Source: Marchantia polymorpha subsp. ruderalis (Eukaryota; Streptophyta; Marchantiopsida; Marchantiales; Marchantiaceae). From it: a DNA stretch of 64,000 nt. Below, in pieces: positions 1 to 64,000 of this stretch (its first letter is position 1; every line of letters starts with the position of its first letter). The notes under the pieces are model-generated. The model was not told the origin of the DNA and ran no database searches. It saw only the letters and a program-made list of their open reading frames with translations. The DNA is taken from the NCBI GenBank assembly GCA_037833965.1, contig AP031357.1, positions 14,156,001-14,220,000 of the forward strand, given 5' to 3'. The position numbers and the translations under genes were made by a program.

Positions 1-3000
1 TGCACTATCATATCGTATTTGGACGAGAAACCTCCAGGACGGTACAAGTTCTCGCTCTTTCACATACCCACATGCACGGCATGCAGCCTTGGGCTCAGCT
101 GCACACATTTTTCCTTCCTTCCCTCCCTCCCTCGTGAAGAGCACATCATTCGAATCCTACGCGCACTAGATTTCCCATTTCATTTGACCATGTGTTGGCA
201 GTGGACTGTTCAGTACAGTACATTGACACTGTCTTCGCGGCCGCGGTGGGCACTATTGATCCCACGAATCCGTGGCTGACACCTGTGGATCGAAGCGAGG
301 CGGTACGGTGCAGTTATGTCGTGGCCACTACAGATAAAGATTGGGCATGGAAGATTTATGTCCAGAGCTACTTTGGCCCCGCCACCCCAATTTGGCCCGA
401 GCAAGCCCCCATGCATTTTACGAGATAATGGTTTCGTCATGATGCTTTCGTCCGGCATTTGATCTGCTCTGGATCAGTCATTAGTTTTATTTTCCGCGGC
501 TCCTCTGTTGATGCGGTGCGATGCGGGGCGGCATGACAGTTGATGCGGCTGCATCACATGACTTCCACTCCGAGGCACATTCAAGATTGGCATCCGAGAC
601 GATCAACTTAAATCATTACCTCGAAGAAATAAATCATCACCTAAAACTCGTCGCTCCAGTTCGTCTGAGTGCACTCGGGGAGCGCATAGCTTGTATAGGC
701 CTTCACCCCTTCAGCCTCGGTGACAAGGATACGGCGTATCTCTCCTTTGGAGAGCGAGAAGTTTATGATTATGCACACGTTCGGGCGAGCTTCCACAAAC
801 AGGTCGAGCATTCATCCCTCCCACTTATCATCTAGATCTAGATCCAGTCCATTATTACTGTAAGTGTAGATAGTCTCCATCAAGTGGTAGTGCAATCTGC
901 TGCTACGAAATGCGGTTCCAGAGTGCAGACTACAGGACAAGGGCCTCCAGGATCGGTTGATAACACATGCACTAATTTGCCCGCATCATTTGAAGTAGCG
1001 TCAGACGTTGGGACTAACAACTATTTCTCCACTTCAGGCAGGCCCCATTACTGCCTCGTATTGTAAATCGACAGTAGCTCGGGTGGTACATGAGGTTGAG
1101 AAGATGCCCTTGTCATGACGGGTTCGGGATAGGTTGAGTTTCTGAAGGGAACTGGTGTGAATAAATCTGTCTTGTGTGTGCATGTTTCTTGGCTCCAAAG
1201 GGCTGGTACAAGGAGCATCGTGACTGACCACTGAGAAGTAGGCCCCCACCACTCGGAGGTCAAACACCTCATGTGTGTGTGTGTGTCCGCCACATGTATG
1301 TTGACCAAATTTTCAACACGACGATCACTTTCGCATGTGGGTCAAACCTGCTTGTGGTTGAGAGCGTGAAGCACATATGCCTTATTCAGGAACTTCGATC
1401 AGTGTTGAAAGCATCCTTGGATCCAATCTCTTGTCCTGTTGAGATGAGATCATTCGCCTTTGTCGAACATCAAGTTCAATACCTACGAATTATTCTTTTG
1501 CACATGTGAAAAGTTCATTTTTGTTTGCTTCTTGTTGTATTTCGTTCCTTTCTTTTTGCTTCAGGCCTTCGAACATGACAACAAACAATTTGGCATGATA
1601 GAATGGAGGCAGGATAGGTATCTCTTTATCACAATCCAATATTCCCCCAATTTATCCACCATATTGCCCGTTTACTCTCAAGACATACTCATGATCAATA
1701 CGAAGTATCCATTTCACATTGTGAAGTGCCCGAGAATTCAAAATTAAATGCAGAAGAAATGGTTTATTTCTAAACTTAAATAGCACAGTGGATTGATTGG
1801 TTAAACTGCAATGAGGAAATTTCTCTGAGAATCTTGGTCTGCATATATTCAATCTTAGAAGGTGACATACAGATCTAAATTGGACTTTATAGTGAGGGAA
1901 GGAGACAGTCGATTCTTATGGCATCAGAAAGTGATTGTATACCAATCATAACAATCTTTGTGCACTAAAAAGTATACCAATAATATAGATAGGTTGTTTT
2001 AACCAGAGAACTATTTTAGATCGCTCAACGGTTACATAGTATGGAAAATTAGTAAATTTATTTGGCTGGTGGTTATTAATGTTATGTTGACGTACGTATT
2101 ATGAATGTGGATTTCAATTGTTCTTGGACAAGTTATTATGTTGACTGGCAACTTTGGCCACAATTCTAAGAAAATATTCACATTTTGTACAAGTAAATCA
2201 ACTAATTGATACGAGGTGAGATGATTCTTTCGATGATGAAATGTTCAGTAACTTTTAGGGAATTGATTTTTTCAATTCCCTTAGAAGATCTTTAAACATC
2301 AAATATTATTCAAGAGAAAACTGCGATTGAGGATTACTTTAACATCAATGAAGAAACACAGAAAATGATTGTCTGTCTTGATTCAATTATTTATCGAGAA
2401 TTGAGCTTTTGCGCTGGAATGTTTTATGAGAACTGATCGGGGAAAGATAAATCTACTTTGCCCCACGAAAGTAGGTGATGACTCTCACGTATTTTATTTG
2501 CTGAGTCCTGGATGCTTAGACATAAAAATCATTCATCTTGGTCATACATCCGTCTCATTTTATGTTTGGATATAATTTTTACCTTATATTTATTTTAAAA
2601 AAAGGAAACAATGATGATCCAAAATGAAGTGATTTCATTATCACTGTGTTATACATTCTATCAAAAGAATTTTGATGTGAACAAATTTTTTTACCATAAT
2701 TGAAATTGTTGTTGTGGAGAAATTTTTATTATGCATTTGAAACTCATACATTGGATATTTATCAACATATTTTTAATAAATAAGAATATTTCACTCTTGT
2801 ATTCTAATTTTAGGAATATGTGGAATTGGATGTAGATAGATGTTGAAACTACCCCTAAATTTGGACAGGATTTTCAAACGTTATTTTCCACACCTGAAGT
2901 CAACGTTTTCACTTTTCGATTTTTAAAGATTACGAAACAATCATTTTTCTATATATAAACGTCTGTCACGTGTGGTTTTTTATTTCCATATGTTTCGACT

Positions 3001-3700
3001 AGATTTCTGATACAGTTGGATTCGATAGCTTTTGGGATGAAATAGCACATAAATAAATACCACATTTTATAGAATTCATTTAGTTTCCCAAAGCTGTAAG
3101 AAATATATATATATACCGCTATAGTTTGATCTCCGATATGGGTAAGGTGCTTATAAATATAATAAATTCCAATGCATCGAAAGATCCATCCTCTGGCTCT
3201 TGTAATTTTCACAAGACCAGGACTTAGTATTATATATGATGCATCATGCAATTTCGAGGTGTGCTAAAACCTGGGGACATTAGTTTACTATCAATTATGC
3301 CTTGCATCTTAAGTTTTCCTGGTTGTGACCTTTGATCCCACCCAACGGTCACACTTGCACAATACAGGTGCCTACGGTACGAGACTTGGACGAAGCGTAT
3401 ACTAGCGAGATCTAACGGAAAGATTATGTTTCCGAGGACATTCTGGAGGAGATGGGGAGACAAGGATCATAGAAAAATCTAGTCTAGGACAGGCCCCTTG
3501 ACAAAGTTATCTTCAACAGGATTCCCAATGTAAAAGAAGTCTAAAAGCAAGGTGGGAACATGCGAATCAAAACTTAAAGACCGTCCGGTGAGGACAAGGT
3601 GAGCCAGGACATCTTTCATCTAAGTTGGTCGCATGTACTTCAATAAACTCGTAATGCCAATGGGAATCGATCGGTGCAATTATGGAAAAATCTAAACAAA
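1..3700. other. No recognised gene
   Basis: I can assign no gene here. Open frames are short and have no motif I know; the longest, at 521-835 on the plus strand, has no recognisable domain or splice context. The first 1.7 kb has mixed base composition with a TG run near 1272-1284; from about 1.75 kb the sequence becomes AT-rich. A short hairpin with GGGAATTGA arms lies near 2258-2280. Confidence 0.5.
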
Positions 3701-3780
3701 TGATAATATCAAAGGTACAGAATAATATATGTTCTCTGGCACTTTTGACTTGAATCGTTGTGTGAGACTCGGCCCAGCCA

Positions 3781-4490
3781 GTGGATCCAAAGGACCAGAT
3801 TTTACTTCGATCCGAAGGAAAGGTACGTTTTTGGAATTATTCCCGAACTCTGCAACAACTTTCTCTTGTGGTAGAGTCCGAAACAGTCAATCATGTTCTC
3901 GGAGATGACTGCCTTCCGAAGGGTCATGGAGTAAAACAGTTTTACATTCATTCGTCTCCCATTTGGCAAAATCCCATGAATGGCTCTTGGCCTCTGCCAA
4001 CAACCTTTAGTCCTTCACCAGCATGAATTATCTGAATTTCCACAATGAAATCTGTGGCATCCCGGTCATAAACAGGTCATAGGAAATGAACATGCTAACT
4101 TGACTTGTCAAGAAAGCGGAAATCCTTACTCATCTAAAAACAACAAAATATATGCTTCATATAATATAACCAACCTCATATTGAAGGCTAATAAACTAGT
4201 AAAAGCCAAGGTGATACACTTTGGAAAAGCACTTCTAACGCCTTGACCAAACAAAAAAGAAAAAGACTCGCAAGGATCATCTCCTTCTGCTCCTCTACGC
4301 CTGCATGTTGACACTCGAAAGACTTTTCCTTTTTTATCCCAATAAAGAACAGATCACAGAGCAATCGGCTCTTATTTCGGCAAATTTTATATGCAGAAAA
4401 TATATGAAGAAACTCATCCGAGTCTTGGGTCTATGTCCTGCAACTGGAGGTATTGACAACAACATTATAAAGCATTTCCTACCATAGCGA
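3781..4490 (+). pseudogene. Decayed LINE 3' end with RNase H-like remnant
   Basis: The translation from about 4055 reads WHPGHKQVIGNEHANLTCQE, which resembles the last motif of eukaryotic RNase H domains in LINEs (W-x-PGH-x(3)-GNE-x-A). About 280 bases on, RTDHRAIGSYFGKF resembles the (L)RTGH segment that follows RNase H in these elements, before the zinc-binding tail. The reading is broken by several stop codons, so this is a dead copy. I could not find its reverse transcriptase upstream. The LINE at 28-37 kb ends differently and I see no RNase H in it, so this would be a different clade. The assignment rests on two short motifs. Confidence 0.45.
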
Positions 4491-4499
4491 GCAACTTTT

Positions 4500-7400
4500 G
4501 ATTTTCCTCACCTCAGGTCTAAAGTTCAAAAATCTTCTCATTAAAAATAAAAACATAATCACTAAACTAAATTCTTTTCGTATATGACTTTTCAAGATCT
4601 TTCTTGAAAAATCATTAACTACACGCCCCCCATCCTTCCCCTTCCTTTTCCCATCTTGAATTATGGGTACTGGGAGAATGGTCAGGAATGACTCACTCCT
4701 CTGTCTTGGTCATATCTGCTGCATTCATATCGTACTTTGTCAAACCTTTATCGTCAAGTTGTGATTGTCAGGTTCCAGCCTGGAAGAGATGCTGTACAGA
4801 AACAACATGACGTATCGCTCCTCCATGAAAGATGTGTACATCTCAACTCTTTGCATGGCCCTCGAAATGGATTCCGCTTTGAGGCGTTTCAATCAAGTCG
4901 GCTGTTCTTCTTCTGCTCAAGATGCTGTCGAAAGAATTGGACTTCCCTGTTTGACTGGATTCAGAATGTCTGAAAGATATTAAAAGAGTGAGCCTTATGT
5001 ACGTCTATTTTATATGAGGGAGCAAACATTTCCACCGGGATCCAAGCTTCTACCATCCCCTTGCGTTTTACAGGCCTGAGCAATGACTTGCTTCGAAATT
5101 TATTAAGTTCGCTCAGCGAAATGTCCTGACTGCTACATCCAATGCAGATCGAATCTATCAAAACCTTAATTTGTGCTTGACTTCAAGCCATGCTTTTTCC
5201 CTCAGTTTTTGCGGTGGAGCTGTCTGGAAAGTAGTGACTAGAAAAATGAGTGATCGATGTCTACAAAGACTCGGCCTGAGCACTCCAATGCCCCTGGTGT
5301 TCACAGAGTCAATTGCCAGTGTAACTATGGCGATTTTCCTAAAAGGTCTTGACTTATTCCGCTCATGTTCGAATGCATGAGAAGTACTGATGAGTCGCAC
5401 AAATGTGGACTTGCAGACCTGATCATCGAGGAAGTCAAATGAAGCAGATCAAACAGCCCACCATCCGATGCAAGAGCTTGAAACGATCATATCAGGATCA
5501 TAATCATACTTGCTTGATAATATCTTCATGTTGTTCCCGATGTGCGACCTGGATCGCATTTGGCATCGGGAAATCGACATCAGTCAAGAGTCTCATACAC
5601 AGAAATAGTATAGAAAGCTTTGACCATGAACATGGCATGGATATTTTCTGCGATGAAATTCAAATGATGATGCCCAGATCACCAACAGCGCCACAGTGTC
5701 ATTTGCACCGCTGAGCCAGTGGGCTGTGATCTCGAGGTTATGACAGGGGAACGATCATCAGTACAGCTCCACTGTCTTTACCTCCTCGATCTCCAAGAGT
5801 TTCGCACATCATTAGTTTCTTGAGTTGAAGAGATCTTATACGAAGGATAGAATAAGATTCTATCCTTCGTATGCACCATCGAAGGATAGAATCTTATGGT
5901 GCATACGTGACGCATGCGGAGTTTCAATCCTAAAGACCTAATTGTAGAACGGCCCCATGTGATCACCATAGATGCGACTGCTGACATTTCCGATTAGACG
6001 ACCGAGGAAATTTACTTGGATCGATGATAACAATCAGTCCTATCCACCACCAAGTCAGTGAAATATTTTAAATCACATACTTTGCTCCCCAGCAGCACAA
6101 AGCTGTACTTCGAAGTGCAAGAACTGAAGCACGTTGCTCTTCAGAACAGAGGCCATCTTGCACGAAAGCCTTGGTTCCTGAGCCCTCCTCAGTCATGTTC
6201 TCATCCAGGGCTGATCAATTCTTGGAACTTAACAGATGTGTTTCCCAATAATTTTTCCCAACAAATCATGTCCGAAAGCAATTGTAGGTAACTCGATTAA
6301 AGTGGATGGTATTCTTCACCCTCCCACTACTTTTTCCGAGATTCTACTCTCACCAAGCACAAACTTCTTTCTCTGACGCACACACCTCGGTCATTCAGTG
6401 TGTTGCAGCCCGTCAATAGAACAGGCTGTAGTGACTGTCCAGTTGAATGTCTGAGCATCGCAGAGTCCCACTCATTGACGTTGAGATATTGGTCCAAGCT
6501 TTCAGTATCTTACAATCAGACGATCCGGAGACACCCGAGATTTATTCACAACAATGGCTAGTTAAGACAGAACATGACAGAGTAACCCACAGTCGAAAGC
6601 TTCCTAATACTTCCTGAATTCTGGCCCTTACACATGCAGCTCACTTGAGAGATTAAAAACTGCCTATTTCTGACGTGTTTCGGTAGGTCAGAAAGATGGA
6701 GTTCGGAATTTACTCTGCTCTGCTGACGTTTACTATCTAACGACTAGCGGACGAGATACTTCCTTCAAACAGGTCAGTTTAAGACTGATGAGCAGATCGA
6801 AATGAACATGCTGGTCACTGGACATGAGAGAGGTGCGTGATCCCAAACTCAGTATGTCAAGACATGTATACCAGCCAAAGATTCTGGTATCTAGGGGTGA
6901 CAATCTGGGGTCTCCTTGACAATCTGGAACTCGAGGGGTTTTTCAACAGTCAAATAGAAACTATCAATCCATAAAAGCCTCAAGTGGTTGCTTGTAATCT
7001 GAACAGGTGACATCTGTACTCTGCGTTCAAAAGGTTCAGAATGGCATGATCCTTACACTAAACTAAGGACCACAATATCCGCTGGAATAGTTTGGTAATC
7101 CATGATTGATGTTTTCAATCCATGAATGCACAGCTCAAAGAAGTTGTATATAAGCGGATTCGAAAGTAGAAAGGCAGTATCATCTATATATTCTCCTTCT
7201 GGGAGAATGGAGGGCCTCACCGTGTGAGCATGTGACAGACTAATTTTGTACATTAGAGCCAGGGTAACAAAAGAGTAGATCTCTTTCGATCAGACCATAA
7301 CACCAAACAATCGGACCAAAATTTTATCTGCTACCTACCTAAATTTGATATGCTATATAATCTTTACTTGCTTGGGTAGGATTATCGAACCGACTGCTTT

Positions 7401-8790
7401 GTGGGTCGATGAAGCACCAACACCAACAGCCAGACCATGCACTGGCAGCTCTTCACGAGTGGTGAGACCATTAATGTGCTTCTCCATGAAAGGAAGAACA
7501 GTACATAGCTATTATAGAGGATATCCACCAAACGGTGCTAATGACCACGCTTTCCCATCCGCCTTGACTCTCATTTTCTATCGTGACTTTTAATAATGCA
7601 GTCATAATATAAGATCTGCCCTTGGTCTTGCTTTTTCTAGTGAAATTTTCTACTTTTTCTTGCAAATGTTTAGAAAGCTCTAATGTATAATCATTGAGTT
7701 GGTGGTCATAAGGCGGAATTGCGAATATGCTAAAACTTTTGACTCTCTCCGATAGAGGCCAAAGGGGTGGATAGAAAGTTCTAACATAAGTCAGATATTT
7801 ATAAAGACCTGGCTCCATGCAACATGTATTATATGCATCAGACCTCCTTCCTCTGTGAACTCTGTGGGGACTTGAGTTAGTTTTCGAATCTTTGAAAATG
7901 AGTAGCTTGTAAGTATATCGAAAGTTGCCTCGTCAGTCTGCTGTCTGTGAGGATACCTCAGATCGAATCCCACTCCCTTGTATCTATCGCTTGGCTAGGT
8001 GACTGCGCCTGCTAAATGATCACGGGTAGGACACTCGGAGAGCACAGAAGAAAGGGCCAGCATAAATGACATGACAAGCAATGCTCGTAATACAGTAGAC
8101 CTTTTGTCTGAAGCAGCACATTATACCAAGATCACGATAAGTAAGCTTCCTCGGAGAGGTGTCTATCAGGTGGGATGAATAACAGACGAGATTTTTCCCT
8201 TGTGTTGTTACAAAAGTCCTAATATTTGCCGTGCTTTATACTGGATGATACACTCAGTCTCTATTGTGTTTGAAGGAGCACAAGTAGCTCTCCACAAACA
8301 ACGCTGAAAGAAGTACGTGCTTTCTGGTGTGACACTGTTTACAAGTTTCTGCTCTAATGCGGAAGGTACTTGCGAACTTGGTACCACGTGGTTCACAAAT
8401 GGGAATGGGTTCCGAACTACTGTTAAACAGTTTTTTTGCACTGTTGAAATCATGAACTTTCAGATCATAACAATCACAAACTGACAGGTCTATCGCACAT
8501 CCAGTGATAAGTAACTAGACTTGCAAGAGACTTTTCGGAATCAAAAATTATTGAATTTCACGCGCTAGAATGAATAATGAATAGTCAGTGTAAATAAGAA
8601 TAGGATGAGGGATGTGCCTCTCTGTTATACCTCTATAACGCTGAGTCTCTAGTGTCTGAAGCAACTCCTATGGGAAATAAATCATGAACTAAATCTGATT
8701 TTCAATTATGTATAAGGGTTAACACCTCTTTCCTTCAACCCTTCTGTGAATTTCTACGCTCAGCTGCAAAGAGAGCAGTCACACTGCCAG
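4500..8790. other. No recognised gene
   Basis: Only short open frames occur. A possible acceptor (TTGTCAG) precedes an open stretch at 4765-4983, and another open stretch lies at 7471-7818 on the minus strand. Neither shows a motif I can name. The strongest structure in this stretch is the snap-back hairpin at 5839-5907, listed separately. Confidence 0.4.
5839..5907. repeat. Compound snap-back hairpin
   Basis: Three short segments fold on each other. The 15-bp arm at 5839-5853 (TACGAAGGATAGAAT) has a perfect reverse complement at 5857-5871 across a 3-base loop. The 16 bp at 5854-5869 has a perfect reverse complement at 5880-5895, so one block occurs direct, inverted, then direct again. A second pair of perfect 12-bp arms lies at 5868-5879 and 5896-5907 (ATGGTGCATACG). 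This pattern fits local template switching during replication; that origin is inferred. Confidence 0.85.
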
Positions 8791-8794
8791 CAAT

Positions 8795-9145
8795 TTAATT
8801 GTACTCGTCCATGTGAAAGCTGACTGTAACCGCCCTGAAATTTTTATGCCATAAATGCTGCATCATGCCTGATAGAAGCAGTCCCCACTGCATGTATAAG
8901 GGTGTCGTTGAAGTCTTGAACCCTTCCCAACCTCGAATCAATTTCATCGTGGAAAACTGCAGTAGATCTTCAAAGTCGTTAATGCTCTTCTCCGGAAGCT
9001 GCCATGCTAGAGGCCGCTGTGGATCAGTCCAGACGTGATAGGACAATTGATGTGCAGCCCGGTCCACAAGAATCAGTAATCGCTGCATGGCGGCTAAGCT
9101 CGAGGAGATCCGTCGAGAAGACAATCTCCACAATAACCATCTCAA
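8795..9145 (-). CDS. Uncertain open frame, possible exon
   Basis: This is a 116-codon open frame of unknown function. Its later part has a mixed, protein-like composition (for example LLQFSTMKLIRGWEGF). The first 20 residues are arginine- and serine-rich and may be intron. A possible splice acceptor, GAGCTTAG, sits just before the CCGCC-ATG at about 9086-9094, in frame with the rest. It lies downstream of the putative secreted-protein frame at 9301-9606 on the same strand, so the two could be exons of one gene, but I cannot prove a join. A chance open frame is a real alternative. Confidence 0.25.
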   Translation of the reverse strand: MRWLLWRLSSRRISSSLAAMQRLLILVDRAAHQLSYHVWTDPQRPLAWQLPEKSINDFEDLLQFSTMKLIRGWEGFKTSTTPLYMQWGLLLSGMMQHLWHKNFRAVTVSFHMDEYN

Positions 9146-9300
9146 TCTGGGGCTAAAATTCTAAGCCTGATCATACCTTCTACATGTCATGGTCACTGCT
9201 CTACATAGCTCTGAAGACCAAACACTGTAAGTGAGATGTTCTCCATGATCATGGTACTAAGTTCCAATGCAATTGTACTACATCTGGAGCCCCTGTATCT

Positions 9301-9606
9301 TCAGTTATGCACTGGACTGGGGTTGCTGTCAGGTACGGTGGTACCTCGAGGAAGCCTTTCAAAATTCTGCCATCCGGACCTTGAGTACATGCTGCTAGAT
9401 TTCTCGGACCCGACGCAATCGTTGTCGACATAGAACTCTGAGGCCAAAGAATTGTCTACATTTTCGAACGCATCTCCCCCTTCGTTTGCGAGAGGCGAAG
9501 GCGCTGCTTGTATATGTAGTAGGATTCTTCCGCATCTCGATTGTTGTGGATATACAGCGATCGCGAGGAGCACATACAGAAGTGGAATGTATTGGTGCAG
9601 CTTCAT
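9301..9606 (-). CDS. Possible small secreted protein, or first exon of one
   Basis: The frame encodes 101 residues of unknown function. The start was chosen at the ATG at 9606 because it gives a clear signal peptide (MKLHQYIPLLYVLLAIAV, residues 1-18), followed by a polar region with no recognisable domain. A possible splice donor (CTCGAG|GTACCA) lies about 50 bp before the stop, so the protein may continue in an exon further left. Upstream on the same strand are a pyrimidine-rich tract and a TATAAAA, which fit a promoter and leader. A separate small frame starts at about 9812 and would act as an upstream ORF. No homologue is recognised. Confidence 0.4.
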   Translation of the reverse strand: MKLHQYIPLLYVLLAIAVYPQQSRCGRILLHIQAAPSPLANEGGDAFENVDNSLASEFYVDNDCVGSEKSSSMYSRSGWQNFERLPRGTTVPDSNPSPVHN

Positions 9607-9820
9607 TGTAGGCTGCGCGGACGGACTGATGCCGGTACGTAGTTCTGCTGGATGAAATCCTGAGCTAGTGAGTAGCGACAATTCCGCCTTGGATTCAGAT
9701 CATTACAGGTTGTGATTTTGGTCGACAGTCCGCTGTATCTCTGCAGATGTGCCAGACGAAGTCCTGCTGCGATCGAAAGGGATTATTCCAACCGCCACCG
9801 ACTCGGGGCATGGTATGATC

Positions 9821-9967
9821 AGACAGAGAGAGAGAGAGAAAGAGAGCTAGCTTGAAGACCAGAAAGGAATCGCAGGGGTGGATGGCAAAGGAGCCGGATG
9901 GGGGAGGGAATGGAAATCGCACGCAATTACGAGTTAGACTGTTTGTTGTTCGTGCTTGTGTTTTATA
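9821..9967 (-). promoter_or_regulatory. Putative promoter and CT-rich leader
   Basis: On the minus strand a TATAAAA (9961-9967) is followed about 115 bp downstream by a CT repeat (GA repeat on the plus strand, 9821-9847), and then by the secreted-protein ATG at 9606. TATA box plus CT-rich leader is a common plant arrangement. The link to the gene is inferred from position only. Confidence 0.35.
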
Positions 9968-9989
9968 CTGGCTGGCTCTTGACCCACGC

Positions 9990-12028
9990 ATGTGACCACT
10001 TTATGAGACACTCTGATTTGAGACACACCACGCCCCGATCCGATACATGTGTCCAGACGAAAGAAAACGCGGCTGGGCTTACGGTATCACCAAGTACAAG
10101 TCAACCTGTTGATGCAAGTCAACAATCTGAGCGGGGTTAAATCCAGCTTTCTGCACACTGAAACCATCTAGGCACAAGCAAACTCGGCCCTACGGATCGA
10201 ATAAAAAGTTCACCCGGCCAGCAGTGGGAGGCACACAGGTGGCGGGATCGTGGAATCAGGCTGACGAAAACTTGCCCCCGGGATGGCCAAATTTTGGTCA
10301 AACTTGCTGAGGACGTTAAAATTGGACACATTTCCACCACTAGCTTGTTCGCTGGCTAGCGGACTCTCAAACCCTTTGAAATTGTCTTCACATTGACGTG
10401 TCTGGAGCCTTTATCGTGCACCGACTGCATCCTCGCTAGCGAAAATGGTGGTTCAGCTGGAGCTCGAAGCCGAAGTAATGTTCGTCGGTCGTCAGGTTCC
10501 AGGATACCGACCACCACTGGGAGAAAAGCTCTCAGAGTCGCGACTACGGCTGACTAGCAGCGCTACCACATACGTACGCAGTTGACCGAGTGGACGCTGA
10601 ATCAGAATCGAATGCATTCAATCACGCTGTGGGTGAACTTATTTCGTTGCCAGGGCTAGCAACGTGAGACCGATTGATTCGATGAGTCATGGTGAAGTGA
10701 ATGAAGATATTAAGCTTTCGAAGCAATCCCGACGAGTGATATTTGCCTGGGAGTCACATGATGACCCCAGAGAGAAGAATTTCCTCCGACCAGTAATCCG
10801 GCAGTAATCGGGTTTTACCAGCACGCAGCTGATGGCATTTGCCTTCAGAGTGGTTTAGCTCGGGCTTAGGTCCCTTCTCTGCTTCCACTTTTGCGAGATC
10901 AGCATCCGCGAAGCTGCTGCGACGGTGTGATGATCGACCAACGACCACAACTGCGACTCCGACTCGATCCCTCGCTGGCTCGCATGTCCTCTGAATTCAA
11001 CGCTTGTACATCGCGCCTTTGCCAGAGCTACCGGCAGCGGAGGGGCGTGGACTTAGCCTGGAATATACTCCTACCATCATGATAATAATTAATATAATAA
11101 CGAGAATGATTTGGGCCTACACGAGCCAAATTCGACGATGTGCGAGCTTCCTCCTCCTCCGCGTACCGCACTCACTCACTCACTGACATGAGACGATGGG
11201 CGACTCCTTTGGTCCAAATGTTGGGCCGCAGCCTCAGCCGCAGCACCCCCCGAAATTTCGTTGTACCGACCAGCAGTCTGATCGTTCTGAGCCAGAAGGG
11301 AAGGGAAGGGAAGCGAAGCACAACACCACGTTCCCAGTGGTGCTGCATTGCGGGAGACGAATGTCAGGGGGAGGGCAACTACTCACGGCTAGCTCTAATC
11401 AATTGCAACCACCGATAGGCAATGGCTTAGCTTCAGCTTTCGGTCTTAGGGAGAGTTTTCAACGCGGCTGACGATTAAAATCAGCTCGCTTGCTCGCTCG
11501 CGCGCGAGGAGATGGTGGCTTTAAGAGCCACAGTTTGGTAACACTTTGACTCGGGCATCTAGTGGCCCGTTGGCCTGCGCTGTGCTTCTGATTCTTTTGT
11601 GCGTGAGTGTATACTTCGCCGGTCCCCACTTCTTTCGTCAGAAGCCTTTTGAGCTGACTCACTCCGCGCATGCGCGAAGAATGTTTGCAGGAAAACCTGC
11701 ACCTGCAATTTTGCCCTTAAATCTTCTGTCTTGCGTATCCGTCTCAAGTTTAGGAGCATGTGTATGCACGCGATCCCTTTTCCAGCTCCAGCTCCATCGC
11801 CGGTTGACCGCAGATCGCATCTTCGCCTACTCACCCACTCGAAATATTGTACATGTGGATGCCATCCTCTGACTCATGGATAGATGTGTTGTGCACGCGT
11901 GACTCGGCCATGGAGCCCTTTGTGGAAAGTTATGCCGCAGTAATAAATTGTTCTGCTGTGTGCTCTCTTAGTGCGCTATCGACCTTCCATCGTTCCTCTC
12001 GGAAAATCTGTTTGAATCTTTCTCGATT
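9990..12028. other. No recognised gene
   Basis: Composition is close to that of the genic parts of the window, with many short overlapping open frames on both strands (for example 11140-11870). None has a recognisable motif or a convincing splice pattern. It may include distal promoter sequence of the minus-strand gene at 9.3-9.6 kb, but nothing specific is visible. Confidence 0.4.
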
Positions 12029-12037
12029 GGTTTGTAC

Positions 12038-12465
12038 AAGGGGTGGAAAAAACCCAATTTTTTTCGAAAATAATCTCGGATTAATCTATAAACCTTAAAA
12101 AACCTGATTTCAACCATGGTTTTAATCATTTGTATTAGACTATTAATTACCTACTCAAATAATAACAAATATCTCATGCTTCTAGAAATTATAAATATTA
12201 GTCCTCGCTAATAGATTACAAGTTGATTTTCGTCATTTGGTAAATTCATAGCTTCCATTTTAATAATTTTAACACAGAATCTCACCAGTAATGTATCTCG
12301 CTGAATATTAAATTGAAGAACACAGCAGCGGAGTCCTTTAAAACTCGATTTCATACCAATAAAGTTTCAAATTAAAAACCCGATTTCATACCAATAAATA
12401 ATTACGGGTTTTTTAAAAAAACCTTTTTAAATCTGAAGGCAAAAAACCTGATGGTGCCAGCCCTG
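12038..12465. mobile_element. hAT-like MITE, 428 bp
   Basis: The right end reads CCAGCCCTG, the inverse of the typical hAT terminus CAGGGCTGG; the left end is AAGGGGTGG, a degenerate match. A perfect 8-bp target duplication (GTTTGTAC) flanks it at 12030-12037 and 12466-12473, the size hAT transposases make. The interior is AT-rich with no transposase. Two internal copies of the motif CGATTTCATACCAATAAA lie near 12350 and 12380. It must have been mobilised in trans. Confidence 0.8.
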
Positions 12466-12473
12466 GTTTGTAC

Positions 12474-13750
12474 ACGTCGGGGCAAATTAGAGGCATTTGA
12501 GTCGTACCTCTAAATTGGGCTATCCTTGATAAATCACAACTGTCTTTCACTGGACTCGTTACTCACATCGAGGGACTACATTTGGAGGACATTCTCGGTA
12601 GCAATCCTTCTATCGATCGCCGATGTCCAAACGCGTAGCCTCTTTGGACGAGGCGTTAGAAGTGTTTCGGTAACAACGATCCGGAAAAATGTTTTAGAAA
12701 ATGTCTTAGTTGTGTTCTACATGTAAGGCTTTGCAACTGCTGCCTTTGCAGCAAAAGTGAAGAGAAGGTCTGATGCACTGGGGCCGCCACTCTTCACCAC
12801 GCAAAGACTTTAAAAAACAATCAAAGACTTGAGGTCCTGAGATGTAAAGAGAAGTAATAAATGCCACAAAAGCAAGAACCACTCACAAGATGGATGCTTA
12901 ATTCCTCTCTAGATGGGAAAACTGCGAACGGGCTCTACATCGTACTCTGCACAAACCACATGTGATGCCTTATGATAGAGAAGTGATCCCTGCGGTACAT
13001 GTTTCCCACATTGATCCTGATGGGGGAGTTTGAACCCCCAAATGAATTGTAAGACCTACTCATCCTTGAATAAAGAGTTGAGTTTGCATAATCCAACATG
13101 CTTGTTAGAGAATAAGATAACCATAGTAAGCAAATGTAGTATTTCTATAGTTATTATATGATATGGTTTATGTTATAAAACATGTATTCATAGTGCAATT
13201 CCGTTAAAGGATGATCCAGTATTTATTAAACTGTCAGAAACTTTTAGGTAGAATAGAACCTATTTACCTGTGCAATTCCATTGGGTCATATCCCCTTGCT
13301 TCCCCATCTCAATTTCTAGTTACTTTCTTGAGGTTCGAAGATGAGCTCTGTAAGGCCGGAACAACGGTATAAGGCTACGAGGTTGGGTTTTCAGGGGAAG
13401 TCAAAAAGTCTATACTCTACTAGCTTACCGCGTACCGCTACGTTCGCTACGATCGGCACCAATTTTTGGGGCCGGTTGGACTGCGTACCTCCTTATTGCA
13501 CCATGTGGCAGCCATCTCTCGGTCGTGTGCTTCCAATTTTGACGATATCTCATCAAATAGCTCAAATTGACAAATCCATGTGCGGATGATGGTGATGTTG
13601 ATGCAGGATCGAATAGATCACATATGATCCTATAGTTACAAAGATCACATCGGAGTAAATATAAATTCAACATGTAAGATTAAACCGCGGTGTTGTAAGG
13701 TTACAACCTCACAACTATAATCTATTGGATTATCATTTATAATACATTGG
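12474..13750. other. No recognised gene
   Basis: Increasingly AT-rich sequence with short open frames only (for example 13341-13589 plus and 13425-13673 minus, which overlap). No domain is recognised. Confidence 0.4.
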
Positions 13751-13751
13751 A

Positions 13752-14008
13752 TTGTGTAGGTAGCATTACAATTTATAAGATATTAATCACTCACTCTGTA
13801 TAAGTACGGTTTGAACATTACACTGAGATTTTGACAATCAAACCATGGGAGACATTTTTGAAGGTTTAACTTTTTGTAGTGTTGTGGACTTATGTTGTGC
13901 TAAGAGCACAACATAAGCAACATAAACAAGCACAACACTTCAGATTATTCAAATCTTATAATTTATATACTGGGTTGTATATGAAATAGAGATATAAAAT
14001 CAAACCAA
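13752..14008. repeat. Dispersed AT-rich repeat, copy 1
   Basis: This roughly 260-bp block recurs at 20941-21190 in the same orientation with scattered differences. Shared landmarks include ATTACAATTTATAAGAT, AAGTACGGTT, GGAGACATTT and TTTTTGTAGTGTTGTG. It contains a 13-bp perfect hairpin (13889-13901 with 13905-13917, loop AAG). The element family is unknown. Confidence 0.75.
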
Positions 14009-14635
14009 AATTTGAATTAATTTTCTAGATTTACACTGAGAACTTTATTATTATTCTTGCAATTATTACAAGTCACTTTTGGTCTATTTTAAGACTAAAA
14101 TGTGATAAAAGTAATCAATTACTAAAACTATATCATCTAATTTTAAAAACAGCATACATTTGGAAATTAAAACATCTTTCTTCAAGTTTTTTTTATCAAA
14201 TTTTAAGTAAAAAATCATTCATAAAATATAGAAGAAAAAAATTTAAAGTCTAAATTTTTATAAAGTGTGATCGTTAAAATTAAAATTTCAGATTAAAATA
14301 TAATTCAATTTCATAATTAAGATTAAAGAAACAAAAAAAATTCAAAATCTATTTAATTTCAAATCTGAATAGTCAAATATGAATATCTAAATTTACTTGC
14401 CAAAAAATAAAAGAAGAAATAATGTATTTAATTAATATATAAACGTTTAAAAATTTTCAAAGTATAATCTATGAAATAGGTTAGTAATTAACCTAGATAT
14501 TTCAATCACCGTTTACAAGTATAATAAAAAACTTTACATCATAATTAATATGAGTACAACGTAGCTCTTCACCTCTTGGAGTGCTTCATACAAATGATCT
14601 AGAAGTTACAAGGTAGTCAAATACCAATTACTCAT
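14009..14635. other. AT-rich spacer without genes
   Basis: AT-rich sequence lies between the dispersed repeat and the inverted-repeat element. No open frame of note is visible. Confidence 0.5.
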
Positions 14636-15483
14636 ATAATAAAGGGGGCTGATAAATGGATATCACTTTCTTGATATATGGACATCACCCCCTCCGTCTC
14701 GTGATTGCGCCACGCATTTGGTGGGGGGAGTTAGGCCGCAAGTAGGGACTAGAGGGCTACCTACAAAGTTTGTCTCGCACTTTTGCTAAGCAAGGGCCCA
14801 ATGTAGAGGCGAGGTGTGAGAGATATAGAGGCCTCCCTTGATCCCACCTAGGGCTCTGATCGAATTCGGATGAAACCCGAAAACCCGAGTTCGGGTTGGA
14901 TCGAATCCGAGTTTGGGTAGAGAGCTCTATCCGACCCGAAACCTAGAGGGCAAAGTCCGAGAATTAAAAATTGACAACCATGCAACCATGAAATCGATAT
15001 GTGCGAGGAAAGTAAGACCTCGACAAGTGATACCAATCAAGAGGTTGAGTCACTCTTCCTCAATGCTTTATGTCTCTCGAAGATGGTTAGAGACTGACAA
15101 TGAGCTAAAAGTCCATTCTAATCTATCTAGAGAAATTTGACTTGAAGAACTTCATGGTGACAGCCATCATCCTGCACCATCATCACCACACCGTGATCTT
15201 TAATTTCTTCAGATAATTTTGAAAGATTTCGATGATCCGATCTTCGTCATTTGGCCCACATGAGACTCGGATGAGATCGGCCGAGATAATCGTCAAGACT
15301 GACGTGCACTCATCCATTTGCATCCATCCATCAAATTCGAGAACCACCGACAGGAAGAATGCATAATCGCCGGCCGAGTGATCAACAGAAGACAGAGCAC
15401 AACCACACGCGAATGAATTTAGTTATTCCAAAACCGTCATGTCCGTGAGGAAATCCAATAGAGAGTTGAAATGTGAATTATAC

Positions 15484-15714
15484 TCACCACCGGTAATCCA
15501 TCAAAGTTTTGGACATGGTCACTGATGTAGATCGATTGAAAGATTCCTTGTTGCTGTCTTCGTGCGGCGACATGGAGTCCAATCGGCTGGCTCGGGGCCT
15601 GGAAAAAGCTTGGAAGTAATCAACTGCATACGCATTGAGATCCATCCTCCATGCACCGAATTGCGGAACTGCTTGTCTACTCTGCACAAAATTCCAAGTT
15701 CGGTCGCGAATCAT
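15484..15714 (-). CDS. Copia gag-like or NOI-like ORF fragment
   Basis: This 76-codon frame starts about 40 bp downstream of the LTR-like block at 15756-16084 on the same strand, where a copia gag begins. The segment FGAWRMDLNAY resembles the early W-x-M-x-L pattern of copia gag proteins. The same region, VPQFGAW, also matches the VPxFGxW core of plant NOI/RIN4 proteins, and an aromatic residue pair follows (YAVDYF). A GTGAGTAT splice-donor-like sequence overlaps the stop. The position after an LTR favours gag; a captured NOI exon is the alternative. It is certainly incomplete. Confidence 0.35.
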   Translation of the reverse strand: MIRDRTWNFVQSRQAVPQFGAWRMDLNAYAVDYFQAFSRPRASRLDSMSPHEDSNKESFNRSTSVTMSKTLMDYRW

Positions 15715-15755
15715 TGGTCTCTTTAGGTGTCAAGATAACGCATATCTCGACCAGG

Positions 15756-16084
15756 TGTAACACTAGGGTTTAGAGAGAAGCTCATTCGAAGATGAAAACA
15801 TAAACTTGGAAGATGACAGATCCTAACAATGGTTTTTTTTTCCCTTATATAGCTCTCACCGACAAGTACAAGGAGATAAGACATGATCCCCACCATCTAT
15901 CTCACTCCTAGTGAATAGATGACGTGACGAATAATCCTAACAAGCACATTCAATCCTTACTTGACAAGCACACGGATCGCTGACGTGGCACTATCAACTA
16001 ACACACCTACTCTCTACCTACCAAGCGCGCAAATCATTGACGTGGCAGCTATGACTAGTGCACGCTAAAGTATCTATATCAACA
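15756..16084 (-). mobile_element. Copia-type LTR, about 329 bp
   Basis: On the minus strand the block starts TGTTGATATAG and ends AGTGTTACA. It contains CTATATAAGGG as a promoter-like TATA about two-thirds of the way along, and a TGACGTGGC motif on the plus strand. Almost the whole block recurs in opposite orientation at 54140-54503, which shows it is a dispersed unit. TG...CA ends plus an internal TATA make it an LTR. The sequence after its end (CCTGGTCGAGAT) is at best a weak initiator-tRNA primer site. Confidence 0.7.
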
Positions 16085-16266
16085 TTTAGAGTATCCTCTA
16101 CTTAAGTTCTAACTAACTAAAGATGGTTACAGCAGGCTCGACGAAGAATCTTGATGTGCATTTAGTTTACAGATTCGACCCAAATCCGATCCAAATCCGA
16201 CCCGGTTTTTTTGATCCGGTTCGGGTTGAAGATCAACCCCGACCCGATTGGAGCCCTAATCCCATT

Positions 16267-17128
16267 CTCGTCTGTAAGGGCTCCTCACAATCGGGGGAAC
16301 GCGAGTTCTGCCCGGGAGGGCTTTCTGCCTGCCCGGGCCCGCATCCCGACCTTCTCCCCCCGCAACCCGACCTCCCGCTTTAGCTTGCCCCACTCCCGCT
16401 TGACTATCGGGCTCTTTCCCTCGCGGCCTTCCTTCCCATTAGGGAACTTGTACTCTGCATTTTTTTTCTCCTCCTCTCGCAAAGGGGAGGAGAAATGAAG
16501 GAGTATGTTTGGGGCTTACACTCTTCTTCCCCCAAAAAAAAACTAGGTCCTTTTTGTTCCAAAGCCCTCTTTTCTTTCTATTTCTCTTAAAAAAAATGGA
16601 ATCAAAAGATGACTATTAAATAAGAAGTATGATAATCTCACAAAGTAGTTGGCATATATTGTTTCATATAGTACCCAAAAAATAGTGTTAAAGATATGAT
16701 TTTATATATAAACATGTGATATCTTTCATGCGCAAATACCTGAATACATTTGATTTTTCAAAATGAAAGTAGTTCTATATTCAAATTATATGAATTGTGA
16801 ACTAGCCCATTGAATCTGAGCTCTAACTCAAAAATTTTGCCTCACAGTCCGTGGGTGGGATTTTTATTCTTTTTTGTATCTTGATGGTATATGCAAATTA
16901 AGGAGTGATTAGTTTCAAACTTAGACTGACATGTTGTCAAACTTCTTCCCGTTATAAAGATGAACGTTCATGAAATCTTCTGAACTGAAGAAGATGAACT
17001 TAGAACGAAGGGAGCGGGGCGGCCCTCCCTGATCGAAGCAAGAGGTCGGGCTGCGGGCCCGGGCGGGCAGAAAGCCTTCCCATGCAGAGCTCGCGTTCCC
17101 CCGATTGTGAGTATCCCTTAGTGACGAG
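16267..17128. repeat. Fold-back unit with 85-bp inverted arms
   Basis: The arms at 16267-16351 and 17044-17128 are GC-rich inverted copies, estimated by eye to be well over 80% identical. Shared blocks include CTCACAATCGGGGGAACGCG and GCCCGGGCCCGCA. They surround about 690 bp of AT-rich DNA. The unit starts 9 bp after the nested hAT-like unit ends and lies wholly inside the 14644-17463 element. It could be an independent fold-back element or sub-terminal repeats of the host element. Confidence 0.75.
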
Positions 17129-17909
17129 GTAATTCCACCCACCAGACATGCCCCACAAACTCTCCTTTTCACCTCACGTTCCTGCCCTCACCTTAAGTCA
17201 CTTCCGCAACGGAGCCCCTGCTACCGACGCGTGTCCGCGTTCCTTGGTTGGGAATTTTGTCCTTCCCATGAAGGAGGGCAATCGTAGATTGGAGCACTGT
17301 CTACCCCACATCGTCGTCGTCACCAGAAGCCCCGGGCCCTCCGAGAAAGAGTCGTGATTCCGGCACGGGTCCTTAGATTGCTGCACTGCCCCTCCTCCAC
17401 CTAGGGGGTATGTACGGGGTGATGTTCATATATCAAAAAGGTGATGTACATTTATCAGGTCCCATAATAAAAGCTCTAACTATAGCGATATTTATTAAGA
17501 ATAATCATATGCAATAGTTAATCTAACTATAGTTAATCATAATTGATCCAAGTCATGACTTAATGCCTAATAGGATTTATAAAAAATTAAAAGTAGTTTT
17601 GAATAGTTTTTACACTGAATGCACGGGTAAAGATTTGAGCAGTAGCAAAGTAATCGGCAGGGTGGTGCAGAATTGCACAACTTGTGTCAACTACTCTGAT
17701 CTTTAAAGCAAGTCGCCAAATCTAGAAGATAATGAAATTCATTTACGGTTGAAGACAAAAAATGTCATGAGGCTTGTTGTCTTCACCAGATATTGGTTTG
17801 ACAATCAAAAGCAGTATGTTATCGTCATCATTTCACCTCTCGATAATAAAAACATAATATTTATTGCATTTTAAATAAGCTAAAAATTTCTTCACTAATT
17901 TTTTTAAAG

Positions 17910-18573
17910 TATGATAAATTTTTATAAGTTTTAAATATTTATTTACATTTAAAATATTTAGTTCATTTTTTTAATTTATTTCATTAAAAAAATTTATAGG
18001 TTTGAATTTTTTTAAAAAAATTTAAAAAAATATCTAAACATAATTTTTAAATTAGTTTAAGAATTATTTGTATTAACACAAATGATTTATACAACATTTA
18101 TCCTAGATGCTATCTTTAGATAAGCTTTCAGATATTTATACCAATTTTGAATGCCAATTAGAAATTAATTTCATATAAAAAACACTTCTTTTGATTTAAA
18201 AAGATCACTAGTTTTTATAGATTAAAAACTATAAAAATCTTTTTATTAAAAAAATAAAATAATGAATCTTTTTTTATAAAATTCAAAATTGATAATTTTT
18301 TTCAGATAAAAAAACTATATAAGAAAACAAGAAATTTATTTTTTTTGCTGAAACAACAAAATATGTATATAGTTACAAAACTCATGATTTAGTCGCGGTA
18401 AAAATGTTATTTTTTTCCGTTAATTTTGTAAAAAAAATTTGATTTTGATTTGATGTAGATTTACTTGATTCATATACTTTTGAATGCAAAACTTTAGAAT
18501 ATTGATGGAAAATTATATGAAGTAGAAAAAAAATATCAAAAATATTTTTAAATATTTTTCTACAAAAATAGCA

Positions 18574-18609
<36 letters not shown>

Positions 18610-20930
18610 TTTTTTATATAAGTATAAAATTTCAAATAAAAACAAGAGGAAACAATTTATTGAATTTGAAAAACCAGAATTTTTGCTATAAAATTTTTCC
18701 TTTCATTTTAATGTAAAATTTTTCATACAAAAAAAATTAATAATTTTATCTAAATTTCAAAATAATTATATTTAGAAATCACTATTTTTTAAAAAATTAT
18801 ATGAAAATAAAAATAAAAATAAAAATAAAACCAAAAACTCAAAACTAATCTTAGTACATGTTTAAAATTTATGTCTCACATGTGCATTTTTTAGTTTTAA
18901 TATTTTTTTATGATTTTTACCTTTATTTTTATTTTTCATCTTAATTTCTTATTATACATAATCAAAATATTTAAAATAATAATTAGTCATAATTTTTTTC
19001 ACAACTTGTAGAAATATTTAAATTAAGTTTTAAGATTTATTTGATATATAGAGAAAATTAAGTTTTTATTTAAAATAATTAATATTTAATAATATTAATA
19101 TTTTAAATATATAAAATTAAACTAAAAAATAAATTGTGCAAAAATGCATAACTTGTCGTAATAAAAATCTATTATTGTTAATTGAAAATTTTTTTACAAT
19201 TTATTTTAGGTCTTAGGTTAAGATCTAGAAGTCAAAAAAATCTATTCGTACCAAAAAAAATCTACTGATGGTGGTCAAAATAAAATCAGTAGACAATTTC
19301 TAGAGATCCTAGATAATTTTCAACAAGTCACTTGAAATATAATGAAAGTGTCTAAAACTATATCAGACTCTGAGATATCGATCATTAAATTAGTTCGCAA
19401 AATCAATTCAAGAGTCACATTTCCTATTCATCCATGAAATCCATAGCAGGAAAGAAATGTGCAACAAAATCTCTTGACTCCCAGTTGTTTTCAGAGGTGT
19501 GTGTAAGGAGGTTCAAAATGTAGCTGCATTGTCATGATCCATGATGTGATCCAGTAAAATATGATCGGATGCCAAGCTTTCTGCTAAATGATTTGCGGTT
19601 CATTCATCACTTCACATTATTTTTATTAAAAACCAATAAAATTTTAGCTTTGGATCAGGTTTTGTGTTTCATAAGCTTTAATTGCTTCAAGTTTTTATCA
19701 TACTATTGATATTTTAACTTTACTTTATATCTTGTCAAAATTGAAACATTTTGATCATTGCAATTAAAAATTATTTAGAATTGATCATTCTAACTGAGAA
19801 CTCACGAATTGGTATAAAATTAATAAAATCAATATGTATAACCATAAATAGTTTAAGGTTTATTTTGTATTCAAATTTTGTATTTAAAACATTCTACTTT
19901 TTTTATACAAAGTTTAATATTTTCTTAAATAAATTTTTTTCTTTTAAGAATATGGCATAAAAATTTATTGTTTAATTTAAATGATTTTTGTTTGATTTTG
20001 AAATCAAAAAAATTAAATCTTTCTTGGTGAACATTTGTGGTTTTATAACAAGTTCAATCTAATTAAAAAATATCCATGTGATTTTTGTCAGAGCTCAAAA
20101 TTGTATTAAAAAAAAAAACCAAAGATGAATTAAAGCATTTTTTTGAATTTTAAATTAACCATAAAATATATCATAAGAACATACGAGAAAAAAATTTTGA
20201 TTTAATCTTTACAAACCAATTAAACATTTATATTAAAAATTCTAAATATATAAAAATAGATTTTGTTTTGAAGTTTTTTGTCTTTTTATGAAAAAATTTA
20301 ATTTGAAGTTGAATTTTTATCTAAGCCAATCAATAATAATTTACAAATGAAACCAAATTTTTTTGAAAGCTTTAGTATTTTGGATATATTTTATATATTA
20401 AATTAAAAAAATTCCATGGGGTAGAAAAATATATTCAAAAATTTATGTTTTGAATAAATGAGATAAAAAAACTTATTGAATCGCATTTTTTATTTAAATA
20501 AAAACTTATTGAAAAGATATTTTTAAGATTATATTAAAATTTTTTACTTGGCATTTATATAAAGAGAACTGTTTGCTTTTTAATAAATTTAATGACTTAA
20601 ATAATTCTCAAATTTATTTTAAAATTATAAAATTTTCTTCAGATTATATATATCAATTTTATGAATATATTTTATATGAAGAAGTAAAATCCAAAAAATA
20701 ATGAATAACTCTTTTTGATAATATTTATGTTAAAAAATGCAATTGTATTTTGAATTTCAAAACTATTTTTTTTGTTGATTCAAAGAATTTAGTTTTTTAA
20801 TGGTTAAAAAAACCTATTATATCTATCATAATCCATTTCTAAATATTTAAACTCAAGTATTTCAAATCAGTTTTTTTATTTCTTAAACAAAAAAAATTTA
20901 AATCTTATAAAAAATAGTAAAGATGTGTAA
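17910..20930. repeat. Long direct repeat, copy A
   Basis: About 3 kb shared in the same order with copy B at 21210-25560. Matching landmarks (A then B): ATGATAAATTTTTATAA (17910; 21210), the block with AGATATTTATA (about 18130; 21958), AAAATGCATAACTT (19141; 23467), AAAGCATTTTTTT (about 20132; 24733) and GAACTGTTTGCTTTT (about 20566; 25188). Divergence is substantial, so the duplication is old. No coding function is visible. Confidence 0.7.
18577..18607. repeat. AT dinucleotide microsatellite
   Basis: An uninterrupted alternating AT run of about 30 bp lies inside copy A of the long repeat; copy B lacks an equivalent run. Confidence 0.9.
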
Positions 20931-20940
20931 AAATAATGGA

Positions 20941-21190
20941 ATGTGTGGGTAGAATTACAATTTATAAGATACGTAATCACTCTTTCTGTAAAAGTACGGT
21001 TCCAACATTACAATGAGAATTTTGATATTCAAACAATAGGAGACATTTAAAGGTTTAATTTTTTGTAGTGTTGTGCACTTATTCTAAATGTTGTTCTCTT
21101 AGCACAACACTTAGGATAAGTAACAGATTACTCAAATCTTATAATCTATATACTAGGTTGTGTATGATATAGAGATTTAAAATCAAACCA
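20941..21190. repeat. Dispersed AT-rich repeat, copy 2
   Basis: This is the second copy of the block at 13752-14008, in the same orientation. It lies exactly between the two halves of the long duplication. The hairpin core present in copy 1 is diverged here, although GTTCTCTTAGCACAACAC remains. Confidence 0.75.
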
Positions 21191-21430
21191 AATCCTACAT
21201 TTTTTTATGTGTGATAAATTTTTATAAATTTTAGTATTTATTTACAATTAAATTATTTATTTTATTATTTAATCTTTTTTCATTTAAAAAAATTATAGGT
21301 TTGAAATTTGAAAATAATATAAGAAAAAAATTTAAATATAATTTAGAAATTAATTTTAAAAAATTGTGTATCAAACCAAGCGGTCTAACACATCTTCATC
21401 GAATTTGATCTTTTGCTCACACTAGTCTGT

Positions 21431-21660
21431 GGTCTAACACGTCGGGGATATGCACTACTTGTTTGTACATAAGATTAGCACGAGGTGATTTGCGTTGGCT
21501 GTGGTCTAACACGTCTGGGATGTGCACTACTTGTTTGTACATAAGATTAGCACGAGGTGATCTGCGTTGGCTGTTGTCCAACACGTCGGGGATGTGCATT
21601 ACTTGTTCCTACATAAGATTAGCACAAGGTGATCTGCATTGGCTGTGGTCTAACACATTT
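21431..21660. repeat. 72-bp minisatellite, three units
   Basis: Units begin at 21431, 21503 and 21575, with a partial fourth at 21647, so the period is exactly 72 bp. Each unit carries TCTAACACGTC, TACTTGTTTGTACAT and AGATTAGCACGAGGTGAT with few differences. The array is less AT-rich than its surroundings. A longer block with TCATCGAATTTGATCTT flanks it on both sides in direct orientation (about 21390 and 21660). Because 72 is a multiple of three, open frames run through it on both strands; I take these as by-products of the period. Confidence 0.9.
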
Positions 21661-23824
21661 TCATCGAATTTGATCTTCTGCTTACACTAGTGAACAGATC
21701 TCAGTCGTCATATCTGATTTGCCTTGTTTATTGGGCTAGGTTGAAAAAAAGTGTCTTGGCATTGCTTTTCAGTGCTCACAGTGCATGTTGACTGATTTCC
21801 ATATACTCGTATATATTAGAATGATTAAAGTTCCAAATTACAGGATTCTGGCATAAAGTGTTTTTTACAATCAAGGCTTTCTTTTACTTGTTTCAAAATA
21901 TATGTCTTTTCTAGCATTCAAACATTTATCTTTGATACTATCTTTATATAAGCTTCCAGATATTTATATCAATTTTGACTGCCAATTTATAAATTTGATA
22001 AATTTATATTATATAAATTAATACTTCTTTTGATTAATAAAAATCAATACTTTTGATAGATTGAAAAGTATCATAAATCCAAACGTTACAAATTTTTTTT
22101 GCAAAAAGAGCTAAAATAAAATAAAATTTGTCGTAGATTTTAAAATTGATAAATTATTTAAGATAAAAAAACAATATAAAAAAATCATTTCCTTTTGAAA
22201 CAACAAAATATGTATATAGTTTAAAGTAATGTTTTAAGCGTGATAAAAATGTAATTTTTTTGTTGATTTTGTTATTTTTTGTTGATTTTGTTATTTTTTG
22301 TTGATTTTGATTTGATGTAGATTACTAGATTCATATTTTTTTGAGTGCAATAAATTAACATATTGATGGATAATTGTATAATGTAGAAGAAAGATAATAT
22401 TTTAAATGAAAAACAAAGATATTAAATTTTTTATATTTTGAATTTTTGAAAAAATTTGCAATATACAGATTTTTAATATAAGTATATAATTTCAAATAAA
22501 AAAGGCTATAATTTTTTGGATTTGAAAACCAGAATTTTCACTATTTAATCTTATCTTTCATTTTAATTTAAAACAGTGGATACAAATAGAAATTTATAAT
22601 TTTATCTACTTTTTAAAATAATAAGTTGTAGAAAAGATATATTTTAAAATTATATGAAAAAAAATAAAAACTGAAGACTAAACTTATTATACATTTGATA
22701 TTTATGTCTCAAATGTGCACTTTGAAATATCAATATGCTTTTGTGATTTTCACCTCTGTTTTTATTTTTCATCTCAATTGCTTGTCATACATAATAATTT
22801 TTTTTTAAATCTAGATTTTTTCACATAATTAAATTTTAATAATATATTTTATCGTTTTTACAGTTCTTCTAATTTTTGAATTTATTTTCAATTTATGATC
22901 TTTCAGAGAAAACTTATAATTTTGATTAAAAAATATGAAAAGCATAAATTCATGAAAACAAATAAAATTGTATAAAATTTGTGCAACTGGCCGAATGTAA
23001 TAACCAAAAGTCATACGAGCATCTTTTTTGAATAAAATCTGTAAGCTACCATCGGTTATTATTTTTGAAATTTAATGAAAGAAAAAATATTTCATATTTT
23101 CTAATATCAAAATGATTAGCCACTCAGTTTTTTATTTGATAAAAAATTTTTAACCGAATTATTTTTAAAAAATATTTATAGAACAAAAGTATCTAAAAAA
23201 ATATTTATATAACAAAAGTATCTAAAAAAATTCAATTATTTTATTTTCATAAATATATTTTTAAAAAAATTTGAATTTTTTTTAATCTACGTTAATATTA
23301 AAAAATTATTTAACATTTCTTATTATTTAATAATTTCTTTATTTAATTATAATTTTCATCACAACTTGTAAAAATATTTGAATTTAAGTTTAAGATTTAT
23401 TTGATATATATTACAGTTTAATTTATTATTTTATGATAAGAATTAAACTCAAAAAAAAATTTCTGCAAAAATGCATAACTTATCATAATAAAAATTTATG
23501 ATTGTCAATTGTCAATTTTCTTAGTATTAATCTAAGTCTTAGATTAAACTTTAGAATTCAAAAGTATCTATTGGTACCAAAAAAATTTGCTGATAGTGAT
23601 CAAAATGAAACTATATTATAATTTCTTGTGTTCCAAAAAAATATTATGCCAAGGTACTCCGTCAAATTAGCTGTTTATGTATGTTTAACGTAAAATATTA
23701 TTTAAACTATAACATGGATAATTTTCAAGAAGTCACTTGAAATATTAAGAAAGTGCTTGAAACTATATGACACACTGAGATATTGATCATTGAAATAGTT
23801 TGCAAAATCAATTAAAGAGTCTCG

Positions 23825-24190
23825 GTTTGTATTCATACATGACTTCCATAGCAGGGAAGAAATGTGCAACATAAACTCTTGACTCCGGGTGTGTGTAAGA
23901 GCGAGGTTGAAAATGTAACTGCATTGTCATGATCTATGATGTATTGTATATGATCGGATGCCAAGCTTTTTGCTAAATGATTTGCGGTTTATCCATGACT
24001 TCCATAGCAGTGAACAAATATGCAACAGAATCTCATGACTCCAGGTTGTCTTCCCCATGAATTGAAATTTTACAGAGTTGTGTTTAAGAGGGAAGTTGAA
24101 AATGTAGCTGCATTGTCATAATTGATGATATGATCCACTAAAATATGATTGGATGCCAAGCTTTCTGCTAAATGATTTGAGTTTCATCCA
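23825..24190. repeat. Tandem pair of roughly 180-bp units in copy B
   Basis: Two consecutive units share TGACTTCCATAGCAG, GCATTGTCAT, GATGCCAAGCTTT and GCTAAATGATTTG. Copy A has one such unit (about 19430-19620). The doubling therefore occurred after the long duplication, or one unit was lost from copy A. Confidence 0.7.
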
Positions 24191-24883
24191 TGACTTCATA
24201 TTAATATTATACCATTCCAATAAAAAATTAGCTTCAAATCACGTTTTTTGTTTCATAAGCTTCAATTGCTTTAAATTATTATCATAATGCTTACATTTCA
24301 ACTTTATCATATTTAGTCAAAATTGAGACATTTTGATCATTGCAACTAAAAATTATTTAGAAATGATCGTTGTGTCTGAGAACTCACGAGCGTGTATAAA
24401 ATCTGTATAAATTTAATAAAATCATTCTATATATAATCTGTATTATATAGGGTTAAGAATTTATTTTATATACAAATTTTGTATTTTAAAACTTCTACTT
24501 TTTAAATACAAAATAAGATATTTTTTTACATAATTATTCTTCTTTAAAGAGAATGGCATAAATTTTTTTAAAATTTAAGTGATTTTTGTTTGATTTTAAA
24601 AGAAAAGAAAAGTTAAATCTTGATTGATGGAAATTCTTGGTTTTAAAATAAATCGAATCTAATTGGAAAATATCCAGAGAATCTTTGTCTAAACTCAAGA
24701 TTGTATTAGAACAAAAAATCATAGATGAATTAAAGCATTTTTTGAATTTTATATTAATCATAAAATATATTCTAATGAAATATTAGAATACTATTTAGTT
24801 CAATTTTTACAAAAAAATTATATCTTTTTAGCGTATTCTATATATATTAACAATAGTATTGGGTTTGAATCAAATATACAGCT

Positions 24884-24921
24884 ATTTGATTCACAAATAG
24901 TTGTCTATTTGTGAATCAAAT
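24884..24921. repeat. Perfect 17-bp hairpin
   Basis: The arms at 24884-24900 and 24905-24921 are exact reverse complements around the loop TTGT. The matching place in copy A of the long repeat has no such structure, so the hairpin arose in copy B after duplication. Confidence 0.9.
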
Positions 24922-27791
24922 TTATACAAAGTTGAATTTTTATCTGAGCCAAACAATAATAATTTACAAATAAAACCAAATTGTCTGGAATACTTTAGTT
25001 TTTAAGATATATTTTTTATATTAAATGAAACAATTCCATGGGTTAACAAAAAAATAATTGAAAAATTTACAAAAATTTATATGAATCAGATAAAAAAAAT
25101 CATCGAATCGTTTTTTATATTGAAAATAAAATCATCTATACTTTATATTGAATTATATTGAAATTGTTACTTGGCAATCATCTAAAAAGGACTGTTTGCT
25201 TTTCACTAAATTTAATAACTTCAATAATTCTGAAATTTATATTAAAATTAAAAAAATTTCTTCAGATTATATTTATCCATCTACTAAATATATTATATGA
25301 AGGAAAAAATTTCAAAACAAAGTAAAACCATCTTTTTTTAAAATATTTATTATTAAAAATTCAATTCTATTTTGAATTTCAATAGTATTTCTGATTTTGA
25401 TTCAGATAATTAAGTTGTTGATTGTTTTAAAAAGATATTATAAAAATAATAAACCAATTCATAAATAATTTTTAAATTACTCAAGTATTTTAAATCAGTT
25501 TTTTTATTTTTTGGAACAAGAAAAAATTCAAATCTTTTAATAAAAATTTGGTAAAAAAGTAGTGAGTGTTATAACTATTTTTATTTCAAAAATAAAATAT
25601 AACAGAAATAAATAAATTTCCAAAATCAATTTATTATGATTTTTGCAACTATTATCAATAAATTAAATTGATAATAAATTTTTTATTCGTAATATTTTAG
25701 TAGAGAATATTCATTAGAAAAAAAATTAGTAAAAACAATTTTGATAATATTTTTTCAATAATCTATGGAAAATATAATATTTTTCATCTCAACAATTGGT
25801 GTCAAATTATCCTCTTTTTATTGAATCTTGCATTTGAATTGCTTCAACAAAAATTATTATTGAAAGAAAGAAAACATTTTGCTGTATAAAAAATTCAATG
25901 AGGCTTTTTTTCAATTTTATATTATCAAAATATGACAAATATAAAAAATTGAATATTTTCTTAACTTTACCATTTATATATATATAAAAAATTCCAATCT
26001 AATCCAAGTATAAAAATGTTAAGTTTAACAATTCAATCAAAATTATTTTTTTTACATTGTAAATATTTTTTTAAAATAAATTTTTTAAATAGGAATTTAC
26101 TAACTTGGAAAAAAATTTCATCTAAATTAGCTATTCTAAGAATGAATATAATAAAATTATTGAAATTAAAAAAATTCAATTTTTTTCTTTTTCTAAAAAC
26201 AGAATTTTGATTTTTTATAAAAAATATTTTAATATAATTCAAGTAATGATAATATTTAAAAAATTCAATTAATTTTTCATGAAATTGAAAAAAATTTCAA
26301 TTTTTTTTCTACTTTTTTTATTCTAAAAATTAAAAAACAAAACTTTTTTAAAAATTTGATTCCGTTAATGAAAATTTAACAACTTTTCTTTCTTTTAATG
26401 AGAAATAATTTAACGTTTTTTCTTCTAGAGTTATTTACTTCTGAAATTCAAAATGATTTTTCAATGAGATTTTTCTGAGCATATCTTTATTATAGAATAA
26501 ATAAAGATAAAGAAAATTTATTTAATCCTTTAGGAAAATAGGCAACTATTGCAAATTTTTTTAAAATACAAAAACTTTAACTTTTATAGATTTCTTACAA
26601 GATCCTGAATTAAATTAAAATAATGATTTATTTTTTATTGGAAAAAAATCTTTAAATAATAATTTATTAAATTTGCGATTATTGAAATTTTTTAGATCTG
26701 CAGTTTATTGAGGGTTTAAATTGATAAATTTATTCAAAAAGTTTTCCAATACTGCATAAAAACTCCAAGTGCAATGTATATCAAATCGTTATTCAATGCA
26801 TTTCTTGTAACACCTTAATATAATCATTATTTGTACATCCCAACACCAAGATGTAATAGAGATCTATACTTTTTAGTTATTTGTGCATTGACACCAGAAT
26901 TGTGTTAACTTTGAGCATGTATAACAAACTTTTGTTACTTTTAGCTCTTTCATGGTCTGCACAAGATGTTATTTTGTTTTGTTTTGCATAAATATAGACA
27001 CCGCCTATCCATCTTTCCTGAAAACATCTTCACTTATCTTTGGCGTGACTTGGTCGACATTCTGCTCATGCTTAAAATCAAACTCTTCTTGTATTGTAAG
27101 TAGAGTTACCTACATCCCTAAAGACAGGTGCAAACTTCATGTAGATTCACTGCTCACAAACTCAATTTCCATAATCTGCTCTAGCAGAAGTTTTACTGCG
27201 GAAAGTAACATTTAAGTAGGATTGACCTCCCCATCAAAGTATTCAATGCGAGCTATGTCTCGCAGCCCAATTTATACACGATAGCAAAAATCCTAAATCT
27301 AAGCCTAACTCTATCTCAGTCAAGTTAACTAGAGTTTAACCCACAACCTGTGTCAATACTAACATGAACATGTTTTTTTCTCTTTGAAATTATTTTTAAT
27401 GAGGTCAAGTTTTTAACCGTGAAAATCTAGCCCTTATTAGGCCTAGACCATTCCCCTAGTGAACATCAAATGTAGTGTGGAAGCCTGAACTTTCCCAATA
27501 TAAAAAATCCTTCTACTTACAAGAAGTAATAGGAATACAAATTACTCTCTTCTTCACATAGATGTGAACATACATAATCTACAACTGTGTGATTAAATAT
27601 AATCTACCATATTTCTAATTCTTTTCAAACTCTCAGAATCGCAGCAACATTTAAGTTCTCACCTTCCCTATGACCACTTCATCGTTGGCAACTTGTCGCG
27701 GAATAAATCTGTTATGTTTGTTGGAAGATATACCCAGTATCAACTCCCTCAATCCTTACGCGTTAGCAATGTGTTTTAGTCATTTATATTG

Positions 27792-27833
27792 ATTCTCTTG
27801 TACTCTAGGTAATGATCTGGAGTACAAGAGAAT
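27792..27833. repeat. 14-bp inverted repeat
   Basis: ATTCTCTTGTACTC at 27792-27805 pairs exactly with 27820-27833 across a 14-base loop. No run of T follows and no adjacent gene is visible, so it is not read as a terminator. Confidence 0.8.
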
Positions 27834-28224
27834 TTGATCTGTTTGTAAAGTCCTAGTTATCTTGTGAACTTGGAACAATCAAGGAATTTTAGTGAATCTT
27901 CATTACTTATGTAGATTTATGTTGATGAGTTAATGCCAAATTAAAAAAAGAGAAAAATCATAGTGAAATCAAAATCAAGTTTGATCAAGTTCATAATGCA
28001 AGCTTCAAGGATAGAGAATCATGGGTAACAAGATGTATCATGGTTGAAAGGAGGCGTGGTATGAGCCGTGACCATTTAGTTGTTTGTTCACCTTTATACT
28101 TATAATGCAGTTGTGTTTCCGACCTTTATTCAACATCTCATTATAGTTAACGGTATTATGACTCTAGAAATCAAGAAGCTTAAGAAGATTAAAAAATTTG
28201 AGGGCAAAGAGAGTCAATTTTTTC

Positions 28225-28820
28225 GGGAGCTGTTTCTTTAAGCTTGGATGCGCTCTGGAGCTGAAACTTTGTGCGAGTCTGTAGTTGACCAGGGTGCACG
28301 AGCCAGCAAATCTCAGACCGAACGCAATTCAGAGCAAGAAGTTGACACGTCTTTGAGGTTTGAGCTTTTTAAGAGGGAAGGGTCAATTCTTGCAGGAGCC
28401 GTAACTTTGGCCAAGAGTGTGAACGGAGGCTAAAATTTCGTGACATTGTGAGGTTGGGTAGAACGCTCTAGCTTGTAAATTTTTAGATAAAATAGAGTTT
28501 CAAAGACAAAGTGAGTCCAATTTTGAGTTTTGAGCTTCGAGTTTCAAGATTTGAGTACAAGAGAGTTGTTTTTTACGGGAGCTATTTCTTTGCGCTTGGA
28601 TGTGCTCTAGAGCTAAAACTTTGTGGAAGTCCGAATTTGAGCAAGGCGCATAAGCTTGCAAAATTTCAGACTTAACGCAATTTGGAGCAAGAAGTTGACA
28701 CATCTTGAAGATTTGAGCTTTTTGAGAAAGGAGGGCCAAATCTTGAAGGAGCTGTAACTTCGGGCTAGAGTGTGCTTTGGACCTGAAACTTTGTGGAAGC
28801 CTAGAGCTGGGTAGGGATCA
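28225..28820. repeat. Degenerate tandem array at the LINE 5' side
   Basis: Related units begin near 28225, 28394, 28578 and 28746, spaced about 168-184 bp. They share GGAGCTGT(A/T)(A/T)CTTT followed by a (G/C)TGGA(G/T)TGTGCT-like segment and CTGAAACTTTGTG. The same motif occurs once inside the solo LTR near 33187-33250. The array lies just upstream of LINE ORF1 and may be its 5' UTR or the remains of an LTR. Confidence 0.65.
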
Positions 28821-28905
28821 CAAGCTTGCAAATTTTGACATTGAAAGCAATTTGGAAGTTGAAGTTTAAACATATTTCAGTCTCAAGTTTTTGAGAAGCA
28901 TTCAC

Positions 28906-29500
28906 ATGATGGCGTCTCAAGACAATTTGATACTCAATCTTCTGCAACCGGTTTTGGAAGAGTTGAGAGTACTTCATGCAGAATTCAAGGTACAAAGTTC
29001 TACTTTAATTGCAGCTCAAAGTTGAAGCTCTCCTAGAAATGTTTTGAGAAGATTATGGTTGATAATTCCGAACATGTAGAGTATATTCAGGAGAAAGTTG
29101 ATTCTCAATTTCCACTCTTGCTACGCCTAGATTGCATGAAGTGGTTGAAAGTCTAGAGATAAAGATGAAATCTTATGCTGAAGCCACCAAATCTGCTCAT
29201 ATATCTTTCTGTCAAGAGCAAGAGATTGAAAAGACTAATTAATTTGTTCGTGGAAAGAATGTGAAAATTTCTGGTCTACCTGAATCTAAGAAGGAAGAGA
29301 TGAAGATTGTGGTCATCAAGTTTTTGGCTTAAACACTTGATGTTCCTAATCTAGATGTGGCTCAAGCTTTTTGCATTGGAATTATATGAACCTAACTTCG
29401 AGCCATCATAGTTAAGTTAAATGACCAAACTCAACGTGATACAACTTTAGCCAACAAAGCCGTTCTCAAAGGACGTAGGATTTGGTTAGATCCCAATCTC
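28906..29500 (+). pseudogene. LINE ORF1 remnant (RRM-like)
   Basis: The reading starts MMASQDNLILNLLQPVLEEL, a helical segment. After a gap with stops it resumes as RGKNVKISGLPESKKEE, the typical opening of the RNA-binding domain in L1-type ORF1 proteins, and ends near LKGRRIWLDPNLP. In living relatives this protein binds the element's RNA as a chaperone. At least four stop codons interrupt it. Confidence 0.7.
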
Positions 29501-29503
29501 CCA

Positions 29504-30295
29504 ATGAGGGTGTTAATGTGGAATATTAGAGTTCTTTCTACAACAAAGTATATGAGTGCTAATCCGATTTGGAAGATGGCAGACATCATCAACATTGTGG
29601 AGACGTGAAAACATGAGAGCAACACTATTAGAGAGATATCAGGGTTTACTTTAGTGGAATCCACTTGGAATAATTAAAGTCAACGAGCAGGAAGAGTCTT
29701 TGGCGGTATTGCTACTTCCATCATATCTCAATTTCTACTCATGATACATCTAGATCAGGATATTGAAGGTTAATATCATTGACTTCGTCTTGGATTGGTT
29801 GGAGGATCTTATAGTTATTTGACTGTTTGTTACTTCGCACCATTGTCCATGCCTATCCACTCCACACACACTTGCAATCGGTGTCAACCATTCCATTGAC
29901 TTATTAGAGATGTTCTCAATTATCAGAGCAAAGGTGAAGTTGTTTTGGTTGGAGATTTCAATGCTCGTGATCCAAGCTGATGATCTCTTGACTTCTCCCT
30001 CCTTTGAAGAACTTGAAGATAGTATGTGGTCTGGAAACTCTTCTCATACTTGTACAAATACTTTGACATAACACTTTCTAACCTTTGGAGCCACATGTAA
30101 TTTGAAAGTTCTCAACGATATCTCTCTCTCTTTCCCAACTCCCTTTCCAATACGTGTTTTTCTTCTACAGGTGTTAGCACTATTGATTATCTTCTATACT
30201 TGGTCACTAATAGCTCTCTTATTTCAAAATTTGATATTCTAGAAACTCATCCAGAATCAGATCATGCACCTCTCATATTTACTCTCTTGTTGTAA
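29504..30295 (+). pseudogene. LINE APE-type endonuclease remnant
   Basis: Motifs appear in the expected order: MWNIRVLSTTK at the N-terminus, GRVFGGIATSI, VGDFNARD, STIDYLLYL and SDHAPLIFTLLL at the end. GDFNA and SDH carry catalytic residues of the apurinic-endonuclease family, which nicks target DNA to prime reverse transcription. Roughly ten in-frame stops lie between them, so it is dead. Confidence 0.85.
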
Positions 30296-32768
30296 AAAAC
30301 AATCACTCTCTCTCCATGACATTTTGTTTTAGCTTATCCCAAGTTTTGTTTAAATCCTAGTAAGAAAGAGCATTACATGTTACATTTTCAAAAACTTTCA
30401 ACCCACACTTCATGAAGCCTTGATACACATAAAGCGAGTGGGCAACTAACAGAGTTGCTCAAAGACAATGCTTCTAAGTTCTTTTTGCGGCACAAGGATC
30501 GAAGAGCTAGGAGCTTTCTTGCAATTGATGGTTTGACTTTGATTGTAAGTAAGTGTGGTGCTTAGTGGTGTTAGAAAGTATACATACAAGTCCTAAGTCG
30601 AAGTAGTTAAAAGAATTATGGGAAATCTAGCTAGTCAGAGAAGGAAAGTAGGATTCACCTTCGGCCGTAGCCTTCGGACCATCGGCGTAGTCATTTTAGA
30701 GTATGCAATAGCCGGGTCTTCGGCGAAGACGACGAAGTTTAATTTGAATTCGCGAAGGGCATGTCAAGGTTTGCACGCGCCGACGGTACCCATTCGTGCG
30801 CGTGAGAGGAATGTTAGGGCATCGAGGTTAAAGGCACGACGAGGACATTCGCGCCGACATTGCGATATTGAGAGAGAGAGTCGAAATCGATTGACCTTGA
30901 TAGCAGGGAAGACGCGATTAGAGATATGGCGCCACCCAAGACGCCCAAGGTGAGGAAATTGGTTCCGCTGTAGATGCCTTATGAGGAGTTACGACCCTAT
31001 AGGCGGAAGCTTATCGAGTTACACCTAGATTTCCTCATATGGAATTGGAATTGCGTGTCGGCAAGCATTTGTAAGGAGATTATGGACAAGAACCGGAACG
31101 AGGGAGAGGATCTCCGCGGCAACCCGATGTTGTGGACAATTGAGCAGTGAACGAGAGTTTTGGGGCCATGCGTAGGAGGAGACGGGGATTACATGTTCGA
31201 GAAGGATAACGTCAAGATAATCCGCGCAGAGGAATTTACTTTCGCACCACTCTTCCAGAACGCAAGGTCGGGGACGAATGGATGGAAAACCGCGGATTAC
31301 AAGGATCCGAAGAGCCGTGCGATTGCATTGGGGATCATGCACATTCTACGACCGCAGCGTACGACTTATGTCACTGCTTGGCAAATCGGCTTCTTTAAGC
31401 GCGTCTTAAAGAGAGTGCAAGTACATTGGGCAAGAATTTTCCATGATCTTATTTGGGTCAATGCGAGTGCACAATGGGAGGGGGGATTGGTTAATCACCT
31501 AACCCCTTACATAGTGAACTTCTACCGAGGAATGGGATTACTCACGAAGGAGGAAGAAAAGCAATTCCCGAAGAAACGGGAGATTTTGGCAATCGAGTCC
31601 AGCGAGGAGACAGAGGAAAAAAACACTGTCCAACCTAAAGTGCCACCTCAGAGGACAGCGCGCAGACCAGTGCAGGTGGATGTCCTTTCGACACGAGAGC
31701 GGAAAGAAAGGCGACTAGCGAAGAGACGGAAGATAATTGCAGACGATGAGGAAGACCAAAGATTGAAGTCGCGGATGGCAGAGACTGAGATAATGAGAAT
31801 CAGGCAGTCAAGAACTCGAGCCAGGCCGAAGAAGAAAGCGAATCGTGAGAGGGTTGTGTCAAATTCTTTGGATAGCAGTGTGGCGAAGACGGATGTAGTA
31901 GCTTTGACGATAGATGAAGAGAAGAAGGATGAGCCTACTCTTCAAGTGTTGGAAGGAGTATCTTTGGCGGTACCAGTTGAAGTTCCAATGGACGTAACAA
32001 TGGAACCTTCGGAGGAGAGGACGGAAACAGCTAGTCTAAGTCTTCCCTCTTCGGAGCAGATGCTTTTTGTGAGGAGTGAGTATGTACCCCAACCGAAGAC
32101 AAGTGAAGAGCTAGTGAAGGAGCTCACGCTAAGTGACGAAATACTTGAACAGATTGTTGCGCATGTTGGAAGGACGATGGGAGACATCACTGATATATTC
32201 CAGCTCCGCCACCTCATGAAGAAGAAGAAGTAAGATCCGAGGTAGAGAAGAAGACTTCGGAGGAGTAACCGAAAGAGTTAGAGGTTGTCTTCCCTGATTT
32301 CTTGTAGGATAATGTAGTACTTTTACTGAAGTACTTGGATAAGAAGAGAGAAAAGTATACTGTGAGGACAGAATCAGGATCCTATGTAGAGTTAGTGAGA
32401 AATAGAATTAAGCTTAAGAGAGCAGTGGCGGTGAAGAGGGAGTGGGATTCTGCAACTGCGATGTCGAAGGAACGAGTTGCAAGCTTGACAGCCGAGTGTG
32501 CGACCACAAGGGCGACATTGCAGGAACACGAATACAATCATCGCCCGAATACGATCTTCTACCTACACTGCGGAAGTGCAACGTGTGGAAGAATTGGTTG
32601 TGGCTGCAGAAAAACGCGATCAATTGCACACCAAAGAGTTAGCTAAGGCGGAAGGACAAAAAAACCGAAGAGGAACGGATAGCCGAAGATCTTCGGGAAC
32701 AGATTGCTGTGACGAATTCGGAGCAAGTAGAACTTCGGAGTAAGGTCGCGGAGCTTACGGATGATCGT

Positions 32769-34034
32769 TGTGGTAACCTAGTTTTACTTTTCTTTCTCGA
32801 AATGAGAAGTTTGAGAGATCTGATATACTTAATACCTCATAAAGTTTTCAATCAGTAACAAATTGATTTAGTTATGATCTTGATTGATAGATCTCGGCAC
32901 GCTCGTTCTACCGAGCTCAAGAACTCTTGAAACGGATAAGGGTTTACTGAGTTATGAAGTGTTTGGTATAGATAGACAAAGGCGCAGAAGGGCCTTCGGC
33001 CAAAGGAACCTCGGACTTCAGTTGTGAGGTACTTCGGACTTTGGACCTCGGCGAGGTACTTTGGCCTTAACGCCTTCGATCTTCAGTCTTCGAACTTCGG
33101 CGAGGTACTTCGGACTTTAGACTTCGGCGAGGAATCTCAGACCTCGGACTTCGGCGGAAAGGTATTTGGACTTCGGTCTTGGATCAAGGATCTTGCGGGA
33201 GCCATAACTTTGCGCTGGAGTGTCGGCTGTAGCTGAAATTTGGTGGGATTGTTGGTCTTAGCCGGCCGCAACGGCAAATTTTTAGCCTCAAAACTTGGAT
33301 CTGGAGCTGATAGAGAAGCTGGCGGCTCAGTGCAGTAGGTTTAGGGTTAGATTTAGGGTTAGGTTTAGGATTAGGTTCAGATTTAGGGTTAGGTTTAGGT
33401 CGCAAGTTAGAGGGAAAAGCAGCTGCCGACTCAACTGCTGTAGGACCTATTCGGAGCTTGCATCAGAGTGAGTGATAGTTTAGGGTTAGTTAGGAATAAA
33501 GTAGTCCAAGGCATTGGCCTTGGGTGTATTTTCTCAATCTAGTTTCTCAGTTTCGGAACTTTGTATTCTCTGCGCGTTTGTGAGTTGAGTGTGTTGATCA
33601 CCGCGTGAGAGGTACTTTGGTTTGTCAAAGATATCGCATCCAAAGTAGTAGCCCCAATTCAAATGTTTTGAAGTAGGGATTGGCTAGTGACAGGCTTTAA
33701 GCAAATACGCAATTGGCAGCTGCCTGCAGATCCTCTGAGTGTACTCCTTGGAAAATTTCCCCCTGAATCTTAGGTTGAGGTCGCGATCGACCTCTGAGTG
33801 TTGCAATTACTTGTTTCAAGTGTGTGTGTGTGTGTGTGTGTGTGTATTACGATACATTGTGTAACCTCCGAGCCGAACACCTGCAGTACTTCTGGAAGTG
33901 ATAGTAGCCTGAGAATTCAAATTCTTCAATAGACTGTTAAGAACGTGACAATTGGTACTCTTTGTGTTGTTTTTGTCCTCGTGGGATCGGATCTTTACCA
34001 TTATGCTCCATTTTGATATTTATCTGTCATTACA
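32769..34034 (+). mobile_element. Solo LTR, 1266 bp
   Basis: It begins TGTGGTAACC and ends GTCATTACA (TG...CA). A perfect 5-bp target duplication, ATCGT, flanks it at 32764-32768 and 34035-34039. Removing the LTR and one duplicate restores the coiled-coil reading frame (ELTDDR|NKEF). No internal retroelement sequence lies beside it, so it is a solo LTR left by recombination between two LTRs. Inside are repeated ACTTCGG/CTTCGGCGAGGTACTT motifs (about 33000-33180), a telomere-like tract and a TG microsatellite (about 33822-33845). Confidence 0.92.
33336..33399. repeat. Interstitial telomere-like tract
   Basis: Consecutive units of TTTAGGGTTAGG/TTTAGGATTAGG type are close variants of the plant telomere repeat TTTAGGG, here mostly with 6-bp and 12-bp spacing. 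It lies inside the solo LTR, so it was probably carried in with the element and not left by a chromosome-end fusion. Confidence 0.8.
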
Positions 34035-35163
34035 ATCGTAACAAGGAGTTCAAACGCGCTGAGGAGCTAATGACGAGTCTGGCGGATGTACTTTGGAAGC
34101 ACTAAGGCAAATTGACGGATTGGGCCAAGAAATTGGCAGATTGTAAAGCAGCTAGATTTTCGGAGGTCAAATATAAAGTAAGTTTTGAAACGGAATGCGG
34201 ACGGTTACATGAGCAGTTGAAGTTAAATGGTGTGCAGTTGGAGCTGTCGCAAGCGAGAGTGGCAAAGGCGGAGACGGCATATCAACAAGTGCAAGACGAG
34301 ACAACCGACGAATTGCGATTGCGTGTTGAGAAGTGCCTACGCGGGTTTGCAATGTGGAAATTGCAAACGGTTAAGTGGCTGAAGTTGGATTCACTGGAGT
34401 GATGTTTGATGAGTACAAAGGCCAGCAGATCCGCGGGGCACAAACAGTTAGTAGAGTTAGTTGATTCTTTCTTTTCGAGATTGAAGGAGGCATGAAAGAA
34501 CATAGAGATAGAGATTGTAAACGTATTGCGTAGGTTAGGAGCCGACAAAAGCTCGGAGGACGCTGTAACCGTTGCGTCGGATGGCACCGCACCTAAAAGT
34601 AATTCGCCTGGGGCGGTTAAGATGCCTAGGAGATCAGAGTGAATAAATAGGCTCAAGGCTCTTTCCTTGGGGGGCTATTCAGTCAATTGGCTTGTCTTGG
34701 CTGTCAATCTATATCCACTCTGTGTGTTTGTGTGCTTGTGTGTCTTGCCACCGTGCATAGTGCGCTCCGATTTGTCGAAGATACCGCATATGGAGCTATG
34801 TATGTCCAGCCTTGATGTTCTGAGTAGCCGGGGGCTATTCGGAATTCGTGGATATTCGGATCAGTGAGCTGGGAATATGCAATTCTGGGAAGTTTCACCC
34901 TGAAATCATAGTGTGAGATCCAAGGCAATTTCCACAAATGTAGATTGGAAAAGTTTCAGGCTGTGTGTGTGTTTATATACTCTGCTCTTCGGACCTTCGG
35001 CTGTAATTGAGCAGTGTTTTCTGGAAATAAAATGCGCCTAAGAAGTAAAACTCGTCAATACACTGTTAATCAGTGACAAATTGTGATTCTTGATGTTGCA
35101 TCTGTCTCCGTCGGAACGAATCTATACCATTATGCTTTATTTTGGTATTTTTTGTTTATCACA

Positions 35164-37311
35164 ACAAGAGATCAGTTGACAAGTCTTTGGATCTCCAAAG
35201 TCAGCTTATCTTGACAAGGCTTTACAAAGACTTGGTGAAGTCTAAGAAACGAGCTTTTTTGAGACGAAGCAAGAATCCTTGACAAAGGACTTGATAGGGA
35301 ATCCCAAATACTTTTGGAGACGGTTAGGTGTATGGTCTTCTAAACCTACTCTTGATCTCAAGAGTTTGATTGACTTTGCTAAAAAGCTTTATTTCTTTCC
35401 CGACGCTGCATCAATGCCTTGTTGTGAGATAACATCTGGCTTATTTTCTGAATCTGAGGTGATGACTCAAGTCATAAAATTAGCAAATGATAACAGAGGA
35501 TTTGGATGATCTTTCTATTGAACTTTTGAAGTGGGGAGGAGATGTTATTGGACCAATACTCACTAAAGCGTTAGAGAATGCTGCTATGTATGGTTTTACT
35601 TCAACTTGGTCTTTACGGAAGATTGTGCCTATTCACAAGTCAAGAAGGAAGGACTTGGTGACAAACTATCGCACTATCATGGTGTGTAGTGTTTTTGCCA
35701 AGTTGTTTGGCAAATTGGTGGAGTCAAAGTTGAGCACATGGACTGAATCTCATCGAAAGATAGCACGGTTTCAAGCAGGTTTTTGACCTACATACAACAC
35801 CATTGAACATATCTTGGCCTTGCGTGTTTTATGGAAGAAGTCGAAGGGCAATGGAAAAGCTTTGTTTGCGCCTTCATTGATTTTAAGAAATCTTTTAATA
35901 ACGTACCTTGTGAGCTATTATGGGAAAGGCTGCAAGTCATTAGAGTACCATCAGATCTTCTAGCAGCTGTGGCCACATTATACCATTATGTTCAAGCCAA
36001 GATCAACACTTCTCAAACTGAAGAGGTTTTGAGTAACATTAGAATGATTCAGGTTTGTCCTCTCTCTCCTACTCTATTTGGCGTTTTTATAGATGATATC
36101 AAAGAGTGGTTGGAGGCATGTGATAGTGAAGATGTCAAGCTTAGAAACTTTGTTATCAAAGCTCTTTTGTATGCAGATGATATCATATTACTAGCACGTG
36201 ATGCAATTAGTTTGGAGAAACACCTATATGCTTTGGCTAGCTTTTGTATCCAGAATCAGATGGAGGTAAATATAGAGAAGTCTAAAGTCATGATAGTTGA
36301 CACTAGATCCAAGTTTTCCTTCCATTACAAGGATCTACAATTAGAAAAAGTGAAGAGTTATAAATATCTAAGCATTGATTTTTCTAATGATTATAGTTGA
36401 GCACTTTGCGTGCAAAAGAGATTTGAAGGTGGTTACAAAGCTCTATATTCATTGTTAAATGGGTGTAGAAGAGCTCATCTAGTGTCTTGGAGTCTTAGTG
36501 AATTTTTATTCAGAAGCTTAGTGTTGCCTTTAGTATTGTATGGAATCCAAGTGTGGGGTTCTGGTTGTAAGAAGACAGGTTGGGAGCGTGTGGAAAGGGT
36601 GTGGAGAGGCTGCAAAAGATATTTCTACAAGAAGAATTGGGTGTGAGAAACCAAACTTCATATGTTATTCTTCTTGCGGAAACAGGTTGTTTACCTCTAG
36701 CGGCTGAAGCTCTATACTTGACCATCACTTACATCAGAAGGGTGAGATCTCTTGATGCTTCTCGCCTTCCTACTCAAGCTTTGAGTGCCACACATGCCAA
36801 AGTATGGTTAGAGTATGTGATAACTTGGTCTTTGAGGTGGAATGTGACTGAACGCGATTGGGACTTGCAACCTATAGCACTACGTGAACGTCTAAAGGAG
36901 GAGTTTTTGAACATTATTTGGAGCAAGCGCGACACAAAGATGCAGTTTTATCAACTTCATGTGAATCTTATGCTTGTTTATTGTAAACAGTATTACCTAC
37001 TTGCAAGAATCTCTACGTCCTTACATCATATTATTGCTAGGCATAGAACTGTATCTCATAGGCTTGGAATTGAGGAAGTACGTTGGCTTAATATTGATAG
37101 GAGTGAACGTATTTGTAGGCTATGTGATGGAAGAGAAGTTGAGAATGAAGAACATGTATTTCTTACTTGTACTAGATATGTGGAGATTAGAGTGTCTGAT
37201 AATATAAATGTAGAGAATTTCTATTCTTTGTTACAGTTAGTTCCTTTTGATTTAGGTTGTTATATTAGGGACATTATTAGTTATCATTCTAGTGCTTTTG
37301 GCACTAGTTAG
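35164..37311 (+). pseudogene. LINE reverse transcriptase and C-terminal region
   Basis: Motifs in order: IVPIHKSRRKDLVTNYRTI, then FAKLFGKLVESKL, FIDFKKSFNNVP (a FxDFxxAFDxV-like block with the aspartate position changed), VCPLSPTLFGVFIDDI, and the catalytic box LLYADDIILLA (about 36163-36195). Next come a thumb-like region (LPLVLYGIQVWGSG) and a CCHC zinc knuckle (CRLCDGREVENEEHVFLTC, about 37115-37170). Frame changes near 35790-35830 and 36600-36650, and stops after GF (35785) and NDYS (36398), break it. The YADD box is intact. Confidence 0.9.
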
Positions 37312-37902
37312 GGATTGGCCTTTGGGGTCTTTTTCCCTTGTTTGTGATTGTAGCTTGTATTGTGTTTTTCGGCCTTTTGACACTTTGGGTCCCCGGGCTT
37401 GATCTATTATCATTTACCATTTTAAAGGGGGGAAATAAAAGAATAAAAGCACGAAAGATGATCAGAGAGTTTCAGCTCCTCTTAGTTGTAACCTTATATT
37501 AAGATGTGTATGATATGAAAGTACTAAAAATAGATCAATATACCTTCTTCACAACGGCTTATTTTATAATATCCCGACTTATCTCAAACCAAAGTTGTAT
37601 GTTCAACTGGATCTCAAATTCAAAATTTGTACTTGATCTGGTATATGGAAATGTTGGAGAGAATTGTGTTAATAATCGTTAATAATGAAATGCAAGCTTG
37701 TTAATGTAAAGTTTAAAACAACTATCAAGGCAGTGTTTTGTAAATAGATGTAAATGGGGTTTGGTTCCTGATTGAAAGTTTGACAAATGGGATTTGTCAA
37801 TGAAACTTTCTACAGATCAAACATGAGTTCAAAAGTTTGTGCAAGAGTCTTTCCGAGCAAAGACATATTCTCACCTCACTCCGAGTGGATCAGAGAGACG
37901 GC

Positions 37903-37938
37903 ACATCCACGTCATACTATAGTATGAAGTGGATGTGT
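37903..37938. repeat. Near-perfect 36-bp palindrome
   Basis: The 18-base halves CACATCCACGTCATACTA and 37921-37938 are reverse complements with one mismatch and no loop. Confidence 0.9.
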
Positions 37939-38461
37939 CGTGCTGGGGGAACTCATCGATGTTAACCTAAGCAACTCAACACAATTGGTTGTTGCGACTC
38001 TGTATGCTTTATTTAATGCCCGGGTATTGCACTTGGCCAATAATCTATCTGTGACGTTGTTGCATCCCTTTTGTCCAAATTAAAGATATTAGCTTCTGTA
38101 ACTTCGATGTCACATTGCAAAGTCAACGGCTGCAACGTCCAGGAACATGAAGCCTATTTCTTAAGGTCCAATTACAATTTCTCAACTTCTTGTGCTAGGT
38201 CAGAGATTATACAGTTTCAGATACAACTGTTTGTTTTGTTTGATATGACGATATGGCAGATGAATGTCCATACGTTACAATGACTCTCCATACGTTAATG
38301 TAGTGGATAGTTTTTGTGCGTAACTAAGTAATGCACATAAAATAATAAATTGATGAATATATATGTTTATTTATTTATATATACTCTCTTACCTACTTCT
38401 GGTACTTTACTGCTCTTATATACTTCTGGCAAAAGAGCTGGTGAAACGTATATAAATTAAA

Positions 38462-38504
38462 TCGTAAAACGCTCCCCCTCGACCAGTGGGGGAGCGCTTT
38501 ACGA
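38462..38504. repeat. 17-bp hairpin in AT-rich DNA
   Basis: TCGTAAAACGCTCCCCC (38462-38478) pairs with 38488-38504 with one mismatch around a 9-base loop. The GC-rich core (CGCTCCCCC) stands out against the AT-rich flanks. It may be a small fold-back element or an RNA hairpin; no linked gene supports a terminator role. Confidence 0.85.
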
Positions 38505-40874
38505 ATAAAGGGCTTAAGCTCTCGAACCAATAGCGGATAGTAAAAATATATGTTTTTTATTGACTTGTCACGCGGCTCGGTGAATGTACTTTTGACTTTA
38601 CATATGTAGGCAACCGATGTATGCTACAGTTCACCTACTATAATTACACGAACGTTAGTCAACTCCGTTCTCAGGAATTTAATTTGATCGTCTACATTTA
38701 CCATATGTAAATTGATCAATGTGTATCTCACTCCATATTTAATAACTGTGATTTCTCCAATAATATGTTTCAGTATAATATACTCTAGTTACGGAAATAC
38801 ATATATATCGATAAACAGGTGAACGTGATGTCGGCTATGTTCTGCGTAGAATTCACAATTTCGTGTTGGTTTGGACCTCTTTGATTGCAGTTGAGTAAGA
38901 CATCACTTTGCCATACCAGATTGATATTTCTTTTGGTTGTGGCGAGTTGAATAAGATTTCTAAATAGTGACGATGTTGGTTCTTAAAAAGAGAGTACCAA
39001 ATTGGGACTCGTATTCTTTATATCATGATATTTTATATAGGAAGTTACACATTGTAAAAATTAAAAAAATGAAGTACTAAAACTTTGATCATCATAGCTA
39101 TTGATTTTAGATGTCAATGGTCTAATGCCATAAATTTGTATCTACCTGTTCTGCTGATAGAGATTTGAAACAAGAATGAGCGATTTAAAGACATTTATAT
39201 CTATACGTATATAAAATACTCGAAAACAGACAACACAGATTTACCATAACAAATGTTACTAAAATGTAGACTTATAGCCTAGAAGTCTACCCTATAAGTT
39301 ATAGGGTATGTTCATCCACTGGCGGGCATGACGAAAGAACGAAATTTAGTTTGCGCTATCTTGACGAAAAGTCTTACCAAGAAGTAGGTACCGTCAGGAG
39401 TTACAGAATAAGTAGATTTTGATCCAGAGTGATCCAAGGTCCTCGCAATGAATTCAAATGCACATTTATGGCTTTCCAGTAAGATATCCTGGACAATTAA
39501 TAGTTTTTTCCCAATGCTAAAAACAGTGCAATACTTTGAAATGATATGAATGAATGAATGAGTGACTAAATCCAGGACACCCACAATAAGGAAACGTTGA
39601 CACGTCGAATGTTAGATCGAGATATGCATTTGGAACACTAATAAATTACCGAATGTATTGAAAATGGCACGTACATGTTTATCCATATATCCATACATAG
39701 AATCACAACAAGTAGGTTTGCTTTTCTTTATCATCTTAAAACGTCCGCAAGAGGATTCCCCTCAAATGAAACCCCTCAAATATTCCTACAACCAAACTGC
39801 AGGATCCAGACTTTGTAGAAATGAGAGAAGGCGTCAGTAAAGTGCAGTATGGTACGCTGTAGCTTTGGATGTGCGGAGATAGAAGGCTCATAGTACCAGA
39901 ATACGAAAGTCTCCAGTCCCTTTTGCAAGTCATATCGTAACCCGAAAGCCATCAGGCACTAAAAGTTGAATAAATAAAAATTATTGTAGCCATTAGATTA
40001 GTGCAGTGTTATACAGGGCAAGCGTATGGATTTAAGGGCCATCTATATGACTTGGCTAGACTGGACTGAACACATCTTTCAGTTGTTGGTGTTCGCTGCT
40101 AGCACAGAGATTTCACAGTGCCAGGTGACGAAATCGAGAGTGGCCATGTTAGATAGAGTCTTAGAGAGGATGCCGGTGGTTAGAAGACTGGCCTGAAATC
40201 GTCCTCGAGCCATGGGAAAGGAATAAGTTAGTCGTCAGCCAACTCTTTTTCTTGAATGACGAGATTTCGCAGGCTTCACTGAACAGGATGTAGTAATAAC
40301 ATATTAAATTCCAGATGCGACTTAGACAAGCACGTACAGGTTTTGTTTCTCGACGAGGTTCTTCAGAGTTGTAAAGTATGGTGATTCGTAGCGCACAATG
40401 ATCATCGTGCAGCGATTTATTCCAACGTTTTGACCGACGGGTTTTGTGCAGCTGAAATCTTCAGCTATTCCAGGGTTTTCTAGGCGAGGTCTGGTGAGTT
40501 GTAGCGCCATCAGACTAGACCCATATCATATAATAGCATGTAGTCTCGAGCCACATACTCGATCCAGCTATCGCAAGCTTTCCAGGATTTGACTTCCGAC
40601 ACATGCAACGCCACTTCAGCGGTGGAGCTGAGTTCTAGCAGATTTCCCTCTTGATCTGGTAACGGTCTCTTCTAATACTTCCATAGTTTTTTGGTCGCGC
40701 GAGAGGCAAGCCTCCTGTTTACGTGAGCTTGCTAGATGGCCTAGTCTAGCAACCTAGTCTCATCGGCCTGTCGGAGGGCAATGAGACAGTCCATCTCTCC
40801 AGCCAATATGTTTTACAGTCAAGGAAGTAAACCAAAATACTGCACATCGCTCGGGTTTCGAGAGCAGATGAACC

Positions 40875-42266
40875 TCAGAGTCTCGGAGGCATGCAACAGC
40901 TACTCGCTTTCGCTATGCCTCCGGTGGGTTCCCTTAACCCGGCGACTGCCTTCAAGTCGCCCGGCTCATTCTTGCAGAGGAACGCGGTCAGAGATTTTAG
41001 TCTCCTCCGCCAATCTATATTGCATTTGCTTGGGCAGGAAAAATGCTTCGCATCAAATGTGAAAAACAACTGTCCCTCTTTCAAGAACAGATTTGCCAAT
41101 CGAAAATTCCCGAATGGCTCGATTGCGGCGTTTGATGCGCATAATCTGGGCACGAAAGATGATCCAGATTGAGAAATATCCTGGATCAGAAACCGAGCAC
41201 GTTCTAATTCAAAGCCGTCTCGAGCCAGAAATATATATACTTTGTCTGATAATGAAGGGCAGAAGCGGTTTGCAACTGTCGACCGGAACAGTATGAGACA
41301 GGAATATTTATAGCCACATAAACACGCTGATTCCAAACTCACTGGTCCTCCAGCCAGAGTAATACCAACTTTATTCAGGGGAGGGTAAGAAGTGGATGCA
41401 GTCACATACATCACAGTGAGGTTGTGTTATTTGGAAAACACAGAATCATGGGCAAGAATTTAGGAAATTATCCTCAGCTGTGATCCGCGATTCCAGATGA
41501 CAGGAGTACAGTAGCTAGGACGTCGCCGATCGATAAAGGCCTACCAGTGAGCCGGCACTCCCTTTGGAATCATCCACTTGTAGTTCATGCAAATCAAACA
41601 ATGATGCGATGGATCGATGTCGTGATTAGATTCTTCTTGGACCTGGGGAGAGAACTATTCAGGAGGAATGAAGGCAGTTTGACCCGTGCACGTGCAGCCT
41701 TGTCTGCTGCGAACAGATTCTTAAGAAAGGAAATGAAGGAGTGTGGCTTCTCATAGAAAGTGTCGAATGGCCAGGTCATGTCAGTGGCATAATACGCTCT
41801 AGTCGCATCAATTTGAAGAATGACTTCCCATACGTGTGTAGGCCAGCTCCCTGAGCCCAAGCCACCTCGACGCTGACAACGAAGAAAACCCTGAACAGTC
41901 TGATTCCACACTCACTGGTCCTCCGAGCCTCTGAGATGCTGCAGCTCCATGGACTGCGTACTGCTGCGCATTTAAGCTTTCGGACGTACTGTATTCGAGA
42001 TGCACATCGGGGCAAAACTCAGGAGCGTTTTCTTTAGGAGCCACGCCAGAAGAAGCGTCCTGTGGTTGCTCTCGGATGCTCACCGTTCGAATCACCGAAG
42101 GACCGAGAAGTAGAACCGTCATTGTCTCTCTCGGTGCTCTGGGCAAGTATCCAACACGCTCATTGCAGGTGTAGCTTGCTAGATAGCTCGCTCGGTCGCT
42201 CTCTTGCAGATAAACAGAGGGCCGTCCTGCCTGCCTTCTAAACACATGACGGTTGATGCACACCAA
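40875..42266 (-). other. Uncertain coding region with a repeated donor-like block
   Basis: Several fairly long minus-strand frames lie here (41808-42266, 41594-41911, 40875-41414), but plus-strand frames overlap them and no domain is recognised. A block of about 30 bp, GAGGACCAGTGAGT(G/T)TGGAATC on the minus strand, occurs twice, near 41332-41360 and 41903-41930. Each copy contains a good splice-donor consensus (CA|GTGAGT). This could be a spliced gene with duplicated exon ends, or an untranslated or regulatory region of the divergent gene at 43006. I do not assign a product. Confidence 0.25.
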
Positions 42267-43005
42267 TTTACGTAACGAGCCAAATTGAGCTTGCTGGCAA
42301 TTCTGCTGCAGGTAAAAAGTCCTGATTTTGAACTTTATGCAGAACTTACACCACTCTCACCTTGAACCTCTAGATCTTCGTTTTATCAAGGTTTTTATCT
42401 AATGCTTCCGCTGTAACGCTCGCTGTTAGTTACAATTAGAACTCTTGTCATGCGCTTCGGTGTTGATATATAGGGACAAGCGCCCGAGGCCTGCTCTTTC
42501 GTTTCAATTTGCAGTACAACACTTGGGATAGATCCGTGGCATGCTTGCCGTCCTGCGGCGCTGCCTGACTTCAACGCTGTCCTTGTTTGAAGAAGATACA
42601 GACGTGCATGCATGGTTTTCAGTGTACTGACTTCGTACAAAACGATTTGCCGATTGCACATGAAAAGGAGAGGGAGAGAGAAAGAGAAAGAGTGAATTGT
42701 AAATGCAGAGATTTACGCGCACAATTCTAGACAGTGGTCGCTCGAGATTTGTAGGAGCACTGCAATGCAATGTACTTACTGCTACAAAACACTGACTCTG
42801 GAACGATTTGATTGATCCTGGAAGCAGTGTATGCCGAATAGTTCCAAAAGGCCAGTCATCGAAAGTTCTCTCAGGCATTTCGTATCGTGCAACCACCACC
42901 ACCACCACGGAAGTCGGAAATTACTGGGATCTGGGGTTACTGAGCTAGAAAGAATTCCTCGTGAAAAAGGCCGTGTCTGTATCTGGGGCCCATCCGCAAC
43001 ATAAG

Positions 43006-44568
43006 ATGGGACAGTCGCAGAACTCCAAGGGTCATCCATATGCAAGTATGAATTTAAAGTACGGCCATCCTGTGGAGTTTGTGAATGCGCACCAGCAGCA
43101 GCAGCAGGAACCAGTGTCCACTCGGTTGCTGGCCAACGTATTGTCGTCCAAAGCCAAGCGAATATCTGCAGGCATAGTGCTGATGAGCTTTCTGGCGATC
43201 CTCAATCTCGGAGCATTCTTCGCCGCTCTCAGAATCGGGCTCGTCTTCTACACTCCAGAAAGCGAAGGTCCGTCACTGGCAGTGAGAGGCTTCAACCACG
43301 ATTTCGACTATCCGGTCTGCTTGCTAGTGGCCATCGGTGACGACGGCGACAAACCCAACGAGCAGGCCGTGCCATATTCCGAGCTCTACCGGCTGACCGA
43401 TGCGGCGATCGACGAGCTGCGCCAAAGACCTCCGGCCACCAAGCTCCTACTGGCTGCAGATTACACGACCGTAGCCTGCAAGATGCTGAGGGACAGCTTG
43501 GAGCTGGTGGAATCACTGGCCGGGGTTGTGGAGCTCAGCTGCCAAACTCCAGGCCAGGCTTACAAAAATGTGGTGCATTCGGGGCACCAGAAAATTCGAT
43601 GCGGGACGACGGTGGTGGGCGATAGCGCTCGCTATGTGCCGCAGCTGACACTGGAATGGGCGCAGCTCATGCAGTGGCAGAGCCTGCGGGTGGTGAATCT
43701 GGACGACGAGGACCCGGCGCGAGCTGGCCCCGGCATTCCTCGAGAGAATTGGCGGCCCACGGTGGTGACGGCCTTCAGCACCAACCACTTCGCCGTGGGC
43801 TCGCTGCTGCTGCGCTCGCTCGCCAAGGCGGGCAAGGAAGCTGCGGACGCAGGGCTGTACAATGTGTCGGTGATTGCGTATCAGCTGGAGGAGTTCAATT
43901 CCACTCTGCAGCCGCTGCTGGACTGCGTGGTCCGCGAGATGAACGAGGAGTACAATGTGAACACCGAGCTTCGGCTCTTCAATTTCTCGGCCGTGCCGGC
44001 ATGGATGAGGATCAATGAGAGCCGAGGGTACAGCGGGACGGGCGAGTACGCCTGGAAGGTCGAGATCATTCACTCGGTGCTGGTGGAGAGGGGCTTCGTG
44101 CTGTGGGCCGATGCCGGGGGCCGCTTCACATTTCACGGGCTCATCGAGAGCTTGAACAACACTCTGGCCCATGGCTTCGCCAACAAGAACACGGTCGGAG
44201 TGCTGCCCAAGTGGGTGCACTCGGGCATGCTCAAATACTTCCGCTACAACTTCCACCATAACCCTCCCGTGCCCAATTGCGATGGCTCGGGCATCGGCTT
44301 CACGCTGGACAAGTACCAGAGCCTGGCCAGGCCCTGGTACGACTGCAGCATCACAAGGCAGTGCATCGCTCCGGACGGGTCCAGTCGAGCTAATCACCGG
44401 CAAGACCAATCGGCCCTCACCATTCTCACCAGCCTGAATGGCGACGTGTGCCAAGGGATCAGCTCGTCCGTCAAGAGGCACATGGACTCGCACCCTGGGG
44501 ATTTCTCCGGCACGAACCCCACCCGCTGCTACTCCGACCCTTTGCAAGTTTACGATGGCTTCTCATAG
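43006..44568 (+). CDS. Type II membrane protein, glycosyltransferase-like (DUF1647-like)
   Basis: An intact, intronless frame of 520 codons. The start is the first in-frame ATG (43006); the frame is open further upstream to a GTG near 42961, which is not a normal eukaryotic start. Residues 1-50 form a cytosolic tail with a short glutamine run (about 30-34) ending in KAKR; residues about 53-82 form one membrane anchor. The remainder should face the Golgi or ER lumen: it has five N-glycosylation sequons (NVS, NST, NFS, NES, NNT). The blocks TAFSTNHFAVGSLLLRSL, GEYAWKVEIIHSVL and VLWADAGGRFT resemble plant DUF1647-type proteins, which are probable glycosyltransferases. No substrate can be named. 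The coding sequence is far more GC-rich than its surroundings. The family is recalled from memory, so the fold is less sure than the gene itself. Confidence 0.85.
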   Translation: MGQSQNSKGHPYASMNLKYGHPVEFVNAHQQQQQEPVSTRLLANVLSSKAKRISAGIVLMSFLAILNLGAFFAALRIGLVFYTPESEGPSLAVRGFNHDFDYPVCLLVAIGDDGDKPNEQAVPYSELYRLTDAAIDELRQRPPATKLLLAADYTTVACKMLRDSLELVESLAGVVELSCQTPGQAYKNVVHSGHQKIRCGTTVVGDSARYVPQLTLEWAQLMQWQSLRVVNLDDEDPARAGPGIPRENWRPTVVTAFSTNHFAVGSLLLRSLAKAGKEAADAGLYNVSVIAYQLEEFNSTLQPLLDCVVREMNEEYNVNTELRLFNFSAVPAWMRINESRGYSGTGEYAWKVEIIHSVLVERGFVLWADAGGRFTFHGLIESLNNTLAHGFANKNTVGVLPKWVHSGMLKYFRYNFHHNPPVPNCDGSGIGFTLDKYQSLARPWYDCSITRQCIAPDGSSRANHRQDQSALTILTSLNGDVCQGISSSVKRHMDSHPGDFSGTNPTRCYSDPLQVYDGFS

Positions 44569-44745
44569 GCCCCATGGGCGGCGGCTCGCTCCCGTCCTCG
44601 TAGATCGAATTGGACACTGTCTTTTCAAGAGTTGGATTTTGCCAGCGAGCTCTTGAATTAGAGGCCCTCGGCACGAGGGCCCTCACTGTAGGTAGGTCTG
44701 TCTCTGCTGAGACTCGTGCCATTGCACTTCCAATTTGCAGCTGTA

Positions 44746-44751
44746 AATAAA
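44746..44751 (+). terminator. Polyadenylation signal candidate
   Basis: AATAAA preceded by TGTA lies about 180 bp after the stop of the membrane-protein gene, a normal distance for a 3' UTR. Assignment is by position. Confidence 0.45.
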
Positions 44752-44769
44752 ATCCGAACACGCTTAGAG

Positions 44770-46940
44770 TTTATCGATTCTGAGTACGTCTCGCAGTGGC
44801 GCACCACGATTGCTCTTTCTCGAGGCACTGAGTGCAGGAACCTGTTGGAGCGAGAGCTCGAAGACTAGCCCTGCAGCAGAACGCTCAAAAAGTTTCGCTC
44901 GTGCTGCGGGAAGCCAGCATGTAGTTCTGACCCGGGAGGATAATGTCTTCTGGGTGAAAAGAGTTACTGGGATCTGAACTCACAAACTTGATTTCGGCAC
45001 ATAACTTGCGTCTCACTTCGGGGGATCTCACTCATACGACAGTACCTCTGGAAAGTGGGCAGAGTTGCAGTACATTTAGACATTTCATCTCACTTTCAGA
45101 TCCTGGATCCCTTCCTTTGGAATTTCCAAAAGATTCTGAGATTCTGAAGTTCGGTCGGAAAGAACCCAGGATCTAAAAGCCAGATCGAATGTCCGGGACG
45201 TTCTCTCGACAGCTCATAACAACCCAGATCAGGACATGACAGAAAGACCTCCTTATCCAAGCTCTGTAATGCTCCTCCCCTCGGTACACTCAAGATCCTC
45301 TGAACGAGACACAGGCTCAGACGATTTGGACACCGTCGAACAGGAACACTTTCAACTCTCGGTGGATCCGTAGAATACTACGAAAAAGACGGTTTCTCTC
45401 TCGTGATTTGATCAACTCTCGCATCTATATACTTGAGAGGCGCGGACAGGCCCCGAACGACGACGATCCCCGGCATCTTATGTTCATGTGCGGATTTCGC
45501 AAGCTCTGGGGACGATTAGCAGCTTAAAGAAAACGGGGGTAGCCTTCGTAGCTCCGGACGGGTCATGAAAGTCCTGACCCATGAACAATGCAGACCTCGA
45601 ACGGCGATAATGGCATTATGTATGTCAGCATAGTACGCACGGGTTTGGTCATATTCAGGACGAGTACCGAACTACAAGGTTCATGGGAGATGGGGAATTT
45701 TGTCCATGAGAAGGTTGCCATCGCCGATCGTTTATGTGAGGTTCATGTTGTATGAGGCGCAACGATGCAGCGCTTTCTGAACCGCTTGAGGTCGAGTCTG
45801 AGAGTCTGAGATTCGTTACGCGTGCACCTTTGCATCACGAGGGCGATGGGTAACGGTTGTGCAGCAGCCAGGCCACCACCTTTCATGTCTGGACCTTGTC
45901 GGGGCTGAACTCTATCCACACGCAGGCGGACGTGAAATGAGAGTCAGACATCTCATCTCGCCTGCGTGCATTTCAAGTCACGAAGAGAGAGAGAGAGGGC
46001 GCAATGCGTCGGAGCTGGCAGATATATCTGACTCCCGTGGGCCGAATCTCGTCACAGGTCAACATTTCGATCATGAGGGCTGTCAGATTCATTCGTCCCA
46101 CGTCTCGCTAGTGGGCCGGGGTGCCTTTTGCCGCCAAATGCACATTTGGATCACGGGGAGGGTGAATTTTAGTTTCTGACGGTCACCTGCTGAGCTGATT
46201 GCCCTGTCACGGGAGTACGCTTCGATCGATCGGCGGTAAGGGTAAGTAAGGCGAGAAAGCAGACGACTGATCAGGATTCTATCGAGGGGTGAGAGCGGTG
46301 ATGATGGCGGGCTGTGCCTTTTCCCAACCGGAAGGGCGAATGTTGAAGGCCTGATCTTGAGGGTTTCACGCCAATGCTCTGTACGCAAGGATTGTCGCTT
46401 GTGCATGTTGCCCTCACTCTGAGGTCAAGATGTCAAAGGCGTATGTCAGCGTTGTCAGCGCAGACATGACAAATCTGTACGCGCAGCAAGTTCCACGAAC
46501 TTTGTTCTCTTTTCTTCCGGTCACGGCTGCGCGAGTCGCGGAAAAGCTTGAAATTCATGACCTCGCGTGAGCCGAGCTCGCACAACAACTTCCTACGCTG
46601 TCCGTGGCTTGCTGTAGGTGTCATCATTCCAACGGTACTTCAGTCTGTGATCTGGGGCTTTGGGTGAAAAATTATTGAGGACCCATGACATGGACGAGAG
46701 TAACCATCCACTGTCCATTCGAGCCGTAATGTCGCCCCATAGAGAAATTCATGGCCTTGTACATCTACGCTTGTCCCTCCATGACCAGTTCAACGAGGGC
46801 TGCAGTTTCATGCGAATCAGACCTTTTAAAGCAGTAAGTGCTTGGCACTTATCAAATTCGAACATTTCCTCCTAAAGGGTATGTTCGCCAAGGACAACTA
46901 CGTTCCTCTCTAGCCTACTTTCTTCTTGTTCTCAATGCAT
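44770..46940. other. No recognised gene
   Basis: Composition is mixed and open frames are short (the longest about 106 codons at 45859-46179). No motif is recognised. A GA run lies near 45983-45997. Confidence 0.45.
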
Positions 46941-46944
46941 CGTT

Positions 46945-47030
46945 AAATGGAATATAAAATAGAAAAAATAGTAAAATGGTAATAGATCGAGGCCGGGGGT
47001 GAAAAATCACAAACAAAAGAAAAAATTCCA
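46945..47030 (-). mobile_element. 3' end fragment of a related LINE
   Basis: Read on the minus strand it contains CTTTTGTTTGTGATT and then CCCGGCCTCGATCTATTACC. These match, in the same order, the 3' UTR of the LINE at 37345-37425 (CCCTTGTTTGTGATT and CCCGGGCTTGATCTATTATC), with the sequence between them missing here. No coding part is recognisable to the right. Confidence 0.55.
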
Positions 47031-47039
47031 ATTATCAAT

Positions 47040-48185
47040 CTCTAACTCAAAAAATATTAAAACGATATAACTATGATTTCTCTAATATAAAAATTTTAAA
47101 TTAAAAGACATTTGTATTAAAAAACTTAAATTCTCCACATCTATATTATGAACAAGGCTGTTCAATTAGGAAAAATAACAAATACATATTTTGTATTTTT
47201 AATATATCCACCGTCGCATAATTTACAAATACGATCATTGCTAAATAACATCAACTTATTTATTCAATTCTAAAACTATAAGATCCAATTTGATGTCTGA
47301 TAAATATTCATATTCATAGGATTCACATGAAATTAATAAAATTACATCTTTCTTGCTTGCTATGAATAAATAAATTATATATTCATTCTTTCTTTCTAAA
47401 AATTGGCATTTTATGATGTACTTTTACAAAAAATAAATTTTAGAGTTTAAGTTACGTATGAGATATTTTAAATTTTATGATAGATCACATACGTAATTTA
47501 GTGTACAGGAGTGACGCATCACTACTATTATTCCAACATGCACATTGATATGACAAAAATTCATGAGTTCGAAAATTGACAAAAGATTGTGTATAACGAC
47601 ACAGAATAATACGCAATTTAAATACATGCAAAGTATCATATACATTAATCATTTCACGAATCTACACCTAGGGTCTGCAGTGCATAATTCATTGATTAGA
47701 TACAATAACACACACGATTTCACATTTATATTGTATAGTTACAAAACAAAATTATTTCACAGTTTTCATTTCACTTCTGAAAACTAACAAGTTAATCATT
47801 CCAACGCATCTTATTAGGTAATATTTCAATTTTACATAGGTAAAGTGCACATAAAGGTTTTTCTTTATTCGTCAAAGATCAAACGGTGTGCATAATATAC
47901 AGCAATGTAAAATTTATGCATTCGATACGTCTTAAGGCCAATTAATAATTACAACCAGGTAACTAACTATTTCTTACATTCATGAGTTTATACTAAATCA
48001 TGCAGGATTCGTTATTGAATATAATAAAAACACTTTCATGATAAGCATGTCGAGCATTTGTAATACTTTGCAGTCTTGGTTCGGTCATCTAATTAGTTGT
48101 GGAAGATTCTGAAAGCAATACTTAATCTATAAAAAATGATCCAATAGAGGATTATTGTATTCCAAAAACTCTATCTAACGAAATA
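47040..48185. other. AT-rich sequence without genes
   Basis: Only short low-complexity frames occur. I see nothing to annotate. Confidence 0.5.
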
Positions 48186-48189
48186 TAAA

Positions 48190-48530
48190 ATGCAAGCAGG
48201 ATGCATATGGACCACAAGAGCTAGGGTGAAGTTGAATAGTATGGCCGCCTCCGGCGTTCAGGACCCTCACATGTTCCGATGTGCGAACAGCCTCTCGAAG
48301 ATTCTTCTTTGTGGCTTGAAGCAAGCAGAGTCTGCGTTGAGCACGAAACTGAATCTTCAGACCACACTCCGTCAGAGTTACACTTTGAATCTGGACCAGT
48401 TGTGGATATCGTCTGCGTGCTGGACTTGAACATGGCAGTGATGATTAGCAAATGCTGTACGTCAAAGTTGAGAAAGGAAATAGCACAGAATGCAGAGAAC
48501 CGTGGCTTTTTTCCACTATCACCAAGACCG
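48190..48530 (+). pseudogene. Possible Ty1/copia reverse transcriptase remnant
   Basis: The first part reads NSLSKILLCGLKQAES, resembling the copia motif K-x-LYGLKQAPR. After a change of frame the line continues SDHTPSELHFESGPVVDIVC and then VLDLNMAVMI, in the place where copia elements have a D-x-SL(Y/F) segment and the catalytic YVDD box. The YVDD itself is not preserved. The order and spacing fit, but each match is weak. Confidence 0.4.
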
Positions 48531-48539
48531 TAAGCACGT

Positions 48540-51500
48540 AAGTGTCTTTCTGTGCATGCTGCAGAAGCATCAGCACTCGAGAGATGATTCTATTCGTACC
48601 AAATGCAAAACGTATGTCGATGTTCGATCCAAACTCATCCAGCGAGATACTGCAAAAGTCGAACATGTTGTTGACTTACTTTTCAACCTCTCTCCTCCCC
48701 CACAGTTCTCAAGCTTCGAATCCAGTGGAACGCATCTTCTGCAATTGTCGTTGGCCGTTCCTTCCTGCAGCAGCTCGATTTTAGCGGGACGTTTGTCCTA
48801 TAGTGCAAGAGACCAGCTTCCATCCAGTGACATGCAAGCGTCACTTCCACTTCGTTTCCTTGGAAACTTTGTCCTTTCATGTCTCGTCCTATCCTAAGGC
48901 CCAAGAGTAAGACGGTGCTGGGGAGGGCACGCACAATCACAGAAAGGAATCGAAGCTGGTCTTCTCGAATGTCATCCATCATGTCTATCACCATGGTACA
49001 TAACGGCTGCTCAAGTACGGGACCCCAGGTTTGCGAGCAGACAGAGAAGAGAATCCGCAGGATGAAAAGGTTTTGCTTAATGATTGGCAAAATCTGACCA
49101 AGGCTTTACGAAGAAGTAATATTTATCCAAAAACTGATAGAATGCAGTCCTTTCACAGTCAGGCCTAGTTAGGTGCAAAGATCGAGAGTAGAGCAAAGAT
49201 TGTACCTAAACCAATATTGCAGACATGGACAAGAAAAATGTAGTACTTATTCATTACGTGGATTTAAACCTGAGTTTTTATTTCAAAGCAATACAATGAT
49301 GTTATCAAACTACTGAATCTAGTTGGCTATTTAACTGAACTCTCGGCATCTCCAACTCAAAGATCAACGATGTGTCCATGTTATGTTGGACTTTTCGGAG
49401 TAAGATCTCAGGTTCACAGATAATCTAAAAAGAGGAAAGAATCACAAACACAAAACTATCGGAGTAGGGGACAGCGTTTAGAATGCAAGCAATTGGTTGA
49501 CGAGTTCATGTGTTTAGTTCACCTTCAAAAAATTTGAAAATAAAAGTCAAACCTGCATGTAATATAATCTGGATCAGTCTCCAAATGTTCATTTGAAACA
49601 CTTTTCTTGTTTTTGGGAGAAACTTATGCCCGGAGCCGATTTGGAAACGCAATCCAAACATGGCAGCAATTTTTCCACATAAAGCGCGATGTTATTCTGT
49701 TACATACCACAGGGAGATCAAAGAAGTTTAACAAGTGCAAATGTGCATTAATGCAGTATAAAAGTGTCTTATAACGATCAATGTTAAGGTTGTTTGCAGT
49801 AAGTAGGATACCCTTACTTCGTGATATTCGACATCCTTGGGGTTGTGGGAGAAGTTCACTTTTATATAGAGTGCTCCCTCTCTCACATGTTGAGGTGCAG
49901 TTGCATCTGGCTGAGTGGAACCCCCAACAAATGCAAGAACACTACGTACTCTGGTTGAGAACAGTCTGAGACCAGAATGAAAACGTAGCACGTACAGCAT
50001 ACGGTTACTAAAGTCTTCTAGATATTTACTAAGTAAAAACGATTAAGTGCAAATTTGCTTCATCTGCGTCACGTTGGAAGTATGAAATCGACGCAGTCGC
50101 AGTTAAGCAAGCAGCGCTTACATTTAATGTCAAGTGATTGAAACAGACAAATCTGCAACCGCTGTAAAGTTTTACATTTTGGACTTCTAAATTTGACTAC
50201 ACCGACGACCAAAGTTTTCATTTGTCCATAAAAGAAACATCCCCTTAACTTCAACAGCGTTTCAATCCTGGTAGACGTGCGCCTTATGAATTAGCGGCGG
50301 TAAAGTGGAGAGTGACATCCAGTAAGATATTTTTCCCGCTAGGGAGTTTGGAGCATTTGCAGAGGTGTTCAACGAAGGTGGCAAATTGTTACATCATGTC
50401 AAGTTTTCGCTGGCGCGGCAATTTTTCTTCTGCAATCGGTGCACAATAAGGACGAGAAGCATCGCTCTGCTGGCGATCTTACTTGACTTGAGCTGGACAT
50501 TTGTGGGAGAGAGGTCAACGTCTTTGAACAAATTCAGTGGCTCGATCAAGACTGGATGGATCGTTTGTACCTTGAGACACCCAAAAGGAAAAGTTGGGAA
50601 CTCATGGACTAACGTCTGCTGCATAAAGCACCGGTCAAAGAAACACTAAAGCAATAACGAAAGATGCCCGCGCAATTACAAGAAATAATGCTTAAATCTA
50701 GGGACTCTTTTCCACATCGATTTCTTTATACCTGCTTCTCTGCATGCAAGTTATCAATACTAGAACAATATTTTTTCAAGAGAATTTCTTACTTTTTGTC
50801 ATCAAATTTCGGAAAACTTAGATTCTGCGTCTCATTATGGCTGCTTTTGAAGTATTTGCCACGCAACGCCACTTTGTGAGGGTATGTGAACATGCAAAAG
50901 CAGTGAGTTATATGACTACACATTGTGTAGAATCCATCAACTTCAAGTGGAGTCATAAATTGCTACCAAAAGTCGCCAAGGATAAATCAACGGTTATTCA
51001 AATCCACTTGATGTTGAATTCTAAATTTCATATCCACTTGTGTCAAAATTCCGACAAAATTCGAGATACTCGGATAGAAAACTTATACTCGCGATAATCA
51101 AAATATTCTTTGTAATACATATCTACCAAGAGATTAATTCTCAATTGGGAGAAAGTTGCTATTGGTGTATTACCTCCTTGAGTTTACCAAGAAACATGCA
51201 GCAACTTTGACACTCAAGGTTTCACGCATCTTATGAATGTGTGGTGGGCTTCATGATGAATCCAATATACTATTGAAATAGTATGTTGAATTAGCTAACG
51301 TGGACATCTAGATTGTGATGAAAAAATCTTTCTTTTTTTAGAAAGAATAATATCTACTCACATATCAAAGTCTCATTTTCGACAATGATTGAAGATAATC
51401 ACCTCATTTCCAATCACATTTCTCATATTTTTATGACTATACATGTTGAAGCATACAAAAGTTAACATCATGTGTGTGGACCATGATGAGAACTGAAAGT

Positions 51501-51640
51501 CTGCTTGCAACTTGTGATAAATATAGATATTATATATATTATACATCATTTGTAAACTCTAGTATCCATATGCAAAACTTGCAATATGACATAATGTCTT
51601 GGGAAATTTTCTACAGGAATTAAGAAAATCATAAGTCTTG
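48540..51640. other. No recognised gene
   Basis: Several overlapping frames on both strands at 48.5-49.1 kb reach 135 codons but show no known domain. The rest has short frames only. Confidence 0.4.
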
Positions 51641-51664
51641 ACTATATCACATACCTAGTTTGTT

Positions 51665-52420
51665 TAAGAACATGATATTGATATCTCTTGCTCTAACATC
51701 CTTAATCTGATGAACAGCTAGATGTGCAACCTTTTGAATTCTACAGAAAAAATTCACAATCTCATGTTTAACTTTCATCTCAGTTACAAGTCTATTCAAC
51801 CAAATTACACATTTGTAACTTCTGCTACTGCTACATTGTCATGTTGTTTAGCGGACTTAGCTTTGAGCTTCTACATTGTAATTCATCAACTTATTTATCC
51901 ATCTCTAATTGTAAACAAATTTCAAATCATAAATTTGTTTTTTCATCTATCAAAATTTCAAATCAAGATTTTGTGTGTAGTCAACATCTACATAGTCAAT
52001 CAATGACTTTTCGATCTACTATTTCGCATCAAATATAAAATCAAAATTGAACATATTCTTAAGATTTTTAAAAATCCACTTCACAGTTTTCCAAGATGTC
52101 ATCTACAATTGATATGTATATGTTAATCTTATTCATATCAAGATCAATGTCATATCATGTGCAAATCATCAATACATGAGAACTCTCATTGTTTTGTTGC
52201 AAGTAAACTTGGCTTTCAAACCTTTTTCCACATAGCAAGGTATGAAAGTTTGAAATGAGTAGCCTAATAACAACTCATAACTTTGCAATTTTGCATGTTC
52301 AACCTTACAAGTCACTTTGTAGCAACCATGCCTTGACTTTATCATGACTTTTATACTTTTAAAATCCAAGTTTATATATTTGATTGAATAAAGTCAAAGT
52401 ACACATAGTAAGCAACAAGT
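51665..52420 (-). pseudogene. Decayed Ty1/copia pol, RNase H end
   Basis: On the minus strand, motifs of the copia pol C-terminus appear in order: LMY (about 52172), TVKWIFKNLKN and FDFIFDAK (like AVKRVFRYLKGT...), LIDYVDVDYTQNLDL (like LIGYVDSDYAGDLD), a degraded STTEAEY block near 51845, then VIWLNRLVTEMKVKHEIVNF and HLAVHQIKDVRARDINI (like IHL...ARTKHIDI). Stops and frame changes are frequent. The normal upstream parts are too eroded to follow. The high AT content could reflect long-term loss of methylated cytosines. Confidence 0.8.
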
Positions 52421-54139
52421 CCAATGAATATCAGCTATAAGAATACATTTCATCTTATCTTAGCTCCAAAAAAAAATTTAATTACAATAAGATCTCATCA
52501 TCAAGTAGATCATCAATCTAATCTTGTAGATCTTTTGGTCTCTTGTAATAAAATTATAATTTACAATATTTATCAAATTTTATATCTTACTTATTATGTG
52601 TTGATAATTTGAATATTTGAAAAATTTTGAACTTTAATTGTCAATCATTTGATAATTTCATTTATCTTTACATTGTTGCATTTCATTCAAATTCATTTTT
52701 ATAAATTTGACCTTCATATGAAATAGGTTTTCTATAAGATTTTTAAATGAAAGTTATAACATCATCATTCTTTGATTGAGATCAATAAGTGCATTTGTTA
52801 AATATTTCATGAGAAAATATAAAGCATTAAAGTTTTTTAATTGTTGATAATTTTTTCAAATATATGTTAATGTATGTCAGAATTGCCTAGTTACTTCACA
52901 CTTTTTAACTTCTTTGAATTAAAATTTTGCAATTGTGTGACTTCTTATAAAAATATTCATAATTATTTTCATAAAAATATTTAAGTAAGATTTTTATTTA
53001 TCAATATGAGCTAATTGAGTTTTTTGTGTTTATTAGCTAATGATTTGAATTCATTGAACATATCATAATTTGCATGTGAATGTAAATGAGTTCAAAAATT
53101 TTAATGCGTCAAAAAATTTGATGTTAAAATAAAACATGTTATTAGGAAATAAAATTTAGTTTGTTGGTTGTTCATAACTTAAAATTCAAATGAAGTCATG
53201 TAACTAGATAGATTAAAAAATGTCAAATAATTGCTCAAAATAATTCAAATCTTCATCAAATATTTGCAAATAATCAATAAAAACAATTAATGTGATATTT
53301 TATTTATATTTCATAATACTTCATGTTGAAGTTTATCAACTTCAAAAATGTGTGGATGCAATTTGACAATCGTATTTCATGTTACTTCTATTGAGATTCA
53401 TAAAAAAAATTTGTCACACACTTCTTGAAGTCATCTAATTGTTTGATAATATGAGTTTATAGATTTAACAGAAATGTGTTTATAGCTATCTTCTAAATCT
53501 CATTTTTTATTCTCTAGCGTGCAAATAAATCTTAGAATGTGGCAATTTTCTAAAATTATTGATTTTAAGCCTGTATTAAATTTAACATTTCTAATTAAGA
53601 TAACCAAAACTTTGATTTTATTTGGCAATGTTAAAATTAACACCGCAAATCTTCATTTTTTAAGGTTAATCCGCATCTGGTTAACCATGGTTAGTCTAAC
53701 CCTAGTTAGGATTGGACTCTAGTTAGAATTTGGTATACTTAATCCGAGGACAAGCACAATCTGTTTCAATCTCACATGTACATCGTGAAGTAGAGATAAT
53801 GGATAGCTTGGCTATGAAAGTCTGTTGTACATTCTCGCTTTAGTGAAACTTTTTATCTCGGTCGTGTACGTAGCCTCATGTGGATGTGAACCACGTATAT
53901 TGTTGTGTAATTCTAGTGCATATTGTGGTTATAAGCTTCTTTAAAGAACAAAGTTGAGATCCAACACATTTTTTCATTTTTTTTTGTGTGATAACCTATA
54001 TTTGTTAGAGTTTTTAATTCAAATTCAAAAAAATCTTGCCAGATTCTCCACAAAAAAATTATTGAATTTAATTTCAAATTTGAATACATTTTTGTAACCA
54101 TCTTTAGTTAGTTAAAACTAAATTAGAAGTTACTCTAAA
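52421..54139. other. AT-rich sequence, probably eroded retroelement
   Basis: It continues on the 5' side of the minus-strand copia remnant, but I could not follow further motifs. No gene is visible. Confidence 0.4.
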
Positions 54140-54503
54140 TGTTTTGATATATATACTTTAGCGTGCATTAGTCATAGCTGACTCATTAACGATCCGCGCG
54201 CTTGGTAGGTAAAGAGTAGATGTGTTAGTTAAGAGTGTCATGTCAACGATCTGTGTGCCTGTTAGGTAAGGATTGAGTGTGTTAGTTGGCAGCGCCACAT
54301 CAGCAATCCGTGCGCTTATTAGGGTTATCTGTCATGTAATCCATCCAATATGAGTGGGATGGATGGTGGGAATAAGATCTTATCTACTTGTACTTGTTGG
54401 TGAGAACTATATAATGGAGAGTAGAACCATTGTTGTTATCTCTCATCTTTAGAGTTTATGTTTCAATCTTCGAGTGAACTTCTCACTAAATCTTAGTGTT
54501 ACA
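54140..54503 (+). mobile_element. Copia-type LTR, second copy
   Basis: It starts TGTTTTGATATAT and ends TTAGTGTTACA, with ACTATATAATGG as internal TATA. Nearly the whole length aligns with 15756-16084 read in reverse (shared blocks include CTTTAGCGTGCA, CGCGCTTGGTAGGTA and ACTTGTTGGTGAGA/ACTTGTCGGTGAGA). No internal retroelement sequence adjoins it, so it is probably a solo LTR. I could not find a matching target duplication (CTAAA versus ATTTT). Confidence 0.75.
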
Positions 54504-54509
54504 ATTTTT

Positions 54510-56115
54510 TTTAATTTTTTAGCTTCAAAGCAAAACTAAACAAGAATTGTGATTTTTTTGCTAATTTAAATCTAACTATAAAGACTTATATTGAATTCAA
54601 CACTCAAGAACAAAATTTCTTCAAAACTTTACGAGATAATTACTTGAGGTAATCCCTTAGAGATTCAAATTAGTTGATGGTATCCAACAGGTTTAATTTT
54701 ATCTGATGGTACTCCACTCGACGGCCATACAGATCACTTCAACCATGTTCAAATAAAAGTTTTAAAACCTGATAATTTACGATATAGTGAGGAGACTGTT
54801 TGACACTATTGAGCCAAAATACTTTCTCATGTGAGAATAATTTGGCTGATTCGCAGCGTCGCTTTCTGAGACAAGCTGCAAACTAGTCTCAAAAAGCAAC
54901 AGGCATCATGATGCTGAAGTAATCCTAATAGTATCTCGTTATGACTGCATCAAAAAACTGCCGAAAGCTTCATAACCGAATTAACCCTATATTGTATAAG
55001 AACATCGTTGATGATGAACTGTAATGAAATTCTCTGACGGTGGGCTGCAGGGCCATCAAGGAAGTTCCATCGGGTAAAATGAAACCGGTTGGGTTCCATC
55101 AAGTTTGTTGCGTTTACTTGGGATCACATCAAGTAATCTACTCCAAACTTTACACTTCCACTCATTTAAATTCAAAATCTGATTATTTTACTTAGAGTAA
55201 ACAACAACAAGATTTTCATTGTGGATGTTTGCTTTGAGATTCTCAAAACAAACCTCCATGATGAAAAGAGAAAACATGTAGCCAATAGAAGAAATATATG
55301 ATTCATCTCAATAATCTTATTGAAGGGATTCAACTTAATAATAAAAACCACTAAATTATCAATCATTGAGATACCATCAACTACCTTATTCAATAATATG
55401 CTAATTGCTCTAATTTATCATAGTTAAGCTAGCTAGAGTTACTCAAAACAATAGTTAATTTTTAATTTTAATAGGAAATAATTTTAAAAACAATTATGAT
55501 TAAAATTCATTTTTTTCAAGATAACATTTTTATTATCTAGATACTTGAATTTGATCGATTTGAGTTACATGGTTTAATTTTTAATAATAATTTCAGCATA
55601 AAAAATATATTAAACTCATAGACTTGGATAGTATCAAATTATATTAAATTATAGATTCAAAATTATACAAAAAATATACTAGAAATTCAATTGATATAGA
55701 GTTCTTTGCTTGTTCAAGGTTATCTTCATCCAGGAAAAACAAAGTTCAGTTTAACACCTTTGGATATCTTATGAAAATGAAAAAAAAATCAATAATTTTT
55801 ATCGATACATCTACATCTTGGTTTGATATTTTGCAATTTTTTTGTTTTGCGTTGTTGTTTACAAGTCCAACTAGAAAATGTAAGTTATTTTTCAAGATCT
55901 ACAAGCTTAAAAGTTAGACTAGTTTGATCTATTATGACTTTTTTCAATTTTCTCTTTAATTAGCATTTTGCAATGCGACAAATATTTTATCTTCAGGCTT
56001 TCGGAATCTGATGTTAATAATAAGACGTTGTGCATATAAGCATAGAGATATTACATTTTGGTATGGATTGTAGTTAGTTTTTTAGTGCTTTGGAACCAAG
56101 TTGATAATGAGGCTA
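54510..56115. other. No recognised gene
   Basis: Short frames only; AT-rich after 55.4 kb. Confidence 0.45.
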
Positions 56116-56117
56116 GT

Positions 56118-56400
56118 TGTTCTCTTTACAAGCTTTGCAGACCGTAGATTGCGATAGCGGTCGTCGATTTGAGGCTAAAAGCTTTCGTCGATTTGAGGCT
56201 AAAAGCTTTCTTTACAAGTCTAGCAGACCTGTAGTTTGCACGAGTGTTTGAAGATGTAGAGGTTTAGGGTTTAGGGTTTTAGAGGTTTAGGGTTTCCTTC
56301 AGACGATTTGCAGACCTGTAAAATGCATGGGTGATTGTAGACAAGGAGACTGCATAATTTCTATACAGCATTTGCACAGCTGTAGATGGAATGAGTGTTT
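56118..56400. repeat. Degenerate tandem units with telomere-like motifs
   Basis: Four related segments, near 56124, 56209, 56300 and 56363, share (T)GCAGACCTGTAG-(T)TTGCA-GAGTGTTTG in varied form. Between the first two is a perfect 24-bp direct duplication (56163-56186 and 56187-56210). At about 56258-56296 three TTTAGGG motifs occur, two of them adjacent. The function is unknown. Confidence 0.65.
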
Positions 56401-57166
56401 GCGATGATATTAAGTCTCATGTGCTCTCGTGCTAAAATTATGCTCTGCCTCTTGTACACCTACCATGAGATACGATTTCGTGGAGATGAATTGTGAGTAT
56501 ATCACAATAGAAGGAATGTCACAATCGTTGATTCCGTATTATTCACGGTACACATAACTGGAGCTACATACCATTGCATCCTGAGATGTGTGTAAGGATG
56601 TGGATGGCAACCCAAATTTTGGTATCAACCTGAAAACGCCTAGGTCATGAAATACCAAGGCTCGCCGACGAAACCTTACTGCAATCCGTAAGAATTATGA
56701 GTAAACGAATCATGCAACGAAAGATTAATGATAGCACCTGACGTTGGGATCTCATCTGACATGACAAGCTCTGAACAAGAGCGCAAGACTCCGGAAATAA
56801 GAGCCAGTTATCCAAGTCAAGCTCCATTCCACAATCTGTCCCCATGGGAGAACCGATAGAATGTAAGAATATTGTCCTCGAAACGAAGACAGAGGTTGTC
56901 CAGTAGAAAATTTGACAAAAGATTAACGCGTCTGGAGTCAGAAATCCCTTATTCTGGGAAGATCTTGAGAACATCACTTGACAATTATTACATTCTTTTG
57001 CGTACTCTCTAGATTTCTCATCCGTCCAAAGAACCTTGTAGACTTTTGTAGTTTTGATCTAGAAGCTCAAAAATCTAGGTTCGTTCAAGAGATGAACTCT
57101 AGAGAACTCACGGTCTTATCTATGCTGAGGCAAGGCGATGTGCCTTGCCCCAGCATGAAGTACAGG

Positions 57167-57417
57167 TAGGGTTGGAGGCACAGCAAAATATTTTGAGGCA
57201 TGCCTATGCCCCATTTCACGGTCAAAAGGCATGACCGTATTGAAATACGTACATTTGACGTATTTGAAAATGTACATATATGAGAATAAAACATATTTAG
57301 AAGTAAAACTGTTGAAAAGTTCCAGAAAATACGAATTAATTTCTTTGTACATACAGGCATGCCTGTATGGAAGAACCCGAACGAGGCATGCCCCTTGAGG
57401 CTGTGCCTCCAACCCTA
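57167..57417. mobile_element. hAT-like MITE, 251 bp
   Basis: The termini are TAGGGTTGGAGGCACAGC and its inverted copy, an 18-bp perfect terminal inverted repeat. A perfect 8-bp target duplication, AGTACAGG, flanks it at 57159-57166 and 57418-57425. The interior has no transposase and holds a 20-bp perfect palindrome centred on GGCATGCC (about 57352-57371). It lies about 180 bp beyond the POLE2 stop codon, possibly within its 3' UTR or transcript end. Confidence 0.92.
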
Positions 57418-57596
57418 AGTACAGGATTATGGCTGCCTAATTTTGGCTTCCCGTATGTACTCCAATATACGGCACACGTCAAGAAAGATTTCTCTAAAAA
57501 TTACAAAGATGAATCGAAGAATACTGGGAATCATCCACCCTAAATTGTTAGTACAGATGTATGATACAAGCTCCTAATGGTTTGTTGTGCTTCTAT

Positions 57597-60500
57597 CTAG
57601 ATGCTGGAAATTTCAGCTTCTTTCGAGCCTGGTCGATATGCAATAAAAGCTCCGTCGTGAGAAAACGATCCAGGACTGAAGCTAGTAACTCCGGTAAAAT
57701 TAAACACCTTCTGTATCAGTCGATCCGCCAGCACTACCTGCAAAATATATATATATATATATAATGAAGATTACTGGAGAAGGAAAACTTATGCAATAGT
57801 TTCAACGATGTTAATATTGACACCAGTCGCAACGCCCGATGCATATGAAAGATGTGCACAACAGAACCAAGTGTATTTACCCTCAAATTCAGACTCACAA
57901 CTCGTGCTATTGATATGCCAGTATTCTTACCGTATGAGGTAAAGGATAAAGCCTGAGAACATGGTCTAGAGGCCAACTGATTGGCTGTGATGTAAGAGGC
58001 AGGGGACACAGATGGCTTTGGTGTAATACTGTGGCAACAAGCTGCGACAAGAAATTCATAACCACGAGGGACGAATCACTGTTGTTAGAAGACTTGAGGA
58101 AATAATAAAAGACAACGAATACGGTTGAAAGCAAATAGTAGAACAACTTGAAAGCCAATGATGACCGAAAGATGAGATTTGACGTACATGCTGGAAGTTA
58201 TCTTGAGTTTCTTCGTTAGATGGTGGTATGATACAATTTCGGCGCGTGCGGTACAGAATGTCGTCTCGAAATAAGACTATTTCCTGCGAGTAGAAGCGGA
58301 TCCTGTCATATCCGTGGCAGAGAAAGTTTTCAGTATGTCCGCTTTAATACGAAAACAAAAAACAACAAATATTTCCAAGTTGCTTCCAAGGCTGAGAATT
58401 AAAATCGAAGTACCTGCAAGGGTTACTCGCGAAAATGGAATTTGGAACATGCTTCAGAACCTCGTTGGTGAAAAATTTCGGTAAGGGAGGCCTTGGGAGA
58501 ACATTGGCGGGACCTGTCAACATCTCCCAAACGGTTATTCGATTACCAAGAGTGCACTCCAGAGATAGAGAGAAGTAAATCAGAAGATTTCATTTTGTTG
58601 ACAGATCTACACACTTAACAGGAAGAAGAAAATTGATACATTACAAGCATCCATGCACTTGAAGAAGACAACAGCCATCATATCTCTGATGTTTCTCCGG
58701 GAAGAACTTATTAAATGCTTGAATACACATGTAGATGAGTGAGGCAATGCCTGCTTACCGATATCGTCTGGACCTGGAATGAATATGAAGCGACTTGCTT
58801 CTTTGATACGAGGGTGAGCACTTATTACTTCACCAAGTTTTCCAAAGTGAGAACTGCGTGCGGGAAATGAAGTTCATTGTAAGAGGTTTACGAGTTTATC
58901 TTGGCTTTGTGAGTAAAAAAAGATTCATGAAAACGTTAGAGAAAGCAGATATCCAACAGCAAGTTAGAAGTCAGTAATCTAACAGCAAGTATTCAGCAAC
59001 AATCAACACTTCTCGATATAAGCCAGTGCATAAGTTAGGCAGCTCTACTGCACAACTCAACTAACTAGCCCGGACATACGATTTGCGAGCAGTTTTGAAA
59101 GTTATAAAACAATGTTTCTTCAGCCAAAACTCACCGAAGTTTAGCAAATTCATTGAAGGCACGATTGCACGGGTGACTGCAAAAGTTTCCCATAAATATA
59201 AAGAGAGAAGGTACCACTTCCAACGTCTCGTAACCGTCGAATACTTGTGTTAGCTTCTGCATAGTCTGCAAACCATGAAAGGATATGCTTTGAGGATCTT
59301 GACAGGTATGTAGCATAAAAGTACCCAAGAAAATTGTCTGACTAATAGTTCAGGGTTAAAACGGGAGTGAATTCAACGAAAAGAAACGCAAGAGAGGAAA
59401 CCATCCTGCTGCATAATAAAAACCAAGGATATTATCTGATTAGTAGATTAAGGTTAGAACGAAAAACTTTGAGCTATAAGAAAGGCAAGGTAGGGAACCA
59501 CCCTGCTACATGTACACCATGTAGCGTGGAGCACATAAAAACCGTATATACAATAATTGCCTACACTACCTTTGCGAAAGAGAGTCACTATACCAAGATA
59601 CTCTCAGATGGTGGAGGTAGACGTGCTCTAAAAGTTTTGTCTTGAAGTCTTGTCTTGTCTTGTCTTGTCTAAAAGTCTTGATCGAAAGTCTAAAGCCTAT
59701 TGTTCATTTGGAGATGTGTTTTTGGCCTCCAAATTAGAAAGGCATATGAGTTGAACAACAAGCTGATACTTGGAGACTCCGAACAAACCACTGACACAAG
59801 GATTTTCAGTCCTTTGCTCTAACCACCTGAGCTATCTAAACAATATTCATGTACAATCCCCCTAAAAGTTGAACCCTCTTCTCTGGCGATAAGTTCTATC
59901 TCTTTCAACACCACCATTTGCATTCTATATACCTCATTTCTTCTTCGTGCTTTTCAACTAGCACCTACAGTTTTACAGTATACAGTATGATATTACCGTA
60001 TTCGGGCTAAGACACACATATAATTACAATCGAACGAGGGTTATGTAGGGAGGGCAGTTAATTATAGGAAAATCAGATGCAAGTATAGAGGTATGTTCAG
60101 GTAGATGCAAACCAAAAGCCAAGATCAAAAGAGTATATATACACATATCTGCTGAAAACATCTACATGTGAAATCAGTAAAATTCAGTCTGTCGTGGTTA
60201 TTAGCGCTACCTCCTCATGATCGAGCCAGACCTCCGCGAGAATGATAAACATATCATTGGTGCTCTCCTCTATTTGCTCCAGTTTCATCTGTTAACAGGT
60301 CAAGAAATATACAACTGGGCAAACATTTGCAATATGACACGATATCACGTGTATCTAAGATCGTCTAGCTGCGTGAAGTGCAAACTGAGATGCCCATGCA
60401 GAGCGTTGTAGATGTGAACTTCCATATCCACGCTGTGTTGGAGTTTAGTTGACAGATTCATTCTACCCATGGATTTTCGTCGATGTTCTAAACATATATT

Positions 60501-62581
60501 CCTTCAAGGCATTCAACGGGTTGAAAGAGGCAGGAAAAATGAGCTATATATTAAATGACGCCAGGAGAACATGAAGCAAAAACAGGAAACTCATTGTATG
60601 CAAACTGAGATACCTGTAAACGGCATCATTTGGAAGGCAAAAAGGATACTGTCTCTTCGCTATTCAGCACTCCAGCACCAAAACAGTCGAGACCGGCAGT
60701 TACCGATAACGAAACACTTCTGTGTTCCAGAGGAGGGAATCCCATGGTACGTATCTGTGAGCAGTCATTACTACGGCTTCATGCTCACCATTATGAAAAT
60801 CGACGCATTTATCAAGATAATCGAAATGAGAGAATTTATCAGATGACTGAGAAACGCATGTAGATAAAGGGAAGGAGGAGAGGTGAACCTTGAAGACTCC
60901 ATTCGTCATGTACTCCCCTTCTGCTACTATGACACAATTCTCTGTAAAAAATCCTGTTGTGATCTTGTGGATATTCGCAGCTAAGGAAATGATGGACATG
61001 AGGATGCTGTTACAAAAGTGAACGTCAACTATTATGCAGAACTCATACACAAGGTAAAAAATGGCGGAAGTGCTGGTCTCATTCTATCAAAAAGAAGCAA
61101 GGCATTGTCATTCTTAGAGGATATTGCTTCAGAAAAGTCAACTGGGACGGAACCAGTAAGATCTTCCAGGCAGAATCGGTCGTCTTCCACTTGGTAAATT
61201 GTACCCATCACCCAGTGCTTTCCAGGGCACCCTATCAAGCCTTGTAGAGGCGTCAACTGGAGTTGGACAGCAAATGAGATATAAGGCAAAGAGGCCATTT
61301 TAGATAGAATGAAAAGAAGCAACCAGGAACATGTACCTCGATTCAAGGAGAGTCGCTATTGGTTTCAGAATCTACTTCACACTAATACATAAGTAAACTA
61401 TTCCTGCTGCGTTTTCAGGAACTTCACAAAGTTGCGAAACCAAATCAAAGAGCTGAAAGAGCAAATGACGTTAAGCCGCAAGAACATTCAAATTGCCAAC
61501 TTCCAACGCATGCACAGGGAGCATGAATCTGCGCATGTGCATGATACACTAGTGGGCTGAAGTTGCAACCCACTATTCATCTGAAGCCAGGGGGTGAATT
61601 TACGAGACAATTTTAAAGAATTGAACTTATGTAGGCTAACCTCGCAGCTGCCAGTTGCAGAATTGTTTCTACCGAAGGAAGGTTTGGTGAAGTGCCTGTC
61701 ACGCAAAACACGCTGTTGGAGTAATTGAAATCGGTCTCTGTACAGAGCTGCTTTAGCTGATGCTTCTCCGTGATTTGTCGGTAAATCAGGACACCTATGA
61801 ACATGCACGAGAACTTTACTTAAATTTTTTGTTTGCGTAGTAGAGTAGCGACACACCAATTTTGTAACGCTTCTGGACTTCGGAGCCTGTGAATTGAAAG
61901 ACGCGCCCTGCTAAACAAACCCTTGAATGCACAAATAAGAGGGCAATCTTGAGTTTTATATATACAGCTTAGTCTACCTGTACAGCAGTGGAAGCAGTTA
62001 AAGATTATCTTACTATGGTCAGGTGAGGTCTTACCTCTGGCTGAAAATCAACTTCCAGCGCAGTGGGGGAGAAGAACTTCCTACTAATACATTGCTCACG
62101 AATCACGAACTGTATGATCCTTAAGAGATCTAAGCCCACCTGTAGAAAGACTTTCTGACGTGATCGTAGCACAATTTGGGGAGATTAAAAACATCCACGA
62201 CGATCAGCCGATTTTGTTCGTGGACGTCCCCGCCTGCTGCGGCGGATAAAACCTCCAGAATTGCATCCTTGCTCACGAAGTTGCTCTTCACTGTTGAATC
62301 ACGACAATGAACAATTCAACAGAAGAACGAGAATTCATTTCAAAAAAATCACTGACAGGGAGCAGCTTCGAGGGAAAGCTGACAAGAGCACATGTGCAAT
62401 TGAAACCCTTACGTGAAGTCTTATCCATCTCGGAAAAAATGTCACTCAAGGCTTGATCTACGTTGGGCGCCTCTTCCAAGTGGCTCATGACCGCTTTTAA
62501 TGCATCTAGCGTCAGAGTGAGTCCACGCATCTTGAATTTTTGCTGCACCTTCCTCATGTTTTGCTGCTCCTGGACCCCCAT
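57597..62581 (-). CDS. POLE2: DNA polymerase epsilon subunit B (POLE2/DPB2), 13 exons
   Basis: This is the second subunit of the leading-strand replicative polymerase; it is also needed to assemble the CMG replicative helicase at origins. Exons (minus strand): 62581-62413, 62290-62140, 61794-61641, 61256-61125, 60966-60889, 60754-60650, 60288-60211, 59265-59135, 58853-58759, 58513-58414, 58302-58188, 58041-57931, 57737-57597. They join in phase to 519 residues, close to the usual 525-530. The N-terminal helical domain covers about residues 1-75. An OB-fold follows (WVMGTIYQVEDDRFCLEDL, KITTGFFTEN, GFPPLEHR), then the inactive phosphoesterase domain (PSLFIFMGNFCSHPCN, FIFIPGPDD, FASNPCR, HQSHLCPLPL, LRLYPLPHT, FSPGSFSHDGAFIAYRPG). 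Two introns are U12-type. The start is the first ATG of exon 1, 24 bases before KVQQKFKMRG, the conserved N-terminus. No break is seen, so the gene should be functional. Confidence 0.96.
57742..57764. repeat. AT microsatellite at a splice acceptor
   Basis: A run of alternating AT ends 4 bases before the acceptor of the last POLE2 intron (TTTTGCAG on the minus strand), so length changes here would alter the tract just upstream of that splice site. Confidence 0.85.
59648..59670. repeat. TCTTG microsatellite
   Basis: Four perfect TCTTG units lie within POLE2 intron 7, near the tRNA-like sequence. Confidence 0.9.
59786..59841 (-). pseudogene. Mitochondrial-type tRNA-Phe(GAA) fragment
   Basis: On the minus strand the sequence runs GTTTAGATAGCTCAGGTGG, TTAGAGCAAAGGA, CTGAAAA (anticodon loop, GAA), TCCTTGTGTCAGTGGTT. 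The acceptor 5' half, D arm and anticodon arm match plant organellar tRNA-Phe, closest in memory to the native mitochondrial gene. The T arm and 3' acceptor half are missing or scrambled, so it cannot form a tRNA. It is best read as a piece of mitochondrial DNA inserted in POLE2 intron 7. Confidence 0.75.
60289..60649 (-). other. U12-type GT-AG intron in POLE2
   Basis: Intron 6 starts GTATCCTTT, the exact U12 5' splice-site consensus. Its 3' end has TTTCTTGAC, one mismatch from the U12 branch-site consensus TTCCTTRAY, with the branch A 12 bases from the junction. There is no polypyrimidine tract. The flanking exons join in phase 0 as NSEET|MKLEQ, matching the family. Confidence 0.92.
60967..61124 (-). 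other. U12-type AT-AC intron in POLE2
   Basis: Intron 4 starts ATATCCTCT (consensus ATATCCTT) and ends CCAC, with TTCCTTAGC as probable branch site. No GT-AG alternative keeps the frame. Joining here gives VDFSEA|KITTGFFTEN, exactly the conserved POLE2 sequence. It is a 158-bp minor-spliceosome intron. Confidence 0.88.
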
Positions 62582-63350
62582 CTTTACGCTTTCGATCTCA
62601 GAACTTTCTCACCTCGACTCCCTGATGCTCTCTAGTCCTGACGCAGCTATGCCTGATTCAACCCATTGAACACCGGACAGTCGCATTCCCTCTGCTTCAA
62701 AAATCTGATATGATAGTGCGCACTAAATTCTACAGCCACAGACTTCTTTCACGCAGACGCGCAGAAAAATAGCCTGCTCCGCTCCGTCCTTCTACCGTGA
62801 CACAAATCCGAAAATCAATATCACAGCGCATTGACGCTTCCCAGAGCTCAGTGTTAGAAGCTCGGGACAAAGCTTGAAGCGTCAGGAGAAGTGGAACTGT
62901 GTCAGTCTTCAAGCTCGCTACTGCATGCACGTCAAACTTGCCGAGGTGCGTCGCATGAGTCGATATACCGACTAGCGATCATCACAGCTGTGAATATCAG
63001 AGTACGAATAATTTCTCGAGTAAAATTCGCCAGATGATCGTGGCTTTGAGCCGCGGTCGCCGATCCTCGAGCTGGGAGAAACAGCGCAGAGAAAGGGCGG
63101 GAAACCTCAAACCTTTGTCCTCGTGGCAATGCACAATCTGCTCCGCGTTTGTCGGATAGGACTTTTACCATTTCGATGTAGTAACTACAGAAAATATATA
63201 CAGTATCCACTTTACAGAGCTTGCCGAGGATTCTCCTGTGGCCGAACTTCATGTCTTGATTTGACAATAGGGGGTTTCAAGCTGGTCCCACGCAATATTT
63301 GGTGGATAGAGTCAAAACTTAGGCCTTTAATTGTCATTCTCTAAAATATT
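62582..63350. other. POLE2 upstream region, no other gene seen
   Basis: It should contain the POLE2 promoter and 5' leader (GCGTAAAG just before the ATG). No TATA box or replication-linked promoter element is obvious. A minus-strand frame at 62932-63267 has no recognised motif. Confidence 0.4.
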
Positions 63351-64000
63351 AGGAAAAAAATTTAAATTTCTAAGTGTTGTACGAGGATTGTATACATCCC
63401 TTGCATACAAAAAGTATAAGCTTTCAGATTTCACGCGACTATTTCTTATGTCATCGAGAAAACATTTTATTGGATTGCAGTAGAGGGTTATGGGTAGTTT
63501 GTGAAAGACAATTATGGGACACTGTAGCGTTGGCGATGACGTAGCGAACGGACAAAGTAGGTTTAGGTATGTAAGTTCCAATACAATACAATGTGGAAGT
63601 AAGCTACTCACATAGCCGTATAATTGTCTTATATGGGTATATTTTGTTTCAACGTAGATTGTATAGACAATAGTCTTTTCTTTCCAATTTTTTTAACATA
63701 TACATAGAATCTCAACACTATGGAAAGTAATACAAAAAATATGAACAATCTTTTTTTATCAGAATTTGAATGGTTTTATTATCATTTAGACATAGAATTG
63801 GAATTTTTTCTTCTGAAATCAAATTTTTTTATTACTTGATTAAATTTTGATATAGCTGATAAAAAAATGAAAATCATAATAAAAAATATGATTATTATTG
63901 TTTCAATGTTGATATAATATTTTATATTTTTGCAAGAAAAAACATATGCATGCCACTAAATCGCATATTGTGTTATTTTTATTTGATAAATGCATCAAAA
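63351..64000. other. Unassigned, becoming AT-rich
   Basis: No gene is seen; the last 350 bases are strongly AT-rich and resemble the gene-free AT-rich regions elsewhere in the window. Confidence 0.5.

Follow-up and report, generated by a model that had tools for sequence, protein, structure and literature searches.

The window, by which we mean the whole stretch of 64,000 nucleotides analysed, carries on its minus strand a gene for POLE2/DPB2 (DNA polymerase epsilon subunit 2), and two introns of this gene, one with AT-AC and the other with GT-AG ends, are well supported as U12-type. Introns of this type, which depend on the minor spliceosome, are a rare kind of intron. A preliminary description of this DNA had proposed two such introns of different terminal class in one POLE2 gene, and the proposal agrees with the signals, with the junctions in alignment to human POLE2 and with the contrast to ten non-U12 introns of the gene. 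By far the most probable explanation, in our view, is an ordinary POLE2 gene in which the minor (U12-dependent) spliceosome takes out the AT-AC and the GT-AG intron, and the major one takes out the other introns scored. From these sequences we infer that both introns are actually spliced in this way; since both are predicted to be U12-type, POLE2 would need the minor spliceosome. In such splicing the RTATCC donors would be recognized through base pairing by U11, and the TTCCTTRAY-like branch sites in the same manner by U12; U6atac would then take the place of U11, and catalysis would come next.

The POLE2 gene and its two candidate U12-type introns

The gene (57597..62581, minus strand) extends from an ATG at 62581-62579 to a stop codon TAG at 57599-57597. 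Human POLE2 (5vbn_A) is matched by its product with an E value of 1.3e-82 (residues 12-542 of 544, phmmer), and the DNA polymerase epsilon subunit B domain (DNA_pol_E_B, PF04042) is present with an E value of 7.4e-49 in Pfam; the N-terminal Dpoe2NT (PF12213) scores 21.6 bits, below the cut-off of 24. In the gene model the start codon was picked by eye and the exons from 62034 to 61257 are provisional, and joining the last ten exons gives one uninterrupted reading frame. The two U12-type introns had been numbered 4 and 6; the introns themselves stand, and with the provisional exons their numbers are uncertain, about 6 and 8 in our count.

The AT-AC intron (60967..61124, minus strand, 158 nt, phase 0) lies between an exon with the C-terminal end ...GSVPVDFSEA (61125..61256) and an exon that begins with KITTGFFTEN... 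(60889..60966), both placed by alignment to human POLE2. Its ends are ATATCCTCTA at the donor and ATATCCAC at the 3' side, its layout is ATATCCTCT...TTCCTTAGC-13 nt-CAC, and its removal would give a cDNA that reads ...GACTTTTCTGAAGCA|AAGATCACAACAGG.... The donor ATATCCTCT has one mismatch in nine positions to RTATCCTT(T), and the branch-site-like TTCCTTAGC (60980..60988), whose distance of 13 nt from the intron end is within the usual range of about 10-15 nt, has one mismatch to TTCCTTRAY. This element has a G at the position of the usual branch A, and a neighbouring A remains. The earlier coordinates, 61124-60967 on the minus strand, proved exact, with the intron ends and the human POLE2 junction in agreement.

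A U2-like intron (GTTCAC...CAG, 60755..60888, minus strand), with a U12 donor score of -11.6, stands between the two U12-type introns. The GT-AG intron (60289..60649, minus strand, 361 nt, phase 0) follows an exon with the end ...GVLNSEET (60650..60754), placed by the junction test against human POLE2, and is followed by an exon that begins with MKLEQIEEST... (60211..60288), placed by the human POLE2 alignment. Its donor end is GTATCCTTTT, its 3' end is TTAACAG, and its layout is GTATCCTTT...TTTCTTGAC-10 nt-CAG. The donor GTATCCTTT matches RTATCCTT(T) exactly, and the branch-site-like TTTCTTGAC (60299..60307), 10 nt before the end of the intron, has one mismatch to TTCCTTRAY. Both the placement at 60649-60289 and the exact consensus donor had been recognized correctly, and the near-consensus branch site had rightly been placed 12 bases from the end, the A of TTTCTTGAC being the 12th base from there.

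U12 signals were scored at 127,984 sites of the window by a consensus matrix with weights of our own choice. The donor of the GT-AG intron is the top-scoring of all these sites, and the score of the AT-AC donor is equalled or beaten at seven, itself counted; the branch scores are reached by 16 sites in the window for the AT-AC intron and by 41 for the GT-AG intron. With this author-weighted matrix both introns score strongly on donor and branch.

Known U12 introns and a possible regulatory role

A U12 intron is known in mouse Pole2 (PMC7312986, in the portion available), so that the same gene carries a minor intron in both species, and the mouse one is affected in Zrsr1/Zrsr2 mutants. Where in POLE2 the U12 intron of mouse or human lies was not found in the literature searched, and the accessible passages of PMC5538549 mention POLE2/DPB2 and U12 apart, with no statement on a U12 intron there. 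As mouse Pole2 has such an intron, both introns of the present gene may be old. The clustering of U12 introns within one gene is also known as a general phenomenon (PMC7367187), and since these two facts are already on record, two U12-type introns in POLE2 are an ordinary extension of known biology with low novelty.

Like the plant U12-type introns of CBP20 (intron 4), QQT1 and NHX6, as portrayed in parts of PMC5932401 and PMC3422263, the present introns have RTATCC donors and a TTCCTTRAY-type branch site near the 3' end, and AT-AC occurs beside GT-AG subtypes; the differences are the POLE2 host and the single U2-like intron that separates the two U12-type ones. More than one U12 intron per gene is likewise found in SCN, CACN1 and Na+/H+ antiporters (PMC2831892, PMC2426677), which are other gene families. 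The POLE2 pair adds a further example of a replication gene with minor introns, and it would allow a test within one transcript of whether the AT-AC and the GT-AG subtype react in the same way to the supply of minor spliceosomes.

A regulatory role of the two introns is possible. That they form a switch which ties the supply of polymerase epsilon to minor-spliceosome activity we consider unlikely: Pole2 is named among the affected U12 genes of mouse Zrsr mutants (PMC7312986, in part) and previous work that connects minor splicing to proliferation, in animals as well as in plants, is cited in PMC10639083, but clustering of U12 introns is general (PMC7367187) and PMC10639083 itself, a pan-eukaryotic survey of 2023, argues for largely neutral evolution.

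Alternative junctions and chance expectation

Against human POLE2 the AT-AC junction ranks first among 328 frame-keeping junctions, with a score of 114 and a next score of 102 for a junction that uses the same donor, and the GT-AG junction ranks first among 81 (score 104, next 96). Exact protein alignment had been claimed at both junctions; this holds for the AT-AC junction, which is ungapped in the phmmer alignment, and fails for the GT-AG junction, where the alignment to human POLE2 is interrupted by a gap of one residue. The comparison with yeast Dpb2, which covered the AT-AC intron only, gives 72 for the AT-AC junction and 73 for three AT-AG alternatives.

We weighed the reading that only the GT-AG intron is U12-type and that the break at 61124 is spliced either at other sites, for example AT-AG 61124-60964 or GC-AG 61127-60964, or through the major spliceosome. 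The AT-AG alternative 61124-60964 preserves the frame and shortens the protein by one residue; its score is 102 with human POLE2 and 73 with yeast Dpb2. The G that replaces the usual branch A also speaks for this reading. It is nevertheless very improbable, as the AT-AC junction has the ungapped human alignment and the top score of 328, its donor and branch are each one mismatch from the U12 consensus, and the AT-AG alternative itself uses the same, U12-like donor.

Pairs of donor and branch with an acceptor number three in the window, and their mean is 3.25 (range 0-10) in 20 sequences generated at random with a first-order Markov model fitted to the window. Significance of the motif pair by itself was rejected, because its count is not above this expectation, and it is thus the location at protein-supported junctions that constitutes the evidence. 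Within the gene, the ten other introns scored range from -5.0 to -16.3 in their U12 donor score, and two of the 12 junctions scored are strong in both donor and branch, with the remaining ten strong in neither. That two ordinary introns resemble U12 introns by chance is hardly credible, for although similar pairs arise in window-like random sequence at the mean given above, they are not located at protein-supported junctions, both junctions here rank first against human POLE2 (of 328 and of 81), and the scored junctions of the gene divide into two with strong U12 signals and ten without.

A search of the genome with strong branch sites (TTTCCTTAACT...YAG) as a collector of U12 introns was abandoned, as it gave 23 matches against 51 in the reversed control and thus no enrichment. 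One of the 23 matches (L022) has an RTATCCTTT donor within 1 kb; its reading frame was unconvincing, and it was left out of the counts as a U12 intron.

Minor-spliceosome snRNAs and the altered U6atac

Genes for U12 snRNA (101.8 bits) and U11 snRNA (60.0 bits), both above the Rfam cut-offs, and for U6atac (L003; RF00619, model 1-126, 94.6 bits, cut-off 33) were found in the same genome. U4atac was not found there with RF00618; Arabidopsis U4atac likewise escaped BLAST with human U4atac (PMC545797, in the part available). As a positive control, the AT-AC intron of CBP20 in this genome has an exact TTCCTTAAC, and a U12-type intron of CBP20 is known in ten land plants, a liverwort included (PMC5932401, in part). 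A weaker second control is the GT-AG intron of a QQT1/GPN2-like gene, which is graded as probably U12-type because its branch site has three mismatches; QQT1 is a U12 gene in Arabidopsis (PMC3422263, in part).

The U6atac gene is a full-length match to RF00619 with the AGAGA and AAGGUUAGCA stretch retained, and by the rest of its sequence it is U6atac with an altered donor-pairing element, which reads AGCCGAGAGA in place of AAAGGAGAGA of the Rfam consensus, positions 12-14 being GCC here and AAG in the consensus. Among 13 Rfam hits, AGCCGAGAGA is carried by the only copy with promoter-like elements and by 11 of the 12 others, the twelfth being decayed. No canonical copy was found in the genome by the Rfam search and a pattern search. 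The pattern AAAGGAGAGAAGGTTAGCA with up to three mismatches gave 91 matches, none exact, against 99 in the reversed control; ten of the 91 fall on U6atac copies already known, each of which carries AGCCGAGAGA, and the one match with one mismatch and the three with two are all outside the 13 Rfam hits. The former (C6:5472590) was rejected as a canonical U6atac, since no surrounding U6atac was recognized by eye. The altered and the canonical 20-mers gave 0 and 0 matches in IMG/VR, which is uninformative for plants, and no paper joining minor spliceosome, snRNA, liverwort and U6atac was present among the matches listed from a partial literature collection.

With GCC at positions 12-14, two of five donor pairs are broken in the standard register, which leaves only donor U4 and C5, plus +8 C or U with G12. 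RTATCC is kept in all of the four donors examined, of which three belong to firm U12-type introns and one to a probable one; in POLE2 AT-AC, POLE2 GT-AG, CBP20 and QQT1-like order these donors have T, T, A and T at +7 and C, T, T and G at +8. By RNAduplex, the GT-AG donor pairs at -2.5 kcal/mol with the plant U6atac and at -6.8 with the Rfam consensus; the corresponding values are -4.6 and -4.7 for the AT-AC donor, and -1.2 and -3.4 for the CBP20 donor. The AT-AC donor keeps its energy through off-register pairing, and the energy argument is therefore valid for one POLE2 intron only.

The helix between U6atac and the donor is required in human cells. We lean slightly towards the view that the minor spliceosome of this plant removes standard RTATCC introns though the only U6atac detectable in the plant no longer carries the matching element, the helix being reduced to about two Watson-Crick pairs, with +7 and +8 drifting; donor choice would then probably be made mainly by U11. 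If the altered U6atac is the expressed one, it would outweigh the POLE2 introns in importance and provide a test of how far the minor spliceosome depends on pairing between U6atac and the donor. The change at position 14 (and 12-13) overlaps the GG14/15CC mutation of U6atac that was reportedly used in suppressor assays in human cells.

The POLE2 gene and two of its introns

The window corresponds to C8:14156001-14220000 in a genome of 241 Mb in 9 contigs, and its stretch 60200-61260 has a single match in the whole genome. The POLE2 gene lies on the minus strand, from the ATG at 62581 to the stop at 57597, and its conceptual protein matches human POLE2 (5vbn_A) with an E-value of 1.3e-82, covering residues 12-542 of 544, and contains the Pfam domain DNA_pol_E_B (E 7.4e-49). 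The last ten exons are joined in frame without a stop. The two introns under study were previously numbered 4 and 6; they may be introns 6 and 8, as the exon model for 62034-61257 is provisional.

The AT-AC intron (61124-60967, minus strand; 158 nt, phase 0) begins with ATATCCTCT and finishes with CAC, and its TTCCTTAGC terminates 13 nt short of the intron end. The GT-AG intron (60649-60289, minus strand; 361 nt, phase 0) begins with GTATCCTTT and finishes with CAG, with TTTCTTGAC terminating 10 nt short of its end. Donor and branch sites were scored using a consensus matrix with weights set by us. The GT-AG intron donor ranks first among 127,984 window sites, and the AT-AC intron donor score is equalled or exceeded by seven sites, itself among them. 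Among the 12 POLE2 introns scored, all outside 61857-61257, U12 signals were found in these two; the remaining ten lack them (donor scores -5.0 to -16.3).

Twenty random sequences, generated with a first-order Markov model fitted to the window and searched with identical thresholds, contained on average 3.25 donor, branch and acceptor pairs, compared with three in the real window. Two of these three are the POLE2 introns, and the third crosses the AT-AC intron donor with the GT-AG intron branch site. Since random sequences carry as many pairs as the window, U12 motifs alone are no evidence; the evidence is the location of the motifs. For each junction, all frame-keeping introns between the flanking exons with GT-AG, GC-AG, AT-AC or AT-AG ends were compared. 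Against human POLE2, the AT-AC junction tops 328 candidates (score 114; runner-up 102, with the same donor) and the GT-AG junction tops 81 (104; runner-up 96). The exact protein alignment claimed in the preliminary description holds for the AT-AC junction, where the human alignment is gap-free, and fails for the GT-AG junction, where there is a one-residue gap. When yeast Dpb2 was used for the AT-AC junction only, AT-AC gave 72 and three AT-AG alternatives gave 73, and therefore the 3' end of this intron depends on the human comparison. The original sequence reading of both introns was correct, and by the available sequence tests both are U12-type.

Related introns and proposed regulation

POLE2 is already known to carry a U12 intron in mouse: Pole2 is one of the genes whose U12 introns are reported as affected by Zrsr1/Zrsr2 mutations (PMC7312986). 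Since the AT-AC subtype forms 26% of Arabidopsis U12 introns (PMC7367187), the presence of both subtypes in one gene is unremarkable. For Na+/H+ antiporters two positions common to plants and animals have been described (PMC2426677). Control of polymerase epsilon supply through these introns, as suggested earlier, is a possible mechanism put forward as a proposal; the functional bias of U12-intron genes has been attributed largely to gene age in a paper that also reviews earlier animal and plant reports connecting such genes with proliferation (PMC10639083).

Two further introns of this genome were located through protein homology. The CBP20 gene has an AT-AC intron of 313 nt (L046:2050-2362) between DYDPG and RGGYGKLV, with ATATCCATC...TTCCTTAAC...CTAC and A at donor position +7; a CBP20 AT-AC intron of such kind has been described in ten plants, one of them a liverwort (PMC5932401). 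A QQT1/GPN2-like gene (L056, minus strand) has a GT-AG intron of 138 nt between NDTLP and YECAV, reading GTATCCTGA...AACCTTGAACTTCGCCCAG, with GTATCCTGA as donor and a weak branch site; because that branch site has three mismatches, this intron is only probably U12-type.

Minor-spliceosome RNAs and an altered U6atac

Above the Rfam cut-offs, the genome contains U12 at 101.8 bits, U11 at 60.0 bits and U6atac at up to 94.6 bits. U11 retains AAAAGG at its 5' end and U12 retains GTAAGGAA. A whole-genome search with RF00618 gave no match to U4atac, though the other three are present; Arabidopsis U4atac was likewise reported as missed by BLAST with the human sequence (PMC545797).

The 13 listed U6atac matches were each read. 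Twelve have TTGAGCCGAGAGA, where the Rfam consensus is UGAAAGGAGAGA, and the thirteenth (L043) is decayed and has TTGAACCAAGGGA. The canonical 19 bases have no exact copy in a genome pattern search, and with up to three mismatches they gave 91 matches versus 99 for the reversed control. In the U6atac gene L003 (G000:C5:12818140-12818264, minus strand), AGCCGAGAGA replaces the consensus donor-pairing element AAAGGAGAGA. L003 is the only one of the 13 listed copies with both CCATAA (-63) and TATA (-31/-29) at snRNA-like distances. These elements lie at -65 and -27 in the U12 gene (L002) and at -68 and -30 in the U11 gene (L011), and the combination common to the three genes (CCATAA at -63 to -68, TATA at -27 to -31) is perhaps the snRNA upstream element of this plant. 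The Arabidopsis upstream element is RTCCCACATCG, which was not found upstream of the U12, U6atac and U11 genes at up to two mismatches. None of the 12 other copies (L004-L010, L039-L043) combines the two elements; in L004 a CCATAA lies at -106, and TATA occurs at other places in some copies. Eleven of the 12 start within five bases of the first base of the RNA, and 11 are shortened at the 3' end, stopping at positions 58-118 of 125, as would be expected of retrocopies of a transcript; L039 and L040 have identical flanks and represent one copy, duplicated. Since GCC at positions 12-14 occurs in copies that look transcript-derived, the repeatedly copied transcript would have carried GCC, and we infer that L003 is the expressed U6atac gene.

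Donor pairing and other features of the window

Pairing of donor bases with U6atac in human cells was reportedly studied by Incorvaia and Padgett (1998). At the donor, U11 is replaced by U6atac (PMC3584512), and in human cells donor C5C6 pairs with U6atac G14G15, a CC5/6GG donor being rescued by U6atac GG14/15CC plus U11 GG6/7CC (PMC4980772). In the present U6atac, positions 12-13 are GC, 14 is C and 15 is G. When the register was extended by hand, U4-A16 and C5-G15 are kept, C6 stands opposite C14 and U7 opposite C13; donor position 8, which is C in the AT-AC intron and U in the GT-AG intron, is pairable with G12. RNAduplex gave -2.5 kcal/mol with the plant U6atac versus -6.8 with the consensus for the GT-AG donor, -1.2 versus -3.4 for the CBP20 donor, and -4.6 versus -4.7, via a different register, for the AT-AC donor. 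The two POLE2, CBP20 and QQT1/GPN2-like donors all have RTATCC, with T at +7 in three and at +8 in two; four donors are too few to claim relaxation of these positions.

Several other features were noted. Within a long POLE2 intron, 59785-59850 (minus strand) resembles by eye a worn tRNA-derived sequence (tagctcaggtggttagagcaaaggactgaaaatcc), for which ARAGORN and Rfam gave no match. A short interstitial telomere-like repeat with TAGGGTT-like units lies at 33336-33400. On the plus strand, again judged by eye, ORFs of 189 and 243 aa at 35831-37311 resemble a worn non-LTR retrotransposon reverse transcriptase, and an intronless ORF of 535 aa at 42961-44568 resembles a glycosyltransferase-type membrane protein.
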